This document shows, piece after piece, positions 1 to 64,000 of a DNA stretch of 64,000 bases. Below the pieces are notes generated by a model, which saw only the letters and a list, made by a program, of their open reading frames with translations, made no database searches and had not been told where the DNA came from. The position numbers and the translations under genes are program-made. Source of the stretch: Acetobacter sp. (GTDB taxonomy: Bacteria > Pseudomonadota > Alphaproteobacteria > Acetobacterales > Acetobacteraceae). Every line of letters begins with the position of its first letter. Within the stretch, counting starts at the first letter, position 1. The stretch spans positions 1,798,001 to 1,862,000 of the forward strand of contig NZ_JAKVME010000001.1 of the NCBI RefSeq assembly GCF_022483985.1, given 5' to 3'.

Positions 1-3000
1 TGAAAGGCGTTCAGGCTGGTATAGGACGGGTTCGTCTCGATCAGGTAATTCGCTGTCGGTGACGTGTCCGGCACATAGAGCGCCTTCCCGCCGGGAACGG
101 AGGCGATCAGTTGACTGACGGTCGGTGTACTGGTCGAGATGAAACCCGGAAGAACCAGCGACTGTCCGGCAGCCGCACCACTCTCATGACCGGCGGGCGC
201 AAGCACGCCACCATAACTGGGAAGAGTGGCTGTTCTGGAGGAGGTCGTGTCCGCCGCCTGCGTGCCGGTGCCTGTTCCACCGTTGTTAATGGCGTCTCCA
301 TTGATGGCGGTGGAACCTGTCACTCCACCCGCAACCGCTGTTGACGCATCCGCGAAGCCGTCCTGTGAGCTTGAGGGCGCGACGCTTCCGCCTGTTCCAG
401 GAGTAACGGTCGTGGCAGAACCGCTGATGCCGCCCGGCATTGTGCCTGCATACTGATCATTGGCGGCCAGTTGCGTGCTGCTGGCATGTTCGATGACAGT
501 CGTATTGTTGACCTGCCCCGTGAACGCGCCATTCATGTTCCCGCCCGCAACGATGGTGGCGTTGAGCGCAGGCACGACAGACGTGCCCCACAGACGCACC
601 ACATGTCCGTTCGGCATGAAGGACGGCATCGGCGCTGCAGACATGGCATCCGGGTCTGGATTGATTACGGCGTTCTTATCACCCGGAGGCACCCAGCGTT
701 TGCCCAATTTTGTATCGGCGATGATCGTCCACGTGATACTGCTGTCATAGCCGGTATTGGACAGGCTGGCTCCGGTCAGATTGATATCGCCCCCCGCAGC
801 AAGATGGCTCGCATCGTTGGTGATCGCCCCCAACGTGTCGATAGACAGCGTGCCTCCCGCGTCAATCAGGGAACTTGCATTGCTGGCTGTTGCAGTTTGG
901 GTCTCGAGACCCTGCACTTCCACAGAGGAGTTTTCCGCTCCCTTGCTCATGACGACCAGATAATATCCCTGACCCGGCTTGCCATCCGCGGAATAGAACA
1001 GCTCCGGAACGTAGATCCGCATCACCTCTTTGTAATAGGGCTGCACCTCGTCATAGACGTTGTTGCCGTAAGCATCCCTCCAGGCCGGGTTCAATGCGGG
1101 CGGGTTGGCGAGCTGGTCCTGGGCAAGCGTATAGGTATGGTCATACACCATCTGGGTTATGGTGCTCTGCGTCACCCCGCCATCGATATCGTTGGTGAGT
1201 GAAGCCGCGTGGATGGTGACGTCACCATTTGCGCTTCCGGCAAGAATCTCGGCGGAGCGGTTGAGCACATCACCCGCGTAGGCGCCGCTTTTTCCACCGA
1301 TGCTGATACTGCCATTGTCCGACAGGATGGCGGCTTCGAGATTGGTCAGCGCACCGTCCAGCGCCAGACTGACGCCACCCACCCCGTCGATCAGACCGGT
1401 GTTATAGAGGGCTCCCGGTGTCGAGACGGACAACGTGCCGCCCGCCATCATCGCCCCTGCATTGGTGACAGAGGCCGCGGACACGGTCGCATCCCCGCCT
1501 GCGATCACGCCGCTGCCCGCAGCAATGCTGTAGTCACCACCGATCGCAAGCATCGCGTTGTGTCCGGCCGAGAACATCATCGCGCCCGAGACGGACTGTG
1601 CCGTGCTGAAGCTGAGATCGCGGGTCGCGGAGAGGCCGGAAGCTCCCGTCAGGCTATTGACGGCGAGCGTCAGATCCTGCCCGGACTGCAGCACTCCGTT
1701 CGTGTCATCGACGGACTGGAGCGCCGTCATACCGGGACCGCCCATCAGGGTCAGGTTTCCGCTGACGGTAATGATCTGGCCGTTGCTGTTGGTGAGCGTC
1801 GCGGTTCGCAGCGTTTGATCACGCCCGGCCTGCAACAGGCCGAAACTGTTATTGACTGAGGAAAGCGCTGCACCATCAGCCGTGGCGTCAATCAGAAGAT
1901 TACCATGATCGGACAGGATTTTTCCGGATCCGTTGTCGAGCGAGCCTGTCAGGACGGTCAGATCGCCCGCGCTGTCGATCAGCCCCCCGGCATTGTCGAG
2001 TGTGTCGGCGGTCAGGGCCATCATGCCGGAGGTGGCGGCAATCCGGCCGTTGTCCGTGTTGTCGAGCATGCCGGTGCTGACGGTCAGGGAACCGCTGCCC
2101 GCGCCGATCTGGCCGCCGGCATTATACACGTTCGCACCACCGATCGCCGTGCCGCCAGCGGCATAGATCAGACCCGTATTAGCGACATCACCTGTGGTGG
2201 TCAGGGATGTGTTCGTTCCGGCTTCCAGCGTGCCGCTGTTGTTCAGCGCGGTCGCCGTCGCCGTCAGGCTGTTGCCGTAGGCGATAACCTGCCCCTCGTT
2301 AGAGAAGGTCCCCGCGGTGAGCGAGCGGGTGCGGCTGCCTGCCACGAGGGTCTGCGCGCCGTTGGAGAGAATGGCGCCGGTCGCCTGATTGTCGATCGAC
2401 AAGGCGTTCAATGTAAGCGCGTTGCCCACGCCACTGGTCTGGATCGTACCTGCGTTGACCAGTCCGGCGTCCCCGCCGATCGCCAGCACCAGATTGCCGG
2501 ACGTGCTGGCCAGAACCGCGTTGGCGTCATTCGTAAAGGAGGAGGCTGTGACGGACAGATCACGAACAGCCGCGACATTGCCGCCGTTTTCCATGCTGCC
2601 GGACAGACTCAATGTCATGGTCTGTTCGGTGGTCAGACGGGATGTACCTGCCCCGCTATAGAAGCCCGCGGTCAACGTCAGGTTGTTCGCCGTCTCAAGC
2701 GTTCCACCAGCATTGGTCACGCTGCTGCCGGACACGCCGTTCAGGGACAGGTCGCCACCCAGCGCGGAGACGGTGCCACCGGAATTGTCCAGCGCGCTGA
2801 AGGTAGCGGAAATCGCTCTGGACGCCTGAATGACGCCACCATTGACATTGCTCAGGTTAGCGGCGCTGTTGCCTGCGCCCGCCAGAGTGATGTCACCGCC
2901 CTTGGCCAGAATGGTACTGTTGTCATTGCTGATCTGTCCGGCCGTCAGCGTGACGGCGTCGGAGGACTGGAGCAGGCTGCCCGCGCTCCCGGCGATACTC

Positions 3001-6000
3001 CCGGCCGTAATGGCCAACGGTCCACCAGCAGCGACGATCTGGCCGTTCTCGTTGCTGAAGGCCCCGTTGCTGGCAAGGGTGAGCGCCCCCTGTCCTGTAA
3101 CGCTCTGGCCGGTGCCGATCTGGCCGCCCGCATTGTCAAAACTGCCCGTTCCGGTCGCGGTCAGGGTTGTCCCACCATAGAGTGTGCCGCTGTTGGTCAG
3201 GGTCTGTGATGCCGTGATGTCCAGCTCCTGAGCAGCGCCCACAAATCCGCTGTTGGTCAGGCTGCCTGCGGTGAGGATGGCCTGTCCCTTGCTGGAAATC
3301 AGGCTGCCGGACGAGACCATCTGTCCCGTCTCCGTCACGCTCAGGGTCGAGGCGGTAGTCAGTGTTCCGGTGTTGGTCAGATCAGCGCCCTGAACCGTCA
3401 GGGTGCCGTTCGCACCCGTTGTTTCCAGAACACCGGCATTGTTGATCGTGCCAGCCCGGACCGTCAGATTGCCGCCCGTGCTGGCCACGACCGCCACGGT
3501 GGAGGGTGTTGTGCCCGCATGGGTGGTCAGTGCGCCCGTCTGCACGGCCAGATCCTGTGTCGCGACGATATGGCCTGCGGTATCAAGCGATGATCCGAAG
3601 TTCAGCCCAAGGATAGTTCCGGCATTGACGATGGAGCCCGTGTTGCCGGTAAAGCTGTCGCCCGAGAGCGTCATGCCCGTCGCCGACTGCACGATGCCGT
3701 CGTCATTGCGGAATAGACCGGTACCGGATGAGGCGGTCAGCGCTCCGGCCTGAGCGTTGAATGTGCCGCCGGAATTATCGATGGCGTTCGCCGTGACGGA
3801 AAGATCGGTCGCAGCCTGTAACGTGCCGGTGAGATTGGAGACGGACTGCGCCGCTGTCGCGCTCTGTCCGCCGACCGTCATTGCGCCGGATTTCGACAGG
3901 ATCGCACCGCCAGCCATATTGGTGAGCGTGTCAGCCCTGATGTTGGTGGCGGTATCGCCTTGCAGCAGGCCACCGCTGTTGGTGACAGTGTTAGCAGCGA
4001 CGATCAGGCCGTCCTGACTGGCCAGTATCTGGCCATTGCTGTTGGTGAGCGTGCCTGCACTGAGCGACAGCGCCCCGTCAGCGGCGATCTGCGCGGTGGT
4101 TCCCTTGTTGGCGAGGGCGCCGGTGGCGCTGATGTTTCCACCCGTCGCTCCATAGAGCGTGCCGCTATTGGTCAGGTCACCACTGACCAGCGCGGTCAGC
4201 AGCTCCTTGGCCGCCAGCGTATCTGTGTTGGTGAGAGCGGCCGCCTGCAGGGTCAATGCCCCGCCCAGCGCGCTGATCTTGCCGCTGTTGGCCACCAAAC
4301 CGGTGGAGACGATGGTCGCCGTCCCGCTGCCGAGGATCGCGCCTGTATTGGAGAGACCACCTGTCGCTGTGCGAACCTCAAGGGTCGAACCAGCCTGCAG
4401 GGTTTCAATGGCGCCCGCGTTGACGAGTTGTCCCGTGCCGGTCGTGGTCAGGCTGCCATTGCCCGTGACAGCAGCAAGGATACCGCTGGCCTCGTTGGTA
4501 AAACTGCCGACCGTGAGGTTGAAGCCTTTCTGCCCGACAAGCTGCCCGCCGTTGCTCAGCGTCCCGGCCATCTTCAGGGTCAGAACGCCAGTGCTGACCA
4601 GGGCGCTTTTGCTATCGGTTTCATAATTACTGGTATTCAGCGACAGTGTCCCGGCCGCGCCGAGTGAGCCACCCTGATTGTAGAGCGTGGTCATCGGCTG
4701 GTCGCCATTGGCCAGATAGAGGCCCGCGCCCGTGGACTGGATCAGCCCGCCATTACGGTTATCGAGCGTCGGAGTGGTGATCGTGACGTCGCCCTGCCCC
4801 TGAATCGCGCCATTCCGGTTGCCTATGGTCCCGGCCTGAATCGTGACAGGACCTGAGGTCGAGATGATCTTTCCGGAATCGTTCGCAAGCGTTGCCGCCT
4901 GCACCATCAGGCTGGATGTACCGGCGCCGATCTGGCCGTTCTGATTGTCGAGCGCGCCGGATGTCGTCACACTGTCAGCCGCAGCGCCATAGAGCGTGCC
5001 GCTGTTGGTCAGGCCATCCGTCGCCGTGACGGCCAGTGTTCCAGCGGTCGCACCGATGCTGCCGGTGTTGGCGAGGTCACTGACCGAGAGCACCAGTCCC
5101 GAAGTACCCGCCGCCGTCAGACTGCCGCTGTTGGTGAGCGCGCCTGTCGTCAGAATGGCGTCACCCGCAGCCGCCAGCGTGCCGCTATTGACCAGCGCGC
5201 CACCGGCAATCGCCACATCACCGGACGTAGCGGTACCGATTTGCCCGGCGTTGTTCAGACCCGCTGTGCCGGTGGTGATAGCCACCATACCGTTATCGGC
5301 GGCGATGACGCCATTGCCACCGTTGACGATGCCCTGATCGGCGCTGAGGGACAGGGCATTGCCTGCGGACAGACGACCGTCATTGCTGATGGCCCCGCCC
5401 GTGACCGCCATGGCCAGAGAAGCCCCGGCCTGCAGGGTTGAGCCTGCGTCCGCGGTATAGGATGTGACCTGCGCTGTCAGGTTACCGCCCGCCTGGATCT
5501 GCCCCGCGCCCGTATTGGACAGGCTGCCGGTCTCCAGCGCGATGTCGCGGTTCTGTGAGAGGATCTGTCCGGCGGTGTTGGCGATCGACTGCGCCCGGAT
5601 GGTCAGCGGACCAGCAACCGTGCCGATTTCACCCGCATTGATCAGGTTCCCGGCAGTCGTCAGCGCCACGCCCGCCTGTCCGACGATGATGCCGCTTCCC
5701 GCATTGGAAACAGTCCCGGCCGAGGCGAGGGTTGTGCCGGATGTCGCGCTGATCTGGCCCGCATTGGACAGCCCATGCGTCACAGCAAGGGCGACGCCGC
5801 TACTCCCCGCAGCCGTCATGGCCCCGGTGTTGTTGAGCGTATCGGCGGAAACACCCAGATGATCACCTGCGCCGACCGTACCCTGATTGGTCACATCGGA
5901 TGCGGATGCGATGGAGGCCACGCCCCCTGCCTGAAGCGTGCCAGTGTTGGTCACGCCGTTGGTCTGCACGGTCACGTTGCCCGTGGCCGTCATCGACCCG

Positions 6001-6899
6001 TTGAGCACCAGACGACCGTCTGCGGTCAGCGCCATGTCGCCCGCATTGGCGGCCATCGCGCCGTTGACGCGCACGCCTGCGCCGGTCTCGTTGACCAGCA
6101 TGGAGATGCGGTTGGCGTACATGCCGCCCATGGCCGAGCTGTCGATGGCAAACTCGGGTGTCTTCGAGCCGTCAGACGCCAGTTTCGTGACATTGCCGGT
6201 GTTGTAATCGACCCGGTTGCGCCCCACGACGAGGTTCGCCGTCTGGGCGTTGACCTGCGCGTTCAAGGCGACGCGGCGGCTGATGATGTCAAGAACCGGC
6301 ACGGCGGTAAAGTTACCGCCCTTGCCCTCAAAGGCGATCAGCCCGTCGCTTACGGTCAGGGCCGCCAGACCACCGGCGGCGTTGAATTCCGGATGACCCG
6401 TGGAAAGCGTCGCCCGGTCGATATTGATGAATCCGCAACCGTTGCAGGTAATGCCGTTCGGGTTGGCGATGACTACATTGGCTTTCGCGCCCGCGACTTC
6501 GGTAAAACCGTTCATCTGACTGGCCTGCGTACCTGTCACCTCGTTGAGGATGACATGCGCAGAGTGTCCGTTCAGGTTGGCGTTTCCGTAGATATAGCCG
6601 CCAAGCTGCGTCTGCGTCGCCTGCGTGGCGTTGTTGAGGATCAGCCCCTTCTGCTCCACGTTGTATTGCGTGAACATGTTGTGGGACAGGCCCGCGCCGT
6701 TCGGCGTGGCGATGTTGAGCTGTTCGACCCCGTTCTGCGTACGATCGAGCGTCGGCGCGGGAGCCGCGGGCTCCGTGCGGTTATCGATGACAATAGTGGG
6801 CTCTTCAGCGCTGGCGACAGCAGGCGCCATGGCCAGCGTCAGACTTGAAACCCAACTGATGCTCGCCAGCAGACGCCGGTATGTCCGGAACCAGTTCAT
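1..6899 (-). CDS. Two-partner-secretion exoprotein (TpsA, filamentous haemagglutinin type), 5' part
   Basis: The frame starts at 6899 and stays open to the left edge, so 2,299 codons are visible and the C-terminus is missing. Residues 1-30 look like a signal peptide ending in ASA. The TPS secretion domain follows, with the NPNG motif at about residue 143 followed by a CNGC motif. The rest is a long beta-helix of degenerate repeats rich in T-N-S-G. The last visible residues include LIETNPSYT, typical of late haemagglutinin repeats. The start codon overlaps the stop of the TpsB gene (TGATG), so the pair is translationally coupled. In this family the protein crosses the outer membrane through TpsB and acts as an adhesin or contact-dependent effector. 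Which applies cannot be said without the C-terminus. Confidence 0.9.
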   Translation of the reverse strand, partial: MNWFRTYRRLLASISWVSSLTLAMAPAVASAEEPTIVIDNRTEPAAPAPTLDRTQNGVEQLNIATPNGAGLSHNMFTQYNVEQKGLILNNATQATQTQLGGYIYGNANLNGHSAHVILNEVTGTQASQMNGFTEVAGAKANVVIANPNGITCNGCGFINIDRATLSTGHPEFNAAGGLAALTVSDGLIAFEGKGGNFTAVPVLDIISRRVALNAQVNAQTANLVVGRNRVDYNTGNVTKLASDGSKTPEFAIDSSAMGGMYANRISMLVNETGAGVRVNGAMAANAGDMALTADGRLVLNGSMTATGNVTVQTNGVTNTGTLQAGGVASIASASDVTNQGTVGAGDHLGVSADTLNNTGAMTAAGSSGVALAVTHGLSNAGQISATSGTTLASAGTVSNAGSGIIVGQAGVALTTAGNLINAGEIGTVAGPLTIRAQSIANTAGQILSQNRDIALETGSLSNTGAGQIQAGGNLTAQVTSYTADAGSTLQAGASLAMAVTGGAISNDGRLSAGNALSLSADQGIVNGGNGVIAADNGMVAITTGTAGLNNAGQIGTATSGDVAIAGGALVNSGTLAAAGDAILTTGALTNSGSLTAAGTSGLVLSVSDLANTGSIGATAGTLAVTATDGLTNSGTLYGAAADSVTTSGALDNQNGQIGAGTSSLMVQAATLANDSGKIISTSGPVTIQAGTIGNRNGAIQGQGDVTITTPTLDNRNGGLIQSTGAGLYLANGDQPMTTLYNQGGSLGAAGTLSLNTSNYETDSKSALVSTGVLTLKMAGTLSNGGQLVGQKGFNLTVGSFTNEASGILAAVTGNGSLTTTGTGQLVNAGAIETLQAGSTLEVRTATGGLSNTGAILGSGTATIVSTGLVANSGKISALGGALTLQAAALTNTDTLAAKELLTALVSGDLTNSGTLYGATGGNISATGALANKGTTAQIAADGALSLSAGTLTNSNGQILASQDGLIVAANTVTNSGGLLQGDTATNIRADTLTNMAGGAILSKSGAMTVGGQSATAAQSVSNLTGTLQAATDLSVTANAIDNSGGTFNAQAGALTASSGTGLFRNDDGIVQSATGMTLSGDSFTGNTGSIVNAGTILGLNFGSSLDTAGHIVATQDLAVQTGALTTHAGTTPSTVAVVASTGGNLTVRAGTINNAGVLETTGANGTLTVQGADLTNTGTLTTASTLSVTETGQMVSSGSLISSKGQAILTAGSLTNSGFVGAAQELDITASQTLTNSGTLYGGTTLTATGTGSFDNAGGQIGTGQSVTGQGALTLASNGAFSNENGQIVAAGGPLAITAGSIAGSAGSLLQSSDAVTLTAGQISNDNSTILAKGGDITLAGAGNSAANLSNVNGGVIQASRAISATFSALDNSGGTVSALGGDLSLNGVSGSSVTNAGGTLETANNLTLTAGFYSGAGTSRLTTEQTMTLSLSGSMENGGNVAAVRDLSVTASSFTNDANAVLASTSGNLVLAIGGDAGLVNAGTIQTSGVGNALTLNALSIDNQATGAILSNGAQTLVAGSRTRSLTAGTFSNEGQVIAYGNSLTATATALNNSGTLEAGTNTSLTTTGDVANTGLIYAAGGTAIGGANVYNAGGQIGAGSGSLTVSTGMLDNTDNGRIAATSGMMALTADTLDNAGGLIDSAGDLTVLTGSLDNGSGKILSDHGNLLIDATADGAALSSVNNSFGLLQAGRDQTLRTATLTNSNGQIITVSGNLTLMGGPGMTALQSVDDTNGVLQSGQDLTLAVNSLTGASGLSATRDLSFSTAQSVSGAMMFSAGHNAMLAIGGDYSIAAGSGVIAGGDATVSAASVTNAGAMMAGGTLSVSTPGALYNTGLIDGVGGVSLALDGALTNLEAAILSDNGSISIGGKSGAYAGDVLNRSAEILAGSANGDVTIHAASLTNDIDGGVTQSTITQMVYDHTYTLAQDQLANPPALNPAWRDAYGNNVYDEVQPYYKEVMRIYVPELFYSADGKPGQGYYLVVMSKGAENSSVEVQGLETQTATASNASSLIDAGGTLSIDTLGAITNDASHLAAGGDINLTGASLSNTGYDSSITWTIIADTKLGKRWVPPGDKNAVINPDPDAMSAAPMPSFMPNGHVVRLWGTSVVPALNATIVAGGNMNGAFTGQVNNTTVIEHASSTQLAANDQYAGTMPGGISGSATTVTPGTGGSVAPSSSQDGFADASTAVAGGVTGSTAINGDAINNGGTGTGTQAADTTSSRTATLPSYGGVLAPAGHESGAAAGQSLVLPGFISTSTPTVSQLIASVPGGKALYVPDTSPTANYLIETNPSYTSLNAF

Positions 6900-8695
6900 C
6901 AGAAACGCACTCCCGCCTGAAAGCCCGCAATCCAGCCCTCCTGCGGAAGAGGCCCACGCGCGACCGAGTGGGTTATGTTCGCCATCCAGAAAATCGATCC
7001 GCGTGTCTTGCGAAATCCGATACCGGCACCTGCGATATTGCCGCCCTTCAGCGCGGGCGGCAGGGTGTTGGAGCGGTAACCCAAACGAGTCATGCCAACA
7101 TCCAGAATGCCGTAAACTTCAGTGCTTTCAATAAACAGTCGGCAGAAGCCGCGATAAGCCCCACAATGATCACTCATGCCTGCGCCGGTCAGCGGCCAGG
7201 AGAGATCATTGCGCATGTAGAGACCGTCATTGCCCACCAGCATCTGGCTGAGGAAGCCGCGCACGGTATAGGGACCACCGAGCTGAAGCTGCTGACTCGT
7301 GAACTGATTTTCCGTGCTGTATTCACCATGAATCGAGGTGTGCCACAGCAGGCTGAACGGCAGCGGCTTGTAACCGTCAATATCGAGGGTCGGCTTGACG
7401 TATTGCGTATGCGGGTCAGCCTCACCGGGATCGGTAAAATACGAGTGTGTGCCGACACCTCTCACACCAAAGCGCATACCGAGGGTGATATACCAGATGC
7501 CGCCCCAGGCCTTGAGGGACTCACTGGCCTGCGCGACGACCGAGCCCTGACGCGCGCTCTGGGTTTCAAGACGCGTGCGATCGAGTGTCGAGGAAAAGGA
7601 TTTCAGTTCGTAAAAAGCCTGAAGCGTTGTGACACCGATCTGATTGCGCAGCACCTCGCGCGAGACGCCGAAACGGAAATCCTTGCGCTTTCCGGCAAAG
7701 CGGTAATCCTCGCCAAGGCTCTGAAGATGATAGACATCGCTGGACATCCACCACCCACCGAACACGGTCCACTTTCCAAACGGAATGGAGCCGTTAGCTG
7801 AAATATACTGCGTGTTTCGATGGCCAGCATCACCCACCAGCGAGTGGTCATATTCAACCGACCACATGTCCAGCAGGCCCAGCGCATCGTCGGCGCGCAG
7901 CAGGACGTGACCGGTTTCACGGCCTGTTTCCGGCTGTCCGTTGTTATCCGCCCAGATCTGTCCGTGAAAGACCCCCGGCGCAGGCTGGAGAATACGCACC
8001 TGCGTCTCGCCGGGATTTTTGCCCGGCGCGATCTTCATGCGTGCCGACCAGCTGGGCAGGCGGTTCATCTGGTCGAGACCCTGCTCCAGATCGCGCAGGT
8101 TCAGAATATGGTCCCGCATACCGGGAAATGCTGCGACCTCATGCAGCCGCGGTTCAATACCCTCGAAGAGAAAACCCGCGATCTTGCCTTCAATGACGAC
8201 AATCCGCAGATGGCCGCTGGCGAGGGACTGTTCAGGAAGATAGGCCCGCGACGTCACATTGCCCTGCGCCAGATAACTGCCATTCACATCATCCAGAGCA
8301 TGATTGAGATCGCCCGTCGTGAGGCAACGCCCGGCATAACGCTGGATGATGGTGTGACGGTCGCCCGGAGAAAGATGGTCCGCACCCTCGATGGAGATCG
8401 ACCTGACCTCCACACAGTGGGTCGAGGATGTGCTCTCCTTGGGCTCGTTCAGGATCTGCGTGCTGTTATCCGGTGGCGGCAGCATGTTCAGATCCTGCTG
8501 CCGCTGCTGATACCGCTGGAACTGATCCTGCGCCGAGCCCGGTCCTGCCGGAAGCGGCATGTTGCCGAAACCGCTCGCCGGTGGCTCCGCTCCAGCCGGG
8601 GCCGCCAGCGCAGAGTGGAACGAAAACAGACCAGACAGCAGCAGTCCTCCCATGACAACAGGACGACCGAACAGAACAGGACGCATACAAAGCAC
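6899..8695 (-). CDS. Two-partner-secretion outer-membrane transporter (TpsB, FhaC/ShlB family)
   Basis: 598 residues. A signal peptide covers about residues 1-31, followed by a Pro/Gln-rich linker (to about 85) and a POTRA_2/ShlB-type region (about 90-190) with a Cys pair. The rest is a 16-strand-type beta barrel ending in GVRF, with the conserved VRGF motif of the Omp85/TpsB lid loop at about residue 480. It should export the exoprotein encoded immediately downstream. The gene sits between an IalB-like gene (41-bp gap) and tpsA (1-base overlap), so the three probably form one transcript. Length and layout are normal for the family. Confidence 0.93.
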   Translation of the reverse strand: MLCMRPVLFGRPVVMGGLLLSGLFSFHSALAAPAGAEPPASGFGNMPLPAGPGSAQDQFQRYQQRQQDLNMLPPPDNSTQILNEPKESTSSTHCVEVRSISIEGADHLSPGDRHTIIQRYAGRCLTTGDLNHALDDVNGSYLAQGNVTSRAYLPEQSLASGHLRIVVIEGKIAGFLFEGIEPRLHEVAAFPGMRDHILNLRDLEQGLDQMNRLPSWSARMKIAPGKNPGETQVRILQPAPGVFHGQIWADNNGQPETGRETGHVLLRADDALGLLDMWSVEYDHSLVGDAGHRNTQYISANGSIPFGKWTVFGGWWMSSDVYHLQSLGEDYRFAGKRKDFRFGVSREVLRNQIGVTTLQAFYELKSFSSTLDRTRLETQSARQGSVVAQASESLKAWGGIWYITLGMRFGVRGVGTHSYFTDPGEADPHTQYVKPTLDIDGYKPLPFSLLWHTSIHGEYSTENQFTSQQLQLGGPYTVRGFLSQMLVGNDGLYMRNDLSWPLTGAGMSDHCGAYRGFCRLFIESTEVYGILDVGMTRLGYRSNTLPPALKGGNIAGAGIGFRKTRGSIFWMANITHSVARGPLPQEGWIAGFQAGVRF

Positions 8696-8736
8696 CGGCT
8701 AATCAGGTGAAAAAACGACTGAATACGACAAAAAGA

Positions 8737-9357
8737 TCAGTGAGATGCGCTTGGAGAAATCCACCCGTCCAGCGCCTTCAGTCCGTCATCCGCACCCACC
8801 ATTTCAAAGTTGATGGTCAGCACGCCACCTGCCAGCTTATCCGCCATGATATGACCCTGCTTCGCATGACGCAGGTCTTTGACCTGATCATCCGTCAGAT
8901 CGGCTGACGCCAGACATCCTGTCGACACGCAGCTCTGCCACACGAGTGTCAACGGTCCGCTCTTGTCGGCTGCGACACGGGGCTGGGTTTTCAGGGAAAG
9001 ACCAAGCGGGGTCTCGACCGTCAGACGCCATGGGCGTGCGGACAGCGGTGTCTTGTTGTCCACCTGTGCACGGGCAAAAATGACTGCGCCCAACGGCACG
9101 GTCTTCTTCTGGACGTCCTGCATGGCGAGCGGCTGCTCCATCACGCACAGCACCGGCAAGGTCGTCACGTTCGCACCCGGAAACACGCAGCGATAATTCC
9201 AGGGACCGGACGTACCCGTCAGCGTCGTCGGAGAGGGCTGTGGCTGTGTCAGCGCAGACGCAGCCACCGTTTTGCCCGTCGCGGCCTGAGCGGACCCATG
9301 CGCAAAAAGCACTGCCAGAAAACACGACGCCATGAATTTTCTACTGATGGAGAACAA
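8737..9357 (-). CDS. IalB-family (invasion-associated locus B) secreted protein
   Basis: 206 residues with a signal peptide at about 1-26 (ending AQA). An IalB domain follows from about residue 50 to the end, with the family's two Cys pairs (RCVF/LCVMEQ and QSCVSTGC) that should form disulphides in the periplasm. The family was named from Bartonella and is widespread in alpha-proteobacteria, where it is a small periplasmic or envelope protein of unclear biochemical role. It is the first gene of the IalB-TpsB-TpsA cluster, suggesting a part in folding or export of the exoprotein. That role is inference. Upstream, 9358-9629 holds only AT-rich sequence that probably includes the promoter. Confidence 0.85.
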   Translation of the reverse strand: MFSISRKFMASCFLAVLFAHGSAQAATGKTVAASALTQPQPSPTTLTGTSGPWNYRCVFPGANVTTLPVLCVMEQPLAMQDVQKKTVPLGAVIFARAQVDNKTPLSARPWRLTVETPLGLSLKTQPRVAADKSGPLTLVWQSCVSTGCLASADLTDDQVKDLRHAKQGHIMADKLAGGVLTINFEMVGADDGLKALDGWISPSASH

Positions 9358-9629
9358 CAGACAAACTCCGTTAATTTCTGTTGCAAAGCATTACGGCAAA
9401 AAATCCGGCCTTTCCATGACAATGAACAAATTATGAAACAATGTGTCATATTCAACACGACCGTCGAGACAAATCGACAACTTCAAAACACAAAATAAAC
9501 CTTTATCCCTGCACACCCAATCCTCGACATAATTCTCCCTTCCCGCCATCACACACACATCTGTAATTTCATGTTATCTCTCCATGCGGCTGACACGCGT
9601 TACAAAAACGACGTGTTTCGCGTCCCTGA

Positions 9630-10163
9630 TTATTTTTTGAGAAGTTTCTGTATGGTTTCGTTGAGAGCTTCGATGGCGGCCTCCTTTGCAGCGTCGCTGT
9701 CGAGCCCTCCCTCGACAACGGAAAGAGCGACGAACGCCGCAAGCCGGTCGGCCGTCTGCTCGACCGCCCGCCCGAACGGAATGCTGTCAGCCTCCAGACC
9801 GTCAGCGATCTCGCGTCCGATCCGCCGCATCGCCTCGCGCTCTCCCTGACTGAGCCGCGGTGACGAGACCTCGCCCGTCACGGACGGACAGGGCATGCCA
9901 GTCTGCATTCCGTCATGCACCGGCCAGTCATACAGAACGGACAGGCGCTGGCAGTATCGCCGGACATCGAGATTTTCTCCTGGTAACGCAAGAGGATATG
10001 TCGTGCCGTCATGGAACACGACCTCCGCCTGATATAGAGGCGCTCCCCTCCTCCCGGGCAGAGGGTTCACCAGCAGGGACCTTACAGCCTCAGGCTCAAG
10101 ATGGTCCGGATCAACAAAATCCCCGACGATCGACGTTGCCGTCCTGTGACGCGTCACATTCAT
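9630..10163 (-). CDS. Unknown 177-residue protein, last gene of the XRE operon
   Basis: I do not recognise the family. The N-terminal half (about 20-85) is a small mixed domain containing YQAEVVFHDGTTY, like a short beta-rich fold. The C-terminal half is strongly helical and ends in a Lys-rich tail. The start overlaps the stop of the upstream XRE gene (ATGA at 10160-10163), so it is translationally coupled. No signal peptide or membrane segment is visible, and the protein is probably cytoplasmic. The tight coupling suggests it is a partner of the regulators rather than an independent gene. Confidence 0.8.
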   Translation of the reverse strand: MNVTRHRTATSIVGDFVDPDHLEPEAVRSLLVNPLPGRRGAPLYQAEVVFHDGTTYPLALPGENLDVRRYCQRLSVLYDWPVHDGMQTGMPCPSVTGEVSSPRLSQGEREAMRRIGREIADGLEADSIPFGRAVEQTADRLAAFVALSVVEGGLDSDAAKEAAIEALNETIQKLLKK

Positions 10164-10792
10164 ACGGGCTTCGCCGGACCGGTAATCTGCCGCAGGCGCT
10201 CCATGATCGGATCGGATATCTGCGATCGCTCGACTGTCGCCCCCACCCGCACCTCAAGCCATCTCAGAACCTCCGAGCGTGAGGAGATATCCACTCTCCG
10301 GAACAGGGCCAGCAGTCTCTGCTCGGTTTCGTCCGAGGCAGGGAGAGACGCGGGCTCGTCTTCCTCCCGGAACAGGTCCCACAGCGCAATATCGAGAACG
10401 TCTGCGACATCGCCCAGACGTTTCAGTGAGCAGCCTCGGCGTCCCCCTTCCCATAACGCGATCGCCGTGCGGGAAATCCCCGCCTGAGCCGCAACTTCGT
10501 CCTGCGACAGCCGCGCGTTCACCCGGGCAGCCCGCAGGCGTTGTCCAACGATCCTGTCAGAGACCTTGCCGGAATGGGGAGCTGCCTCCGTTCCCAGCAA
10601 CACCGCGCCATTGCCACGAATCCACTCATGGAATGCATGGAGCCCCGAACTGCTCGGCTCGCTGCTATTCTCCTCGCCCTCAATCTGAAAGAGCACGGTA
10701 TGACCCGCGATGAGGACGATTGTCCTGCGCCGCATCTTCATCCGCCCGGCTCCCCAGACCTGCCCGGCTTCCAGATGAATGGCCGTCCTCAT
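10160..10792 (-). CDS. XRE-family regulator with N-terminal SH3-like module (second paralogue)
   Basis: 210 residues. An N-terminal module (about 1-75) carries the pattern GQVW..RRxIV..V.F. It is followed by a helix-turn-helix (about 83-140; RLRAARVNARLSQDEVAAQA, then ISRTAIALWEGG) and a helical tail. The layout matches the regulator encoded at 10932-11498, so the two look like paralogues. The ATG at 10792 overlaps the stop of the upstream 45-residue gene (TGATG). It is expected to bind DNA as a dimer and probably regulates its own operon or the neighbouring surface-protein genes; the target is not visible from sequence. Confidence 0.85.
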   Translation of the reverse strand: MRTAIHLEAGQVWGAGRMKMRRRTIVLIAGHTVLFQIEGEENSSEPSSSGLHAFHEWIRGNGAVLLGTEAAPHSGKVSDRIVGQRLRAARVNARLSQDEVAAQAGISRTAIALWEGGRRGCSLKRLGDVADVLDIALWDLFREEDEPASLPASDETEQRLLALFRRVDISSRSEVLRWLEVRVGATVERSQISDPIMERLRQITGPAKPV

Positions 10793-10929
10793 CAGAGTTT
10801 TCTCAATACGCAGAAAAATATCGTCCAGATGACCAGACTGATAAGCCCCGCGAAAACAATCCCTCTGAACGGCCGACCGTCATCCGGGCTGGGCCGACCA
10901 CCTTCCTGCGGTCTCTCGATAGTCTCCAT
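10792..10929 (-). CDS. 45-residue single-pass membrane peptide
   Basis: A small frame of 45 residues. The first 22 are hydrophilic and Pro/Gly/Arg-rich, and residues about 23-41 form one hydrophobic segment (IVFAGLISLVIW then TIFFCVL) ending in RKL. It lies in the exact gap between two XRE genes: the start is 2 bases after the upstream stop, and its stop overlaps the next start (TGATG). This fit, with a plausible transmembrane helix, supports a real gene. It could tether or signal to the regulators, but no function is known to me. Confidence 0.7.
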   Translation of the reverse strand: METIERPQEGGRPSPDDGRPFRGIVFAGLISLVIWTIFFCVLRKL

Positions 10930-10931
10930 GA

Positions 10932-11498
10932 TCAGGAAATCTTTCTTGTCTGCCGTTCCACGTATTTCTGGACGGTGATTTTCAGTTCCGGCGAAAGCCG
11001 CCTGTAAAGATCGACAAGATCAGCCTCGTCCGCGCCCAGCGTCATGGTCACGTTCTCCTCGACCATACCGGTGAGGAAGAAATCCACGGGCACCTGAAAC
11101 AGCGCCGCCAGTCGGGGAAGATGCAGATGCGCCCTGCTGGTGCGTCCCGTCTCCATCGCCGCCACTGCGGAGCGGCTTATCCCCAGCGCTCTGGCCATCT
11201 CTTCCTGAGTGACGCCGGCACTTCTGCGCAATGTGACGATCTTCTGCGCCAGTTCCGCAGCCGGTGCGGCCCTGCCCTCGCCTTCGGCATGCAACGCCGC
11301 ATTGTGAAGGCGCATCCATCGGCGGAATGTCGACTGGCTGACCAGATAACCTTTGCCCCTGACGGTTTGTGAGGGTATCGACACGGTCTGATAGGCCAGC
11401 ATGCCTTCAGGGAGATCGACGATCCGGCGCGGGAGCTGTCCGGCACCCTCATGCGGCATCCATATCTGCCCGGGCTGAAGAATGATATGTGATGTCAT
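10932..11498 (-). CDS. XRE-family regulator with N-terminal SH3-like module (first paralogue)
   Basis: 188 residues. The N-terminal module (about 1-65) has GQIW..RRIVDL....AYQT followed by STFRRWM. An XRE helix-turn-helix is at about 83-140 (GVTQEEMARALGISRSAVAA), with a helical C-terminus. The N-terminal pattern recurs in the paralogue two genes downstream. It is the first gene of a four-gene minus-strand operon (188, 45, 210 and 177 residues) whose junctions all overlap or nearly touch. A cytoplasmic DNA-binding regulator is likely; the ligand of the N-terminal module is unknown. Confidence 0.87.
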   Translation of the reverse strand: MTSHIILQPGQIWMPHEGAGQLPRRIVDLPEGMLAYQTVSIPSQTVRGKGYLVSQSTFRRWMRLHNAALHAEGEGRAAPAAELAQKIVTLRRSAGVTQEEMARALGISRSAVAAMETGRTSRAHLHLPRLAALFQVPVDFFLTGMVEENVTMTLGADEADLVDLYRRLSPELKITVQKYVERQTRKIS

Positions 11499-11523
11499 AA
11501 GCTGTTTTTCTAACGGATACAGT

Positions 11524-11554
11524 CTGTCCCGTTCCCCTGAAGGGAACGGGACAG
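11524..11554 (-). terminator. Strong hairpin after the AIDA/Hint gene
   Basis: Perfect 13-bp inverted repeat (11524-11536 with 11542-11554) around a 5-base loop, 8 bases beyond the stop of the AIDA/Hint gene and ahead of the XRE operon. There is no clean U-tract next to the stem, so termination is probable but not certain. Confidence 0.6.
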
Positions 11555-11561
11555 GCCGTAA

Positions 11562-13961
11562 TCAGACCGACTGCCGCAGGGTCTGATCGTCCGTGTCGGA
11601 CACGAGGTAAGGACCTGCCGCCACAAGCTGGAGGGTCAGCATGGCCACACCAGCAGGGGGACGCTCGCCCAGCGGCAGCAGGGCGTCGCCCGTCGTCCAG
11701 CGGCAGCTCTCTCCTTCCAGCCCGTGCCAGCCCGTCAGGTCACTGACTGTAAGATGACTGGTGACAGGCACCGTCTGTCTGCTTTCGAACAGCGTGATGT
11801 CGCCGATGGCCACACCAAGACGACGGCGATCGTCAACGAACGGACCGAACACGTCGCTGGGACGGCTGGCGTTGGACACGATCCTTACGTTTCTGACGGA
11901 CGCGGGGATCATGAACATGACGCTGCCGTCATGCTCGCGCGCCTTGCGAATAATGGTTCCCGTCTCTGTGACGAGATGGATGTCCGTCTCGTCCGTGAGA
12001 ACCGGCGCGGCATCCTTCCGTTCGATCTGTCCGGCTTCCGCGCGGCTTTCGATCGAACGGAATAGCGGCTCCACGAAATCACAGGTGACGCCAAGCGGCG
12101 CACCCCCGTCCTCGCCCCAGGATTTGCCCTGTGCTCCGACGAGGATCACCAGATTGCCATGCTGTCTGAAAGACGCCCTGTTGCCGGTGTCGAGATAGCT
12201 TTCCGTCAGCATCCCGTCCGCCCAGATGACGGAGTGCTCTTCCGTCTCGACATGGTAGAAGCTGTAGCTCGTGATCGTCCGGTCGTAGAAGATCGACCGT
12301 CCATTCACCAGCATGCGCACAGGAACAAATTTATCCTCAAAGAACAGGCAATGTTCAGGTGTGATCAGCATGTCCTTGTAGGGAACACCGTCAGAAATCG
12401 CGTCCTTCAGGACGCGGACCGGGTAGCCCGCCTCATCGTCAGGCAACCCTGAACGGACAACCATCTTCTGGCTGCCAACCCACGTCACCTCGCGCTGGGT
12501 TTCCACACCATTGCGCCAGTTAAAAACGGAAACCGTGTCGCCAATCCGCACATCCTCAATCAAGACCTCTCCAGACGGGGTCCGGATCAATGTCCCAGGC
12601 AGGAAGCAGGCAACGGCTGTATTAACACTTCCCCCAGACGTGACAGTAATGGCATCGGCAGTTGAACCCGCATATGCGTAAAGCGTTGTTCCGTCGCTGA
12701 CGGTGGCTCCTGAAACGGAAGCGCCGCTGTAGAAATAGGCCAGTGAAGTTGAATTGTCGTTTGTATTGAACGTGTCGTTGACCGACTTTCCACCAGCAGC
12801 AGAGGTCGTCCCGGCCTGGTAGCTGACATAGCTCGCACCGTAGCCGTTGAAGGTGTTACCGCTGGTGCTACCTCCGGCGTAAACAATTACGTTGTCATAA
12901 GTGATATTCGAATTCGCCAGCGTTCCGCCAGAGTTTACGTAAATGGTTCCCAGAAGACCGTTCGCGCCCGCATCCTGCACCCCGGATGCTGTCGCGCCAC
13001 TTGTGACATACAGGATCGCATCGTCGTCAAGCGCTACAGGACCGCTGACGGTCTTAAGACTCGCCCCAACTCCACTCTGATAAACAGTCGCGCCACTGAC
13101 CAGAACAGCGGACCAGATGCCGGTTAGCGCCGTCACGTTCGTCGAAGCGCCCACGCCGCCGTAAACTGTCGTCGTTCCCGCGCTGAGCAGGCCGCCGGCG
13201 CTGACAGTAAATGCGGACGTGGACGCACCGGAAACCAAGCTGGCCGTGCCACCAGAATTGACGACAACTCCGGAAATCGACGAAGTATCCGCCCCTGCGG
13301 CAAAAGTTGCTCCAGAATTGACTGTGGCACCTTTAATTGTAGCGCCGTCATAGGCATTCAGCGTTGTTCCGTCACCAACGGTGGCTCCGGAAACGGAGGC
13401 GCCGCTGTAGAAATAGATCGTTCCTGTCGAACCGTCGACTGTATTGAACGTGTCGTTGACCGACTGTCCACCGGCGATGGAGGTCGTCCCGGCCTGGTAG
13501 CTGACATAACTTCCCAGGTAATTATTGAACGTATTTCCGCTGGTGGCGCCGCCGGCATAAACAGTGACGATGTCATAGGTAATATTGGAATTCGCCAGCG
13601 TTCCGCCGGAGTTAATGTAGATATATCCAGCAGCACCCGTTGCACCCGCATCCTGCACCCCGGATGCTGTCGCGCCACTTGTGACATACAGGATCGCATC
13701 GTCGTCAAGCGCTACAGGACCGCTGACGGTCTTAAGACTCGCCCCAACTCCACTCTGATAAACAGTCGCGCCACTGACCAGAACAGCGGACCAGATGCCG
13801 GTTAGCGCCGTCACGTTCGTCGAAGCGCCCACACCGCCGTAAACTTGCCCCTGTGCTATACCGCCAGACGCAACCAGACCACCAGCGTAAATGATGAAAT
13901 TGTCTACTACTCCCGACGCGGCACTCACAAAACCGCCTGAACTTACAGTGATAGTTGACAT
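11562..13961 (-). CDS. AIDA-type strand-loop-strand repeat protein with C-terminal Hint domain
   Basis: 799 residues from the ATG at 13961, chosen because GAGGG lies 8 bases upstream; an upstream in-frame start would run into the preceding gene. Residues 1-450 are AIDA-like repeats rich in G, S, T and A (patterns such as SGGT, VTSGATASG). A Hint (hedgehog/intein) domain begins at Cys452 (ACFLPGTLIRTPSGE) and contains ITPEHCLF. The last about 150 residues are another beta-rich region. No signal peptide and no autotransporter barrel are visible. Hint-domain surface proteins of this kind are common in Acetobacteraceae. The heptosyltransferase gene directly upstream suggests that Ser in the repeats is glycosylated. 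Whether the Hint domain cleaves or cross-links the protein is unknown. Confidence 0.88.
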   Translation of the reverse strand: MSTITVSSGGFVSAASGVVDNFIIYAGGLVASGGIAQGQVYGGVGASTNVTALTGIWSAVLVSGATVYQSGVGASLKTVSGPVALDDDAILYVTSGATASGVQDAGATGAAGYIYINSGGTLANSNITYDIVTVYAGGATSGNTFNNYLGSYVSYQAGTTSIAGGQSVNDTFNTVDGSTGTIYFYSGASVSGATVGDGTTLNAYDGATIKGATVNSGATFAAGADTSSISGVVVNSGGTASLVSGASTSAFTVSAGGLLSAGTTTVYGGVGASTNVTALTGIWSAVLVSGATVYQSGVGASLKTVSGPVALDDDAILYVTSGATASGVQDAGANGLLGTIYVNSGGTLANSNITYDNVIVYAGGSTSGNTFNGYGASYVSYQAGTTSAAGGKSVNDTFNTNDNSTSLAYFYSGASVSGATVSDGTTLYAYAGSTADAITVTSGGSVNTAVACFLPGTLIRTPSGEVLIEDVRIGDTVSVFNWRNGVETQREVTWVGSQKMVVRSGLPDDEAGYPVRVLKDAISDGVPYKDMLITPEHCLFFEDKFVPVRMLVNGRSIFYDRTITSYSFYHVETEEHSVIWADGMLTESYLDTGNRASFRQHGNLVILVGAQGKSWGEDGGAPLGVTCDFVEPLFRSIESRAEAGQIERKDAAPVLTDETDIHLVTETGTIIRKAREHDGSVMFMIPASVRNVRIVSNASRPSDVFGPFVDDRRRLGVAIGDITLFESRQTVPVTSHLTVSDLTGWHGLEGESCRWTTGDALLPLGERPPAGVAMLTLQLVAAGPYLVSDTDDQTLRQSV
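12967..13154. repeat. 188-bp identical internal repeat, copy 1
   Basis: Identical to 13645-13832 (offset 678 bp); with one mismatch the match extends to 13167. It encodes about 63 identical residues of the AIDA-like region. Perfect identity shows recent duplication or gene conversion in the repeat domain. Confidence 0.93.
13645..13832. repeat. 188-bp identical internal repeat, copy 2
   Basis: Second copy of the repeat at 12967-13154. Flanking parts of the 226-residue unit are similar but diverged. Confidence 0.93.
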
Positions 13962-13972
13962 ATTTTTACCCT

Positions 13973-15283
13973 CTATTTCGGAAACGTTGAAGATGATTGC
14001 ATGACACGTCCGAGCGCACCGATGACCTGATGCGCCGTGATCAGACGCGTGCATTCAAACTGCCTGGGTGTTCCCTGATGTCGTGGACACCAGAGAAAAT
14101 TATCGTGACTGAAACGCTCTTTCGGATCGTTCCAACAAGAATTACATGCGTGCCAGTTGATGACACGGTAAGGTGTATGGAACTCAGTCGTAGGGTGGGA
14201 GAAACCAGCGATCATCACCACTGGGCACCCGGCGGACCAGGCCAGCCAGGAAAGTCCGGAACCGAGCCCCACAAAAAATGCGGCATGCTTCAACCATCGT
14301 GCCCGCTCAGCGAGCGGACGATTGCCAGTCTGATTCTCCACACCGTAAGGCATGTAATTCCAGACTATCCCAGCCCCATGAACTACCTTCTGGTCAATAC
14401 AGACAACACGATACCCTTGAGCCTTTAGCCAAGAGACAACTTCTGCCCAGCCATACGGGTTATTCCAATATTTACACTGGCTCGACGCCTGCATCGCGAT
14501 GCAGACATACGGCTCCGCGATGGGACGCCCCGCATCTGGAAACGTTATCTTCGCAGGCTCTTCAACCGGCTCCGTTCCCAGAATATAAGCTGCGGTTTTA
14601 TGAAGCCCTACCAGACGAAAATCCGCAGGTTGCCAGTCACAGCTAACATCATCGAAAAACAGACCAAGATAATAACTGGCGTAAGCGTTTTTTGTCAGAT
14701 TCTGGGCCACGGCCTCTTCATGAGTTACGAAACGCAGATGAGGATAAGCATCACGAAAAAGAGGAATGATCAGCCCGGACATCGCACAAGTGACGTTTGC
14801 ACTATGCTTTTCAGCAAAACGGTCTGCATATGGCATCCACGCCAAAGTATCGCCAAGCGTTCCAACAGGAAAATTGATAAGGACATCCCGTTGCCGCACA
14901 TCAAACACATGATCGAAAACCAGAACTGACTGCCTTTCACTTCCTGAAACAGCCACCTCCTTCCATAACGACACACCGAATTTCACAAACCAGCGCTTGG
15001 ACGAGCGGACAAAATCCCTCTTCAGACCGGCCTGATGAAAAAGAATATTTCCCGTATCCAGATCCTTCAGTTCAATACGCCACCACGCATTTTCCCCCGG
15101 ATCAGGAAGCTGGACACGGCATCCTTCGTTGAAATCAAAGAAAATCCCCTCTCCGCCAGACTGAGTCGGCACAGGAGCCGGAACAGGATAAGGCGCTTTT
15201 GTCTCCTGCCGGGCGCAAGAGCCAGAAAGCGTTTTTTCTGCTTGCTTACCCCCGCTTTCCAACAAATATCCGACGTCAGACAT
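13973..15283 (-). CDS. Autotransporter O-heptosyltransferase, TibC/Aah (BAHT) family
   Basis: 436 residues. The central and C-terminal parts match the family that adds heptose to Ser in strand-loop-strand repeats of AIDA-type adhesins: INFPVGTLGDTLAW, VCIAMQASSQCKYWNNP, GLGSGLSWLAWSAG. Four Cys at 380, 383, 399 and 411 (first pair spaced C-x2-C) match the iron-binding finger known in TibC. The N-terminal about 120 residues form a beta-rich accessory region. The gene ends 12 bases before the start of the AIDA/Hint gene, so enzyme and probable substrate are co-transcribed. It should act in the cytoplasm on the unexported protein. No heptose-donor (hldE-type) gene is visible here, so the sugar must come from the LPS pathway elsewhere. 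Confidence 0.9.
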   Translation of the reverse strand: MSDVGYLLESGGKQAEKTLSGSCARQETKAPYPVPAPVPTQSGGEGIFFDFNEGCRVQLPDPGENAWWRIELKDLDTGNILFHQAGLKRDFVRSSKRWFVKFGVSLWKEVAVSGSERQSVLVFDHVFDVRQRDVLINFPVGTLGDTLAWMPYADRFAEKHSANVTCAMSGLIIPLFRDAYPHLRFVTHEEAVAQNLTKNAYASYYLGLFFDDVSCDWQPADFRLVGLHKTAAYILGTEPVEEPAKITFPDAGRPIAEPYVCIAMQASSQCKYWNNPYGWAEVVSWLKAQGYRVVCIDQKVVHGAGIVWNYMPYGVENQTGNRPLAERARWLKHAAFFVGLGSGLSWLAWSAGCPVVMIAGFSHPTTEFHTPYRVINWHACNSCWNDPKERFSHDNFLWCPRHQGTPRQFECTRLITAHQVIGALGRVMQSSSTFPK

Positions 15284-15361
15284 CAGAAAAAACCTTTAAA
15301 TAAACGGATTTTTCCTTAAAATCTGAAAAATCCTGCAAGGAAATCAATACGAATGCCACTG

Positions 15362-15385
15362 TGCGCAACGCTTGATTTGCGCAAA
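15362..15385. repeat. 24-bp inverted repeat, left arm
   Basis: Perfect inverted copy of 15495-15518. The arm contains the palindrome TTGCGCAA (15377-15384) and a near copy 16 bp away (15361-15368). It lies upstream of the resolvase gene and may be a recombinase site or the end of a small element. Confidence 0.85.
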
Positions 15386-15494
15386 AAATATTTTGGGGTC
15401 TGTTTGCTTTTTGATGACAATTTTCTTGCTTTCGGTCCACGTGGAAGTTAGGCTCGAAGCAAGTCCAAGGCGAAGAAGCCTAGCCTAAAATGCA

Positions 15495-15518
15495 TTTGCG
15501 CAAATCAAGCGTTGCGCA
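15495..15518. repeat. 24-bp inverted repeat, right arm
   Basis: Perfect inverted partner of 15362-15385. It contains two TTGCGCAA palindromes (15496-15503 and 15512-15519) spaced by one and a half helical turns, as expected for a dimeric binding site. It ends 52 bp before the resolvase start. Confidence 0.85.
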
Positions 15519-15570
15519 AGTTTGACTGTGCGTCGTAGGATGTCGCCATCACAAGTATGGATGGCAAAAT

Positions 15571-16176
15571 ATGGCGCGGAAAACCGGTTATGCCCGGGTC
15601 AGCACGGTCGGGCAGACTTTGGATATGCAGCTCCGCACTCTCAAGGCATTCGGCTGCGAGAAAATCTTCCGGGAAAAAGCCAGCGGAGCCGATGCGGAAC
15701 GAATCCAGTTACGACGACTTTTAAAAAGCCTTTCCAATGGCGATACCGTTGTCGTCACACGTATCGACCGCCTTGCCCGCAGCACCTTCGATCTTTTCGC
15801 CATCGTGAGGGAAATTACCCAGAAGGGGGCCCAGTTCTACTCACTTGCAGAGCCATGGGCAGACACGACAACCAGCACGGGCCGTCTGATGCTGGCTGTT
15901 CTGGGAGGCCTTGCCGATGTGGAACGGGATCTCATCCGGACACGAACCGCTGAAGGCCGGGCGCGAGCACAGGAAATGGGCGTCAGAATGGGACGTCCCG
16001 CCCGGATTACTGGCCTCCAGCGTGAGGAAATCGCACGCAGGCGACAGGAAGGAGAGCCCCTGAAGGCTGTGGCCAATGCATTTGGAATCAGCACGGGTAC
16101 CGTTTCACGTATCGCAACAGGCGCGGACAGTCATCGAAGCAGAAAGAAAGCCGTGCCGCCCGACGAAGAATCATGA
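15571..16176 (+). CDS. Small serine recombinase (resolvase/invertase family)
   Basis: 201 residues. The N-terminal catalytic domain (about 1-140) has nucleophile Ser11 in GYARVSTVGQT, the TRIDRLARS motif and the long dimerisation helix (GLADVERDLIRTRTAEG). The C-terminal Hin-like HTH is at about 150-185 (AVANAFGISTGTVSRI). Length is standard for Tn3-type resolvases and DNA invertases. No transposase partner is nearby. The paired inverted repeats just upstream (15362-15518) are the best candidate target. It acts on DNA by concerted double-strand exchange. The gene is probably the remnant or whole of a small mobile element inserted beside the glycosyltransferase gene. Confidence 0.9.
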   Translation: MARKTGYARVSTVGQTLDMQLRTLKAFGCEKIFREKASGADAERIQLRRLLKSLSNGDTVVVTRIDRLARSTFDLFAIVREITQKGAQFYSLAEPWADTTTSTGRLMLAVLGGLADVERDLIRTRTAEGRARAQEMGVRMGRPARITGLQREEIARRRQEGEPLKAVANAFGISTGTVSRIATGADSHRSRKKAVPPDEES

Positions 16177-16268
16177 AAATCCAGCCGTCCGGGAGCGACA
16201 AAAATTACGCGGAGCCTGAACCTCCCATCCGTCAACAATCAGACGGGCATAGATGTCATCAACAGCAC

Positions 16269-17095
16269 CTACAGCATGTCCACGTTATTCCGGTTCATAT
16301 CCTGCTGCGGTGAAGAAGTTGGCACACTCGTCTGGAGGTGAAAACATCCAGGACTGATCCGCCATCGCCCGGCTCGCAGGCTTTCCGGGAGACGGAATTC
16401 CACCCTCCGTTCGCTATAGCGGTCCACAAGGTAGTCGGCCCGGTCGCGCAACAGCCATGTGAACTTCATCAGCTCGTCCATGACATCCACCATCCGGTCA
16501 TAGAGGGGGGATGGCTTCATCCGGTCATCGTCACCGAACTGGGTATAGGCCATCGCCACGCTGGACTGATTGGAGACGGTGAACATCCGCATCCACCGGC
16601 CCAGCACCCGTAGGGCATTGACGGAATTGAAGCTCTGCGATCCGCCCGAAACCTGCATGACCGCCAGCGTGCGGCCCTGCGTCGGGCGGATCGAGCCTTC
16701 GGTCAGGGGCAACCAGTCGATCTGGTTCTTGAACACGGCAGTGATGTTGCCATGCCGTTCGGGGCTGCACCAGACCTGGCCTTCCGACCAGATCGAGAGA
16801 TCCCGCAGTTCCTGCACTTTCGGGTGGGTTGCGGGCACGGAATCCGCTACCGGCAGGCCGGTCGGGTCGAACACCCGTGTCTCGGCCCCCAGCACCTTCA
16901 GGATGCGTTCTGCCTCAAGCACCAGCAACCGGCTGAAAGATCGGGGGCGTAAAGAGCCGAAGAGCAGAAGGATACGCGGCGGATGGTCCACACGCGGTTG
17001 CGGTTCCAGCCGCGCGAGATCGACCCGTTCAAGATATTCGGGGTGGAGGGCCGGCAAGTCAGGTTCGGTCATTGTGATATTGGTCCATTCGTGCA

Positions 17096-17096
<1 letters not shown>
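16269..17096 (-). CDS. arsH: ArsH, NADPH-dependent organoarsenical/flavin oxidoreductase
   Basis: 275 residues from the ATG at 17096, which overlaps the stop of the arsB gene (TAATG). A later ATG at 17072 is a possible alternative. The flavodoxin-like fold is clear: [15 protein letters not shown] (phosphate-binding loop for FMN), then [38 protein letters not shown] and [19 protein letters not shown], all signature blocks of ArsH. In the family it oxidises trivalent methylated arsenicals and acts as an NADPH:FMN reductase. It is the last gene of the ars operon. The C-terminal about 20 residues are low in similarity to what I know of the family. Confidence 0.93.
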
Positions 17097-18624
<1,528 letters not shown>

Positions 18625-18628
<4 letters not shown>

Positions 18629-18978
18629 GAGCAGGATTCCGGGGACGGACAGCAGGAGGACAGGTTCGCGACCAGAGGCGCGCAGAGTTCCGGGCTGCCC
18701 GCACAGCAGTCCCTGATGAGGAAAAGCATCAGGTCCCGCAGGCGCGGAAGACAGGCGCGATAGACGACCAGCCGACTATGGCGCTGCGAGGTCAGCAGAA
18801 CAGCGCGGGTCAGGGCGGCGAGATGGGCCAAGATCGTGTTTTGCGGGACATCAAGATACCGCGCGACCTCGCCCGTAGGCAGGCCGTCCGGTTCGTGGCG
18901 CACCAGCAGGCGGAAAATCTCCAGCCGTGTGGACTGCGACAGAGCGCTCAGGACAGCGAGGGCGGATTGTGTGTCCAG
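18625..18978 (-). CDS. arsR: ArsR-family arsenic-responsive repressor
   Basis: The alignable reading frame extends upstream to a CTG at 18978 ([20 protein letters not shown]), giving 117 residues; the first conventional (GTG) start at 18903 would remove the first helices of the winged HTH. No in-frame ATG is found upstream, so translation probably begins at a rare start codon. The HTH core is at about 32-75 ([20 protein letters not shown]). Cys pairs lie in the C-terminal region ([10 protein letters not shown] and [10 protein letters not shown]), fitting the Cys-based As(III) sites of alpha-proteobacterial ArsR. It overlaps the next gene by ATGA and should repress its own operon. Confidence 0.85.
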
Positions 18979-19055
18979 TAATCGACGATCATGGATATAT
19001 AGAATGAAGTCAAGACTACTGAGGACATACCTCGTTCAGGATATGAAATAAGGTG

Positions 19056-19751
19056 TCATACGCCGAACAGACGGCCGATCCCGCCCGTGACGATCATCGC
19101 AACTATCCCCCAGAACGTCACACGCATTGCTGGACGCCAGGGCGCCGCACCACCGGCAATCGCGCCAACGACGCCCAGAACAGCGAGAACCACGACGGAC
19201 GTCAGGGACACGCCCCAGGACACCCACGCCAGAGGGGTCAGAACCGCCGCCAGCACGGGCAGCAATGCCCCAGATGAAAAGGCGGTTGCCGAGGCGAATG
19301 CCGCCTGTATGGGTCTTGCCGCCGTGGCCTCGGACAGACCCAGTTCATCCCTTGCATGGGCGCCAAGCGCATCATGTTTCATGAGAGAGACGGCGACCTT
19401 GCGTGAGAGATCTTCATCCAGACCTCTTTTTTGATAGATCCTAGCCAGTTCGGCAACTTCCCCCTCCCAATCCGTTGCCAGCTCCTGTTTTTCACGGGCA
19501 ACGTCGGCGTGTTCGGAATCCGCCTGGGAACTGACCGAGACATACTCGCCTGCCGCCATGGACAGGGCTCCCGCGACAAGCGCAGACAGTCCCGCGATGA
19601 GAATGTTGCCGTGTGTCGCATGAGAACTGGCAACGCCGACGATGAGGCTGCCGGTCGACAGCGTTCCGTCATTGGCACCGAGAACAGCTGCACGTAGCCA
19701 TCCCAGTTTCTCGACAGCATGACGTTCAGTCAGAGGATGGAGACGTGACAT
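19056..19751 (-). CDS. VIT1/CCC1-family divalent metal (Fe/Mn) transporter
   Basis: 231 residues from the ATG at 19751 (MSRLHPLTERHAVEK), the start that fits the family. The conserved N-terminal block GWLRAAVLGANDGTLSTGSL and the ALSMAAGEYVSVSSQADSE motif define the family. A cytosolic helical metal-binding loop follows (DWEGEVAELARIYQKRGLDE), then two more membrane segments to the C-terminus, about five in all. Relatives move Fe2+ or Mn2+ out of the cytoplasm. It stands alone, downstream of a probable promoter in 19752-19850, and is convergent with nothing recognisable. Confidence 0.9.
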   Translation of the reverse strand: MSRLHPLTERHAVEKLGWLRAAVLGANDGTLSTGSLIVGVASSHATHGNILIAGLSALVAGALSMAAGEYVSVSSQADSEHADVAREKQELATDWEGEVAELARIYQKRGLDEDLSRKVAVSLMKHDALGAHARDELGLSEATAARPIQAAFASATAFSSGALLPVLAAVLTPLAWVSWGVSLTSVVVLAVLGVVGAIAGGAAPWRPAMRVTFWGIVAMIVTGGIGRLFGV

Positions 19752-19965
19752 AAAAAAACCTATTGCTTCTGGTAAATACAAACCAGATTTAGGGCCCTCT
19801 TTTTGTTGCGGCAATAGATATTTTATTCTGATATTGCGATCTATTTTCAATAGTATTTATATTTTCGTAAAATCTTCTCTGTTCAGAATCCTGTCAGGTA
19901 AGGATGATATGAGAGTGGATTCAGATTCTTTTTTGCCGAGAGATATATACACTATCCAGTGCCGG

Positions 19966-20462
19966 ACATTACCGACGCCCTGCGCTACGACAAACCGACG
20001 ATCATCCTTCACTGGCTGACGGCTCTTCTGGTTCTGTCTCAGTTCGTCGCAGGTGCATCTTGAGGCTGGCCGACAAAACCTGTCCATCACCTGATGGTCG
20101 TTGCGCATCTGACCGCCGGGATCCTGCTGACGGCAATCTTGGCGTTCCGCATTATTCTGGCGTCTGACGAAAGACCAGCACCTGTCCGGTCTCCTCCAAC
20201 TCGCAGACCGGATGAGTTTGTCGTCCGACGCCGGTGGCTTGATGACCGCACTTATGCAGATTTCGTCGGGCTGCGCCAGTTTCTACTCGGCCCCGCGAGC
20301 AGCCATCCATTGGCCTGATGCAGGGCCGGTTATGCAAGCGGTCTTGCGACGTGGGCGGAGTTCACTTTGCCTTCGGCACCCCACATCGGTGAGCATTCCT
20401 GTTATATGGGTGTGCGGATACGCGCCCCGGAAATACATGTGACCGTGACGTTCTGGAGCCCC
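19966..20462 (+). pseudogene. Decayed cytochrome b561
   Basis: The + strand encodes DALRYDKPTIILHWLTALL, then a stop at about 20062, then HHLMVVAHLTAGILLTAILA, both typical cytochrome b561 helices with haem-ligand His. Later stretches (LATWAEFTLPSAPHI) look like the C-terminal half in a shifted frame. At least one stop and one frameshift break the gene. Confidence 0.65.
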
Positions 20463-20501
20463 ATGAGAAAGCTCAACCCATAGGCCAGTACCAAATCCCT
20501 A

Positions 20502-20650
20502 GGCCGAAAACAGAAAATCCACACCCGCCAGAAGCCCAAGCAGGCAAGCTTCCAGAAGGATGCTCCGTGCGTAGATCGACAGCAGATCGTGGCGACGGCC
20601 TGCCTTGACCAGAAGCGCGGACAACACCGCGCCGGCGACGAAGGTCAGTT
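20502..20650 (-). pseudogene. Fragment of a DUF1275/YoaK-family membrane protein
   Basis: The minus strand encodes about 50 residues, LTFVAGAVLSALLVKAGRR followed by a hydrophobic run ending at a stop. This resembles the middle of YoaK-type proteins. Both ends are missing, so it is a remnant. Confidence 0.45.
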
Positions 20651-20659
20651 AAGACCACA

Positions 20660-20858
20660 GCAGGACAGAATCTGTTATACTGATTATCTGGATGCTCTTG
20701 ATGCTGAAAGCAACGAACCGAACTCACGTTTAACACTGGCAGCCCGACGGGCCGATCGCCTGATGGAAACCGTGACGCTCTATCAAGCGATCGGCGACAG
20801 CTACACTGTACCCGCCCCTTCAATTTCCGGAAAAATAACAGAACTGCTAGATTTATAG
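20660..20858 (+). pseudogene. C-terminal remnant of an RND-efflux outer-membrane factor (NodT family)
   Basis: YTDYLDALDAE, SRLTLAARRADRLMETVTLY and QAIGD resemble the last helical hairpin of NodT-type outer-membrane lipoproteins. The rest of the gene is absent. With the two neighbours it shows a stretch of about 900 bp of joined gene fragments. From 20859 to 21144 I see nothing coding. Confidence 0.5.
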
Positions 20859-21144
20859 ACTTATCGTTGTCAGTGCAGATTATGTTCTTCCTGCATTAAA
20901 TCTATTTATGTTCGGGAAATTGCATGATGTGACCAATCCATAATTGGTGTTTTTCGTTTTCTTACTATTATGACCATGACCATGTGCTTCAGGACATATT
21001 TTTTCAAGAAGGCGGAAATTATCGTGTGCTTAAACAGATAGAAAAATGGCAGATCATCGGAATGATCTGCCATTCACAAAAACTCATATTAACAAGGATC
21101 TGACCAGAAGGATTCGGAAAGCCCCGAACGTTTCTTTGACAGTG

Positions 21145-21546
21145 TCAGTTGCCGTCCGTGAACGTATAGCTGCATACCTTGTTGCCTGCCGGATCACGCA
21201 GATACGCAGCGTAGGCTCCGGGCAGGTGACTGCGTGGACCCGGCGCTCCTTCATCCGTTCCGCCGCTGGCCAGACCAGCAGCATGAAAAGCGTCCACTTC
21301 GGCCGTCGTGGAGGCGGCAAAGCCGATCGTGACACCGTTGCTCGTCGGCGCCTCGCCATTACCAGGACGCGCTATGATGAAAGCGGGTTTGTCGCGCCCA
21401 TACAGAATCCAGCCGTTTCCGAAGGGACCGAGATTCCTGATCCCCAATGCGCCCAGCGCGGCATCGTAGAATTTCGCCGAAACCTCAACATCAATTGCGC
21501 CGAGGAAAACATGGGAGAAAACACCGTCTCCAGAAATTACAGCCAT
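21145..21546 (-). CDS. VOC-family (glyoxalase/bleomycin-resistance fold) protein
   Basis: 133 residues with RBS AGGAG just upstream. Paired beta-alpha-beta-beta-beta units are evident: FSHVFLGAIDVEVSAKFYDA, then GFAASTTAEVDAFHAAGL and AYLRDPAGNKVCSYTF near the C-terminus. Such proteins bind a metal and may act on glutathione conjugates or small lactones. It lies 59 bp downstream of frmA on the same strand, which suggests a helper role in formaldehyde or aldehyde detoxification; the substrate is unknown. Confidence 0.85.
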   Translation of the reverse strand: MAVISGDGVFSHVFLGAIDVEVSAKFYDAALGALGIRNLGPFGNGWILYGRDKPAFIIARPGNGEAPTSNGVTIGFAASTTAEVDAFHAAGLASGGTDEGAPGPRSHLPGAYAAYLRDPAGNKVCSYTFTDGN

Positions 21547-21605
21547 GAGTCATACTCCTGTTGTGTGTTGTAAAAGCATGTCACTTCGCGTCTGCGACGC
21601 ATGTA

Positions 21606-22718
<1,113 letters not shown>

Positions 22719-22773
22719 TCATTTCCTTTTCAGGAATTATGTATTGCCAATAGAGAAACTTTTGTCTGCGCCG

Positions 22774-23049
22774 TCAGCGCAGATAGGATCGAACCAGTGC
22801 GACGACATCATCAATTGATCCCTTCTGCTGGTCCGTAACAGTGCCCGACAGAGCAAACTCCTCCCTCAGATGGCTCTCCAGAACGCTTGACATCAATCCG
22901 TTAACAGCACCCCGCACCGCAGCGAGCTGCTGTAGCACGGGTGCGCAGTCTGTCCCCTGCTCCAACGCGCTTTCCAGAGCGTCCAGTTGACCACGAATAC
23001 GTTTCACCCTGGCAAGAGCCCGCTTTTTTTCCGCAGGTGTATGGGGCAT
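22774..23049 (-). CDS. frmR: FrmR, formaldehyde-responsive repressor of the CsoR/RcnR family
   Basis: 91 residues, all helical, with the family pattern RVKRIRGQLDALESALEQG and the metal/aldehyde-site Cys in TDCAPVLQQL. A conserved Pro near the N-terminus and Cys35 are the known formaldehyde-sensing residues in FrmR relatives; MPHTPAEKK matches that N-terminus. It should repress frmA by binding DNA as a tetramer. A 17-bp inverted repeat lies directly upstream (23068-23084). Confidence 0.92.
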   Translation of the reverse strand: MPHTPAEKKRALARVKRIRGQLDALESALEQGTDCAPVLQQLAAVRGAVNGLMSSVLESHLREEFALSGTVTDQQKGSIDDVVALVRSYLR

Positions 23050-23067
23050 TCAGCTTTGAACTCCAAA

Positions 23068-23084
23068 ATACTACCTAACAGTAT
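23068..23084. promoter_or_regulatory. Candidate FrmR operator
   Basis: ATACT (23068-23072) and AGTAT (23080-23084) are inverted around 7 bases, 19 bp upstream of frmR. Position and symmetry suit an autoregulatory site. Confidence 0.5.
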
Positions 23085-23201
23085 ACATACATACTCCCCC
23101 CCACCTTATAAATGATGGGAGAGTTTTCTCGCGGTAACGTGATGCTTCACCCCTCCATAGTACGGATCGAATAGCAAATGATAGGATTATACGGGACGAT
23201 T

Positions 23202-24110
23202 TCAGTGATCGACAAAGTTGCGATCAGCAGGAGCAAGATGTTCCACGAGATAATCGATCAAGGCTGTCACCCGACGATTGGGCAGGCGTCCATGTGGATA
23301 AACAGCGTACACATTGGTCGCGCTCATTGAAAATTCGTCCAGAGCGGTGAGCAGACGCCCGGCCGCGATATCTCCTTCGACATCACAACTGGATTTGAGT
23401 ACGACGCCGGCCCCGGCAACCGCCCAGTCTCTGAGTGTGCCGCCGTCATTCGCCAGACGGTCGCCGCTGACCCGGATGCTGAATTCCCTGTTTTTTTCGT
23501 GAAAACTCCAGTTCGCTTGGGGCGCGCCCGGGCGCGCCAGAACCATACAGTTATACCGCGTCAGATCGCGGGGATGAGAAGGATATCCATGCTTTTTCCA
23601 ATAATCGGGAGCCGCACATACATGCCGTTGGCCACGCATGAGAAGACGCGCTGTCAGCTGGGAGTCCGCGAGTTGACCCATTCGGATCGCGAGATCGTAC
23701 CGTTCCTCCACCAGATCCTGTACGGCGTCAGTCAGCATCAGTTCAACAATCACATCTGGATGATGCTTCATGAACCCATCAATCAGAGGCGCCAGACGGT
23801 TGCGCCCGAAATCATTGGTGACGGTCATCCGGATTTCGCCCTGAAGACGCCCTTTGTCGGACACGTTTTCCAGCGTTTCCTCAAGATCGACCAGTATCCG
23901 GCGACAATCCGCCAGAAACCGCTCGCCTTCCGGAGTGAAAGACAGCCGCCGGGTCGTCCGGCGCACCAGAGACACCCCAACCCGCGTTTCCAGAGTCTGC
24001 AATCCAAGCGTCACCGTTGACGGAGACAGGCCCCTGATGCGGGCAACGGCGGAGAGACTGCCCTGTTCAGCGATATCCACATAAAGCCGCAAAAGATCGA
24101 ACTGGTCCAT
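23202..24110 (-). CDS. LysR-family transcriptional regulator
   Basis: 302 residues. N-terminal winged HTH at 1-60 (FDLLRLYVDIAEQGSLSAVA), then a linker helix and an effector-binding domain (about 90-295) typical of the CrgA-type subgroup (LSFTPEGERFLADCRRIL). It is divergent from the PRISE-type reductase gene at 24216 across about 105 bp, the standard layout for a LysR regulator and its target. The ligand cannot be read from the sequence. Confidence 0.92.
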   Translation of the reverse strand: MDQFDLLRLYVDIAEQGSLSAVARIRGLSPSTVTLGLQTLETRVGVSLVRRTTRRLSFTPEGERFLADCRRILVDLEETLENVSDKGRLQGEIRMTVTNDFGRNRLAPLIDGFMKHHPDVIVELMLTDAVQDLVEERYDLAIRMGQLADSQLTARLLMRGQRHVCAAPDYWKKHGYPSHPRDLTRYNCMVLARPGAPQANWSFHEKNREFSIRVSGDRLANDGGTLRDWAVAGAGVVLKSSCDVEGDIAAGRLLTALDEFSMSATNVYAVYPHGRLPNRRVTALIDYLVEHLAPADRNFVDH

Positions 24111-24215
24111 TATTCTTCCTGATCGAAAGGTCTTTTATCAAGATGCATGATTATCATTCTTTTTCATAATGGTATGGTTTTTGCTCACTGATAATGTCTC
24201 GTGCGGAGAAACGTT

Positions 24216-25271
24216 GTGACGTCGTCTGTCAAACATGCTGTCATCGCCGGTGGTCTTGGCGTCATTGGACGTAACCTGGTCACCCACCTAAGCCAGCAAT
24301 CAGGCTGGAAAGTAACGGCGATCTCCCGGCGTAAGCCGGATTTCCAAACCTCCGCAGCATTTCTTTCCGTTGATCTGACGGACCCGGCCGCTACCCGGAC
24401 TGCACTGAACGGCCTGAAAGACGTGACGCACATTTTTTATGCGGCCTATCAGGAGCATGACGACCCGAAAATGCAGGTCGAGCTCAATCTGGCCATGCTG
24501 CAAAATCTCGTGGAAGCCGTGGATGAAAGCTCGCCAGCTTTCGCACGGGTGATTCTGTACGAAGGCGCTAAATATTACGGTGCGCATCTTGGTGCGTTTC
24601 CGACACCCGCGGTCGAGAGCGACCCACGCCAGATGCCGCCGATGTTCTACTACGATCAGGAAGACTGGCTACGGTCAAAAGCCGCATCACGGCCATGGGA
24701 CATGATCGTTCTCCGGCCCGATGTCGTCTGTGGATTTGCCATCGGCAATCCGATGAACCTTTCCATGGTCATCGCCGTCTATGCGGCCATTTCAAAAGAG
24801 CTGGGTCTGCCGCTCCGGTTTCCGGGCACTTCTGACTGCTATGGGCGTCTGGCGCAGGTGACGGACGCAGCACAACTGGCAGCGGGATCGCAATGGGCCG
24901 CCAATCATGCCGTCGCCAATGAAGCCTACAACCTGACCAACGGCGACGTTTTCCGCTGGCATACGGTCTGGAAGCAGGCGGCTCAGTATTTTGGCATGGA
25001 ACTTGCGGCTCCCATGACCATTTCCCTGAGCGATATGATGGCGGACAAAGGCCCCGTCTGGAACAGGATCGTGGAAAAACATGATCTCGTCAGAGTGCCG
25101 TTTGAAAAAGTCGCTTCATGGGGATTTGGCGATTTCATTTTCCGCTGTGACTGGGATGTCATCAGTTCAACGACCAAAATCCGGCAGGCCGGTTTTCAGG
25201 ATTGTGTGGACTCGCCGGCAATGTTCATCCGTCTGTTCGATGAGTTCAGAGAACGCAAAGTCATCCCGTGA
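24216..25271 (+). CDS. NAD(P)-dependent SDR of the progesterone 5-beta-reductase/iridoid synthase-like (PRISE) family
   Basis: 351 residues from the GTG at 24216, which has GGAG 7 bases upstream. The Rossmann motif is AGGLGVIGRNL. The family block EGAKYYGAHLG holds the catalytic Lys and Tyr. The C-terminal substrate domain contains DIDD-free but typical PRISE blocks (AYNLTNGDVFRWHTVW). Relatives reduce enones or similar carbonyl compounds. The LysR gene divergently transcribed upstream probably controls it; the SDR and aldo/keto reductase genes follow on the same strand. Confidence 0.87.
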   Translation: MTSSVKHAVIAGGLGVIGRNLVTHLSQQSGWKVTAISRRKPDFQTSAAFLSVDLTDPAATRTALNGLKDVTHIFYAAYQEHDDPKMQVELNLAMLQNLVEAVDESSPAFARVILYEGAKYYGAHLGAFPTPAVESDPRQMPPMFYYDQEDWLRSKAASRPWDMIVLRPDVVCGFAIGNPMNLSMVIAVYAAISKELGLPLRFPGTSDCYGRLAQVTDAAQLAAGSQWAANHAVANEAYNLTNGDVFRWHTVWKQAAQYFGMELAAPMTISLSDMMADKGPVWNRIVEKHDLVRVPFEKVASWGFGDFIFRCDWDVISSTTKIRQAGFQDCVDSPAMFIRLFDEFRERKVIP

Positions 25272-25379
25272 TGTGTGACTGATGCTTCTGAATGATGACA
25301 GGAAATATGGTGGTCCGGTCAGATAAAAATACATGACCCTTTTTCATGTCTGATTTTCATAAGGAGTGATTTTTGTCAG

Positions 25380-25586
25380 GCATCAGCACATGCATCGACA
25401 CCACGGACAAGGACCGGACCAGACTGGTCGTGCAGTGACTCTTCTGGCGCTGCTGGTGGCCGGTACGCTTTTCACGCCGCGTTCCTGATTGTCGCCCTGG
25501 TCTCTCTGGCAGGTGTTTTCGATCTCATCACACTCCCTGAAAATGCCGCAGGGCATGTCGTACAATCCAGAAAAAAGGTTCAATGA
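25380..25586 (+). pseudogene. C-terminal remnant of an MFS transporter
   Basis: One frame reads AFHAAFLIVALVSLAGVFDL, then ITLPENAAGHVV and a stop at 25584-25586, like the last membrane helix and tail of an MFS exporter. The preceding coding region is missing or frameshifted. The remnant ends inside the ribosome-binding region of the SDR gene, so the SDR lost its upstream operon partner. Confidence 0.6.
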
Positions 25587-25587
25587 A

Positions 25588-26298
25588 ATGACTGTTTCCG
25601 GAAAACGTATTCTGGTCGTCGGCGGAACATCTGGCATCGGGTTCGGCGTGGCGCAGGCCGCCATAGCAGAGGGCGCGCACGTCACGGTGGCGTCCCGCTC
25701 GGCGGACAGGGTCGCTGCGGCCGCCTCTTCTCTTGGCGGCAATACCCAGGGTCATGTGCTCGATACCGGTAACAATGCACAGCTTGAGGATTTCTTTGCG
25801 AACGAGCCGCCTTTCGACCATGTGCTGATCTCCGCCGCCAGCACAAAAGTCGCGGCTGTCCGTGAACTCGCCCTGTCAGACGCCCAGGCGTCCATGGAGT
25901 CGAAATTCTGGGGCGCGTATCGTATCGCGCGCGCTGCAAGATTTTCGGAAAACGCATCCCTGACGCTGGTCTCGGGGTTTCTCTCGATCCGGCCCAAGAA
26001 AGGTGCCGCCATTCAGGGCGCGATCAATGCCGCGCTGGAAGGTCTGACCCGTGGACTGGCGCTGGAGTTCGCTCCGGTCCGCGTCAACTGTGTCTCGCCC
26101 GGGCTGGTGATGACCGAACTGTATGACAGTCTGGCAGACGATTCCCGTCGCGCCATGTTTGACGGTGCGGCCCAACGCCTGCCTGCCGGACTTGTCGGAA
26201 AGCCGGAGCATATCGCCGTTCAGGTAATGGCCTTCATGAACAATCCCTACATCACGGGCAGCACCGTTTATGTCGATGGGGGAGGTTCTCTGATCTGA
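25588..26298 (+). CDS. Short-chain dehydrogenase/reductase lacking the canonical YxxxK
   Basis: 236 residues from the ATG at 25588. Cofactor motif VVGGTSGIGFGVAQ and SRSADRVAAAA suggest NADP(H). The usual catalytic Tyr-x3-Lys is not seen: the corresponding stretch is RPKKGAAIQGAINAALEGL, as in one atypical SDR subgroup. RVNCVSPGLVMTEL and the C-terminal VYVDGGG are normal. It is probably co-transcribed with the aldo/keto reductase 45 bp downstream. Confidence 0.9.
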   Translation: MTVSGKRILVVGGTSGIGFGVAQAAIAEGAHVTVASRSADRVAAAASSLGGNTQGHVLDTGNNAQLEDFFANEPPFDHVLISAASTKVAAVRELALSDAQASMESKFWGAYRIARAARFSENASLTLVSGFLSIRPKKGAAIQGAINAALEGLTRGLALEFAPVRVNCVSPGLVMTELYDSLADDSRRAMFDGAAQRLPAGLVGKPEHIAVQVMAFMNNPYITGSTVYVDGGGSLI

Positions 26299-26343
26299 AC
26301 CTGATGAGTTTCGCATGTTTCAGTTTTTGAAGGACAACAGGAC

Positions 26344-27300
26344 ATGACACCCAGATCTCTTGGAAAGACAGGTTTTTCAATTGCGCCCATCGTCTTCGGC
26401 GGCAACGTGTTTGGCTGGACCATTGACGAGAAGACCAGCTTCGACGTGCCGGACGCGTTCGTTGACCACGGCTTCGACGCGATCGACACGGCAGACGTCT
26501 ATTCCGCCTGGGCTCCCGGCAACAACGGTGGTGAATCAGAAACGATCATCGGAAACTGGCTGAAAAACCGTCCGGGCATGAGAGAACGGGTCAAAATCTT
26601 CACCAAGGTTGGTTCCGATCTTGGTGTACCCGGCAAGAAAGGGCTTTCAAAAAAATGGATACTTCAGGCTGTTGAAGAGTCCCTGAGTCGCCTGAGGACA
26701 GAACAGATCGACCTCTATTTTTCCCACTGGCCTGACCCTGAAACGCCTTTTGAAGAAACTCTGTCTGCCTATGAAACTTTACTGGATGCCGGGAAAATCC
26801 GTTCCATTGGCGCGTCCAATCTGAATGCGACACAGCTTGAGCAGTCGCTTGAAGTGGCCAGGGAGTTTTCTCTTCCGCAGTATCAGGTGCTTCAGCCTGA
26901 GTACAATTTGTATGACAGGCAGAGTTACGATGGAGCTCTGCGTGATCTTTGCCTGCGGGAAAATATCGGTGTCGTGACTTACTACAGTCTGGCGTCAGGG
27001 TTCCTTTCCGGCAAATACCGCGATCAGGCAGATCTGACGCAGAGCAGACGTGGAGAAAGGATCGCCAAATATCTGACACCCAGAGGCGAGACCATCCTTG
27101 CCGCGCTGGACCGGGTCGCCGCACGACACGACGCCAGTAACGCGGAAATCGCCCTTGCCTGGCTGATCGCCCGCAAAGGCGTGACGGCTCCCATCGCCAG
27201 CGCGACGAAACGGAGTCACGTTGAAAGTTTCGCCCGGGCCGCTTCACTCGTTCTGACGGAAGAGGACATCACAGAACTGGATAACGCCAGCGCATCGTAA
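26344..27300 (+). CDS. Aldo/keto reductase
   Basis: 318 residues with AGGAC upstream. The TIM-barrel family motifs are present: catalytic Asp and Tyr in DAIDTADVYSAW, Lys in KIFTKVG, His in LYFSHWPDP. GASNLNATQLEQ and the C-terminal NADPH-binding block PIASATKRSHVESF are also clear. It reduces aldehydes or ketones with NADPH in the cytoplasm. Its place behind the SDR and PRISE genes suggests a small carbonyl-reduction operon. Confidence 0.93.
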   Translation: MTPRSLGKTGFSIAPIVFGGNVFGWTIDEKTSFDVPDAFVDHGFDAIDTADVYSAWAPGNNGGESETIIGNWLKNRPGMRERVKIFTKVGSDLGVPGKKGLSKKWILQAVEESLSRLRTEQIDLYFSHWPDPETPFEETLSAYETLLDAGKIRSIGASNLNATQLEQSLEVAREFSLPQYQVLQPEYNLYDRQSYDGALRDLCLRENIGVVTYYSLASGFLSGKYRDQADLTQSRRGERIAKYLTPRGETILAALDRVAARHDASNAEIALAWLIARKGVTAPIASATKRSHVESFARAASLVLTEEDITELDNASAS

Positions 27301-27337
27301 GTGACGCGGTGGGCATAATCTCAGGAAAGGCGGAACA

Positions 27338-27480
27338 ATGGACATCTGGCGACCCAAAGGGATCATCGCGGTAGATAAACAGGGTGACGCCATCCTGTTT
27401 CTCGATCCGGTCAGTCTGAGATCAGCGACAGGACGCTCGTCCAATATGGATCTGAGCTCACCTTCGGAAAGTGGACGGAT
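27338..27480 (+). pseudogene. Possible N-terminal remnant of a YncE/beta-propeller protein
   Basis: The frame begins MDIWRPKGIIAVDKQGDAIL, similar to the start of propeller proteins in acetic acid bacteria, then loses sense. The rest of 27301-27794 shows no convincing gene on either strand. Confidence 0.35.
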
Positions 27481-27794
27481 TCTGTGTCGTACCCGCAAAC
27501 ATGCCTGTCGATACGAAACAATTCGCAAAAGGCTCCGAAAGATACCGTGATCTGACGGTCGAACACGCCAAGACTACAGATTCTGCGCGTTGGGCGCCAG
27601 AATGCCGTGGGCAAGGCTTCTAACACGCGGTTCCGGAAAAGACTCCGCATCAGGAAAGTGGTCCCAGCAGTCTCAGGGACCAGCCGCAAACCGGGAGACC
27701 GCTCCGGAAGGCGATGGAACAACCCAGTTTCCGGCAAGAACGAGGTCAGGCGTGACAGCATGAAGAAAGGTTCTGCGTGACAGATGATTCCCGT

Positions 27795-28853
27795 TCATGG
27801 TGTCTTTTCCACTCTTTGAGGCTGTCCGTCCAGAGCCTGAAGAAGAGCTTTATGAAAAGCTACTGGATCCTGTAGCTGGGGCGTGTGACCCAGATCAGGA
27901 AATTCCACCAGTTTCGCATCGGGAATGGCGGACGCGGCCTGCCTGCCCAGTTCGGGATAATGCCCAAGCTTTGCACGGATATCAGCGGGAGCCCCATCAC
28001 TGCCGATGGCGGTCACGTCCTTGTCTCCAATCATCAATGTTGTCGAAACCCTCAGACGTGGAAGATCATAGACCACGGGTTGCGTTGCAATCATGTCGTA
28101 AAGCAGGGCCGAATTCCATGCCACGCTGTCCGCGTCCGGCCCCCTGTACATCCCGGCCAGCATCTGGACCCATGGCTCGTACACCGGCTTCCACTGATCC
28201 GCATAATACACCTTGCGTTCATAGGCACGGATCTGATCAGCCGTCTTGCCACGCTCGCGGGCATACCACGCATCGACAGTGCGATATGGCACGCCCTTTG
28301 CCTGCCAGTCCTCCAGCCCTACAGGATCAACGAGAACCAGACGGGAAACGTCCTGGGGAAACATGAGAGCGTAGCGGATGGCGAGCATCCCACCCGTCGA
28401 ATGGCCGATCATGACCGGGCGGGAAATATTCAGAGACTTCAGGAGAGCATTGGTGTTGCTGGCAAGTTGCCCGAAACTGAACTGATAGGCGTGTGGCTTG
28501 CTCGATTTGCAGAATCCGATCTGGTCGGGCGCGATTACCCGATATCCGTGATCAACCAGAACATGGATCGTATTTTCCCATGTCGCCGCACAGAAATTTT
28601 TCCCATGCAGAAGCACCGCGACCTGGCCGTTGGGATGATCAGGCCGGACATCCATGTAGGCCATATGCAGGATTTGTTGTTGTGACTGAAAGGAAAAGTC
28701 TGCAACGGGCCATGGATACGAAAAACCCTGTAGTTCAGCGCCATAGACGGGAGGGTCTTTCGCCTCTGCGCGAGCCTGCGGACTCAGGAGCGTCACCAGA
28801 AGAAACGCACCCGCGCAAAGAGCGCGCTGTATCAAGGACTGCATTGTCATCAT
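27795..28853 (-). CDS. Exported alpha/beta-hydrolase
   Basis: 352 residues with a signal peptide at about 1-30. The nucleophile elbow is GHSTGGMLAIRYA; the oxyanion region is VLLHGKNFCAATWEN; the catalytic His is probably in FPDLGHTPQL. The fold is like epoxide hydrolases and haloperoxidase-type esterases. The protein should be periplasmic. The start overlaps the stop of the upstream yellow-family gene (ATGA), so the two are one operon and may act on the same lactone or ester. The substrate is unknown. Confidence 0.9.
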   Translation of the reverse strand: MMTMQSLIQRALCAGAFLLVTLLSPQARAEAKDPPVYGAELQGFSYPWPVADFSFQSQQQILHMAYMDVRPDHPNGQVAVLLHGKNFCAATWENTIHVLVDHGYRVIAPDQIGFCKSSKPHAYQFSFGQLASNTNALLKSLNISRPVMIGHSTGGMLAIRYALMFPQDVSRLVLVDPVGLEDWQAKGVPYRTVDAWYARERGKTADQIRAYERKVYYADQWKPVYEPWVQMLAGMYRGPDADSVAWNSALLYDMIATQPVVYDLPRLRVSTTLMIGDKDVTAIGSDGAPADIRAKLGHYPELGRQAASAIPDAKLVEFPDLGHTPQLQDPVAFHKALLQALDGQPQRVEKTP

Positions 28854-29992
28854 CCTTCAACCCCCTCACCCAGCGTAATTCCGTTCAGGCTCGCAGGGAG
28901 CACCATCGAAAGAACCAGAAATGGCGGGTGCGTTTCGTTATGACCATTGTTGAACATGGCCAGTTTCTGAAGCTGAGGGCAAGGAATATAGAGTCTGCGA
29001 TGTCGGTCTATGAACAGCGCATCCGGAGAAATCAGGCGACTGTCCTGCACCAGTATCGCCCGCTTTCCATCCGGTGCAAGAACCGTGATGCAGCAGTTCT
29101 CCGCGTCGGAAAGATAGATGTTCCCGAGCGTATCAATGCAGGTTCCACCGATGCTGGGAATTTCCGCCACGATCTCGACCTTCTTCGCAAGCTGGTCGTC
29201 CGTAAAAGCGACGTTCAGCAGATCTGCTATCCTGATCCGTTTTAACGGACCCGCCGGCACTGAGAAATAGAACCAGATTCCGGTCGCATCGACTTCAATG
29301 TCATCGCTGGCGACATCAGGACGTTTTGCGTGTTCATCCTGCAGGATATGGTCGCCTATGCCCTTGTGAAGGTGAACGCCATCATTACGCATGACGACCT
29401 GACCGGACAGGCGCCGGAGTGTCATTCCTGTCTCAGGATCATGGATAATCACGCCGCCCAGTCCACTGTCCGTCACGAAAACCAGATTTCCATGAATTCT
29501 CAGATCATTGAACTGCGCGCCTGAAGGCATAACGGCTTCAGGAAAACGTAAAATGCGGAGAATATTCCCGTTGGTCGTATCAAGCTGCACCAGTTTCTGC
29601 GCTCCGGGCGGCGGACGCTGGCCAGCTGGAGCTCCCTGATCGACGGCCCATAGGGTATTGTCCCGGAAAATATGAATGGCGTTCACCATTACGAAACTAT
29701 TGCTGCCGTCCTGTCCTTCCCGCCAATCATTCCAATGCCCCCCGGGAAAAGAAACCGGCTCTCCGGCGGCGTTCACCCTGGCGAGAGAAAACGTGTGCTC
29801 CATGCCCGGAAAACGAGGCATACCAAGGAAGACCGTACCGTCGTGGGCGACGGCGACACCGCTGGCGATAAAAGGAGACCTGGCAGCGACTGACAGCTTT
29901 TCATCTGCAAGGACAGACCGCGGAAAGAGACCGGAAGTTGCGAAAACCAGTCCACCCAGCATCGCTCGTCTGTTTAAAGGCATCATTTCCAT
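28850..29992 (-). CDS. Exported yellow/major-royal-jelly-family (SMP-30-like) beta-propeller
   Basis: 380 residues. The N-terminus has NRRAMLGGLVFATSG, a possible Tat-like signal, ending near ADE. The propeller contains the family blocks GMEHTFSLARVNAAGEP, FNDLRIHGNLVFVTDSGLGG and LSDAENCCITVLAPDG. Bacterial relatives are often annotated as L-dopachrome-tautomerase-related or gluconolactonase-like. It is translated just ahead of an exported alpha/beta-hydrolase. The region 29993-30362 upstream and beyond has no recognisable gene. Confidence 0.85.
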   Translation of the reverse strand: MEMMPLNRRAMLGGLVFATSGLFPRSVLADEKLSVAARSPFIASGVAVAHDGTVFLGMPRFPGMEHTFSLARVNAAGEPVSFPGGHWNDWREGQDGSNSFVMVNAIHIFRDNTLWAVDQGAPAGQRPPPGAQKLVQLDTTNGNILRILRFPEAVMPSGAQFNDLRIHGNLVFVTDSGLGGVIIHDPETGMTLRRLSGQVVMRNDGVHLHKGIGDHILQDEHAKRPDVASDDIEVDATGIWFYFSVPAGPLKRIRIADLLNVAFTDDQLAKKVEIVAEIPSIGGTCIDTLGNIYLSDAENCCITVLAPDGKRAILVQDSRLISPDALFIDRHRRLYIPCPQLQKLAMFNNGHNETHPPFLVLSMVLPASLNGITLGEGVEG

Positions 29993-30362
29993 ATTACCCC
30001 GATCTGTCTATTGCGATGTTCGCCCGGACATAATGTTTTCCCTGTTTACCAGGCTATTACATGGTGCTGGTAGCGTCAGGATGCCAGTGCACTTATGAAA
30101 CCACGGAAAATTTCAGTGATGCTGCAGCAGGTTGTGACGCCTGAAGCCTGCATACGCAATGACTGGCTGGCAGTTTCATCCACGTCACAGACCGTCTGAC
30201 ATACTGGAAAACGGGACCCTGCCTGAACTCAGCAGAAGAAAGGCCGAGACATACGCCAGTTCCTCACGCCCCGCACAGACAACACGGCGAGGCAGCCAGA
30301 GCGAACCCGGGACACATTGAGAATATCGTCAGAACAGAACTAGGGTTCTCCTCCCTGCACGT

Positions 30363-31112
30363 CTAATCCCCGACATAATGCCCCTTTCCGGCCATCTCGC
30401 GCATATCTGTGATCCCGGCCAGACGCCAGCCATCCCCTGCGTTGCGGAATGTCCAGACATGAACATCCTCCGGCAGCACAGGCCCATCCAGAAGCGCCTC
30501 GAAAATCCGGGGATCGGAAGCCCATGAGGGCATGTCCCGAGGCTTCATCAGGATGGCGACGGTGATTTCGCCGGTACGAGAGCCGATCGGCCTGACATCG
30601 GTGTATTCAAGCACACGGTCAGCCTCCAGCGGGTAGCACAGCCCGTCGGGCGCCGCGATGCCTGCGGGAGCAACGCCCTTGCCGGACCCGTCCTGAACCG
30701 GCACCGACCGGGGCGTCGTGGCGGGCGCTACCCCCATAAGTCCCGCCCGCAGGGACGGATTGGTAATAAACCAGTCCGCGTACCGTCCTGTCCCGATGAA
30801 CAGATCAGCCCTCATCCGGTCATCGCTGTCCGTGAACTGCTGTGCCGGTGCAGCAGGAATACCGCCCCCCGCCGCATCCTGAAGCGGAACAAAGACCGAT
30901 GCCCCGGCAGAAGGCTGGTGCGTATGCGTGACGATCGTGACAGGCACGCGCCTGACAACACCGGCATCCATCAGCGCCTGCAGAAACGCGCCCGGCTGGA
31001 TGCCGAACGGCCCACCACCGAAATAGACTCCCTTCGTGCCTGCGTCGTAGCCCGGTGCGGGCAGCGCCATACGCGGCTGGTCGACGTTGTTCATCATGCC
31101 CAGCCCTGACAC
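30363..31112 (-). CDS. Unknown 249-residue protein, third gene of an orphan operon
   Basis: I do not recognise the family. The protein is Gly/Pro/Ala-rich, with no clear signal peptide or membrane helix. The start is uncertain: GTG 31112, or ATG at 31097 or 31094. It contains RADLFIGTGRYADWFITNP and PEDVHVWTFRNAGDGWRLAG. It follows a 57-residue membrane peptide and a roughly 180-residue protein on the same strand. The Trp- and Pro-rich C-terminus may be an extracytoplasmic domain, but this is weak. Confidence 0.7.
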   Translation of the reverse strand: MSGLGMMNNVDQPRMALPAPGYDAGTKGVYFGGGPFGIQPGAFLQALMDAGVVRRVPVTIVTHTHQPSAGASVFVPLQDAAGGGIPAAPAQQFTDSDDRMRADLFIGTGRYADWFITNPSLRAGLMGVAPATTPRSVPVQDGSGKGVAPAGIAAPDGLCYPLEADRVLEYTDVRPIGSRTGEITVAILMKPRDMPSWASDPRIFEALLDGPVLPEDVHVWTFRNAGDGWRLAGITDMREMAGKGHYVGD

Positions 31113-31184
31113 GAATATCTCGTCTTTTACCCTTTTGCATGTGCGCCTGCTGGCAGTCCCGAGGATGTCGCCCCGATCGTCCGG

Positions 31185-31358
31185 TCATGCCCGGACAGCT
31201 GCAAGAACCTCTTCAGCCGCCGCCCGACCTGGATCATCACGCGGCATCAGCAGCCAGCCGCCCGCGAGACCCGCCACCACCAGCACAGCCCAACCCGGCC
31301 TGCGTCGCACAAGGCTGGCCACTCTGTCGACGGTGTTTTTTACAGAAGCGCCGTTCAT
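31185..31358 (-). CDS. 57-residue single-pass membrane peptide
   Basis: The frame encodes MNGASVKNTVDRVASLVRRR, then a hydrophobic segment GWAVLVVAGLAGGWLLM, then a short acidic and Ala-rich tail. The start overlaps the stop of the upstream gene (ATGA at 31355-31358), which supports a real coupled gene. A membrane anchor of an unknown complex is possible. Confidence 0.7.
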   Translation of the reverse strand: MNGASVKNTVDRVASLVRRRPGWAVLVVAGLAGGWLLMPRDDPGRAAAEEVLAAVRA

Positions 31359-31899
31359 TGTGTGTAATCCGTTTTGAACACCAGCCTGCCGCGATGAACC
31401 TCAAAGACTGTTGCGCGGCGGATCCTACTGCCGGGCGCAAGAAAATCCGGTGCGCCGACGGAGCGGCGGAAGACGGCGGTGTCCATCCACTCCGGCACCC
31501 TGTCCACACTGAATTCGACAGTCGCCGCGTAGAGCTGGTTCCCGGTCCAGGGATCTGTCCGAGGCTGAATATTGGTGACATCGCGGGCCCGCACCGGGAA
31601 ACAGGCAGCGGACACGCTGCTCACCATATAGGGAAACACCACAGGAATGGTGTAAACTCCTTCTTCCGGGAGTTTCGTGTCATAGACCCTGACAGGAAAT
31701 GAGGCCCTGTCCATCAGAAAACGGTCATTCCTTTGCAGATCATACAGGAAACGCGGATCGTTACGCCTGACGGTGTAGATGGCGCTTTGAGCTCCTGTGC
31801 GAGATCGCGATATAGACGCAGGTCTGTTTCGGTAGGAAGAAAGCACGCGGAAACACTCCGGTCGCGCCATGGGCGACCGGTGAAAGACAGAGAAGCCAT
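31355..31899 (-). pseudogene. Unknown protein gene with a probable frameshift near 31785
   Basis: One frame from the ATG at 31899 (AGGACA upstream) reads MASLSFTGRPWRDRSVSACF, then ETDLRLYRDLAQELK. A different frame carries sensible protein from about 31785 to the stop at 31355 (YTVRRNDPRFLYDLQRNDR, PVVFPYMVSSVSAACF, YAATVEFSVDRVPEW). Joining them gives about 180 residues. Alternatively the downstream frame starts independently at a later ATG (31710 region, overlapping a TGA). The family is unknown. The gene leads a three-gene operon with the membrane peptide and the 249-residue protein. Confidence 0.55.
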
Positions 31900-32109
31900 A
31901 ATCTGATTGTCCTGAGAAACGATGGAACACCCAGGGGGGGACCGGACACATCCCGGCAAAGCGGGAACGCGCGGACCACGGAGGCAAAGCCTCCTTTTCT
32001 GGGGAGACCGGACCCCGATCTCAGAATCCGGCCCGAAAGAAACACAAAAAGGCAGCACCCACACCCCGGCAGGGCGGAAAACTCCTCCAGCGGCCCATCA
32101 TTATCCCGC

Positions 32110-32770
32110 GCCCCCTACGGAGTGGCTTCGCTGCAGCAGGTTGAACGTGGCTGGCTTTATGTGTGTATGCAGCATTTCTGTTGCGACGCGGCCATTAAAA
32201 CGCTCCACTATCCTATTGATTTGTGGTGAATAAGCTTTCGTCCTGCGTCAGTCGATCGTCATGCCACTGCAGGCTTTTTCGAAGGTATCCTCCGTAAAAC
32301 AGGAACCACGATCGGTCAGGATATGGATGATCCGAAAAAGAAAAGCAGCTTTAACAAATTTGAGAAAATTAACTGCACTGTCGATATTTTCTTCTTCATA
32401 ACCAGCCAGATGAACCGAACGGGAACAACGATCGATGACGAATTACAGAAAATGTCTCCTTTATTCTCCATCCACTACCTTCAGTTTTCACAGATGTTTC
32501 ACATCGATATAGACATAACCAAGACCGCGTTCCCGGAATGCTCCCTGTCCGCGAACAGGGCTCATCTTTGGAGCGGGAAGCACCCTATTCAGTCCGGCAT
32601 TTTTCAGAATATGTCAGACATTGACCCCTTTTTAGATACGGTGGGAAATGCCTTACGCCAAAGGCCAGGTCATCCAGACCAAAACTCGTAGAACACCGGA
32701 GTTGACAGACAGTGGCGCGTAACGCGGTATCGCCCACGTTACATCATTCCAATGACGTCTAGCAATCTGA
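32110..32770 (-). pseudogene. Degenerate IS481-family transposase
   Basis: Reading leftward, shifted frames give LGYVYIDVKHL, then VIDRCSRSVHLAGYEEENID, then FRIIHILTDRGSCFTEDTFE and VERFNGRVATEMLHT. These are in the order and spacing of the DDE integrase core of IS481 transposases. Several stops and shifts break the frame. Inverted ends were not identified. Confidence 0.75.
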
Positions 32771-32872
32771 CAACAATGATAGAAAATGCTCTTCTCGAAC
32801 GGGATGCTTGTTGCATTTTCACACAATTCCAAAAGAAACGCTGGCGACATGCATCGTGACTTCGGAGAGGTA

Positions 32873-33334
32873 TTAATCCGAAATACTGCTGGGAATTGTT
32901 TGGTTCGGCCCAGTTTGGGCCGAACGGGTAGTTTGAATGAGTCGATATACCAGTCCCAGAGAGAGAATAGCCGCCGAAACGCCGAGCGTCTCCATGAAAT
33001 CAATCTCTTTCAAATCAAGAACGATAAATTTCCGTATGGTTGCGAGCATACCAATAAGAATAATGGGAGAAATACGAATAATGCCATATTGCCTTCCGGT
33101 CATTGGCGTAATAAAAGACCTCTTAAACTCGAGTGCAATAAGAATTGTAAAGAACATCCCGAATACCGCCTGAAGGTTTTCCGGTGACGTAGAATCCAGT
33201 CCTGTTTCGAGAAGCATCTTTATCAGAGTTACAGTGAGATGAATAAGAGACAGGCCGGCAAGCAACATGATGATCGCACTCAACGCCATCATTATAAATT
33301 TCTCAAAGGCATCGAAAATATCATTATGTTGCAT
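32873..33334 (-). CDS. PsiE-like membrane protein
   Basis: 153 residues with four predicted membrane helices: ALSAIIMLLAGLSLIHLTV, AVFGMFFTILIALEF, ISPIILIGMLATIRKFIVLD, and LGVSAAILSLGLVYRLI. The second-third helix region matches the phosphate-starvation-inducible PsiE family. The function of that family is not established. It sits downstream of kup, separated by the kup terminator, so it is probably an independent transcript. Confidence 0.82.
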   Translation of the reverse strand: MQHNDIFDAFEKFIMMALSAIIMLLAGLSLIHLTVTLIKMLLETGLDSTSPENLQAVFGMFFTILIALEFKRSFITPMTGRQYGIIRISPIILIGMLATIRKFIVLDLKEIDFMETLGVSAAILSLGLVYRLIQTTRSAQTGPNQTIPSSISD

Positions 33335-33434
33335 ATCTAATAGTCCCTTTCATTCTTCAAAAAAGACTTTTGCACCGACCGCGTCTGGTAAAGTTGCGTT
33401 AGACGCCAGTATCTCGGTGTGCATCAATTATATC

Positions 33435-33464
33435 GTGTTGCGCCGCATAAAAGCGGCGCAACAC
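33435..33464 (-). terminator. Terminator of kup
   Basis: Perfect 12-bp stem (33435-33446 with 33453-33464), loop of 6, beginning 3 bases after the kup stop. The following bases on the minus strand are AT-rich (GATATAATT). Confidence 0.75.
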
Positions 33465-33467
33465 CCG

Positions 33468-35390
33468 TCAGATAGCGATACGGACACCCAGTTCTACAAC
33501 GCGATCGAGTGGAATGCGAAGGAAGTCAGTAACAGACGTTGCATTTCTCGTCATGACAAGAAAAAGCGCCATACGCCAACGCGAGATCTCGGACGGTTGC
33601 GAGCGAATAAGCAATTCGCGAGACACGAAATAGGAAGCCTGTGGCACATCGAAACCGATATCGCCAAACTTCAGTAACGCCAATGCGGATGGAAGGTTGG
33701 GCATTTCCATGAAGCCGTAGTGAAGCATAACACGATAAATATTCGGTGCGATCTCCGTCACTTCAGCGCGTTGATCAGGCGCTACCTGCGGCAGGTCGAG
33801 ATTTTTTACCGTCAGAAGAATCACGTGCTCATGCAATACCTTGTTATGCTTGAGATTATGAAGAAGCGATGTCGGAATAAATTCAGGATTTGCCGTCATG
33901 AACACTCCGGTACCCGGCACCCGAACGATATTCCGGGAATGAGGAAGCCGCGCCATGAAAGCCGCTACGGGCATGGCGTCTTGTTGTTGCCGCGAGAGAA
34001 CGAGACTTCGTCCTTTTTTCCACGTGAACATCATCAGGATAAGAACTGCCGCCAGAAGGACCGGGACCCATCCGCCTTCGATGATTTTCAGTGTGTTTGA
34101 GGCAAAGAAAATTCCGTCTACGATAAAAAATCCGCCAAAAACGATCATGACCGGCGAGAGAGGCCATTTGTACTGATCGCGATATACAACTGCCGCCAGT
34201 ATGCAGGTGCAAAGGAATGTACCGGTTACGGCAATGCCATACGCTGATGCCAGGGCCTCGGAACTGCGGAATGCGATCACTAGAAGCAACGCGCCCACCA
34301 TGAGCGAATGGTTGAGACCGGGCAGGTATATCTGACTTTCTTCCGAGGGGTTTGTATGCATGATCCGCATGCGTGGCACATAACCGAGCTGGATCAATTG
34401 TCGGCACAAGGAAAAGCCCCCGGATATGCACGCCTGGCTTGCGATGACAGTTGCGATTGTCGATATGATGATCATAGGGACCTGAAGCCATTGAGGCCCC
34501 AGCAGAAAGAACGGATTGGAGATCGTTGCCGGATCAGAAATCAGCAATGCCCCCTGACCAAAATAATTGAGTGCCAGGCAGGGCAGGACAAAAAATAACC
34601 ACGCTTCGCGAATGGGCCTGCGCCCAAAATGGCTCATATCAGCATAAAGGGCTTCGGCACCGGTCACGGCCAGGACTACGGAACCAAGTGCGAGGAACGA
34701 CAGATAACCATGCTGCGCGATGAACATGGTTGCATAAGTAGGAGAAAGTGCGAGCAGAATTCTGGGATGATGAATAATCGCAAGAATGCCTAAAATCCCG
34801 ATCATCAGAAACCAGAGCACCATAACCGGACCAAAGATAATGCCGATTTTGCCCGTGCCATGAAACTGGATCGAGAACAATCCGATCAGAACGACAATCG
34901 ATAAGGGAACCACAAGATGGCTCGCGGCCGGAAAGGAAACTTCGATGCCCTCGATTGCCGAGATGACCGAGACCGCAGGGGTAATGATGCCGTCTCCAAA
35001 GAACAGACAGGCTCCTATGACACCGGTCATGCCGAGAAGAAGTTTGAGGGATTTACGCTTCGCGGTCTGCTGCGCCAGAGACATCAGGGCGATAATGCCT
35101 CCCTCGCCATTATAGTCGGCGCGCATGACAAGAATGACGTATTTTACCGTCACAATCAGCATCAGCGTCCAGAACAGGAGACTTTCGACCCCCAGCACCT
35201 CGCTCGCGGCGATGGTTCCATGATCAGATACGACCTGTGCAGTTGTACGTAACGCGTAGAGCGGGCTGGTGCCGATATCGCCAAACACGACCCCGAGCGC
35301 ACCTAAAATCGCGGCAAAGCCTACAGGACGAGCATCATGTCCCGCTGATCCCTTTTCGATCTGCACGGCGGCCGGTGCTGTTAAAGACAC
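33468..35390 (-). CDS. kup: Kup/Trk-type low-affinity potassium uptake protein
   Basis: 640 residues. GTG start at 35390 with AGGAG upstream. The N-terminal hallmark ALGVVFGDIGTSPLYALR is followed by about 12 membrane segments (YNGEGGIIALMSL, GDGIITPAVSVISAIEG, ISGGFSLCRQLIQLGYVPR) and a cytosolic C-terminal domain. It imports K+ with H+. It is adjacent to a porin and divergent to the kdp operon, so constitutive and induced K+ uptake genes sit together. Confidence 0.96.
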   Translation of the reverse strand: MSLTAPAAVQIEKGSAGHDARPVGFAAILGALGVVFGDIGTSPLYALRTTAQVVSDHGTIAASEVLGVESLLFWTLMLIVTVKYVILVMRADYNGEGGIIALMSLAQQTAKRKSLKLLLGMTGVIGACLFFGDGIITPAVSVISAIEGIEVSFPAASHLVVPLSIVVLIGLFSIQFHGTGKIGIIFGPVMVLWFLMIGILGILAIIHHPRILLALSPTYATMFIAQHGYLSFLALGSVVLAVTGAEALYADMSHFGRRPIREAWLFFVLPCLALNYFGQGALLISDPATISNPFFLLGPQWLQVPMIIISTIATVIASQACISGGFSLCRQLIQLGYVPRMRIMHTNPSEESQIYLPGLNHSLMVGALLLVIAFRSSEALASAYGIAVTGTFLCTCILAAVVYRDQYKWPLSPVMIVFGGFFIVDGIFFASNTLKIIEGGWVPVLLAAVLILMMFTWKKGRSLVLSRQQQDAMPVAAFMARLPHSRNIVRVPGTGVFMTANPEFIPTSLLHNLKHNKVLHEHVILLTVKNLDLPQVAPDQRAEVTEIAPNIYRVMLHYGFMEMPNLPSALALLKFGDIGFDVPQASYFVSRELLIRSQPSEISRWRMALFLVMTRNATSVTDFLRIPLDRVVELGVRIAI

Positions 35391-35478
35391 GATCTCATCT
35401 CCTGTAATGTTGATTGATCAATCCGCATATTCCGCGTTTTTCTGGGATGTGCGTCGTTGCGTGAAGAATTACCTGCCT

Positions 35479-36744
35479 TCAAAAGCCGAGCACCGCGTCC
35501 GCGCCAAAAGTAAACTGCCCTGTGTTGCGCAGGTCGTTGAAAGGCGTCGTACCATTAAGCGAGCGATCGAAACGTACTTCCGGGCGAATCTCGAACAGCT
35601 TGACGTGATGTCCAAGGGTGGGATGCCAGTTCGCGCCGAGCGTGAGCGCGCCGTAGGTGGTGGGCGGGGCGGACTGGGTATAGGCGCTCTTGCCCATTGT
35701 GGCTCGAATATAGGAGGTGTCGCGGAGGAATGAGGTGACGAACAGACCGGTATTGTCACGATAGATTTCACCGCGATAGTTCAGTGTCAGGCTCGGCGTG
35801 ACCTGATAGCTGATATAGCTGACGAAGCTGTAAGTGTCGGCGCGCAACCCGTCATCGTGCATGTAGTTAAACTCGGCCGTCACGGAGAGTCTGTCGCTGA
35901 TCTTGTAAGTTCCGTTCAGGTCATTCCAGAATCTCTGGGTGGAATTAGCCTGTCGCCCCAACGCCCGTATGGCGTCTTCCGGTCCGACGCGACCGAGATA
36001 GGTGAAGGAGAATTTTCCGTCGAGCAGGCCGTTGCCTGTGATGCCGAAATAACCGGCGGCAGCGTGGTTGTTGTCACTGCGACCGAACGAGACCTGATTC
36101 CCGGTATCCACACCGAAAAGTGCGCTGAAATGATCATCCACATGCCACTGGAACAGTGCCCCTACATGCTCGAAGGTGGTGGAGTACTGAGTCGTGTAAG
36201 ACAGTGTGTAGAAGGGTCTCAGAGAGGGGTCGTAGGACTCCACACCCATCGGGGAGGTGAGGATACCGGCTTGCAGATCCAGCCCGTGTCGGGTCAGCCA
36301 GGGCAGGTGCAGGTCGAGATGCGCCTGAGGAAGGACGAACTGGTAACGGCTCCTGATCGCGCTCGATGTGATTCCTGCGATCTGGTAATAGCGTGCGTCT
36401 GCGCCATACATTCCCTGAAGGAAGAAGCCGACCTGATAGTCATGCGCGGTCGTGTCAACGGCGCGGTTGACGGTGAGCAGAATTTGGTCGAGCTGCGCCT
36501 GATTGGCGCGATCACCAAAGAACTGACCGAAATTGGCGCCGTTATCGGGCCGGGCAGGATTGGCGTTTATCCCTCCTTCTATCTGCGCACCATAGGTAAT
36601 GGTCTTCGCCCAACCTCCGAGATCATCCGCGAAGGCACTGGGCATCGTCCAGTGAGACACTACCAGGCACGCCGTTACGACAACACCAGGGACGGGGCGC
36701 AGAATCACGTTTGAGCCTGGCGCCGACTGACGAGAGCGCATCAT
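35479..36744 (-). CDS. Outer-membrane beta-barrel porin (BBP2 family)
   Basis: About 421 residues from the ATG at 36744, which gives a reasonable signal peptide ending SAFAD; an ATG at 36834 would add 30 residues with a poor signal. The mature part has the BBP2 pattern: YGAQIEGGINANPARPDNG, DYQVGFFLQGMYGADARYY, repeated beta-strands and a C-terminal aromatic (GADAVLGF). It probably forms a passive channel in the outer membrane. It is 88 bp upstream of kup on the same strand, which suggests joint service in potassium supply. That link is inference. Confidence 0.85.
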   Translation of the reverse strand: MMRSRQSAPGSNVILRPVPGVVVTACLVVSHWTMPSAFADDLGGWAKTITYGAQIEGGINANPARPDNGANFGQFFGDRANQAQLDQILLTVNRAVDTTAHDYQVGFFLQGMYGADARYYQIAGITSSAIRSRYQFVLPQAHLDLHLPWLTRHGLDLQAGILTSPMGVESYDPSLRPFYTLSYTTQYSTTFEHVGALFQWHVDDHFSALFGVDTGNQVSFGRSDNNHAAAGYFGITGNGLLDGKFSFTYLGRVGPEDAIRALGRQANSTQRFWNDLNGTYKISDRLSVTAEFNYMHDDGLRADTYSFVSYISYQVTPSLTLNYRGEIYRDNTGLFVTSFLRDTSYIRATMGKSAYTQSAPPTTYGALTLGANWHPTLGHHVKLFEIRPEVRFDRSLNGTTPFNDLRNTGQFTFGADAVLGF

Positions 36745-37019
36745 GATTTGAACGGCGTCAACCATGAGAGGCATGCGACACAACCATCGGAGACGCTGCC
36801 AAATATAAACTGGATATTGCATGCCATCGATCATTCCCGGCCTGAATTTATTTCTAGCCGAGTAGGCAGTCCTTCATGACGCTGACAAGAGCACGGGGCT
36901 TTTCAAGTCGCTATTTGGTCTGAATTCCTATGAGATTCATATACTAGAACCACAAACCTCCTCTCTCTTTCCTATACGAATGCTGCGATAACCTGATTCA
37001 GCAAGGAGGAGGCCTTTCT

Positions 37020-37103
37020 ATGCTTGATTTTCTTTATTGCGGACTTGGGGTTTTGGGATTCCTGATTTCCCTGGGCTTTCTGTCCTTTTGTGAACGGATC
37101 TAG
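37020..37103 (+). CDS. 27-residue membrane peptide at the head of the kdp operon
   Basis: MLDFLYCGLGVLGFLISLGF followed by LSFCERI and a stop. The AGGAGG-type RBS ends 8 bases before the ATG. One hydrophobic helix with a short charged end. It stops 4 bases before kdpF starts. Similar short peptides precede kdpF in other proteobacterial operons in my recollection, but I cannot confirm this here. Confidence 0.75.
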   Translation: MLDFLYCGLGVLGFLISLGFLSFCERI

Positions 37104-37107
37104 CGTC

Positions 37108-37197
37108 ATGTCGCTTGATCTCATTCTTGGTGGCGCGGTGACATTTGGCCTTCTGGTCTATGTCTTCCTCGCGCTGGTGCGGCCGGAAAGGTTCTGA
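37108..37197 (+). CDS. kdpF: KdpF, small stabilising subunit of the K+-transporting ATPase
   Basis: 29 residues: MSLDLILGGAVTFGLLVYVF then LALVRPERF. A single helix ending in the RPERF motif is the KdpF signature. The gene lies 3 bp before kdpA and is too short for most ORF callers. Confidence 0.92.
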   Translation: MSLDLILGGAVTFGLLVYVFLALVRPERF

Positions 37198-37200
37198 AAC

Positions 37201-38907
37201 ATGACGATCGCAGGCTGGACGTTTATCGCCGCCTTCCTGTTCGCGACGGTTCTTCTCACCCCCATCGCCGGAGGCGCCATGACGCGCGTGATGACGGGGG
37301 CCGGAGGAGCGGCCGGACGCTTCTTCGGACCGTTTGAAGCAGGTCTCTATAGGCTTGCCGGTATAGATGCAGCCCGGGAACAAAGCTGGTGGGGTTACGC
37401 CGTCGCCATGCTGGTTTTCAAGCTGATCTGTTTTCTCGTGGTTTATGCATTTTTGCGCTTGCAGGCGCATCTTCCCTTAAATCCGCTCGGCCTTGGCTCG
37501 CTGACACCGGATCTCGCCTACAATACCGCCATCAGTTTCATGACGAACACCAACTGGCAGAGTTACGCCGGTGAGACGACGATGAGTTATCTCAGCCAGA
37601 TGGTGGCGCTCACAGTGCAGAATTTCACCTCGGCCGCAGCAGGCATCGCTATTGCGTTCGCGGTATTCCGGGGGTTTTCACGGGGAAGCGCGAAGACGAT
37701 CGGCAATTTCTGGGTCGATCTCACGCGCATCACGCTGTACGGGCTGATCCCGGGAAGCGTGATTCTGGCCCTGTTCCTCGTCTGGCAAGGTGTGCCGCAG
37801 ACTTTTTCGAACAGCATTACCGTCACCACGCTCGAAGGCGCGCATCAGACCATTGCTGTCGGGCCGGTGGCCTCACAGGAAGCGATCAAGATACTGGGAA
37901 CCAACGGAGGCGGGTTCTTCAACACGAACTCGGCGCATCCGTTCGAGAATCCAACGCCTCTTACGAATCTTGTCGAGATGCTCGCAATTTTTGTGATCGG
38001 CGCGGGTCTGACGTCCGCGTTCGGGCGCATGGTGAACGACAGGCGGCAGGGATGGGCGGTGTTCTCCGCGATGGCGGCGCTGTTCGTCGCGGGCGTCGCC
38101 GTGACCTACTGGTCCGAGGCGCACGCCAACCCGGCCTTTGCGGCGCTCGGCGTCGATCCGGGTCTGGGCAACATGGAAGGCAAGGAAACGCGTTTCGGGA
38201 TCGTGGCGTCCTCGCTGTTCGCCACCGTGACGACCGATGCTTCCTGCGGCGCGGTCAACGCCATGCATGAGAGCTTCCTGCCGCTGGGCGGGATGGTTCC
38301 GCTGGTCAACATGATGCTCGGCGAGGTGATCTTCGGCGGGGTCGGCTCGGGCATGTATGGGTTCCTGCTGTTCGCGATCGTCGCGGTGTTCATCGCCGGT
38401 CTGATGGTCGGGCGCACGCCGGAATATCTCGGCAAGAAAATCGAGGCGCGCGAGATCAAGATGACCATGCTGGGCATCCTGGTGCCGCCTATGCTGGTCC
38501 TCACGCTGACGGCGATCGCCATCGTCGTGTCTCCCGGCACCTCGGCGATGTCGGCCAGCGGTCCGCACGGGTTTACGGAAGTCCTGTACGAATACACCTC
38601 GGCGGCGGCCAATAACGGCAGCGCCTTCTCCGGTCTCACGGCGAACAGCTTCTGGAACGTCACGCTCGGCGTCGCCATGATGATCGGACGGTTCTTCGTC
38701 ATCATTCCGGCGCTGGCTCTGGCGGGCTCGCTTGCCGGCAAGAAGACAATGGCGCCTTCCGCCGGAACATTTCCCACGCATGGCGGATTGTTCATCGGTC
38801 TCGTGATCGGCGTCATCCTGATCGTCGGTGGACTGACCTTTCTGCCTGCCCTCGCCCTCGGTCCCATCGTCGAGCATCTCGCGATGACCGCCGGCACGCT
38901 CTATTGA
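37201..38907 (+). CDS. kdpA: KdpA, potassium-channel-like subunit
   Basis: 568 residues, normal length. Four pore-like repeats include [39 protein letters not shown] and [16 protein letters not shown], which hold the selectivity-filter glycines. About ten membrane helices. It binds and guides K+ from the periplasm in the KdpFABC complex. Higher GC and long antisense frames are artefacts of codon bias. Confidence 0.97.
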
Positions 38908-38922
38908 CGGGATAGCATCATC

Positions 38923-41037
38923 ATGACTGTTCACTCCGCAATCCCGGCGCATGGGTCGGGCGGACAAGAGGGCGGCCGCGATCAGGGCCGCTCAAGTCTC
39001 CTGCGCGCCGACCTGCTTGTACCCGCGATCGGCGAGAGCTTCCGCAAGCTCGATCCGCGCGTCATGTGGCGCAACCCGGTCATGTTCGTCGTGGAAATCG
39101 TGTCCACGCTGACCACGATCCTGCTGATCCGCGATCTGGTCACCGGTGCGCCGCATCCGGGCTTCGCCATCCAGATCAATCTCTGGCTCTGGTTTACCGT
39201 GCTGTTCGCGAACTTCGCCGAGGCCGTCGCGGAAGGTCGCGGCAAGGCGCAGGCGGACAGTCTGCGCCGGGCGCGGACGGATGCGACTGGCAAGCGGCTG
39301 CGGCCAACTGGCGCGGATGTTTGGTCCCGCTCGGGCGCCTATGACGAAATCCCGGCTCCCCAGCTCCAGCCCGGCGACGTGGTGCTCGTCGAGGCGGGTG
39401 ATTTCGTACCGAGCGACGGCGAGGTGATCGAGGGCGTCGCCTCGATCGACGAGTCCGCTATCACCGGCGAATCGGCGCCCGTGGTGCGCGAGAGCGGCGG
39501 CGACCGCTCGGCCGTCACCGGCGGCACGCGCGTCCTGTCGGACTGGATCATCGTGAAGATCACCGCCGCGCAGGGCTCGACCTTTCTCGACCGGATGATC
39601 GGGCTCGTCGAATGCGCGCAGCGCCAGAAAACGCCCAACGAGATCGCGCTCAACATCCTGCTCGCGGGGCTGACGCTCGTTTTCATCTTCGCCGTCGCGA
39701 CAATTCCTTCCTTCACGGCCTATGCCGGGGGACAGATATCCGTCCTTGTGCTGGTCGCGCTGTTCGTGACGCTCATTCCGACAACAATCGGCGCGCTGCT
39801 TTCGTCCATCGGCATCGCAGGCATGGACCGGCTCATCCGCTTCAACGTGCTCGCCATGTCCGGCCGCGCGGTGGAGGCGGCAGGTGATGTCGATACGCTG
39901 CTGCTGGACAAGACGGGCACCATCACCATCGGCAACCGTCAGGCCTCGGATTTTCTGCCGGCGCCGGGCGTGACGGAACAGGAACTCGCGGACGCGGCCC
40001 AGCTTGCCTCCTTGGCCGACGAGACCCCGGAGGGACGGTCGATCGTCGTGCTGGCGAAGGAGCGTTTCAACATCCGGGCGCGGGACATGGCGCAGACCGG
40101 GATGCAGTTTGTCCCGTTTACCGCCCAGACCCGCATGAGCGGTGTCGATATCGGGGAGCGCCGCATCCGCAAGGGAGCCGTGGACAGTGTGCTGGCCTAT
40201 CTCGGCAATCCGGCGGACGCCTCCGCTCAGGCGGCCAGTGCGCACGCGGACGCCGTGGGACGTTCCGGGGGGACGCCGCTTGCCGTGGTGGACGGCGACA
40301 GGCTGCTCGGGATCGTGGCGCTCAAGGATGTGGTCAAGGGAGGGATTCGCGAGCGTTTCGCCGAACTCCGCCGCATGGGCATCCGCACGGTCATGATCAC
40401 GGGTGACAATCCGCTGACGGCGGCCGCGATCGCCGCGGAGAGCGGCGTGGACGATTTTCTTGCTCAAGCCACGCCCGAGGCCAAGCTTGCATTGATCCGC
40501 AAGGAGCAGGCGGAGGGCAAGCTGGTGGCCATGTGCGGCGACGGCACCAACGACGCGCCCGCTCTCGCGCAGGCGGATGTGGGCGTCGCCATGAACACCG
40601 GGACGATGGCCGCGCGCGAAGCGGGGAACATGGTCGATCTCGACAGCGATCCGACCAAGCTCATCGAGATCGTGGGTATCGGAAAGCAGCTCCTGATGAC
40701 GCGCGGCGCGCTCACCACCTTCTCGATCGCCAACGACGTTGCGAAATATTTCGCCATCATCCCGGCCATGTTCATCGGGTTCTATCCCCAGCTCTCGGCG
40801 CTGAACATCATGCGGCTGGGCACGCCGCAGAGCGCCATCCTGTCGGCGATCATCTTCAACGCCCTCATCATCATCTGCCTCATTCCCCTTTCACTGAAAG
40901 GCGTGCGCTACCGGCCCGTCGGCGCGGCCGCGCTGCTGCGGCGCAATCTTCTCGTGTTCGGCGTGGGGGGCGTCGTGGCGCCGTTCGTCGGCATCAAGCT
41001 GATCGACCTGCTCGTCAACGCGCTCGGCATCGCCTGA
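38923..41037 (+). CDS. kdpB: KdpB, P-type ATPase subunit
   Basis: 704 residues. Phosphorylation motif [14 protein letters not shown] in the actuator domain (AITGESAPV), nucleotide domain (KGAVDSV) and hinge motif [18 protein letters not shown]. Seven membrane helices are expected. It hydrolyses ATP to drive K+ through KdpA. It lies between kdpA (15 bp) and kdpC (12 bp). Confidence 0.97.
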
Positions 41038-41049
41038 AGGAAAAGCACC

Positions 41050-41664
41050 ATGATTCGTGAACTGAGGCCAGCCCTCGTCCTGTTTTTCGTTTTTTCCGTT
41101 CTGACCGGCGTGATCTATCCGTTGGCCATCACCGGTGTCGCCAACGTGCTGTTTCCGCGGCAGGCGGGTGGCAGTCTCATCCTTGTCGATGGCAAACCGG
41201 TCGGCTCGGAACTGATCGGACAGAATTTCACCTCCCCGCGCTATTTCCATCCGCGCCCGTCCGCCACCAGTGGTCCCGATCCGGTCGATTCCTCGAAGAC
41301 AGGACCGCTACCCTACAACGCCGCCGCGTCCGTGGGGTCCAATCTCGGTCCGACCTCGAAATCTCTCGTTGACCGGGTTAACGCAAGCGTCGCCGCGCTG
41401 CGGGCTGAAAATCCCGGGGCCGTCAGGGAGGGGCTGGCCATTCCAGCCGATCTGGTGACGACGTCGGGCAGCGGCCTGGACCCGGATATCTCGCCGGAAG
41501 GCGCCCGGTTTCAGGTTCCTCGCATCGCGGCGGCGCGCGATCTTCCCGAGGAAAGGATACATGATCTGATCCTGCGCATGACGCAGGCACCGGTCGCAGG
41601 GATACTGGGAGAGGCGCGCATAAATGTGCTGCGACTGAATCTGGCGCTGGATGCTATAAAGTAG
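41050..41664 (+). CDS. kdpC: KdpC subunit
   Basis: 204 residues with one N-terminal membrane helix (RPALVLFFVFSVLTGVIYPL) and a periplasmic domain with FTSPRYFHPRPSATSG and GSGLDPDISPEGA, the KdpC signatures. It links KdpA and KdpB and raises ATP affinity. Confidence 0.97.
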   Translation: MIRELRPALVLFFVFSVLTGVIYPLAITGVANVLFPRQAGGSLILVDGKPVGSELIGQNFTSPRYFHPRPSATSGPDPVDSSKTGPLPYNAAASVGSNLGPTSKSLVDRVNASVAALRAENPGAVREGLAIPADLVTTSGSGLDPDISPEGARFQVPRIAAARDLPEERIHDLILRMTQAPVAGILGEARINVLRLNLALDAIK

Positions 41665-41667
41665 GGA

Positions 41668-44349
41668 ATGGAGGACCGTATCGACAGACCCGACCCCGAT
41701 GCGCTTCTGCGTCAGGCCACCCATGAGCTGGGAGGAACGCGCGGCAGGCTGAAGATTTTCATCGGCGCGGCCCCCGGCGTGGGCAAAACCTTCGAGATGC
41801 TCACAACGGCGCATCGGCTCCTGAGGGATGGCGTTGACGTCGTGGCGGGCGTCGTCGAAACGCACGGACGATCCGAGACTGCGGCTCTACTCGACGGTCT
41901 GGAGGTCGTGCCCCGCCGTGTCGTAGCTTACCGGGGCCAAACACTGACTGAGATGAATCTGGACGCGATCCTCGCCCGTCAGCCCCGGCTGGTGCTGGTT
42001 GATGAACTGGCGCATACGAATGCGCCAGGCAGCCGTCATCCGAAACGCTGGATGGATGTCGAGGAACTGCTCGCGGCCGGAATTGATGTCTTTACTACGG
42101 TCAATATCCAGCATCTGGAGAGCCTGAACGACGTTGTGGCAGGCATTACCCGGATCAGAGTGCGCGAGACCGTGCCTGATACGGTGATTGACCGTGCCGA
42201 CGAGATCGAGTTGATCGATCTGACACCATCTGACCTTTTGCAACGGCTACGCGAAGGAAAGGTCTATACGGCGCCAACGGCCGCACGGGCGATGCGGAAT
42301 TATTTCTCGCCGGGAAATCTGACGGCGTTGCGCGAACTCGCACTGCGGCAGACCGCTCGGCAAGTCGATGCTCAGTTGATCGACCATATGCGCTCGAATG
42401 CGATCAGCGGTCCATGGGCGGCGGGAGAGAGGATTCTTGTCTGCCTCACGCTCCAGGATGTCGACGGAAGCCTGCTGCGCTACGGACGGCGGCTGGCCGA
42501 GCGGTTTCACGCACCCTGGACAGTGCTGCATGTGGAGACCAGCCGGGAAGCCGGCGAGACAATTCGTCAACGCACGGCAAGCCAGATGCATCTCGCGCAG
42601 TCGATGGGTGCTGAGACGATCACGATACCGGGTCAGGATGTGGCGGCCGAGACGCTGGCCTGGACGCGGAGCCATAACGTCACGCAGATCGTGGCGGGGC
42701 GTCCCGCGCGCAGGCCCTGGACAAACTGGCTGACGCCGTGGACGTGGGCATCGGTGACGCGGATACTGGCCGACCGGGCCGGTGATATTCCGGTCCATAT
42801 CGTGGGAGCGACCAATGGTCATGAGGGAACGGATGAAAAGCCGGAAAAGCGCCCGCTCGCCTTCGGCCCCTATATCGCGGCCACCGGCATTGTGGCGGGG
42901 GCGCTTGTTCTGTCCCTGGCGCTTCGTCACGGGATGGAAGTCCAGAACGTCTCGCTGACATTCCTGACGGCCGTACTCGGTATCGCGATCGGTTTTGGCC
43001 TCTGGCCATCACTCTATGCATCGGTTCTGGCGGTGCTGGCATTCAATTTTTTCTTTTTGCCGCCACTTTATACGCTCGTTATAGCAGATCCTGACAACAT
43101 CGCGGCTCTCGCATTTTTTTCCATAACCGCTGTCACGGCCAGTCACCTTGGTAATCGGGTCCGCGCGCAGGCGATCGTCGCGCGGCATCGGGCGGAGATC
43201 ACCGAATCATTGTACGAGTTCAGTCGTAAGCTCACCGGAGTCACATCAATGGATGAGCTTTTGTGGACGACCTGTCGGCAGATCGCTGAAATGCTCGACC
43301 GGCAGATCGTCATTCTTCTGCCGCGTGATGACAAACTTATCATCCGCGCCAGCGATCCGCCGGAAAAAAACCTGGACTCTGCTGATCTCGCTGCGGCGAC
43401 ATGGGCGTGGCGACATGATCGTGCGGCGGGACGGGGCTCGGATAATCTTCCGGGCGCACGCCGGTTGTTTGTTCCGTTACGGACAGCGCGTGGACCTATC
43501 GGGGTGGTCGGTCTGGATTCTGACGGTCCCGGGCTCCTGCTCGGGCAGGAACAGCAGCGTCTCGTCGATGCGTTGGGCGATCAGGCTGCACTTGCGATCG
43601 AGCGCATCATCTTGTCGCAGGATCTCGATCAGGCGCGTCTGCACGCAGAAACCGAACGTTTGCGTGGGGCGCTTCTTTCATCAATCTCGCACGATCTGCG
43701 CACGCCGCTTTCTTCTATTCTCGGTGCTGCGTCTAGTCTCGACAGTTATGATGCTTTGCTTGATGACAAGGACCGTAAAGAGCTTCTGATCACCATTCGT
43801 GAGGAGGCCGAACGCCTCTCGCGGTTCGTCGCCAATCTGCTCGACATGACGAGGTTGGAGGCGGGAGCTCTGATCCCGGCTCGACAACCATGCGACCTAG
43901 GCGAGGTTGCCGGTAGCGCACTGGCGCGTGCTTCCGTGATTCTCCGGCATCATCACGTGTCGCTCAAGGTCGCACCCGATCTGCCACTGGTCCCACTGGA
44001 TGACGTTCTCGTGGAGCAGGCATTATTCAATATTCTCGATAATGCCGCGAAATATACGCCCGAAGGCACCAAGGTAGTGATCGAGATCTCGCGAGAAAGG
44101 GGGAGTCTCTGCCTGCGTCTGACCGACGAAGGATCTGGTCTGCCTGCCGATAATCCAAACCAGATATTCGACAAGTTCACGCGCATCCAGTTTGCTGATC
44201 GGCAGCGACCAGGAACGGGGCTGGGCCTTGCGATCGCCAAAGGTTTTGTCGAAGCTACGGGTGGCTCGATCACGGCGGGAAACCGTCTCGACCGCACAGG
44301 AGCTGTATTTACCTTAAGTTTTCCGATTGTAGCGGAGGTAGCAGGATGA
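41668..44349 (+). CDS. kdpD: KdpD, potassium/turgor sensor histidine kinase
   Basis: 893 residues, full length. The N-terminal KdpD domain has Walker A GAAPGVGKTFEM and Walker B LVLVDELAHTNAPGSRH. A USP-like segment (about 250-375) is followed by four membrane helices (about 400-500), GAF, dimerisation with phosphoacceptor His in SSISHDLRTPLSS, and an HATPase (DNAAKYTPEG, GTGLGLAIAKG). It overlaps kdpE by ATGA. It autophosphorylates at low K+ and passes phosphate to KdpE. Confidence 0.97.
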   Translation: MEDRIDRPDPDALLRQATHELGGTRGRLKIFIGAAPGVGKTFEMLTTAHRLLRDGVDVVAGVVETHGRSETAALLDGLEVVPRRVVAYRGQTLTEMNLDAILARQPRLVLVDELAHTNAPGSRHPKRWMDVEELLAAGIDVFTTVNIQHLESLNDVVAGITRIRVRETVPDTVIDRADEIELIDLTPSDLLQRLREGKVYTAPTAARAMRNYFSPGNLTALRELALRQTARQVDAQLIDHMRSNAISGPWAAGERILVCLTLQDVDGSLLRYGRRLAERFHAPWTVLHVETSREAGETIRQRTASQMHLAQSMGAETITIPGQDVAAETLAWTRSHNVTQIVAGRPARRPWTNWLTPWTWASVTRILADRAGDIPVHIVGATNGHEGTDEKPEKRPLAFGPYIAATGIVAGALVLSLALRHGMEVQNVSLTFLTAVLGIAIGFGLWPSLYASVLAVLAFNFFFLPPLYTLVIADPDNIAALAFFSITAVTASHLGNRVRAQAIVARHRAEITESLYEFSRKLTGVTSMDELLWTTCRQIAEMLDRQIVILLPRDDKLIIRASDPPEKNLDSADLAAATWAWRHDRAAGRGSDNLPGARRLFVPLRTARGPIGVVGLDSDGPGLLLGQEQQRLVDALGDQAALAIERIILSQDLDQARLHAETERLRGALLSSISHDLRTPLSSILGAASSLDSYDALLDDKDRKELLITIREEAERLSRFVANLLDMTRLEAGALIPARQPCDLGEVAGSALARASVILRHHHVSLKVAPDLPLVPLDDVLVEQALFNILDNAAKYTPEGTKVVIEISRERGSLCLRLTDEGSGLPADNPNQIFDKFTRIQFADRQRPGTGLGLAIAKGFVEATGGSITAGNRLDRTGAVFTLSFPIVAEVAG

Positions 44350-45038
44350 GCGCGCCACGTGTCCTCGTTGTCGATGATGAACCTGCTATCCGGCGGCTTC
44401 TGCGCACCAGCCTTGCGACCCAGGACTGGCGTGTGATCGAGGCTGGAAACGGCATGAACGCGTTGGCGGCGGTGAAAGCTGAAGAGATCGACGTCGTGTT
44501 GCTTGATCTGGGACTGCCAGACATGGACGGCATCGAAGTTATTCGCCAGATGCGCCTGGCGTTGCCCACCTTGCCGATTGTCGTACTTTCGGTGCGCGAT
44601 GACGAACGGGGCAAGGTCGCCGCCCTGGACCTCGGAGCGGATGATTATGTCACCAAACCTTTCGGCATGGCCGAGCTGGTTGCCCGGCTGCGCGCCGCGC
44701 TCAGACATGCTCTTCAGAAAGAGGGAACGATCCCGCTGTATGTCTCGGGTGATCTCAGCGTGGATCTCGTGCGCCGTATCGTGACCCGGAGCGGTAAGGA
44801 AGTTCATCTCTCGCCGCGAGAATGGGATATTCTACGCCTTCTTATCCGCCATGCAGGACGTGTCCTGACCCATAAGCATATATTGGGCCAGCTTTGGGGA
44901 GCGAACGGGGACGTCCAGCAACTTCGAGTGTATATCCGCCAAATCCGTCAGAAACTAGAAGAAAATCCGGAGCGGCCAACATACATCATCACAGAGACAG
45001 GAATCGGATATCGCTTGATAGACCCTATGAATCTCTAA
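44346..45038 (+). CDS. kdpE: KdpE, response regulator
   Basis: 230 residues. Receiver domain with DDE near the N-terminus, phospho-acceptor Asp in VVLLDLGLPDMDG and Lys in DYVTKPFG. The C-terminal OmpR-type winged helix is clear (LSPREWDILRLLIRHAGRVL). It should activate kdpFABC from the intergenic region 36840-37020. The following 45039-45504 (466 bp) has no recognisable gene. Confidence 0.97.
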   Translation: MSAPRVLVVDDEPAIRRLLRTSLATQDWRVIEAGNGMNALAAVKAEEIDVVLLDLGLPDMDGIEVIRQMRLALPTLPIVVLSVRDDERGKVAALDLGADDYVTKPFGMAELVARLRAALRHALQKEGTIPLYVSGDLSVDLVRRIVTRSGKEVHLSPREWDILRLLIRHAGRVLTHKHILGQLWGANGDVQQLRVYIRQIRQKLEENPERPTYIITETGIGYRLIDPMNL

Positions 45039-45504
45039 ATGAGAGAAATATAAATTGTTAGAATTTTCCAGATAGTATGAAAGAAAACTCGAAGAATTAT
45101 CCTGTTTTACCCTGATTAAGGTTAACAGGAATCTAAAATGCTGGGGTTGATTCTGCGACGCGCAACGGGCCTTAGAGTTAAGTGGCAGACGACATCATGG
45201 ATATGTCTCTATGGAAAGCATCCGGTCACTACGACGTGTCGTCAGTTAAGGCCTGCAATTGTGGCATCAGAGTTGTACTCTCTGGTTCCCTGTGATGATT
45301 GCTCTCCCCGGTTTCAGGGGGAGAAACAGATGCGGCGGAATGGCTTACGCGATGATCAGTCGGAACGGATACGGTGCTTTTCCAGCGTAGGGAAGTTTTG
45401 TTGCGCAAATCCGTGAGTGAGATTCACTCCATGAATCCAGTCTGGTATGCATCGCACCCGATTATGGAGATCGAGAGAGGTTGAACGGCGATATCGGTCG
45501 CTGT

Positions 45505-45810
45505 TCAGATCAGGTCTTGTAACTGCTTCAGGAACGCCGCGATGTTCGCCTCATCACGCCTGTAATAGGTCCAGGGGCCTATGCGTTGCGAGGTAACGAG
45601 TCTGGCACGTTGCAGCGTCGCCAGATACAGTGAAATGGTCGACTGGGAGAGACCTGCGTGCTCCTGGATGATGCTCACACACACACCCACCTGCTCTGGA
45701 TCTACTTCCTGTTCAGGATAATTCTTACGTGGATCCTTGAGCTTTGCCAGGATCGCCAGCCGGGCGGGATTGTCCAGAGCTTTCAGGGCTTCATTGAAAT
45801 CGACGCTCAT
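45505..45810 (-). CDS. ArsR/SmtB-family regulator beside the ene-reductase gene
   Basis: 101 residues: ALDNPARLAILAKLKDPRK, then a winged HTH (HAGLSQSTISLYLATLQRA) and QRIGPWTYYRRDE. One Cys (GVCVSII) near the HTH, so metal sensing is not obvious; a thiol or electrophile sensor is possible. It is 88 bp downstream of the OYE reductase on the same strand. Such regulators commonly control neighbouring reductases. Confidence 0.88.
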   Translation of the reverse strand: MSVDFNEALKALDNPARLAILAKLKDPRKNYPEQEVDPEQVGVCVSIIQEHAGLSQSTISLYLATLQRARLVTSQRIGPWTYYRRDEANIAAFLKQLQDLI

Positions 45811-45898
45811 GCTCCCTTATCTAGCGATGTTTTGCGATATTGCAATATATCGCTGCATTGGGAGCCGCGTCCAGATATGTCTGACGCGACTCATAAGC

Positions 45899-47023
45899 TT
45901 AGGGCTGGCAGGTAGGATAATCGGTGTACCCCTTGTCGGTGCCCCCATACATTGCCGTCGAATCCACCGGATTGAGCGGCCAGTCATGAGCGATGCGCTC
46001 CGGCAGATCAGGATTCGCGATAAAGGGACGGCCGAAGGCGATCAGGTCGCCCCAGCCCGCCTCGACCACGCGCACGCCGCGTGCGGGCGTGTACTTGCCA
46101 GCATAGATTACCTTGCCGGTGAAATTCTTCCGCACGTCCGCCCGGAAAGCCTCAGGCAGTTCAGGCGCGTTATCCCAGTCGGCCTCGGCAAGCGAAAGGT
46201 AGGCGACCCCGATTTCTTCGAGAACCTTCACGGCCTCGATATAGGTTGTGTGCGGATCTTCCTCGACCAGACCAAGATAAACGCGATCCTCCTCGGTGGT
46301 CGCGAACAGCGGAGCAAATCGCACCCCCATCCGCTCCTTGCCGACGACATCGGCCACGGCCTGCGTCACCTCGCGCAGGAACCGCAGGCGGTTCTCCAGC
46401 GAGCCGCCATATTCATCGTCGCGCCTATTGGTGTGGACGGAGATGAACTGGTTCACCAGATATCCGTTCGCGCTGTGGATCTCCACGCCATCGAAGCCTG
46501 CTTCGAGAGCGTTACACGCCGCCTGGGCGTAGAGTTGCACCAGTTCCTTGACCTCCGCGGTGGTCAGCGCACGTGGCGCGGACGGCAGCACAAGCGCCCC
46601 CTGGCCCGGACCCGTTTCAATGAACACCTTGACGTTGTCGGCAGGGATTGCCGACGGTGCGACAGGAGCGGCCCCGCCCGGCTGTAGTGAAGTGTGGGAC
46701 ACGCGCCCCACATGCCACAACTGCGCAAAGATGATCCCGCCCTTAGCGTGCACCGCATCGGTCACCTTGCGCCAGCCATCGACCTGTTCGGGACTGTAAA
46801 TGCCTGGCGTCCAGGCGTAGCCCTGCCCACGTGGCTCGATCTGCGTCCCTTCAGTTACCATGAAACCAGCACCGGCGCGCTGACGGTAATAAGTCGCCAT
46901 CAAATCGTTGGGAACGTTCCCTGGCTGGGAACTGCGGGAACGTGTGAGCGGCGGGAGAACGATCCGATTCTTCAATGTATAAGGACCAAGTTGAACGCTG
47001 TCGAAGAGAACCGAGTCGCTCAT
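45899..47023 (-). CDS. Old-yellow-enzyme-family ene-reductase (NemA-like)
   Basis: 374 residues from the ATG at 47023, which has AGGA upstream; longer starts are unlikely. The FMN barrel begins LFDSVQLGPYTLKNRIVLPP. The catalytic His and Asn are in FDGVEIHSANGYLVNQF, followed by RRDDEYGGSLENRLRF. The C-terminus has FGRPFIANPDLPERI. It reduces activated alkenes, nitrate esters or N-ethylmaleimide with NAD(P)H. Confidence 0.94.
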   Translation of the reverse strand: MSDSVLFDSVQLGPYTLKNRIVLPPLTRSRSSQPGNVPNDLMATYYRQRAGAGFMVTEGTQIEPRGQGYAWTPGIYSPEQVDGWRKVTDAVHAKGGIIFAQLWHVGRVSHTSLQPGGAAPVAPSAIPADNVKVFIETGPGQGALVLPSAPRALTTAEVKELVQLYAQAACNALEAGFDGVEIHSANGYLVNQFISVHTNRRDDEYGGSLENRLRFLREVTQAVADVVGKERMGVRFAPLFATTEEDRVYLGLVEEDPHTTYIEAVKVLEEIGVAYLSLAEADWDNAPELPEAFRADVRKNFTGKVIYAGKYTPARGVRVVEAGWGDLIAFGRPFIANPDLPERIAHDWPLNPVDSTAMYGGTDKGYTDYPTCQP

Positions 47024-47244
47024 TTTTATATTCCTACATATCGAGAATTTTGGATGTTTAAAGACATGAAACGCCTTACAACGACTTGACCTCAGAACAG
47101 CCCGCAAGACGCCTCGTCGAGGTTCATTGGAGCGTAAGTCAAAGAGAACCGCCTAGCATTAGCATCGTGCATCTCCTTCAGGGGTAAGCGACATCGCCAA
47201 TGTAACTATAAATCGAGATATGTCAATATATATAATTCAAGATG

Positions 47245-48125
47245 TGCATTGCCTGTGAACCCCGACGGGGTGATCACCAATCAATCGACAATGAGGATGT
47301 CGTCGTAGGTGCGGAAGATCCGGTTCGACAGCCAGGTATTGCGCATGAACTGCCAGACGTTTTCCACTGGATTAAGTTCGGGCGAGCGTGGCGGGAGCGG
47401 CAGGATGGTGATGTTGGCGGGGATATGGAGTTTCGGGCTGGTATGCCACGCTGCCTGATCGACGATGAGGATGGCGTGAGCGCCCGGTGCTACGGCCTGA
47501 GAAATCTCGTCGAGATGCCGGTTCATGGCGTGGCGGTTGCACCAGGGCAGGACGAGCGCCGCTCCCTTGCCCAGCGCCGGACAGATCGCTCCGAAGATCC
47601 AGGCCGAACGTGTGCGCTGATCAACAGGCGCATGTGGACGGGTGCCGCGTCTGGCCCATCGCCGCGTCAGCTTCGTTTTCTGGCCGACCCTCGCCTCGTC
47701 GCCCCACCAGAGTTCGACGGCGTTGCCGGGATGCCGGGCCCGGATCCCGACTATGACGTCGGGGAAGCTTTTTTAAAAATATCCTGGGCCTCGGGATCCT
47801 GGGCATGGTGCCGGGGGCGTCCCGTCAGAAGGCGGAAGTCGAGGCCCCGGATAACGGCGCTCAGCCGGCTGCGCGAAAGGGAGACGCCGAATTCCTCATA
47901 AAGCCATTGCCCCAGATCAGCCTGCCGCCAGCGCACCACCTCATGCACGGCAGCGATCGGGCCGTCCTCGATCCCGTGCATCAGGGCTTCCGGCATGGCT
48001 GGTGTCAGGCGGGGCGCGACACCGCCGCCATGATGATCCCGCACGCCATCCGGGCCCTCGGCGTTGAAACGTACCACCCAGTCCCGCACAATCTGCCGAT
48101 CCGTCCCGGCCAGTCGTGCCGCGTC
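47245..48125 (-). mobile_element. IS630-family element, 5'-truncated
   Basis: The transposase is split in two frames. The first (48089-47751 region) has the HTH and linker DWVVRFNAEGPDGVRDHHG; the second (about 47775-47281) has the DDE catalytic part (ELWWGDEARVGQKTK, HAILIVDQAAWHTSPKL, PRSPELNPVENVWQFMRN). A slippery A-run at about 47772-47778 would join them by a -1 shift, as known for IS630. The N-terminal first 40-50 residues are missing where an IS3 fragment begins, so the element is dead. Confidence 0.8.
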
Positions 48126-48222
48126 GGCGTCCGGCGCGGGAGAAGCGTGACGAGACGCTGGTCGGCGAAATTCGCCGGATCCGGGACGAGAACCTCGGCG
48201 TTTATGGCGTACGCAAGGTCTG
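48126..48222 (+). pseudogene. IS3-family orfB fragment
   Basis: The + strand reads KRDETLVGEIRRIRDENLGV then YGVRKV and a stop, a piece of the IS3 transposase helical region. It abuts the truncated IS630. From 48223 to 48577 no gene is recognised. Confidence 0.6.
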
Positions 48223-48577
48223 ACTCAATACAATCCGCCTCCGAGAAACCCGGCGCGGTTCACTGTTTATTCCCGACGTCGGACGGGATGAATATTTTTC
48301 CAAAATCCATCTTCTATATCGGGCAATAATACTTTTCTTATATCCAGACACGACAGAAGCTGCTGCCCGTTTCCGGGCAGCAACCACCTCGCGCAGGACT
48401 GGAAACGGCCACCGCGCGAGTGGGTCGTGGCCAAAACCCAGTTCGCCATCCTTTTCGGCGAACGCTTCACTCTCTGAATGAAAACCGGCCCCGCACAAAA
48501 TCCATGACACTCCCCAGCCCGCAATCAGTTTGCCATAATGTTCGGCGAGCGCTTCGCCGCTTGAGTATCTGAAAACG

Positions 48578-48965
48578 CATGGGCCAGGCCAGATACACAG
48601 ACTTCAGGACATTCCCCCTGAACATCGTGCCCAAACTCGCGGTCGGTGACGGGTCGCCCGGCTTCTGGAAAGCTCTGGACGAGGTCTTCCCATGCACCCG
48701 TCACCAGCGTTGCTGGTTCCACAAGATCGGCAATGTCGTGAACAAGTTTCCCAAACCTATGATCCCGACCGTCAAATCGGACCTGCGCGACATTCATCAT
48801 GCCGGGCCGCGGCACAGGATGCTATGGCCATCTTCGTGGAGAAATACGCAACCAGATATCCGGCGGCCGTCAAATGCTTACCGCTGCTGGCTTTTTACGA
48901 TTTCCCGGCCGAACACTGGGAGCATCTGCGCACAACTTCTTATGCCGGATGGCCAGAAAACTTTA
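48578..48965 (+). pseudogene. IS256-family transposase fragment with frameshifts
   Basis: PKLAVGDGSPGFWKALDEVF and TRHQRCWFHKIGNVVNK, then in another frame DAMAIFVEKYATRYPAAVKC and LLAFYDFPAEHWEHLRTT. These are consecutive parts of the IS256 catalytic domain. Both ends are missing and the frame changes at least once. It ends against the toxin gene. Confidence 0.8.
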
Positions 48966-49361
48966 ATAACAAACGAAATGCTGTCGTAGCCAGACAGCAA
49001 ATGCCTCCTCTTCCATACCACCTGAAGCAAGAGCCACCATAACCTCTACCGCCTCTGGTGCATGGACCTGAATACACACCCCATTCAGTCTCAAAAACAG
49101 TAAACAGCAACTCCAGGCCGTCCGTTTGTTAGCATCATTAAAAGGGTGGTTACGGGCTATGCCATAAGCATAGGCAGCCGACAGCGTAGCCATATCTGGC
49201 GCTTCACTCTCCGCATAATGCCAACGATTTTCTGGCCGCGCTAACGCGCTATGCAATAAGTCTTCACTTTTGACGCCTTGTGTTCCGCCATATTCCCTAA
49301 GAGCCTGGTCATGCATGAACAACACCACATCAGGTTCAAGAAACTCTGGTTTCTCCGCCAT
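48963..49361 (-). CDS. Doc/Fic-family toxin
   Basis: 132 residues. Active-site motif NHPFNDANKRTA (His72 to Arg80), the phage P1 Doc-type Fic motif. FLEPDVVLFMHDQALREYGG is the Doc N-terminus. Doc toxins phosphorylate EF-Tu and stop translation. The start overlaps the antitoxin stop (TAATG). The C-terminus reaches the IS256 fragment but is probably complete. Confidence 0.92.
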   Translation of the reverse strand: MAEKPEFLEPDVVLFMHDQALREYGGTQGVKSEDLLHSALARPENRWHYAESEAPDMATLSAAYAYGIARNHPFNDANKRTAWSCCLLFLRLNGVCIQVHAPEAVEVMVALASGGMEEEAFAVWLRQHFVCY

Positions 49362-49588
49362 TACCGCTTAGCCAGCTCCTGAAGCACATCGGCCTGCTCT
49401 CGAAGCGTCTCACGCGCCATTTGCATCTGACGTTCCAACTTCAAATTACGCTTCACCAGCTTAATACCATCGGCCATCTCAACGAGTGTGAGTTCCTGCC
49501 CTACTTCCAGACCCAGCCGAATACGTGTTTCAGCAGGAAGAGTAATTCCGATAGAATTTCCCTGTTTCCGCACAACAACTGTTTCCAT
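49361..49588 (-). CDS. AbrB/MazE-type antitoxin
   Basis: 75 residues from the ATG at 49588. Swapped-hairpin DNA-binding domain: TVVVRKQGNSIGITLPAETR followed by GLEVGQELTLVEMADGIKLV. The C-terminal helix (about 48-75) should bind and inhibit the toxin. The pair Doc plus an AbrB-type partner differs from phage P1 Phd-Doc. A palindrome immediately upstream is the likely operator. Confidence 0.9.
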   Translation of the reverse strand: METVVVRKQGNSIGITLPAETRIRLGLEVGQELTLVEMADGIKLVKRNLKLERQMQMARETLREQADVLQELAKR

Positions 49589-49599
49589 GACCCATCTCC

Positions 49600-49618
49600 G
49601 TAATACGGTCCGTATTAC
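49600..49618. promoter_or_regulatory. Perfect 19-bp palindrome, operator of the toxin-antitoxin pair
   Basis: GTAATACGG (49600-49608) and CCGTATTAC (49610-49618) are perfectly inverted around one T, 12 bp upstream of the antitoxin ATG. It is the size and place expected for antitoxin autoregulation. Confidence 0.75.
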
Positions 49619-49757
49619 ATAGCAGAGACTATTGGCGCTATTCAACAACGAAACACCGAATGCGACTGGCAGAAACACATGCACCATTTTTGCACCACAT
49701 CGAGGAAGATTTCAGGTGACAAACAGTGATCTGACGTGACACAAATACCATTGTTAA

Positions 49758-51479
49758 TCATATAGTTGGAAAGATAAACGGCAGATGACTGCGGATACTT
49801 TTTGCCCTTTCACGGCGGTAACACGGGTTCGAATCCCGTACGGGACGCCACTCCCGTCCAAAACTGCGAACTTTTGGGTTCAGTTTAGGACGGTCTGAGA
49901 CGAGCTGGTTCATCAGCCTGTCTTTTCTTCCAAAAATGCGGATTTCCCTGTCATCGACCTCTATGCGATCGACGATCGCGCGGAGATATTCCTTGCGCAT
50001 GGCGACGGGACCATCGGCCAGCTTCGTCCGCAGGTCACAAGAGAAGCGTTCGATCATTTCGTCGGTAATGGCCGGCACGACCATCGCCGGGGCTTCTGCC
50101 ATCGCGCAGAGACGGCTGGCCTCATCCCGCCGGGCTTTGAGTGCATCAAGTCGTTCCTTGAGCATGGGATCGGTGACATCGACAACGCCGTTTTCGATAG
50201 CCGCGTACATTCTCTGCAACTTCTGCTCGGCTTCACGGGACGCGTTACGCAGGCTCTCCTGACGGACGGCATCACGATTCTGGTTGGCGGCATAGTGTGC
50301 CAGAAGCGCCTCCAGAATCACGCCAAGCCTGTCCTTCGTGAGCAGACGGGTGGCGAGATGCTCCATAACCAGCGTATCGAGCAGATCCATCCGGATGCTC
50401 CGTCCCTTGCAGGCCGTCTTTCCCTGCCGGGCCTGCGTCGCGCAGGTATAATAGCGATAACGACCGTATTTCCCTGTCCGCAACGTCATCCCGCCGCCAC
50501 AGGTGGCGCAGACTGCCAGCCCCGTCAGCAGACATGGACCATTGACGATCCGGGGTGCCGTCACACGCGGTGCGTTCTGTTTCAGACGCTGCTGCACCTC
50601 CAGAAACTCACTGCGGGGAATAATGACAGGAGCATCCATGGTGATCACGTCATCCGACGCTTTCTTCCGTCCCGTTTTCGCTTCGACCACGTTGAACGCA
50701 TGCGTGCCCGCATAGGTCTCGCGCGTCAGCACGTCATGAATGAATTTGCAGGAAAACCGCGAGCCGGTTTGAGTGCGGTATCCTTTTGCATTGAGGTGGC
50801 TGACGATCGCCTTGATGCCGAGCCCGCCGGACTGTCCGTCTCCATCACGGTAGAGCCCGAAGATGAGCCTGACCGTCTCCGCCTGAATGGGGTCGATCTC
50901 CAGCTTCTTCTTGACTTTCTGCCCACGACGCTCCGCTTCTACCGTGCGATAGCCGAAGGGCGGGCGGGAGCCGTTCCAGAACCCCTGCCGGGCGTTCTCG
51001 TTCATCGCGCGCAGTGTATGCTTGGCATTTTCACGGGACTGATATTCATCGAACAGCGCCAAGATCTGACGGATCATGGTGCCAGAAGAATCATTTTCCA
51101 GTTCCTGCGTGATCGAGACGAGCCTGATCTCCTGCTTCGCAAGACGTCTGACGTTGAACTCCAGATCAAAGTGATTCCGGAAAAAACGGCTGAAAGAATG
51201 CACAACGACAACATCGAAACGCCTTGGTTTTTCTGAGGCCACTTCCATCAGTTTCTGAAATTCCGGTCTCCTGTCATCTGTTGCCGAGGCTCCCGGCTCG
51301 ATAAAGACTTCAGCGACCTCCCAGCCTTTCGCGGCACAATAGGCTTCAGTCTGGCGCTGCTGATCGGGAATTGACAGGTCGTGCTCGGCCTGCCGCCCTG
51401 TTGAGACGCGCAGATAAAGGGCTGCGCGCAGGGACGGCAGTGGCCGGAGGGGGCTCGAAGCAAGGGGCAAGGATGTCAT
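49758..51479 (-). CDS. Large serine recombinase reading through a tRNA-Glu fragment
   Basis: 573 residues. Catalytic domain with Ser in LYLRVSTGRQAEHD and SRFFRNHFDLEFNVRRL. The recombinase domain is followed by a zinc ribbon (CATCGGGMTLRTGK, then YTCATQ and ACKGRSIR) and a coiled coil (about 420-470). GAGG precedes the ATG at 51479. The last about 30 residues (WRPVRDSNPCYRRERAK) are the translation of the complementary strand of a tRNA 3' half, so the gene spans an attachment site. It should integrate and excise the element to its right. Confidence 0.94.
   Translation of the reverse strand: MTSLPLASSPLRPLPSLRAALYLRVSTGRQAEHDLSIPDQQRQTEAYCAAKGWEVAEVFIEPGASATDDRRPEFQKLMEVASEKPRRFDVVVVHSFSRFFRNHFDLEFNVRRLAKQEIRLVSITQELENDSSGTMIRQILALFDEYQSRENAKHTLRAMNENARQGFWNGSRPPFGYRTVEAERRGQKVKKKLEIDPIQAETVRLIFGLYRDGDGQSGGLGIKAIVSHLNAKGYRTQTGSRFSCKFIHDVLTRETYAGTHAFNVVEAKTGRKKASDDVITMDAPVIIPRSEFLEVQQRLKQNAPRVTAPRIVNGPCLLTGLAVCATCGGGMTLRTGKYGRYRYYTCATQARQGKTACKGRSIRMDLLDTLVMEHLATRLLTKDRLGVILEALLAHYAANQNRDAVRQESLRNASREAEQKLQRMYAAIENGVVDVTDPMLKERLDALKARRDEASRLCAMAEAPAMVVPAITDEMIERFSCDLRTKLADGPVAMRKEYLRAIVDRIEVDDREIRIFGRKDRLMNQLVSDRPKLNPKVRSFGREWRPVRDSNPCYRRERAKSIRSHLPFIFPTI
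49804..49850 (+). repeat. tRNA-Glu(TTC) 3' half, putative attachment site
   Basis: The 47 nt contain the anticodon loop CTTTCAC (anticodon TTC), variable loop, T-arm ACGGG-TTCGAAT-CCCGT, acceptor ACGGGAC, G and CCA. The 5' half is absent to the left, so it is not a functional tRNA gene. It lies within the 3' end of the recombinase gene. Confidence 0.88.
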
Positions 51480-51656
51480 GGCAAAACCTCATCAGAATAT
51501 CGATTTCCGCTTTGTCGACGGGGATTTCTGGCGGCAGATCGTCCTGAACCCGCCAGTTCTGCATTTTGTGGGAGAGTGCCACGGACCGCCGCCCTGAACC
51601 AGAGTCGATCTGCCTATGCCGGACTGGTTCGCCCCGTCGGGGCAATATCGCGCGAT

Positions 51657-51887
51657 TCATGAGCGCGTATCCACAACCGGAGTGCCGATAGTCTTCTGCC
51701 TGAAAGTAATGGATCTCTGAATGTGATTATTAATACTTTCAGTTACTATAAAACGCGATCTGCCTATTTTTATCGTGACTATCCTGCCTAATGCAGCAAG
51801 TCTGTATGCTGTTTCACGTGAAAATCCGAATAATTCAGCAGTCTTACCAACGCCAATTACTTCCGAGAAATTGAATATTTCCTGCAT
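51657..51887 (-). CDS. Small HTH (excisionase-like) DNA-binding protein
   Basis: 76 residues from the ATG at 51887. The HTH is FSEVIGVGKTAELFGFSRET, followed by AYRLAALGRIVTIKIGRSRF, the wing pattern of excisionase and MerR-like helix-turn-helix proteins. The open frame continues upstream to 52028, so the true start is uncertain; no clear RBS is seen. A 19-bp hairpin overlaps this ATG. It lies 178 bp upstream of the recombinase and is a plausible directionality factor. Confidence 0.75.
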   Translation of the reverse strand: MQEIFNFSEVIGVGKTAELFGFSRETAYRLAALGRIVTIKIGRSRFIVTESINNHIQRSITFRQKTIGTPVVDTRS

Positions 51888-51931
51888 CGATGCTGCTTTC
51901 AACTCGCACTTCGTTGAAAGCAGCATCGATG
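51885..51931. promoter_or_regulatory. Perfect 19-bp hairpin across the excisionase start
   Basis: 51885-51903 and 51913-51931 are perfect inverted complements around a 9-base loop. The ATG at 51887 forms the foot of the stem. In mRNA the stem would hide the translation start unless opened. Confidence 0.8.
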
Positions 51932-52191
51932 AGGGCACGGGAAACAAAAACTGCAATTTCCGTTGCATTTTTCGGATCGAAACGAGAAATGACCCGGCAT
52001 GATGTGCACGGCCTGCCGTTCCGGTCACATCGCACTCGTATTTCCTGCGCTTATTCTACGAAAAACAGACTGGAGAGAGATTTGTCCGTTCCCGCGCCCG
52101 GTCGAACCGCTTTGCGGAAAAAACTGAATTCTGGCTTCAGGCCGCTCCAGGCACACGGCGGTTCCTGTGCAGCACGGGCTGCGTCAGGAGT

Positions 52192-53616
52192 TCATTCCGG
52201 CTTGCTATGCTGCGGTTCATAACCACCCAGTATGTTAAGAATTTTTTTGGGTAGTGGCGGAAGAACCAGAACAGGAGGTTTCATGCACGCAGGTTTTTCT
52301 TTTTCTCCCATGTCCGTTGCTACCGGGGAGACATCCGGGGAAGGTAGCTCGGGAGCAGCCATACCTACCTTGTCAGCGACGTCCTCTGTCCGATCACCAT
52401 ATATGTGTGGATCATAAGCGTAGCCATAGACCGGATCCCGCCGTGCAACAGACCCGTCATCCCGAATGACATCCAGTTCCTGCCCGATCACCTCTGGCAG
52501 AGAAAGATCACTCTGCAGCCACGCGATATCCGAAGCGCGGAGCAGAGACCGGCTTCCCGGGGCGGAAGGCTTTTTCAGACCCCAGTCCTGAAACCACAGC
52601 GCATAACCAAGCGTCGCCCGGGTCATACCTCCATCCCGCGGATCGTCCATGAAACTCCGGCCCGCTGTCAGATAGCCAGGATCAGTTTCACATGTCGGGC
52701 GGTAGGGAGGCCACACGTCGTCCGTGGGATGTATCGGCAGATAGGCACGGCAGGCCAGAACATCCATGGCGGCGAGAATATGCGCGACAGGTCTGAAATA
52801 TTTAATCATCTCCGCAAGCGTGCGTTTGCTGAGATGATTCTTTTCTCTCTCGTTGTTTTCCTGTTCCTCGCTGGCTTCCCGTTTTCTTTTTCTCAGCACG
52901 CGCGAAGGGGTGGAGGACTCCATCACATAATCATCAATAGTGCTGAACGGATCAATCCCCCTGTCCCCCGCCTGAAACACGTGCAGGCAACGCTCCCACG
53001 ATATGGGTATGTCGGGATGATGCAGCGACAGACGGGCGGCGATATGCACCGCCCGGCCAATGTAGCGGCAGCCCTCTTCAATGATGGTGGCCCGGATCGC
53101 ACTATATTCTGAAAAACCGTACCGTGGCATGGCCGTTTTCAGCCTCGTGCCGATATCGGCAATCCGCATCTGCAACCGCCAGAGATCATGCTCCTGATAG
53201 AGGTTCTGGAGTTCGAGAGCCCTGTCGAGACTGGAGAGCGGCTGCGTGTGGATCTGGTCGTGCAGTTTCCGCCTGACCGAGCCAAGATCATCCAGCGTCT
53301 GGAGGTCGAACGGCCTGAGAAAATCCAGGAACTGCCGCCCCGATGTGCGCTGGCAGGCCAGCAACTGCAGATGCTGCCGTTCCAGAAGCATCATTTCCAG
53401 ATGGAGACAGTCGTCCGTGACGGGAGATGACCTGTCACGGCTATCGGAGCACATGGTGCTGTGTTTCTGCACCCTGCTCCGGCGCCCGGCCGTAAAATCC
53501 CTTTCGGCAGCGACGAGAAGACCCTGAAGAGCAAAATTGTCGCTCTCGCACAGTCGATCGGAATCGAAGAAAACCGGAACTTTTTCTGACGTTATTCCCG
53601 CTTTTCTCGTGGACAT
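52192..53616 (-). CDS. Unknown 474-residue protein (orphan gene A)
   Basis: Start at the ATG 53616, which has GGAAGAG upstream; a start at 53652 is possible. Helical N-terminal half with a Cys/Arg-rich stretch, then a highly charged spacer (RVLRKRKREASEEQ, NNEREKNHL) and a Trp/Tyr/Pro-rich C-terminal half ending with a Pro-rich tail. No signal peptide, no membrane helix. I do not recognise the family. It is in a run of four minus-strand genes leading to the recombinase and may be a replication, partition or regulatory protein of the element. Confidence 0.75.
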   Translation of the reverse strand: MSTRKAGITSEKVPVFFDSDRLCESDNFALQGLLVAAERDFTAGRRSRVQKHSTMCSDSRDRSSPVTDDCLHLEMMLLERQHLQLLACQRTSGRQFLDFLRPFDLQTLDDLGSVRRKLHDQIHTQPLSSLDRALELQNLYQEHDLWRLQMRIADIGTRLKTAMPRYGFSEYSAIRATIIEEGCRYIGRAVHIAARLSLHHPDIPISWERCLHVFQAGDRGIDPFSTIDDYVMESSTPSRVLRKRKREASEEQENNEREKNHLSKRTLAEMIKYFRPVAHILAAMDVLACRAYLPIHPTDDVWPPYRPTCETDPGYLTAGRSFMDDPRDGGMTRATLGYALWFQDWGLKKPSAPGSRSLLRASDIAWLQSDLSLPEVIGQELDVIRDDGSVARRDPVYGYAYDPHIYGDRTEDVADKVGMAAPELPSPDVSPVATDMGEKEKPACMKPPVLVLPPLPKKILNILGGYEPQHSKPE

Positions 53617-53711
53617 AACTGATCTCTTCCGGTTAGCAGTTTTCAATGTCACGGCGTACAGTCAACGAGACTAAATTCCCGTGAAGTGACGTGATCGTCT
53701 GCTTGAGCCCA

Positions 53712-54929
53712 TTAATGTTCATGTATTTGACGCGCTTGCGCGGATGTCTCCTCCGTGCTCTGACTTTCCGTTTCATCATATCTGTAACCATTTCGAACCG
53801 GCATAATAAACTCGTGTAGTAGCTGTCGTATGTCTTCTTTCAGAAGATGGGAATCCTTACCATCTTCTGACACGCGCACAGGAAGTGGTTCCTCGCTAAA
53901 GACACGATGAAAATGTTCAAGAATATCAAAGTTATCCATCGCCATCTGCATAAGACCGAATAAATCTCTTTTTCCAAAATCTGAGAGGATCAGAAATCGT
54001 AAAAGAGCAGCTTCGTCCTTTTTCGGTCTCGCTATGCCGATTTCTGACATCTTGTCATGAGTTGTTATGCGATTTCGTTTCTTCCCAATTTTTCTTACGT
54101 CAATGATCATTTTTGAGAGACCATATCTCATCTTAACAAGTAGCGAGAGGCATTCTTCTATGCCCAATCTGTCAACAAGAGATTCAGTGATTCTGTAGTT
54201 TCCCAGATTCAATTCAATCTTCCGAAATATATCTAATAAATATATTTTTCGAGTGGCCATTTCCTCGGTAAACTGCGGGAAATATGCTTTTAGAGAGTTA
54301 CGCTGGTGCGGGGGATATAAAGGAGCGATACCAAACCCGTAGACTGACTGCTGCATTGTCCGATAGTGCCAGTTTGCAAAAAAGCCCATCCATAGAAATG
54401 CAGCAATGCGTAGTGGCGCCCGGACCGAAACTGGCTTCGGAGAACCGGTGAGATTTGTTTCGGACAGGCCGGGATGAATACTCATCGCACCAGCCAAACG
54501 TACTGTGGAAATAAAGCGAACTTCTGCTTCTGGCAAAGGGTATGTTTGCAGTATCTCCATAAATAGATTACGCGTACAGTCGATAAAACCAATCTTCTCC
54601 TGATTTCGTCTGCAAAAATCGAAAAAACGGGCCATCAGAATGTGCTGTGTTCGTGATGGGTCGAAAACAAACCCGATGTATCCATCAAATACGTTTGAAG
54701 ACGTATCTTCTCTGACAAGAGTATTCAAACCATCAAGTATACTCTCATCCATTTTAAGTATGGCACGCTTTGCTATTGCATCTATTGCCGCCTTCCCATC
54801 AGGACCCAGAATCTGTTTCGAGAGTATCTCGGCACGTCCAGGCATGATGCGGCCGCCAGTTTCGCGGATGAATTCGACAACTTCCACTGAACCAAGTCGC
54901 GCCTCATCGTACGGAGTGTGGTGTGCCAT
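53712..54929 (-). CDS. Unknown 405-residue protein (orphan gene B)
   Basis: Start at the ATG 54929 with GGAGG 10 bases upstream. Mostly helical. It contains GYIGFVFDPSRTQHILMARF, MSIHPGLSETNLTG and a basic region MIIDVRKIGKKRNRITTHDK. No known motif. Codon use is lower in GC than in the neighbouring chromosome, as is the whole segment to 55.6 kb. It is first in the leftward operon. The stretch 54930-55631 upstream is AT-rich and non-coding. Confidence 0.75.
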   Translation of the reverse strand: MAHHTPYDEARLGSVEVVEFIRETGGRIMPGRAEILSKQILGPDGKAAIDAIAKRAILKMDESILDGLNTLVREDTSSNVFDGYIGFVFDPSRTQHILMARFFDFCRRNQEKIGFIDCTRNLFMEILQTYPLPEAEVRFISTVRLAGAMSIHPGLSETNLTGSPKPVSVRAPLRIAAFLWMGFFANWHYRTMQQSVYGFGIAPLYPPHQRNSLKAYFPQFTEEMATRKIYLLDIFRKIELNLGNYRITESLVDRLGIEECLSLLVKMRYGLSKMIIDVRKIGKKRNRITTHDKMSEIGIARPKKDEAALLRFLILSDFGKRDLFGLMQMAMDNFDILEHFHRVFSEEPLPVRVSEDGKDSHLLKEDIRQLLHEFIMPVRNGYRYDETESQSTEETSAQARQIHEH

Positions 54930-55631
54930 GATCAACAAACCTCCATCAAAAGTATGCGTGGAAAATAATTACTTTTCCAAGCGGCTTTAAAAGAAAAAGA
55001 CCCACTCTAGACTACACAAATCAGGATTTTATCTGGCATCACAAGAAATGACTGCCTTCTTTTCCTGTCACTCTTTGCGTCGCTTTCCAGACCATAGCAC
55101 ACTCATTTTTCAGACATTTTCTATGTACTCTTGTTTTTTTTCCTCAAAATCAGGAAAAATTTCAGATAGGCATCATGTTGCAAACATTACTCACAAAATC
55201 GTGAATTAAATCCAGACTTTAAAAAATATCAAAATATAACAAGTCATTATGTCTTTTTGACTCAGGTAATTATCGTGACATTGCGGAGAAAAGTCGCAAA
55301 AAGACGCTCAATCTAATTAAAAAAAATTTACCATTTTTTTCTTGATTTGAGGCTCGGAATAATAATTTGACCTGACCGAGTCAAAGTCCTTTTGGAAATC
55401 AGTCATCGAACGCCAAATCGGCGTTACCGAGTACACGCATAGCATCGGAAAGCAGCCGATTCCCATCACGCCTCGTCAATGTGGAAGTTTTCCTCCGCGT
55501 TCAGTTCGGCGCTGTCAGTCTTTCCCAAAAAGACTCCCAGAGACATCCAGTGGCATGCGCTTTGGAAAAGACTGCCGTATTGTCATTATGAATCGATACA
55601 TTCGTTTTTTTCGCACTTGAGTCTGCAGCGT

Positions 55632-56160
55632 TGAATCAGATAGCGAACTGCTCCCAGAGCAAAATCGGCAGACAAATCCCGTTTTCTGCATCAAGACACC
55701 TGAAAAAAGGGCCTTCACAGCATACTATCTTTCCCGAAAACGGCGGCCTTCATAGTATGCACGAATCAGATTCCAATCTGCTCAGGAGACCAGATCGGCA
55801 GAAAACTCCTGTTTTCTGCACCAAGACACCTGAAAAAAGGGTCTTCGCAGCATACTGTCTTTCCCGACAACGGCTGTCTTCATAGTATGCACGAATCAGA
55901 TTCCAATCTGCTCAGGAGACCAGATCGGCAGAAAACTCCTGTTTTCTGCATCAAGACACCTGAAAAAAGGGTCTTCGCAGCATACTGTCTTTCCCGACAA
56001 CGGCTGTCTTCATAGTACGCACGAATCAGATTCCAATCTGCTCAGGAGACCAGATCGGCAGAAAACTCCTGTTTTCTGGACCTGCACCCCAGAAAAAAAG
56101 GGGCTTCCCAGCATACTGTATTCGCAGAAAATGGCTGTCTTCATAGTATGCACGAATCAC
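55632..56160. repeat. Array of about four 130-bp tandem repeats
   Basis: The anchor ATCGGCAGA begins at 55664, 55794, 55924 and 56054, an exact 130-bp period. Copies 2 and 3 differ by few bases; 1 and 4 are more diverged. Each unit carries an inverted repeat GCAGAAAAC-4-GTTTTCTGC (for example 55798-55819) and GCATACT...AGTATGC (55850-55856, 55884-55890). The array lies between divergent orphan operons, next to AT-rich DNA. A replication origin, partition site or operator array is possible. Confidence 0.92.
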
Positions 56161-56196
56161 TTATCCCGCCAAACAAACCAAAAACCGCAGAAAACC

Positions 56197-56219
56197 TAAC
56201 GATCCGTCCCAGATCGTTA
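56197..56219. promoter_or_regulatory. Inverted repeat near the 130-bp array
   Basis: TAACGATC (56197-56204) and GATCGTTA (56212-56219) around 7 bases; operator-like dyad between the array and the rightward genes. Confidence 0.5.
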
Positions 56220-56522
56220 CCCAATCGCACAAAACTACGACCATTGCCGCCATAAAACCCTCGACAATGGCCGCACAGGCCGGTCTGGAAACCCGCCCGC
56301 ATAAGAACCCTCGGATTCCTGCCCGGCCGGCCTACAGACCGTTTCTAAGACCTGTTTGCGGTATGATCGACGAACACATGCACCACAAAAACTCCAGAAC
56401 GGGTCAAATCTATCCCCGCAAGGGATTTAAGGCACGATACCGCATTTTGGTGCGCAGGGCGCACGCAAAACGCCGAAAAACGACGGTTTTCTGCCATTTT
56501 TCGCATGGTCCTTCGAACGTCG

Positions 56523-56574
56523 CCGGATGCGCGCCTGACGGCGCGACTTTGACCCCGTCAAAGTCTGCATCCGG
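56523..56574. other. Near-perfect three-way-junction sequence
   Basis: Three nested stems use almost every base: 8 bp (56523-56530 with 56567-56574), 5 bp (56531-56535 with 56540-56544, loop TGAC) and 9 bp (56545-56553 with 56557-56565, loop CCC). Only T56566 is unpaired at the junction. It lies 167 bp upstream of the first rightward gene, in a 580-bp region (56161-56740) with no convincing gene. It may be a structured leader RNA or a cruciform recognised by a protein. Confidence 0.75.
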
Positions 56575-56740
56575 GAAACCGGAAGACGAGGGCTGAGAGA
56601 AGATGGTCGGACAGAGAGACATCCCCGGTTCTGAGGGCTGGCGATGAAGGGACTGGTCCCTTCGTTCCCAGAGAGAAGGACGTGGCGTTTGGGCCTGTGT
56701 GCTCCCGCCGTGTCCTTCCTCGCCTTTCAGGACATGTTTC

Positions 56741-57505
56741 ATGACACGAATTTCGTCTTCCTTTTTCTCTCCTGCCTCGCCGGTCAGTGCGTTGCGCTCT
56801 GACGTGGGACAGCTCACGTCCCTTCGCCTGCGTCTGCTCAGCTGGTGGCCGGCCAGACCCATGACCGGCTTTGCCGAGGGCAGCCGCTTCGTGGTCGTGG
56901 TGCAGAATATCCTCTGGACCCCGCTCACCGTTTCTACTGTATGGGATTACGTCCGCACGATGGAGTTGCATCATGACGCCAACGGACGGCTGTGCTTCGA
57001 TGAACCGCTGGTCTTTGCCGAAGATGGCATGGACGCACCGAACGCCATCGCCGTCTTCAACTACCATTTTCTGCGGCGCTTCCTCGCGGAGGATGATCCG
57101 GCTCTGACCCTGCCGGGTCTGTGCCTGTATCGCGCGGCCGGGGAACTCTGGCCGCATCTAATGTTCCATACCCCGATGAGTCTGATCGTGCATGCCGCGT
57201 CCAGCGGGCGACTGGCGGGTCTCGTCCCTGAAGATCTTCTGGGACTGACCGACCCGCAGAGGGATCTGATGCTGTTTGACGCTCTGAGCCGGCAGATCAA
57301 CCCATCGGACCTGATCTGCCTGTCGGCCTCCACAGCGGTGGATGCTGCCCCTGTCATCAACGGTCTGGCTGTGGACCCACACTGGTTCAGCACGGCGTGC
57401 GCGCCCGGCTACAGCCTGCAGGCCGGCCTGGAACATCTCGGTGTGCTCGAATGTCCCGAAGAGGATGATCTACTGCCGTTCGATCTGTCCTTCCGGGGCC
57501 ACTGA
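56741..57505 (+). CDS. Unknown 254-residue protein (orphan gene C)
   Basis: Start at the ATG 56741 with AGGA upstream. Soluble protein, acidic overall, with LLSWWPARPMTGFAEGSRFV, NYHFLRRFLAEDDPALTLPG and LICLSASTAVDAAPVING. I do not recognise the family. It is the first of three rightward genes that end at the 58.8-kb terminator. Confidence 0.75.
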   Translation: MTRISSSFFSPASPVSALRSDVGQLTSLRLRLLSWWPARPMTGFAEGSRFVVVVQNILWTPLTVSTVWDYVRTMELHHDANGRLCFDEPLVFAEDGMDAPNAIAVFNYHFLRRFLAEDDPALTLPGLCLYRAAGELWPHLMFHTPMSLIVHAASSGRLAGLVPEDLLGLTDPQRDLMLFDALSRQINPSDLICLSASTAVDAAPVINGLAVDPHWFSTACAPGYSLQAGLEHLGVLECPEEDDLLPFDLSFRGH

Positions 57506-57643
57506 ACGCTTTTTCTTTCCCTATCTCCACCACCTGTTTTTTTCATGGCCTGCCTCAGACGGCTTTTTCGGACACCGGACGTTTCCAGACGTCCCGGTGT
57601 CGATCTGCGTCTGCAGGGCAGGCAGGAACAAGGATTATCCGCT

Positions 57644-57877
57644 ATGTCTGCTGACCATTTCTCTCTGCCCCGCACTGGCCTCGACCGGCTGATTGATGTC
57701 TGGCTGCAGATGCACGACGTGCTGCTGCCCGCCCTGTGTGTCGCCCGCGATGACGGTCCGGACGACACGCTGCACTTTGGCCGCCCGCTGGAAGGCCATG
57801 TGCTGCTGCTCGGCGATCTCCTCGAAGATTTTGGCGAGACGCTTCAGGATGTCATGGACAGTCCCGCTTCGGCGTGA
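57644..57877 (+). CDS. Unknown 77-residue acidic protein
   Basis: ATG at 57644 with AAGGAT upstream. The sequence is helical and acidic: GLDRLIDVWLQMHDVLLPAL then GDLLEDFGETLQDVMD. The size and charge would suit a small regulator or anti-protein. The preceding 57506-57643 is non-coding. Function unknown. Confidence 0.65.
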   Translation: MSADHFSLPRTGLDRLIDVWLQMHDVLLPALCVARDDGPDDTLHFGRPLEGHVLLLGDLLEDFGETLQDVMDSPASA

Positions 57878-57995
57878 ATGCCGGCCTCTGCTCTGCCTCT
57901 TTCTGGTCGTCAGGCCATCCTCCTCAAACCCAGATCAACACTCTGCCATCAGACAGAAACCGTTCTGTCCGATGGCTCTGCACAGGATTTTCACC

Positions 57996-58769
57996 ATGCG
58001 TTCTCAGATTACACGCCACCAGACAGGCCGACATGGCGTATCCCGTGCCACCCGCCGTCTTCGCCACACCCGTCGTCTCTCGCCGTGGGATGCAACGGAC
58101 GAGGACCTGCAGTTCATGGCAGCACTCACCGAACGGCTGGGCGCACCGCCGGTCTCGAACATGATGCGTTATTGCGGCCCGGAAGCGCGGCATCTGGACC
58201 AGCTAGGCGAAAGCCTCGGCGACTGGCGGCGGATGCTCGAAGCACTCGCCCGGCGTTATCCGGATCTGCCGCAATCGGGACAGCGGGCGTCCGACGGCAC
58301 GATACTGGATTCTGCGCCCGAGCGCATCGTCTGGGAGACCCTCGTGCAGATGGTTCCCGATGAACTGGAGCTGTGCTGCCATCCCTGGCTGGAAGAAGGG
58401 CGTTATCTGCGCAGCGATTTCGGTCTCTGTGCACCGGACGATAACACCCCTCTGGTGTGCATCGAGGTGATGGGCATGCTGGGCTCCGACCGGATCTGCC
58501 GGGCGGACGTCGAGGAAGCCTCTCTGGACCGTCTGGCGAAGAAGGAAGACTGGTTCAGTCAGCCGGACCGTCCGCTGCTGCGGGTGATCTGGCTCGACAT
58601 GATGGCGCACCCGGACTGGCTGGAGGCAATCTGTTCAGAAGCCATCGAAGCGGCTGTCGCTCAGCTTGTCTGCAACGGGGAGGAACGTCGCACATCGGTG
58701 CCGGATCGTAGTGCACGATATGGGAAGCGACGTTCTCTTCCTGTTTCACGCTGGCGAACGCGTGAGTGA
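57996..58769 (+). CDS. Unknown protein with a possible PD-(D/E)XK nuclease-like core
   Basis: 257 residues from the ATG at 57996 (AGGA upstream; ATG 57972 is an alternative). An N-terminal basic tail precedes a helical part. The C-terminal half has the pattern E (SAPERIVWETLVQM), then RSDFGLCAPDDN, then LVCIEVMGMLGSD, then a helix and RVIWLDMMAHPDWL. D, then about 13 residues to IEVxG, resembles the metal-binding core of PD-(D/E)XK proteins such as DUF559, although the usual Lys is Met here. Function is therefore uncertain. Confidence 0.75.
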   Translation: MRSQITRHQTGRHGVSRATRRLRHTRRLSPWDATDEDLQFMAALTERLGAPPVSNMMRYCGPEARHLDQLGESLGDWRRMLEALARRYPDLPQSGQRASDGTILDSAPERIVWETLVQMVPDELELCCHPWLEEGRYLRSDFGLCAPDDNTPLVCIEVMGMLGSDRICRADVEEASLDRLAKKEDWFSQPDRPLLRVIWLDMMAHPDWLEAICSEAIEAAVAQLVCNGEERRTSVPDRSARYGKRRSLPVSRWRTRE

Positions 58770-58779
58770 GAAATGGCAG

Positions 58780-58805
58780 CCAGCCTTCCTTTTTTAGAAG
58801 GCTGG
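58780..58805. terminator. Bidirectional terminator
   Basis: 9-bp stem (58780-58788 with 58797-58805) and T-rich loop, between the convergent genes ending at 58769 and 58813. Confidence 0.75.
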
Positions 58806-58812
58806 TTATCAT

Positions 58813-59361
58813 TCAGTCCTTTTTGTCATCCTGTGGCGGCAGCAGTTCAGGCTTTCTCTCGTCCTGCTGTGTGTCAACCTTCTGTGCCTTCTCGATCCTG
58901 GTTGCACGCCACAGCAGGACGGGAGCGGCAAGGAGAAACAGAATGCCGGAACCGGGCGTGAAATAGAGATGGAAGGTCGAGAACGCAAAAAAGAAGCTGC
59001 TTGTCTCTGTCTGCGATGATTGCAGAAAAACATAGATTTTGACGAGACAGAACAGCGTCATGCCCCATGACGCACGATCACAGTAAAGACGGGGGATATT
59101 GAAGGAGGCGCGCCGACGACTGAGGTAGGAGGCACCAAAACAGGCGATGGTCAGCCAGAGTATGATGCCCAGAATACGAAACCCGCTGAAACCGGCTTGC
59201 TGAACCGAATTCATGCCGCGTTCGACATGGCGGTAAGCGCAGGACAGAACCCCCGCCAGAACGGTGCTGCCCAGCGCAACCAGGACAAGTTCATCCGGGG
59301 TCTCCCAGAACAGACCCAACCGGGCCCTGATCCCTTCGAAATCGATGTCGTGGCTGTTCAT
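58813..59361 (-). CDS. Unknown membrane protein with about four helices
   Basis: 182 residues. Hydrophobic segments at about 24-42 (LVLVALGSTVLAGVLSCAY), 60-78, 95-112 and 128-150, then a charged C-terminus (about 35 residues, ending PPQDDKKD). Last gene of the run 60592-58813. I do not recognise the family. Confidence 0.75.
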   Translation of the reverse strand: MNSHDIDFEGIRARLGLFWETPDELVLVALGSTVLAGVLSCAYRHVERGMNSVQQAGFSGFRILGIILWLTIACFGASYLSRRRASFNIPRLYCDRASWGMTLFCLVKIYVFLQSSQTETSSFFFAFSTFHLYFTPGSGILFLLAAPVLLWRATRIEKAQKVDTQQDERKPELLPPQDDKKD

Positions 59362-59396
59362 GACGGGTTCTTTTTGTTCCGTTCGTTGCGCGCAGT

Positions 59397-60023
59397 TCAG
59401 TATTTCACGACGGCGTCACAGTCCCTGACGGTTCTGTTCACAGCGACCGTTTTTTCGGAGATCGTGTGATCCTTTTCATTGATCCGGAACAGCACGCGGT
59501 TGCCCTCTTGCGGAGCAGTCCGATCTTTTGGGTTTTCCTCGTTGTTACTGTAAAAACAGCCGTGTTTTGTGGAATGATGGCTTTCCGGCGCACCTGTGCT
59601 GTCAAAGGTCAGGGCATAGGTGGTGCAGCGCAGAGGCACATTTCCGGCGTTCACGTCATTCGCAGCCTGATCGCACGCGCTGTTGTAAGGCACGAACGCG
59701 ACGATGGTCCGGTCGTCCGATGTCCTGAAAACCTGATAAAGCATCGGTGTGTAGTCAAAATTCCCCAGCGCGTCCTTTATCCCGGCACTGCGGAGTTTCC
59801 GGATAAGGTCATAGGGTGGCACGCCGTTCTGGTGGTCATTGGCGCTGCTGTTGGGGAAATTCCCCTGCGCCGCCTGTTTCCAGTTACCGTTGCTGGCCGG
59901 ATCGCTGAGCGCCAGAAGCGGCGATGACATGTCGGCTGGACTCATGGAGGCCGCTGAGGCCAGAGCCGGTGCTGTGGTCATCGCAAGGGCCAGAGCAATG
60001 GCTGAAAGACGTTTGCTGGTCAT
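59397..60023 (-). CDS. Unknown secreted protein
   Basis: 208 residues. Signal peptide at 1-25 (MTSKRLSAIALALAMTTAPA, cleavage near ASA). The mature protein is hydrophilic with four Cys (NSACDQAAND, LRCTTYALTF, KHGCFYSNNE, VRDCDAVVKY), likely disulphides in the periplasm. Unknown family. Located 35 bp before the membrane-protein gene on the same strand. Confidence 0.8.
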   Translation of the reverse strand: MTSKRLSAIALALAMTTAPALASAASMSPADMSSPLLALSDPASNGNWKQAAQGNFPNSSANDHQNGVPPYDLIRKLRSAGIKDALGNFDYTPMLYQVFRTSDDRTIVAFVPYNSACDQAANDVNAGNVPLRCTTYALTFDSTGAPESHHSTKHGCFYSNNEENPKDRTAPQEGNRVLFRINEKDHTISEKTVAVNRTVRDCDAVVKY

Positions 60024-60108
60024 GTTGAGGCCTTCCCGAGGAGCCTGACATCGTCATCAGTCCTCTGTTTTGCATTTTGAAAGAAAAGAGTTTTTCGAAG
60101 ACAGATAT

Positions 60109-60408
60109 TCAGTCGATCCCGTAGAACTTCCGCCGTTCTTCTGCGGTCCTGCATTTTTCCAGCATCGGCCTGCGGGGATAGACCCAGGCGGCAAGCCCGA
60201 AACAGAACACGATGACCGGATGAAAGGGGATCGATATGACGATCCCGCAGATGACGCAGACGCAGGCACAGAACAACGTCATGTCACGAAGCTCCTTGCG
60301 GTTTGCGGCTTCTTCCGCGCCATATTCTTCTTCATAGGCGGCAAGGCGGGCAGCCTTTTTATCGACGCCGCTCTCACCGGGCTGCAGAATGGTATCATTG
60401 AGGGGCAT
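60109..60408 (-). CDS. Small membrane protein, 99 residues
   Basis: Start at the ATG 60408 preceded by GGGAGA; an ATG at 60429 would add 7 residues and overlap the upstream gene. A charged helix (KKAARLAAYEEEYGAEEAAN) precedes two membrane segments (LFCACVCVICGIVISIPF, VIVFCFGLAAWVYPRR). Function unknown. Confidence 0.72.
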   Translation of the reverse strand: MPLNDTILQPGESGVDKKAARLAAYEEEYGAEEAANRKELRDMTLFCACVCVICGIVISIPFHPVIVFCFGLAAWVYPRRPMLEKCRTAEERRKFYGID

Positions 60409-60421
60409 CGTGCTCTCCCGG

Positions 60422-60592
60422 TCAGTCATGACGGTGGAACAGAAACATGCACGCGAGATAGGAGCAGATCATGATGAGGCTCGGAGAGAGGACATCACTC
60501 GTTATGAGCCAGTCGCTGAATTTATTCAGGTACACCAGCAGGATGATCCCGCCCACCACGACGACGAAGACAAGGGCTGTCAGAAGCAGCAT
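60422..60592 (-). CDS. 56-residue two-helix membrane peptide
   Basis: MLLLTALVFVVVVGGIILLV, then SDVLSPSLIMICSYLACMFL and a basic end. AGGAG lies upstream of the ATG at 60592; an ATG at 60613 would give 63 residues. First of four minus-strand small genes behind the repressor gene. Confidence 0.65.
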   Translation of the reverse strand: MLLLTALVFVVVVGGIILLVYLNKFSDWLITSDVLSPSLIMICSYLACMFLFHRHD

Positions 60593-60829
60593 GTCAGGAT
60601 GCTCCTGCGCCATAACGGACAGGAAGCACGCTGAACGACGCGATCCGACAGGCTGTGCGATCGAAAACTGACAGAGACACCATCATGACCTCCCGATGGC
60701 AGAAGGGCGGAAAGCGCCGGCCCTGCGTGCCTGATGAGAGGGATAATTTACGAGATATCGCCTGCCGTCAATACGACATATCGTATTTCTTGACAGTCAG
60801 CTCTTCGCCGGTCGTTTCCGGCCGGGTCG

Positions 60830-61519
60830 TTACGGCCGGGGCACGCCGCCGGTCCACACAACTTCACCCAGCAGCCGGAAGCAGCCCAGCTGGTTTTCTT
60901 CGACATCCTGCGGCGGGTAGCGGTGGTTGTCGGCTATGACCCGTACGCCACCGCCCAGACGGGGATCGAGACGGCGGATCAGCAGCGTGCCGCTGCTTTC
61001 CAGCGCATAGAGGGCGCTGGCCGTGATGGTCGTCACGCTACGGTCGACGATCACCAGATCGCCCGAGGCCAGCGTGGGCTCCATCGCATCGCCCTCGCTG
61101 GTCATCAGGCAGAGGGCCGAGAGATCACGGGGGATGGCGCTCTGCAGCCAGTCACGACTGATCCGCAGGCCGTCCTCGTGATTGTCGTGCCAGGGAATGA
61201 CAATCTGTCGGGTGATGCTGGCTGCTCCGTCCGGACTGTCAGTTCCCGGACCGGCACCGTTGCCAAAGGCCAGCCAGTCCAGGGAGACGCCACAGACGCG
61301 GGCCAGTGAGGCGATGGCGGAGAACTTCATCTCGCCACCATTCATATAATCCCGCAGGGTCGTGTAGGGGACGCCGGCGGCCTTTGCGGCGTGGGTGATG
61401 CCGATGCTCTGGGCGGCTTCACGGAGACGCTCGCCACGCTCGCGCATCAGGCGGATCTGTTCATCCATGAGCTTGCGCTTCTGTCTGCGTTTGCGGGCCA
61501 CGCCTGTTGTCCTCATCAC
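60830..61519 (-). CDS. Phage-type repressor with a catalytically dead S24 (LexA/CI) domain
   Basis: 229 residues. Basic N-terminus, then an HTH at about 35-75 (AAQSIGITHAAKAAGVPYTT, LRDYMNGGEM). The C-terminal S24 fold is at about 105-225 (TSEGDAMEPTLASGDLVIVD, NHRYPPQDVEENQL). In active members the motif is GDSM and a Lys follows in the next strand. Here Ser is replaced by Ala145 and the Lys position is Arg182 (LLIRRLDP), so self-cleavage should be lost. It would then be a repressor not inactivated by RecA. It probably controls the small-gene run downstream. Confidence 0.9.
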   Translation of the reverse strand: MMRTTGVARKRRQKRKLMDEQIRLMRERGERLREAAQSIGITHAAKAAGVPYTTLRDYMNGGEMKFSAIASLARVCGVSLDWLAFGNGAGPGTDSPDGAASITRQIVIPWHDNHEDGLRISRDWLQSAIPRDLSALCLMTSEGDAMEPTLASGDLVIVDRSVTTITASALYALESSGTLLIRRLDPRLGGGVRVIADNHRYPPQDVEENQLGCFRLLGEVVWTGGVPRP

Positions 61520-61658
61520 AAAATGAGAACGCTACACGGATTTCCGCTTGATATGTAAGTCGGAAAAACGTAGTTCTGTGAATCGAAATGTTGCGGGACC
61601 CGTCACTCGTCATGGTCAGATCCTCGCACAGAAACGGCGTTCTGTCGAAGGGATTATC

Positions 61659-61874
61659 ATGCCTGAAGATCCGCTCCTGCCACCGCCCGCACACATGCCA
61701 GGTCTTGAGGACCTCCATGCCGGACTGCATGACGTGCTGCGTCTGATCGAGATTGAACATGCCCTGCTGCGCGGGCGGCTGGAAAGCCTGAAGGCTGACA
61801 GCGAAGGGGCGAGGCTGCTGGAGGGGGTGATGGTGCTCGGCGCCGTGCTTCAGCAGAGGATGGCCGGGTTGTAG
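61659..61874 (+). CDS. Unknown 71-residue protein
   Basis: ATG at 61659 with AGGGA upstream. One amphipathic helical block (LEDLHAGLHDVLRLIEIEHA) and a second (LLEGVMVLGAVLQQRMAGL). It is divergent from the repressor gene with 139 bp between, and so is a possible repressor-controlled gene. 61875-62139 shows nothing. Confidence 0.6.
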   Translation: MPEDPLLPPPAHMPGLEDLHAGLHDVLRLIEIEHALLRGRLESLKADSEGARLLEGVMVLGAVLQQRMAGL

Positions 61875-62139
61875 CAGATCTGCCGGGAGATCGGGAGGCT
61901 GTGAGGAGTTCTGTTGAACAAATCGCTTATGGTGCCGTACCGATAAGGTCTTGTGAGCAGATTACTGCTCTTATCTGCCTCAAGCAGCCATCTGGAGTGA
62001 GCGGATTGATATTTGCCAACTCATGCGGCCTGCTGTTGCCAATCTGTTACTTTGCAGTGGTGTTCACGATCAATGCACAAGACCTCATGATGGAGTGGAT
62101 TGCACGAAGATTTTTCTCTCATCCAGCCACGCCTCCATC

Positions 62140-63366
62140 TCAGGAGAGTAAATTTTCCCGAGAAGCAGAGTCCCGTTTTTTGGGTGCGGATTTTGATAGC
62201 ACGACGGGTTTGTCCATCGTTTGCAGAAATCTGTCAGCCAAAACTATGTAAAGAGGCTTGGGACAGATAATCCGAGAAACGCCAAACGCCAGAAAGGCTG
62301 TTGCAAGTAATGCAAGTGTCACCTGCTGATCGTCACAGATTTCCATGACAATAATTGTAGCTGTCAAAGGTGATTGTGCAACACCACAGAAATAGGCAAC
62401 TGTACCCAGAAGCACGACCGCACCCGGTGTCGTATGTGGTAGAAACTGCTCGATCCATCCGCCGATCCCCGCTCCGATTGCGAGAGACGGCGCGAACATT
62501 CCCCCCGGAATACCCGAACAGTACGAAATCAGCATCGAGAGATATTTCAGGATAAAGAACGAGGCAGGATAATGGTCTGTTCCTGCGAAAATCGCCTTTG
62601 CCTGCGCATAACCCGTTCCATAAGTACTGCCTTTGGAAACCAGACCGATCAGAGCGGTCAACAGTCCGCAAAGTGCTGAAAACATGATCGGTCGCCGCTT
62701 AGCCAGTCGACCGACAGAGCCTGGCAGGCCGGCTGATGCCTTGATGACCAGCACTGCAAAACTGCCTCCTGCCAGAGGAGTATTGAAAGCGGCAGCCATG
62801 CCTGCTGCTCCGCCTGCCAGAATCATACTGCGTTTGGACACGATATTAGATTGCCCAAGCAGCCGGGAAAAAACGTGCATGATGGTGGCGCCGATCTGCA
62901 CACTTGGGCCTTCGCGACCGATGGACGCACCACAGATAAGACCAAAGCATGTTAAGATGATTTTTCCAGCAGAAATCTTTAGGGTGAGTATTCGGTCGAT
63001 AACGTCATAATTCCCCATATGCAACGTCGCAATTGTCTGTGGAATACCTGAACCTTGTGCCCCCTTGAAACAAGTTTGTGTCATCCATGTAATGAAGGCA
63101 AAACCAGATGGTGCCAGAACAAGCAAGGCCCACGGGTGCCATATTACAAGTCGGGTCCGGAGGTCTGCGCATTGATCACCCAACCTCGCAAACAGCACGG
63201 CAGTCAAACCGACAATGATCGCGCCAACCCAGTAAAGACTCATCCTGCGCCAGCGTGTGGTCCTTACAAGTAATGTTCGTCTGAGATGGTGCATCCAGCC
63301 CTTGCGATGAGTGAATGGTTTTACAGGAACAGAAGATTGATCTGACACAGGAGGCGTCCATAGCAC
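62140..63366 (-). CDS. ClC-family chloride channel/transporter with an internal deletion
   Basis: 408 residues. Chloride-site motifs are present: GSGIPQT, GREGPSVQIGATI, GMAAAFNTPLAG, GIPGGMFAPSLAIGAGIG and SPLTATIIVMEI. After NTPLAG the sequence passes straight to GGSFAVLVIKASAGLPGSVG, whereas family members carry about 70 more residues there (including the FxxEE segment with E202/E203 of the E. coli protein). The frame is intact. Transport is doubtful. The gene is outside the recombinase element. Confidence 0.88.
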   Translation of the reverse strand: MLWTPPVSDQSSVPVKPFTHRKGWMHHLRRTLLVRTTRWRRMSLYWVGAIIVGLTAVLFARLGDQCADLRTRLVIWHPWALLVLAPSGFAFITWMTQTCFKGAQGSGIPQTIATLHMGNYDVIDRILTLKISAGKIILTCFGLICGASIGREGPSVQIGATIMHVFSRLLGQSNIVSKRSMILAGGAAGMAAAFNTPLAGGSFAVLVIKASAGLPGSVGRLAKRRPIMFSALCGLLTALIGLVSKGSTYGTGYAQAKAIFAGTDHYPASFFILKYLSMLISYCSGIPGGMFAPSLAIGAGIGGWIEQFLPHTTPGAVVLLGTVAYFCGVAQSPLTATIIVMEICDDQQVTLALLATAFLAFGVSRIICPKPLYIVLADRFLQTMDKPVVLSKSAPKKRDSASRENLLS

Positions 63367-63499
63367 TACGATCAGCCGCCACAGTCACTATGATGGCTGC
63401 CGGGGAAGCTGGAATAAAATCGTCGTGCCAGATTTGTGTGGACCGGGTCAAATATTGTGTAAAAATGCGTAATTGATCTGACGGATGGCTTGGAACGAC

Positions 63500-63950
63500 C
63501 AGTTTAGGAACTACGTGTCAAGTGGTGAGGTGTCATTGAGATGATGTAACGCGGGTAATACCGCATCTGTCCCCGCCAGCAGAACCAATCTATCGCCGAA
63601 CAGATCAAAACTGGAGAGGTGCGCACACTTCCGGATACAGTCAGACATGCGGCACGCGTGTTCCCGGTTCGGCATGGAGACCGCGCGGTGGCAGGCGATC
63701 GGGTTGAATACGCGCCATATTGTTGTTGCCGTCGCACCCGATCACGTAATCGATATGGAGCGGAGACAAGGAACAGAGTCGAGACATCTCGTGAGGAACT
63801 CGTCGTGCCCCCCCTTCTCCCTGCAGCTGTGCGCCATACCTGACAAAAGAAGCGTATGGGCTGCTTGTACGTTAAACAGGCTATCCAGCCTTCTGAGGGC
63901 CACGACGAAACGAGACATGAGGATCTTAAATCTCGCCAGATATTGCGATT
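63500..63950 (-). pseudogene. Decayed FAD-dependent aromatic monooxygenase (PheA/TfdB type)
   Basis: Read leftward in broken frames: SPLHIDYVIGCDGNNNM, ARIQPDRLPPRGLHAEPGTR, VPHV, and SFDLFGDRLVLLAGTDA. These are the FAD-site DG motif and C-terminal region of the family. Stops and frameshifts separate them. Upstream sequence lies outside the window or is lost. Confidence 0.5.
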
Positions 63951-64000
63951 ATCCGCATTGACGTGAGATGCTGTTATAATCAGTGTCAAAAGCGAAATAT

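Follow-up and report, generated by a model that had tools for sequence, protein, structure and literature searches.

What kind of mobile element lies behind a tRNA-Glu remnant in this Acetobacter genome, and by what means might it move? The window (the whole stretch analysed, 64,000 nucleotides) contains a block in which a large serine recombinase is accompanied by a repeat array and by genes of which several match no recognised family. The original prediction took the block for an undescribed mobile element that is neither a prophage nor an ICE. An undescribed integrative element it is, with no structural gene and no T4SS family matched among its proteins searched, but conjugation does figure in its ancestry, as its complete relatives have both a MobF relaxase and an oriT-like site. 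The block is probably a relaxase-less derivative of a family of integrative mobilizable elements (IMEs) that combines a serine recombinase with a MobF relaxase.

Content and left end of the block

The features of the block are collected in Table 1. The ORFs of both divergent sets, with the recombinase and the 76-, 474- and 405-aa genes on the leftward side and the 254-, 77- and 257-aa genes on the rightward side, were found at the predicted positions, as were the array between them and the chain of small membrane or secreted proteins that comes after. Since their DNA is conserved in other species (92-97% identity for the left half in two of them, 89-95% for the right half in three), these ORFs are genes and not chance reading frames. 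The 405-, 474-, 254- and 257-aa proteins are indeed unrecognised, with no significant match in Pfam, PHROG, NCBIfam or PADLOC.

Table 1. Positions of the features of the block within the window.
Feature	Position	Strand	Remark
tRNA-Glu(TTC) 3' fragment, 47 bp, through CCA	49804-49850	+	attachment-site scar, left end of element
Serine recombinase, large	49758-51479	-	3' end overlaps tRNA-Glu fragment
Small HTH protein, 76 aa	51657-51887	-	excisionase-like candidate
474-aa family protein, conserved core gene	52192-53616	-	predicted mostly helical
405-aa orphan, in place of relaxase operon	53712-54929	-	
130-bp tandem repeat array, ~4 copies	55633-56159	no strand	TRF and folding
oriT-like motif, variant	56428-56466	+	conserved block and half-sites
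254-aa protein, opens rightward set	56741-57505	+	
77-aa small protein	57644-57877	+	87-96% in relatives
257-aa protein, restriction-endonuclease-like fold	57996-58769	+	AF2 model
182-aa protein, probably membrane	58813-59361	-	conserved in G008, G009, G017; distant copy in G049
208-aa protein, apparent signal peptide	59397-60023	-	93% in G008
106-aa small protein, probably membrane	60109-60429	-	96-97% in G009, G017; distant copies in G023, G049
63-aa small protein, probably membrane	60422-60613	-	90-95% in G009, G017
HTH and S24 regulator without catalytic Ser and Lys	60830-61519	-	
108-aa small protein	61548-61874	+	94-99% in relatives

The predicted extent (49758-61874) needs amendment at both ends: it missed the tRNA-Glu fragment that forms the left end, and the conserved part continues to 61905, shortly past the 108-aa gene, where the common homology to relatives stops. 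The left end is exact. The homology of relatives begins at the tRNA fragment, which matches the intact tRNA-Glu (C1:1789133-1789208) in its 3' part at 100% identity, the recombinase lies directly past its CCA, and the last codons of the recombinase are tRNA antisense. To the left of 49804 is a separate tyrosine-integrase island of ~58.6 kb, held between the intact tRNA-Glu and the fragment. The fragment thus doubles as the right att scar of this neighbour, and the serine-recombinase element comes second in a tandem pair of islands at tRNA-Glu. On the other side no true right boundary of the element was found, nor does either the left terminus or the tRNA 3' end recur convincingly to the right as an attR. 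The chromosomal genes that follow tRNA-Glu in G027 were not identified in ~100 kb of the window's genome, so the array of islands may extend further right. The surroundings of the block contain many insertion sequences.

A tRNA 3' fragment marking the island end and tandem islands at one tRNA are also features of the Islander tRNA-gene genomic islands. However, serine integrases were not known there to target tRNA genes (Islander, 2014; PMC4383910), whereas the element in the window has a serine recombinase at tRNA-Glu.

Recombinases at tRNA genes and relaxase-bearing relatives

The recombinase has the expected domains (Pfam Resolvase 8.7e-31, Recombinase 8.7e-15 and Zn_ribbon_recom 2.2e-16) and matches a PHROG integrase (3e-103). 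Copies at 92-96% identity, found in A. fallax and twice in G008, lie beside tRNA-Glu fragments, and the recombinase 3' ends in the window, in G008 (C198 and C199) and in A. fallax enter tRNA-Glu fragments of two isoacceptors. In relatives too the recombinase tails are tRNA antisense, with 3' ends at intact tRNA-Met in five genomes and at tRNA-Ser in G059. The occupied tRNA-Met site of G110 and four other tRNA-Met copies are alike as far as the 3' end of the tRNA, where they diverge. Since the window recombinase is only ~24% identical to the tRNA-Met recombinases, the element family swaps recombinases. The 76-aa gene is kept beside the recombinase in G008 and G043, and its product has a HTH_17 match (Pfam, 1.2e-05) just below the cutoff. 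The element would have entered at the tRNA-Glu 3' end, most likely by its own recombinase, with the tRNA 3' end staying intact. An 11-nt apparent attR in G110 was rejected because it lies inside an unrelated gene, and GGGGGG.AAGCGGAATGTC was rejected as the element end of L149, L151, L096 and L097 because this motif is scattered through intergenic DNA.

The search for the same block in other Acetobacteraceae, proposed with the original prediction, reveals its divergent layout in five other genomes. Each of these has members of the 474- and 257-aa families on a single contig, separated by 1.5-9 kb, and a serine recombinase on the far side of the 474-aa gene. In three of these five, a MobF (TrwC) relaxase lies beside the 474-aa gene. 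The relaxase-bearing relatives are G008, G110, G166 and G418; their relaxase is recognised by Pfam TrwC (8.5e-39) and by NCBIfam MobF (149 bits against a cutoff of 100), and is 44-51% identical to plasmid mobF. G008 has 94.5% identical DNA at the 474-aa gene, which there is directly downstream of the relaxase; its recombinase contigs and its 474-aa/relaxase contig overlap by exactly 39 bp. Homology between the window and this relaxase element stops at 53627. The relatives' divergent gap contains an oriT-like hairpin that is conserved in four elements and recurs upstream of mobF on three plasmids, from Roseomonas, Lichenicola and Methylobacterium. It is likely to be an oriT.

The complete form of the family reads, leftward, recombinase, 474-aa protein and MobF relaxase operon; then, within the divergent gap, an oriT-like site; and, rightward, a module of regulator, nuclease-fold and membrane proteins. 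The window copy differs by the absence of the relaxase operon, in whose place the 405-aa gene is found, and by a gap in which the oriT-like motif is a variant and the tandem array is present. The 405-aa protein shows no similarity to the relaxase. Its homologues are found only in G043 (90%), G017 (35%) and G008 (broken), none having turned up among plasmids, phages or viral contigs, and the short matches of a first profile were rejected as spurious, due to insertion-sequence read-through in one row. Neither the element nor, for the MobF family, the whole genome of the strain has a relaxase, so there is no MobF helper now, and the copy, if still mobile, probably depends on other elements to move. 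Most likely, the recombinase would excise a circle that reintegrates at tRNA-Glu, and transfer, if it still occurs, would require a relaxase and mating machinery from another element. We infer this excision and transfer in trans from sequence, as well as a role of the array.

The gap, the motif and the competing explanations

The array (TRF: 55664-56159, period 130, 3.8 copies, 92% matches, score 801) is made of copies that each have a hairpin, GCAGAAAAC-TCCT-GTTTTCTGC, and a second inverted repeat. Its DNA folds with a z of -2.6, and no Rfam family was found in the region. To its right is the motif AAGGCAC-N11-TTGGTGCG, followed by the hairpin GTGCGC-AGG-GCGCAC. A 26-nt block of this motif is conserved as far as the distant G023, and its half-sites are those of the oriT-like site in relaxase-bearing relatives and mobF plasmids (chance occurrence in its region, 3/20000). 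They are ~10 nt further apart than in that site, so the window motif may be decayed or only an operator. It has no significant match among 72,556 plasmids; a weak plasmid match to 55385-55536 was set aside, as it is away from any relaxase start.

The altered motif bears on the strongest alternative, which we consider possible though clearly inferior: that the block is a decayed, immobile remnant of a mobilizable element, which lost its relaxase and right end by deletion and insertion-sequence activity and whose remainder persists either by chance or because of its rightward cargo. The missing relaxase and attR, the unshared sequence past 61905 and the insertion-sequence-rich flanks would all fit. 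However, the block genes are open and conserved, and the form lacking a relaxase is found repeatedly (window, A. fallax, G009, G023/G001). Where the gap can be read, in three such copies (window, G009 and G023), it contains a tandem array each time: related repeats at the equivalent position in G009, and a different, ~62-bp array in G023. This recurrence, with an array in every readable gap, suggests that the variant was selected, rather than arising by random loss. The relaxase-bearing relatives keep the 474-aa gene and have no array.

That last observation also weighs against an integrated plasmid with the 474-aa protein as replication initiator and the array as iteron origin, a reading to which we give little credit. 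The array does adjoin the conserved 474-aa gene, and relatives contain a P-loop, ParA-like gene seen by inspection and unconfirmed by Pfam, but no rep domain was found (Pfam, NCBIfam), the recombinases end at tRNAs, and none of the 72,556 plasmids has a homologue of the 474-aa protein. Its family is present in 10 of 397 genomes. Its AF2 model (pLDDT 62) has no fold match, and the 474- and 220-aa family profiles find nothing in the PDB.

A phage satellite or cryptic prophage is still less probable. The S24-type regulator has a PHROG repressor match and the integrase is of the serine type, but no structural, packaging or replication gene is matched (Pfam, PHROG), the only significant PHROG matches being to integrase and repressor types, with no capsid or tail genes. 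The 405-, 257- and 474-aa proteins have no relatives in viral contigs (nor has the 405-aa protein in phages), and relatives carry a relaxase. Equally improbable is the chance abutment of two unrelated neighbours, a cargo island and a module with the recombinase. The right half does occur without a recombinase in G017, and similar genes on tyrosine-integrase islands, but five other genomes have the divergent layout on a single contig, which, together with intergenic motifs in common, largely refutes this reading. These findings also bear on whether the gene order belongs to known elements: it is a conserved chromosomal block, found under no recognised name in plasmid or phage collections, although its right half also occurs apart from the recombinase.

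Relation to known elements and the rightward module

The block belongs near the IMEs, because a MobF relaxase and an oriT-like site are present, in the same divergent arrangement, in its complete relatives. These relatives resemble canonical IMEs in having their own recombinase, a fixed integration site, and a relaxase with an oriT-like site; the element in the window has its own recombinase and, as relatives do, an exact left end at a tRNA 3' end, but no relaxase and no right end that was found. No T4SS or coupling-protein family was matched among the block proteins searched (Pfam, NCBIfam). A 2017 review listed no IME with a MobF relaxase and no canonical IME in Proteobacteria, and described serine-recombinase IMEs as disrupting genes (PMC5704250). 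In this family, by contrast, MobF occurs together with a serine recombinase and the tRNA 3' end is preserved. A later list (PMC8627217) does include MOBF IMEs, of another type, from Mesorhizobium. These traACD IMEs are also alphaproteobacterial, lie beside tRNA genes and have divergent transfer genes flanking oriT, but have a Ti-type TraA locus. The MGIs of SXT-type ICEs are similar in having no relaxase, a candidate oriT-like site and possible helper dependence; those in the review use tyrosine integrases (PMC5704250), in contrast to the serine recombinase of the window element, which has no known helper.

More tentatively, we propose an Acetobacteraceae mobilizable family whose serine recombinases fall into at least three sequence groups (tRNA-Glu, tRNA-Met and tRNA-Ser), target tRNA 3' ends non-disruptively and have their gene completed by tRNA antisense on integration. 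Some members would possess oriT together with a MobF relaxase; in others the relaxase would have been replaced by a tandem array and an oriT-like site of altered spacing, through which a foreign relaxase can move them. Such a family joins a serine integrase at tRNA genes with a MobF relaxase in acetic acid bacteria. Its members with and without relaxase form a natural series in which to ask how an element can go on spreading after the loss of its relaxase, and recombinases that work at tRNA 3' ends and leave the gene undisrupted would be useful integration tools.

The rightward module may be a maintenance or defence package. The 257-aa family (22 of 397 genomes) has a restriction-endonuclease-like fold according to its AF2 model (core pLDDT ~90), which matches the I-Bth0305I catalytic domain (VIA Z 10.5) and 3hrl (9.7). 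The 254-aa protein is 92-95% identical in G008, G009 and G017; its resemblance to the 220-aa neighbour in distant relatives is weak (hhalign E 0.003, probability 10%) and only suggestive of homology. The 208-aa protein was matched in no copy other than that of G008. As for the predicted phage-type repressor, the HTH and S24 domains are present (Pfam S24 2.7e-13, HTH_3 1.1e-05). In the window as in relatives, however, other residues stand in place of the catalytic Ser and Lys (GDAMEPTL, LIRRL), one of the seven showing only the change at Ser in this comparison.

Conserved gene order and the relaxase

The element family is real and close to integrative mobilizable elements (IMEs). Of 397 Acetobacteraceae genomes, 10 encode a member of the 474-aa family and 22 one of the 257-aa family. 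Five genomes (G023, G001, G166, G418, G110) carry both divergently on one contig, and on the far side of the 474-aa gene lies a serine recombinase. In G009, one contig ends with tRNA-Met, recombinase, 474-aa gene and repeats, and another with a like repeat followed by the 254-77-257 set; we infer that the two ends join in one element. The family is undescribed in the open-access literature; serine integrases at tRNAs may already stand in TIGER/Islander site tables.

In three relatives (L149, L150, L151; G166, G110, G418), a TrwC-type relaxase of ~1350 aa separates the 474-aa gene from the gap that divides the two gene sets. On the G008 relaxase contig, the 474-aa gene has 94.5% DNA identity to the window's, and this contig overlaps each of two recombinase contigs by exactly 39 bp. 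The gap of relaxase-bearing elements contains CAGACCAAGGCACC-CTT-GGTGCG (full at three loci, with L153 cut at a contig end). Plasmids of Roseomonas mucosa, Lichenicola cladoniae and Methylobacterium bullatum also have this core, shortly upstream of a small ORF and mobF; it is read as a putative transfer origin (oriT) of this MobF relaxase lineage. Its hairpin and flank are similar to MOBF origins such as those of R388 and F, a lead only.

Every part named in the original prediction is found in the window copy, which is relaxase-less and of unproven mobility. The whole genome of the strain (3.7 Mb, an Acetobacter like A. fallax LMG 1636; window at C1:1798001-1862000) has no TrwC-family relaxase. 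Homology to the relaxase-bearing element ends at 53627, right before the 474-aa gene begins; next comes the 405-aa gene, an order shared with A. fallax. The gap holds paired half-sites (Table), a pattern found in 3 of 20,000 shuffled gaps; these half-sites, likewise widely spaced, recur in G017, G009 and the distant G023/G001, with no relaxase seen adjoining any. A tandem array is present in the gap in 3/3 relaxase-less elements with a readable gap versus 0/3 relaxase-bearing ones with a full gap, in these small numbers a correlation only.

Probable insertion at tRNA genes

Since an intact tRNA-Glu with an adjoining tyrosine integrase lies to the left (Table), the simplest reading of the DNA between it and the tRNA-Glu fragment, which takes in most of the window, is a single tyrosine-integrase island that ends at 49850. 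This island starts at C1:1789208, ~8.8 kb left of the window, and is in tandem with the serine-recombinase element at tRNA-Glu(TTC); near its left end is a very large repetitive hemagglutinin-like ORF.

The serine-recombinase block starts directly after the CCA of the fragment. In both G008 copies and in A. fallax, whose fragment is the CTC isoacceptor, homology starts at the same point and the left-hand DNA is unlike. Because both tRNA-Glu alleles are intact through CCA, the predicted crossover is at the tRNA 3' end, inside GGGACGCCA or directly after it.

Recombinases of five related elements (L149, L150, L151, L154, L155) extend into an intact tRNA-Met, and one 49% identical (L062) into tRNA-Ser, so that their C-termini are tRNA antisense. 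The L156 recombinase ends at a partial tRNA-Met; no overlap was seen in the L157 copies or L108, and L152 is cut by a contig end. The window recombinase has only ~24% identity to the tRNA-Met group. In G110, the five copies of tRNA-Met share their upstream DNA, agree up to the tRNA 3' end and diverge beyond; two of them, besides the occupied one, have related recombinase DNA and the 11-nt core CCCCGCAACCA repeated 60-66 bp apart. On G110:C1 (L183, L184), DNA of this recombinase family follows three of five tRNA-Met copies, with a duplicated core in two.

Features in and around the window (bare coordinates, window positions)
Feature	Position	Remark
Intact tRNA-Glu(TTC)	C1:1789133-1789208	~58.6 kb left of 47-bp fragment; tyrosine integrase directly after
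Doc/AbrB-type toxin-antitoxin pair	48963-49687	right end of ~58.6-kb island
tRNA-Glu 3' fragment	49804-49850	47 bp
AAGGCAC-N11-TTGGTGCG motif	56428-56454	in gap with 130-bp array
S24-type regulator	60830-61519	
ClC-type channel gene	62140-63366	directly right of element
Second ClC-type channel gene	L021 2401-5033	directly right of element; interrupted by insertion sequence
Tyrosine-integrase island (L022)	G000:C2:300908-306111	5.1 kb; tRNA-Glu(CTC); same genome

The rightward module and right flank

The 257-aa protein shares its alpha-beta3-alpha-beta core with restriction-like nucleases (Z 10.5 to I-Bth0305I, 9.7 to 3hrl) and has E-V-x-G; the classical lysine is absent, and thus its nuclease activity is uncertain. 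Whole or partial, the rightward module accompanies serine-recombinase elements and also tyrosine-integrase islands at tRNA-Glu (own C2, G019, G443). Two inverted copies 1.35 Mb apart on G017:C1 (L096, L097) are 98.6% identical, with no recombinase adjoining. PADLOC matched nothing in the module, which probably serves as a portable package for maintenance or defence.

The L022 island encodes a 211-aa distant homologue of the 257-aa protein and a 72-aa partner. The S24-type regulator belongs to a family in which most homologues read have alanine in place of the catalytic serine and arginine in place of the lysine. Homology of several elements stops at a dispersed intergenic motif, GGGGGG.AAGCGGAATGTC (L096 12694, L149 14504, L151 16839, L099, L104, L106).

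Follow-up and report, generated by a model that had tools for sequence, protein, structure and literature searches.

Genes and features of the locus

The window analysed here, a stretch of 64,000 nucleotides, is part of contig C1 (2.64 Mb) of a 3.71-Mb Acetobacter genome. As originally predicted, a tandem array of 130-bp units lies in the intergenic region between two divergent reading frames, 53712-54938 on the minus strand and 56699/56741-57505 on the plus strand, and the presence of AT-rich DNA adjoining the array was also supported. The genes around the array are the following.

49758-51479, minus strand: large serine recombinase (integrase)
51657-52028, minus strand: HTH protein, excisionase-like, with a score below curated cut-offs
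52192-53652, minus strand: 486-aa protein, mostly helical, with no assigned function; its family is spread in Acetobacteraceae elements
53712-54938, minus strand: 408-aa protein with no family match, only sometimes near the array
56741-57505, plus strand: gene with no assigned function, encoding 254 aa from 56741 or 268 aa from a GTG at 56699
57972-58769, plus strand: conserved part of ORF 57693-58769, with a predicted restriction-endonuclease-like (Vsr/PD-(D/E)XK type) fold
60830-61519, minus strand: CI-like repressor with an S24 peptidase domain, conserved in the same module

Structure of the 130-bp repeats

The array and its dyads, none of which is assigned to a strand, were mapped as follows.

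55633-56160: tandem array, period 130 bp, four units with a partial unit at the left
55664-55793: unit 1
55794-55923: unit 2
55924-56053: unit 3
56054-56183: unit 4, degenerate after about 56160
55798-55819: first dyad of unit 2; also at 55668-55689, 55928-55949 and 56058-56079
55897-55910: second dyad of unit 2, read from the sequence; also at 55767-55780 and 56027-56040

TRF reported the array at 55664-56159 with a period of 130, 3.8 copies, a 92% match, no indels and a score of 801; the remaining two TRF rows of the 64-kb window scored only 70 and 58. The four anchors given in the original prediction (55664, 55794, 55924 and 56054) are correct. To call the repeats exact, as that prediction did, was too strong given the 92% match: identity is 128/130 between units 2 and 3 and 120/130 between unit 1 and either of them, and the last unit is degenerate, with a one-base insertion and no repeat pattern beyond about 56160. 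The partial unit lies upstream of 55664.

Each unit had been described as containing two dyads. Both are real in units 1 to 3, but unit 4 is without the second. The first dyad has the form GCAGAAAAC-TCCT-GTTTTCTGC and the second is CAGATT-CC-AATCTG; a longer arm pair, GCATACT...AGTATGC, is also present in the units. The right arm of the first dyad is lost in the units from other genomes.

A coding repeat was considered and rejected, as the period of 130 is not divisible by 3 and the sole ORF of at least 80 aa across the units encodes 84 aa. A further candidate role for the units is as small-RNA genes in tandem or as RNA antitoxin repeats. Folded as RNA, the complete array scores better than shuffled sequences (z -7.75), as tandem inverted repeats would, but for single units there is no gain over shuffles (z -0.94 and -1.44), a search of Rfam gave no family, and over 14 units from four genomes the consensus energy was -1.7 kcal/mol with 0/8 pairs compensatory. 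Among the neighbours there was no PADLOC match to a toxin partner, and the locus does not have the make-up of a type III toxin-antitoxin system. Since there is no RNA covariation in the units, we favour a role for the array as DNA and regard an RNA function as highly improbable.

Distribution of the array and its linkage to a gene module

The genome of the window has a single copy of the array. Matches at E 1e-4 or better were found in 4/49 Acetobacter genomes (G000, G414, G316 and G420); in a family sample, 2/397 genomes matched. In G414 there are 6.6 copies of a 130-bp unit, with a best match that is 82% identical (L037:8956-9807), and related arrays are present in G316 and G420, where the contigs stop within the repeats. 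Inspection by eye showed that a contig of G400 ends in a strongly diverged unit and that G362 has kept one degenerate unit. An array in this slot would account for the draft assemblies of several Acetobacter genomes breaking at that place. Over 14 units from G000, G414, G316 and G420, the blocks GGCAGA, AAAAAGGG, CTTC and GAATC are invariant. The array is a real, conserved feature.

A link to plasmids had been suggested, but blastn with the array against a plasmid collection (72,556 records) and a phage collection (50,697 records) gave no match. The array is not specific to one strain, since it recurs in other Acetobacter genomes together with the gene at 56741. This gene, whose product has a weak likeness to a 220-aa family, is linked to all 130-bp-family arrays that have sequence on that side. 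The suggested link to the flanking genes therefore stands for the gene at 56741 but not for the 408-aa gene at 53712, of which no relative was found in G414, G316 or G420; a pattern search of the genome contigs for relatives of the 408-aa protein also found none. In G333 and G362 the 408-aa family is broken or truncated (L042:8814-9480 and L038:8708-9592), with no library match.

The left module of G414, G316 and G420 differs from that of the window, with a recombinase that is 24-25% identical, a 102-aa protein and a 460-aa protein that is a relative of the 486-aa protein (32% identity). To the right of the array, colinearity with G414 and other genomes extends to 61905 and takes in the 268-aa gene and the module that follows. 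It is thus the right-hand module that the array accompanies from element to element. Members of the 486/460 family are present in 13/49 Acetobacter genomes and in 10/397 family genomes, covering 5/102 genera. The 486-aa family had no Pfam, PHROGs, NCBIfam or clear PDB relatives, and the model of the 486-aa protein (mean pLDDT 70.1) gave no confident structural match.

The arrays lie in integrative elements with serine recombinases, that of the window being encoded at 49758-51479. In G414 and G316 the recombinase gene runs at its 3′ end into a tRNA-Met gene of the opposite strand (L037:11890-13590 and L003:40-1740), and this is probably where integration takes place; a search of 48.5 kb in G414 gave no 16-base repeat of the tRNA-Met end.

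The repeats might instead form an operator array, at which cooperative binding of a regulator controls the divergent promoters with no origin function. The position between divergent genes and the dyads within the units would suit such a role, as would the CI-like S24 repressor gene in the same module. However, the left-side gene changes between elements while the array stays, and units of 130 bp are long for operators. In addition, the region 54900-56800 contains 0 sigma-70-like promoters against 1.4 expected, a count from which alphaproteobacterial promoters may escape. We consider an operator array unlikely.

A conserved two-hairpin site beside the arrays

By reading the spacers we found a core, GGCACGATAC (at 56431 in the window), followed by a hairpin. 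The complete site has three parts.

56431-56441, minus strand: conserved core, a putative nicking region, reading GGTATCGTGCC on the minus strand and GGCACGATACC on the plus strand
56442-56473, minus strand: proximal hairpin, from per-locus folds
56474-56503, minus strand: distal hairpin, resembling the first dyad of the repeats

On the minus strand, the site thus consists of two hairpins followed by GGTATCGTGCC, and it lies about 0.3-0.8 kb from the arrays. The pattern GGCACGATACYG-N2-3-TTTTGGYGC was found at 19 places in 15/49 Acetobacter genomes, against 0 matches for a reversed-pattern control. It was found in 7/397 family genomes, which added one place in another genus and gave 20 places in all; the pattern was derived from some of these 20 loci, and its presence in those is not independent evidence. 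A 60-base query from the site gave no match at E ≤1 against the plasmids. A hit to a Gluconobacter plasmid (H14) was rejected as an instance of the site, being a 28-base match with E 0.2.

All 10 bases of the core are invariant in 13/13 aligned instances, whereas the flanks are otherwise divergent. The hairpin sequences differ between lineages, and all families have two hairpins adjoining the core. The fold z of the site was between -2.38 and -5.71 in 11/12 loci and -1.93 in the other. When a single dot-bracket structure was forced on the site alignment (A5), 52.0% of cells were paired and 0 pairs were changed on both sides; the hairpins are out of register in this alignment through indels, and their conservation rests on the per-locus folds and not on covariation. 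The two-hairpin site (56431-56503), which the original prediction had missed, is more strongly conserved than the repeats.

Inverted repeats beside a short conserved core are the structure expected of an oriT, a structure that does not in itself prove one. The TATCGTG/CC of the core presumably resembles known nic sites.

Unrelated tandem arrays in one slot

We compared the slot beside the site between loci, counting as testable those with at least 1.5 kb of sequence on the array side; 13/20 places qualified. Seven of these 13 have a TRF array in the slot (score at least 200), compared with 0/318 control tiles of 1.5 kb away from the sites (score at least 200 and period at least 20). The slot arrays are as follows.

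Window and L037: 130 bp
L124 and L126: 72/134 bp
L098: 90/120 bp
L093: 59 bp
L130: 58 bp

These five array families are mutually unrelated in sequence, and all are in the same slot. In an all-against-all blastn comparison (E ≤1e-4), loci were joined within each array family; the only hits of more than 50 bases between families joined L093 or L094 with L098 and L094 with L096, and all of these lay outside the arrays. Unrelated tandem arrays recurring beside an invariant site are an unusual pattern. The distal hairpin repeats the dyad of the units in the 130-bp family, and only 1/300 and 0/300 shuffles did as well; in the other four array families the repeat dyad was not found again at the site.

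The six testable site loci without a TRF array are L042, L060, L061, L094, L096 and L128. The upstream stretch of L060 contains transposase-like ORFs, as read from the translations, and is mostly shared with L061. The two loci are copies of the right-hand module in G362; they are 98.6% identical, and on the array side each breaks off just ahead of the site. A 37-base repeat occurs twice at L096, with a spacing of 134 bp. The 59-bp unit is present in 3.7 copies in G295 (L093:8438-8657) and in one copy in G272 (L094, near 8900), in a region that is otherwise near-identical, which is a recent change in copy number. As a separate observation, a second element of this kind in G414 adjoins Cas3 and Cse1 genes of CRISPR type I-E (L098:518-4958).

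Arrays of this kind could arise by locus-driven tandem duplication with no function of their own, set off by breakage or nicking of the site or by slippage within the AT-rich spacer. Such a process would explain why arrays unrelated in sequence recur in one place, why some site loci have no array, and why the 59-bp unit has 3.7 copies in one genome and one in its near-identical counterpart. Against it, the blocks of the 130-bp unit are conserved over G000, G414, G316 and G420, which is more than recent duplication needs, and the units of several families contain dyads. On balance, we judge duplication without function to be about as unlikely as an operator array.

Relaxase genes in sister elements

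In four Acetobacteraceae integrative elements a TrwC-type (MobF) relaxase gene of about 1,300 codons lies directly upstream of the 486/460-family gene, with a serine recombinase nearby.

L089:4254-8162: TrwC relaxase gene
L091:3690-7712: TrwC relaxase gene
L092:5248-9306: TrwC relaxase gene
L100:3011-6910: TrwC relaxase gene

At L091 and L092 the TrwC gene is between the 486/460-family gene and the nuclease-fold gene. The same slot in array-bearing elements is a non-coding spacer, to which the 408-aa gene is added in the window. The two-hairpin site is absent from all four TrwC elements, and tblastn found TrwC in 0/19 site-bearing loci (all but L040). We also scanned 70 relaxase loci of the genus (PF03432 and PF03389 hits, 341,616 bases) for the core only; within these two classes there was no exact core, and cores with at most one mismatch numbered 29 against 20 expected.

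A dyad, ACCAAGGGTGCCTTGGT, was seen in the spacer of TrwC elements, near 4040 in L092 and at L100:1-20, where the contig starts within the dyad. It might be the oriT of the TrwC elements.

A nuclease-fold protein encoded beside the site

A model of the conserved part of ORF 57693-58769 had a mean pLDDT of 83.0. VIA-align matched the model to the catalytic domain of I-Bth0305I (Z 10.7, rmsd 2.9, 97 aligned) and to NGO0050 (Z 9.9, rmsd 2.7, 93 aligned); TnsA and VRR_NUC domains scored a Z of about 7. Foldseek alone gave no significant match, with no E below 0.06. The acidic residues E117, D149 and E165 are invariant in 11/11 rows. On the strength of the model, the product belongs to the Vsr/PD-(D/E)XK-type nuclease fold and is a putative nuclease.

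The nuclease-fold gene adjoins 18/20 sites; at L127 there is none in 8 kb, and L042 ends 0.4 kb past the site. A relative of the gene is present on plasmid NZ_MZ127818.1, with core and array absent from the 18.6 kb read. In viral contigs the family was found in one contig of 29,529 bases, the same size as C112 of G272. Restriction-type folds occur in MobC-family relaxases. The nuclease-fold protein may itself be a nicking enzyme that has escaped recognition.

A possible origin region

The array probably belongs to a site from which movement or copying of the element starts. Our tentative reading, made from sequence comparison, is that it may be a cluster of protein-binding sites within the cis-acting origin of an integrative element that has no relaxase of its own. 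We arrive at an origin region because the slot is fixed, the arrays in it are unrelated, the hairpin site is invariant and sister elements have a relaxase gene in that position. A transfer origin (oriT) is the more likely function and replication of the excised circle comes second; we prefer transfer because none of the loci seen combines the site with the relaxase gene. Since no relaxase locus carrying the site was found, the oriT is a step that we infer. The original prediction had proposed an origin, a partition centromere or a cooperative operator; an origin or cooperative binding fits best, while the centromere is without positive evidence.

Several results count against an origin region: no exact core was found in the 70 PF03432 and PF03389 relaxase loci, six of the 13 testable site loci have no TRF array, the single structure forced on the site alignment gave no compensatory pairs, and four array families show no copy of their repeat dyad at the site.

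Were the region instead a replication origin of the excised element, the repeats would be long iterons bound by an initiator of the element, for example the 486-aa protein, with the site used for priming or nicking. The regular direct repeats adjoin AT-rich DNA, the elements are integrative, so that an excised circle may need replication, and the 486/460 family adjoins the slot in many elements. However, the array persists with 486- and 460-type proteins that are only about 32% identical, and the array-bearing L124 and L126 have no 486/460-family gene in the sequence read. Searches of Pfam, PHROGs and NCBIfam found no Rep family among the neighbours, several of which have no assigned function. 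The DnaA box TTWTNCACA was not found in 54900-56800 or in the G414, L093 and L130 regions, with one or two in four other loci; not all iteron-controlled origins need a DnaA box. This is a rather unlikely explanation, although we rank it ahead of the operator and duplication alternatives.

If the region is a transfer origin, the element would be excised by the serine recombinase and nicked by an enzyme working at GGTATCGTGCC, the core next to the proximal hairpin (56431-56473 with the hairpin). Cooperative binding of a protein to the repeat dyads would bend or open the DNA and bring in the nicking enzyme. That enzyme may be a relaxase supplied by another element in the same cell or, as a bolder proposal, the product of the neighbouring nuclease-fold gene. 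Excision, binding, nicking and transfer are all events that we infer. It is also conceivable, at a level well below the alternatives of replication, regulation and duplication, that these elements swapped their relaxase gene for a bipartite transfer origin, made of a universal two-hairpin core and, in a fixed slot, a fast-evolving, lineage-specific array, and processed by the adjoining Vsr-fold nuclease and not a classical HUH relaxase. The arrays would then diversify as identity tags that settle which related elements interfere with one another.

Comparison with known systems

Iteron plasmid origins have regular direct repeats adjoining AT-rich DNA. The array differs from them in its 130-bp units with internal dyads, and no DnaA box or recognised Rep protein accompanies it. 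The oriT regions of R388, F and pAD1 have a hairpin beside a short conserved core, with accessory-protein repeats some hundred bases off. Here the repeats are far longer and are wholly different between sister elements, while the core is invariant.

Salmonella genomic island 1 (SGI1) is a chromosomal island thought to be helper-dependent, with a cis-acting origin. The element described here is also chromosomal, with a putative cis-acting origin. According to one published account (PMC6414798), SGI1 has mobilization proteins of its own.

Titles and the opening lines of abstracts yielded no published description of relaxase-less mobilizable elements in acetic acid bacteria. If our reading is true, GGCACGATAC with its two hairpins would provide a sequence handle for such elements. 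A close parallel in kind is with oriT-bearing elements without a relaxase (iOriT), which are a recognised class (PMC11389934). As in those elements, there is an integrase, no relaxase or transfer genes were found in the stretch read, a candidate origin lies in a non-coding region, and sister elements have a relaxase. Unlike them, a long tandem array accompanies the site here, and transfer is a proposal made from the sequence.
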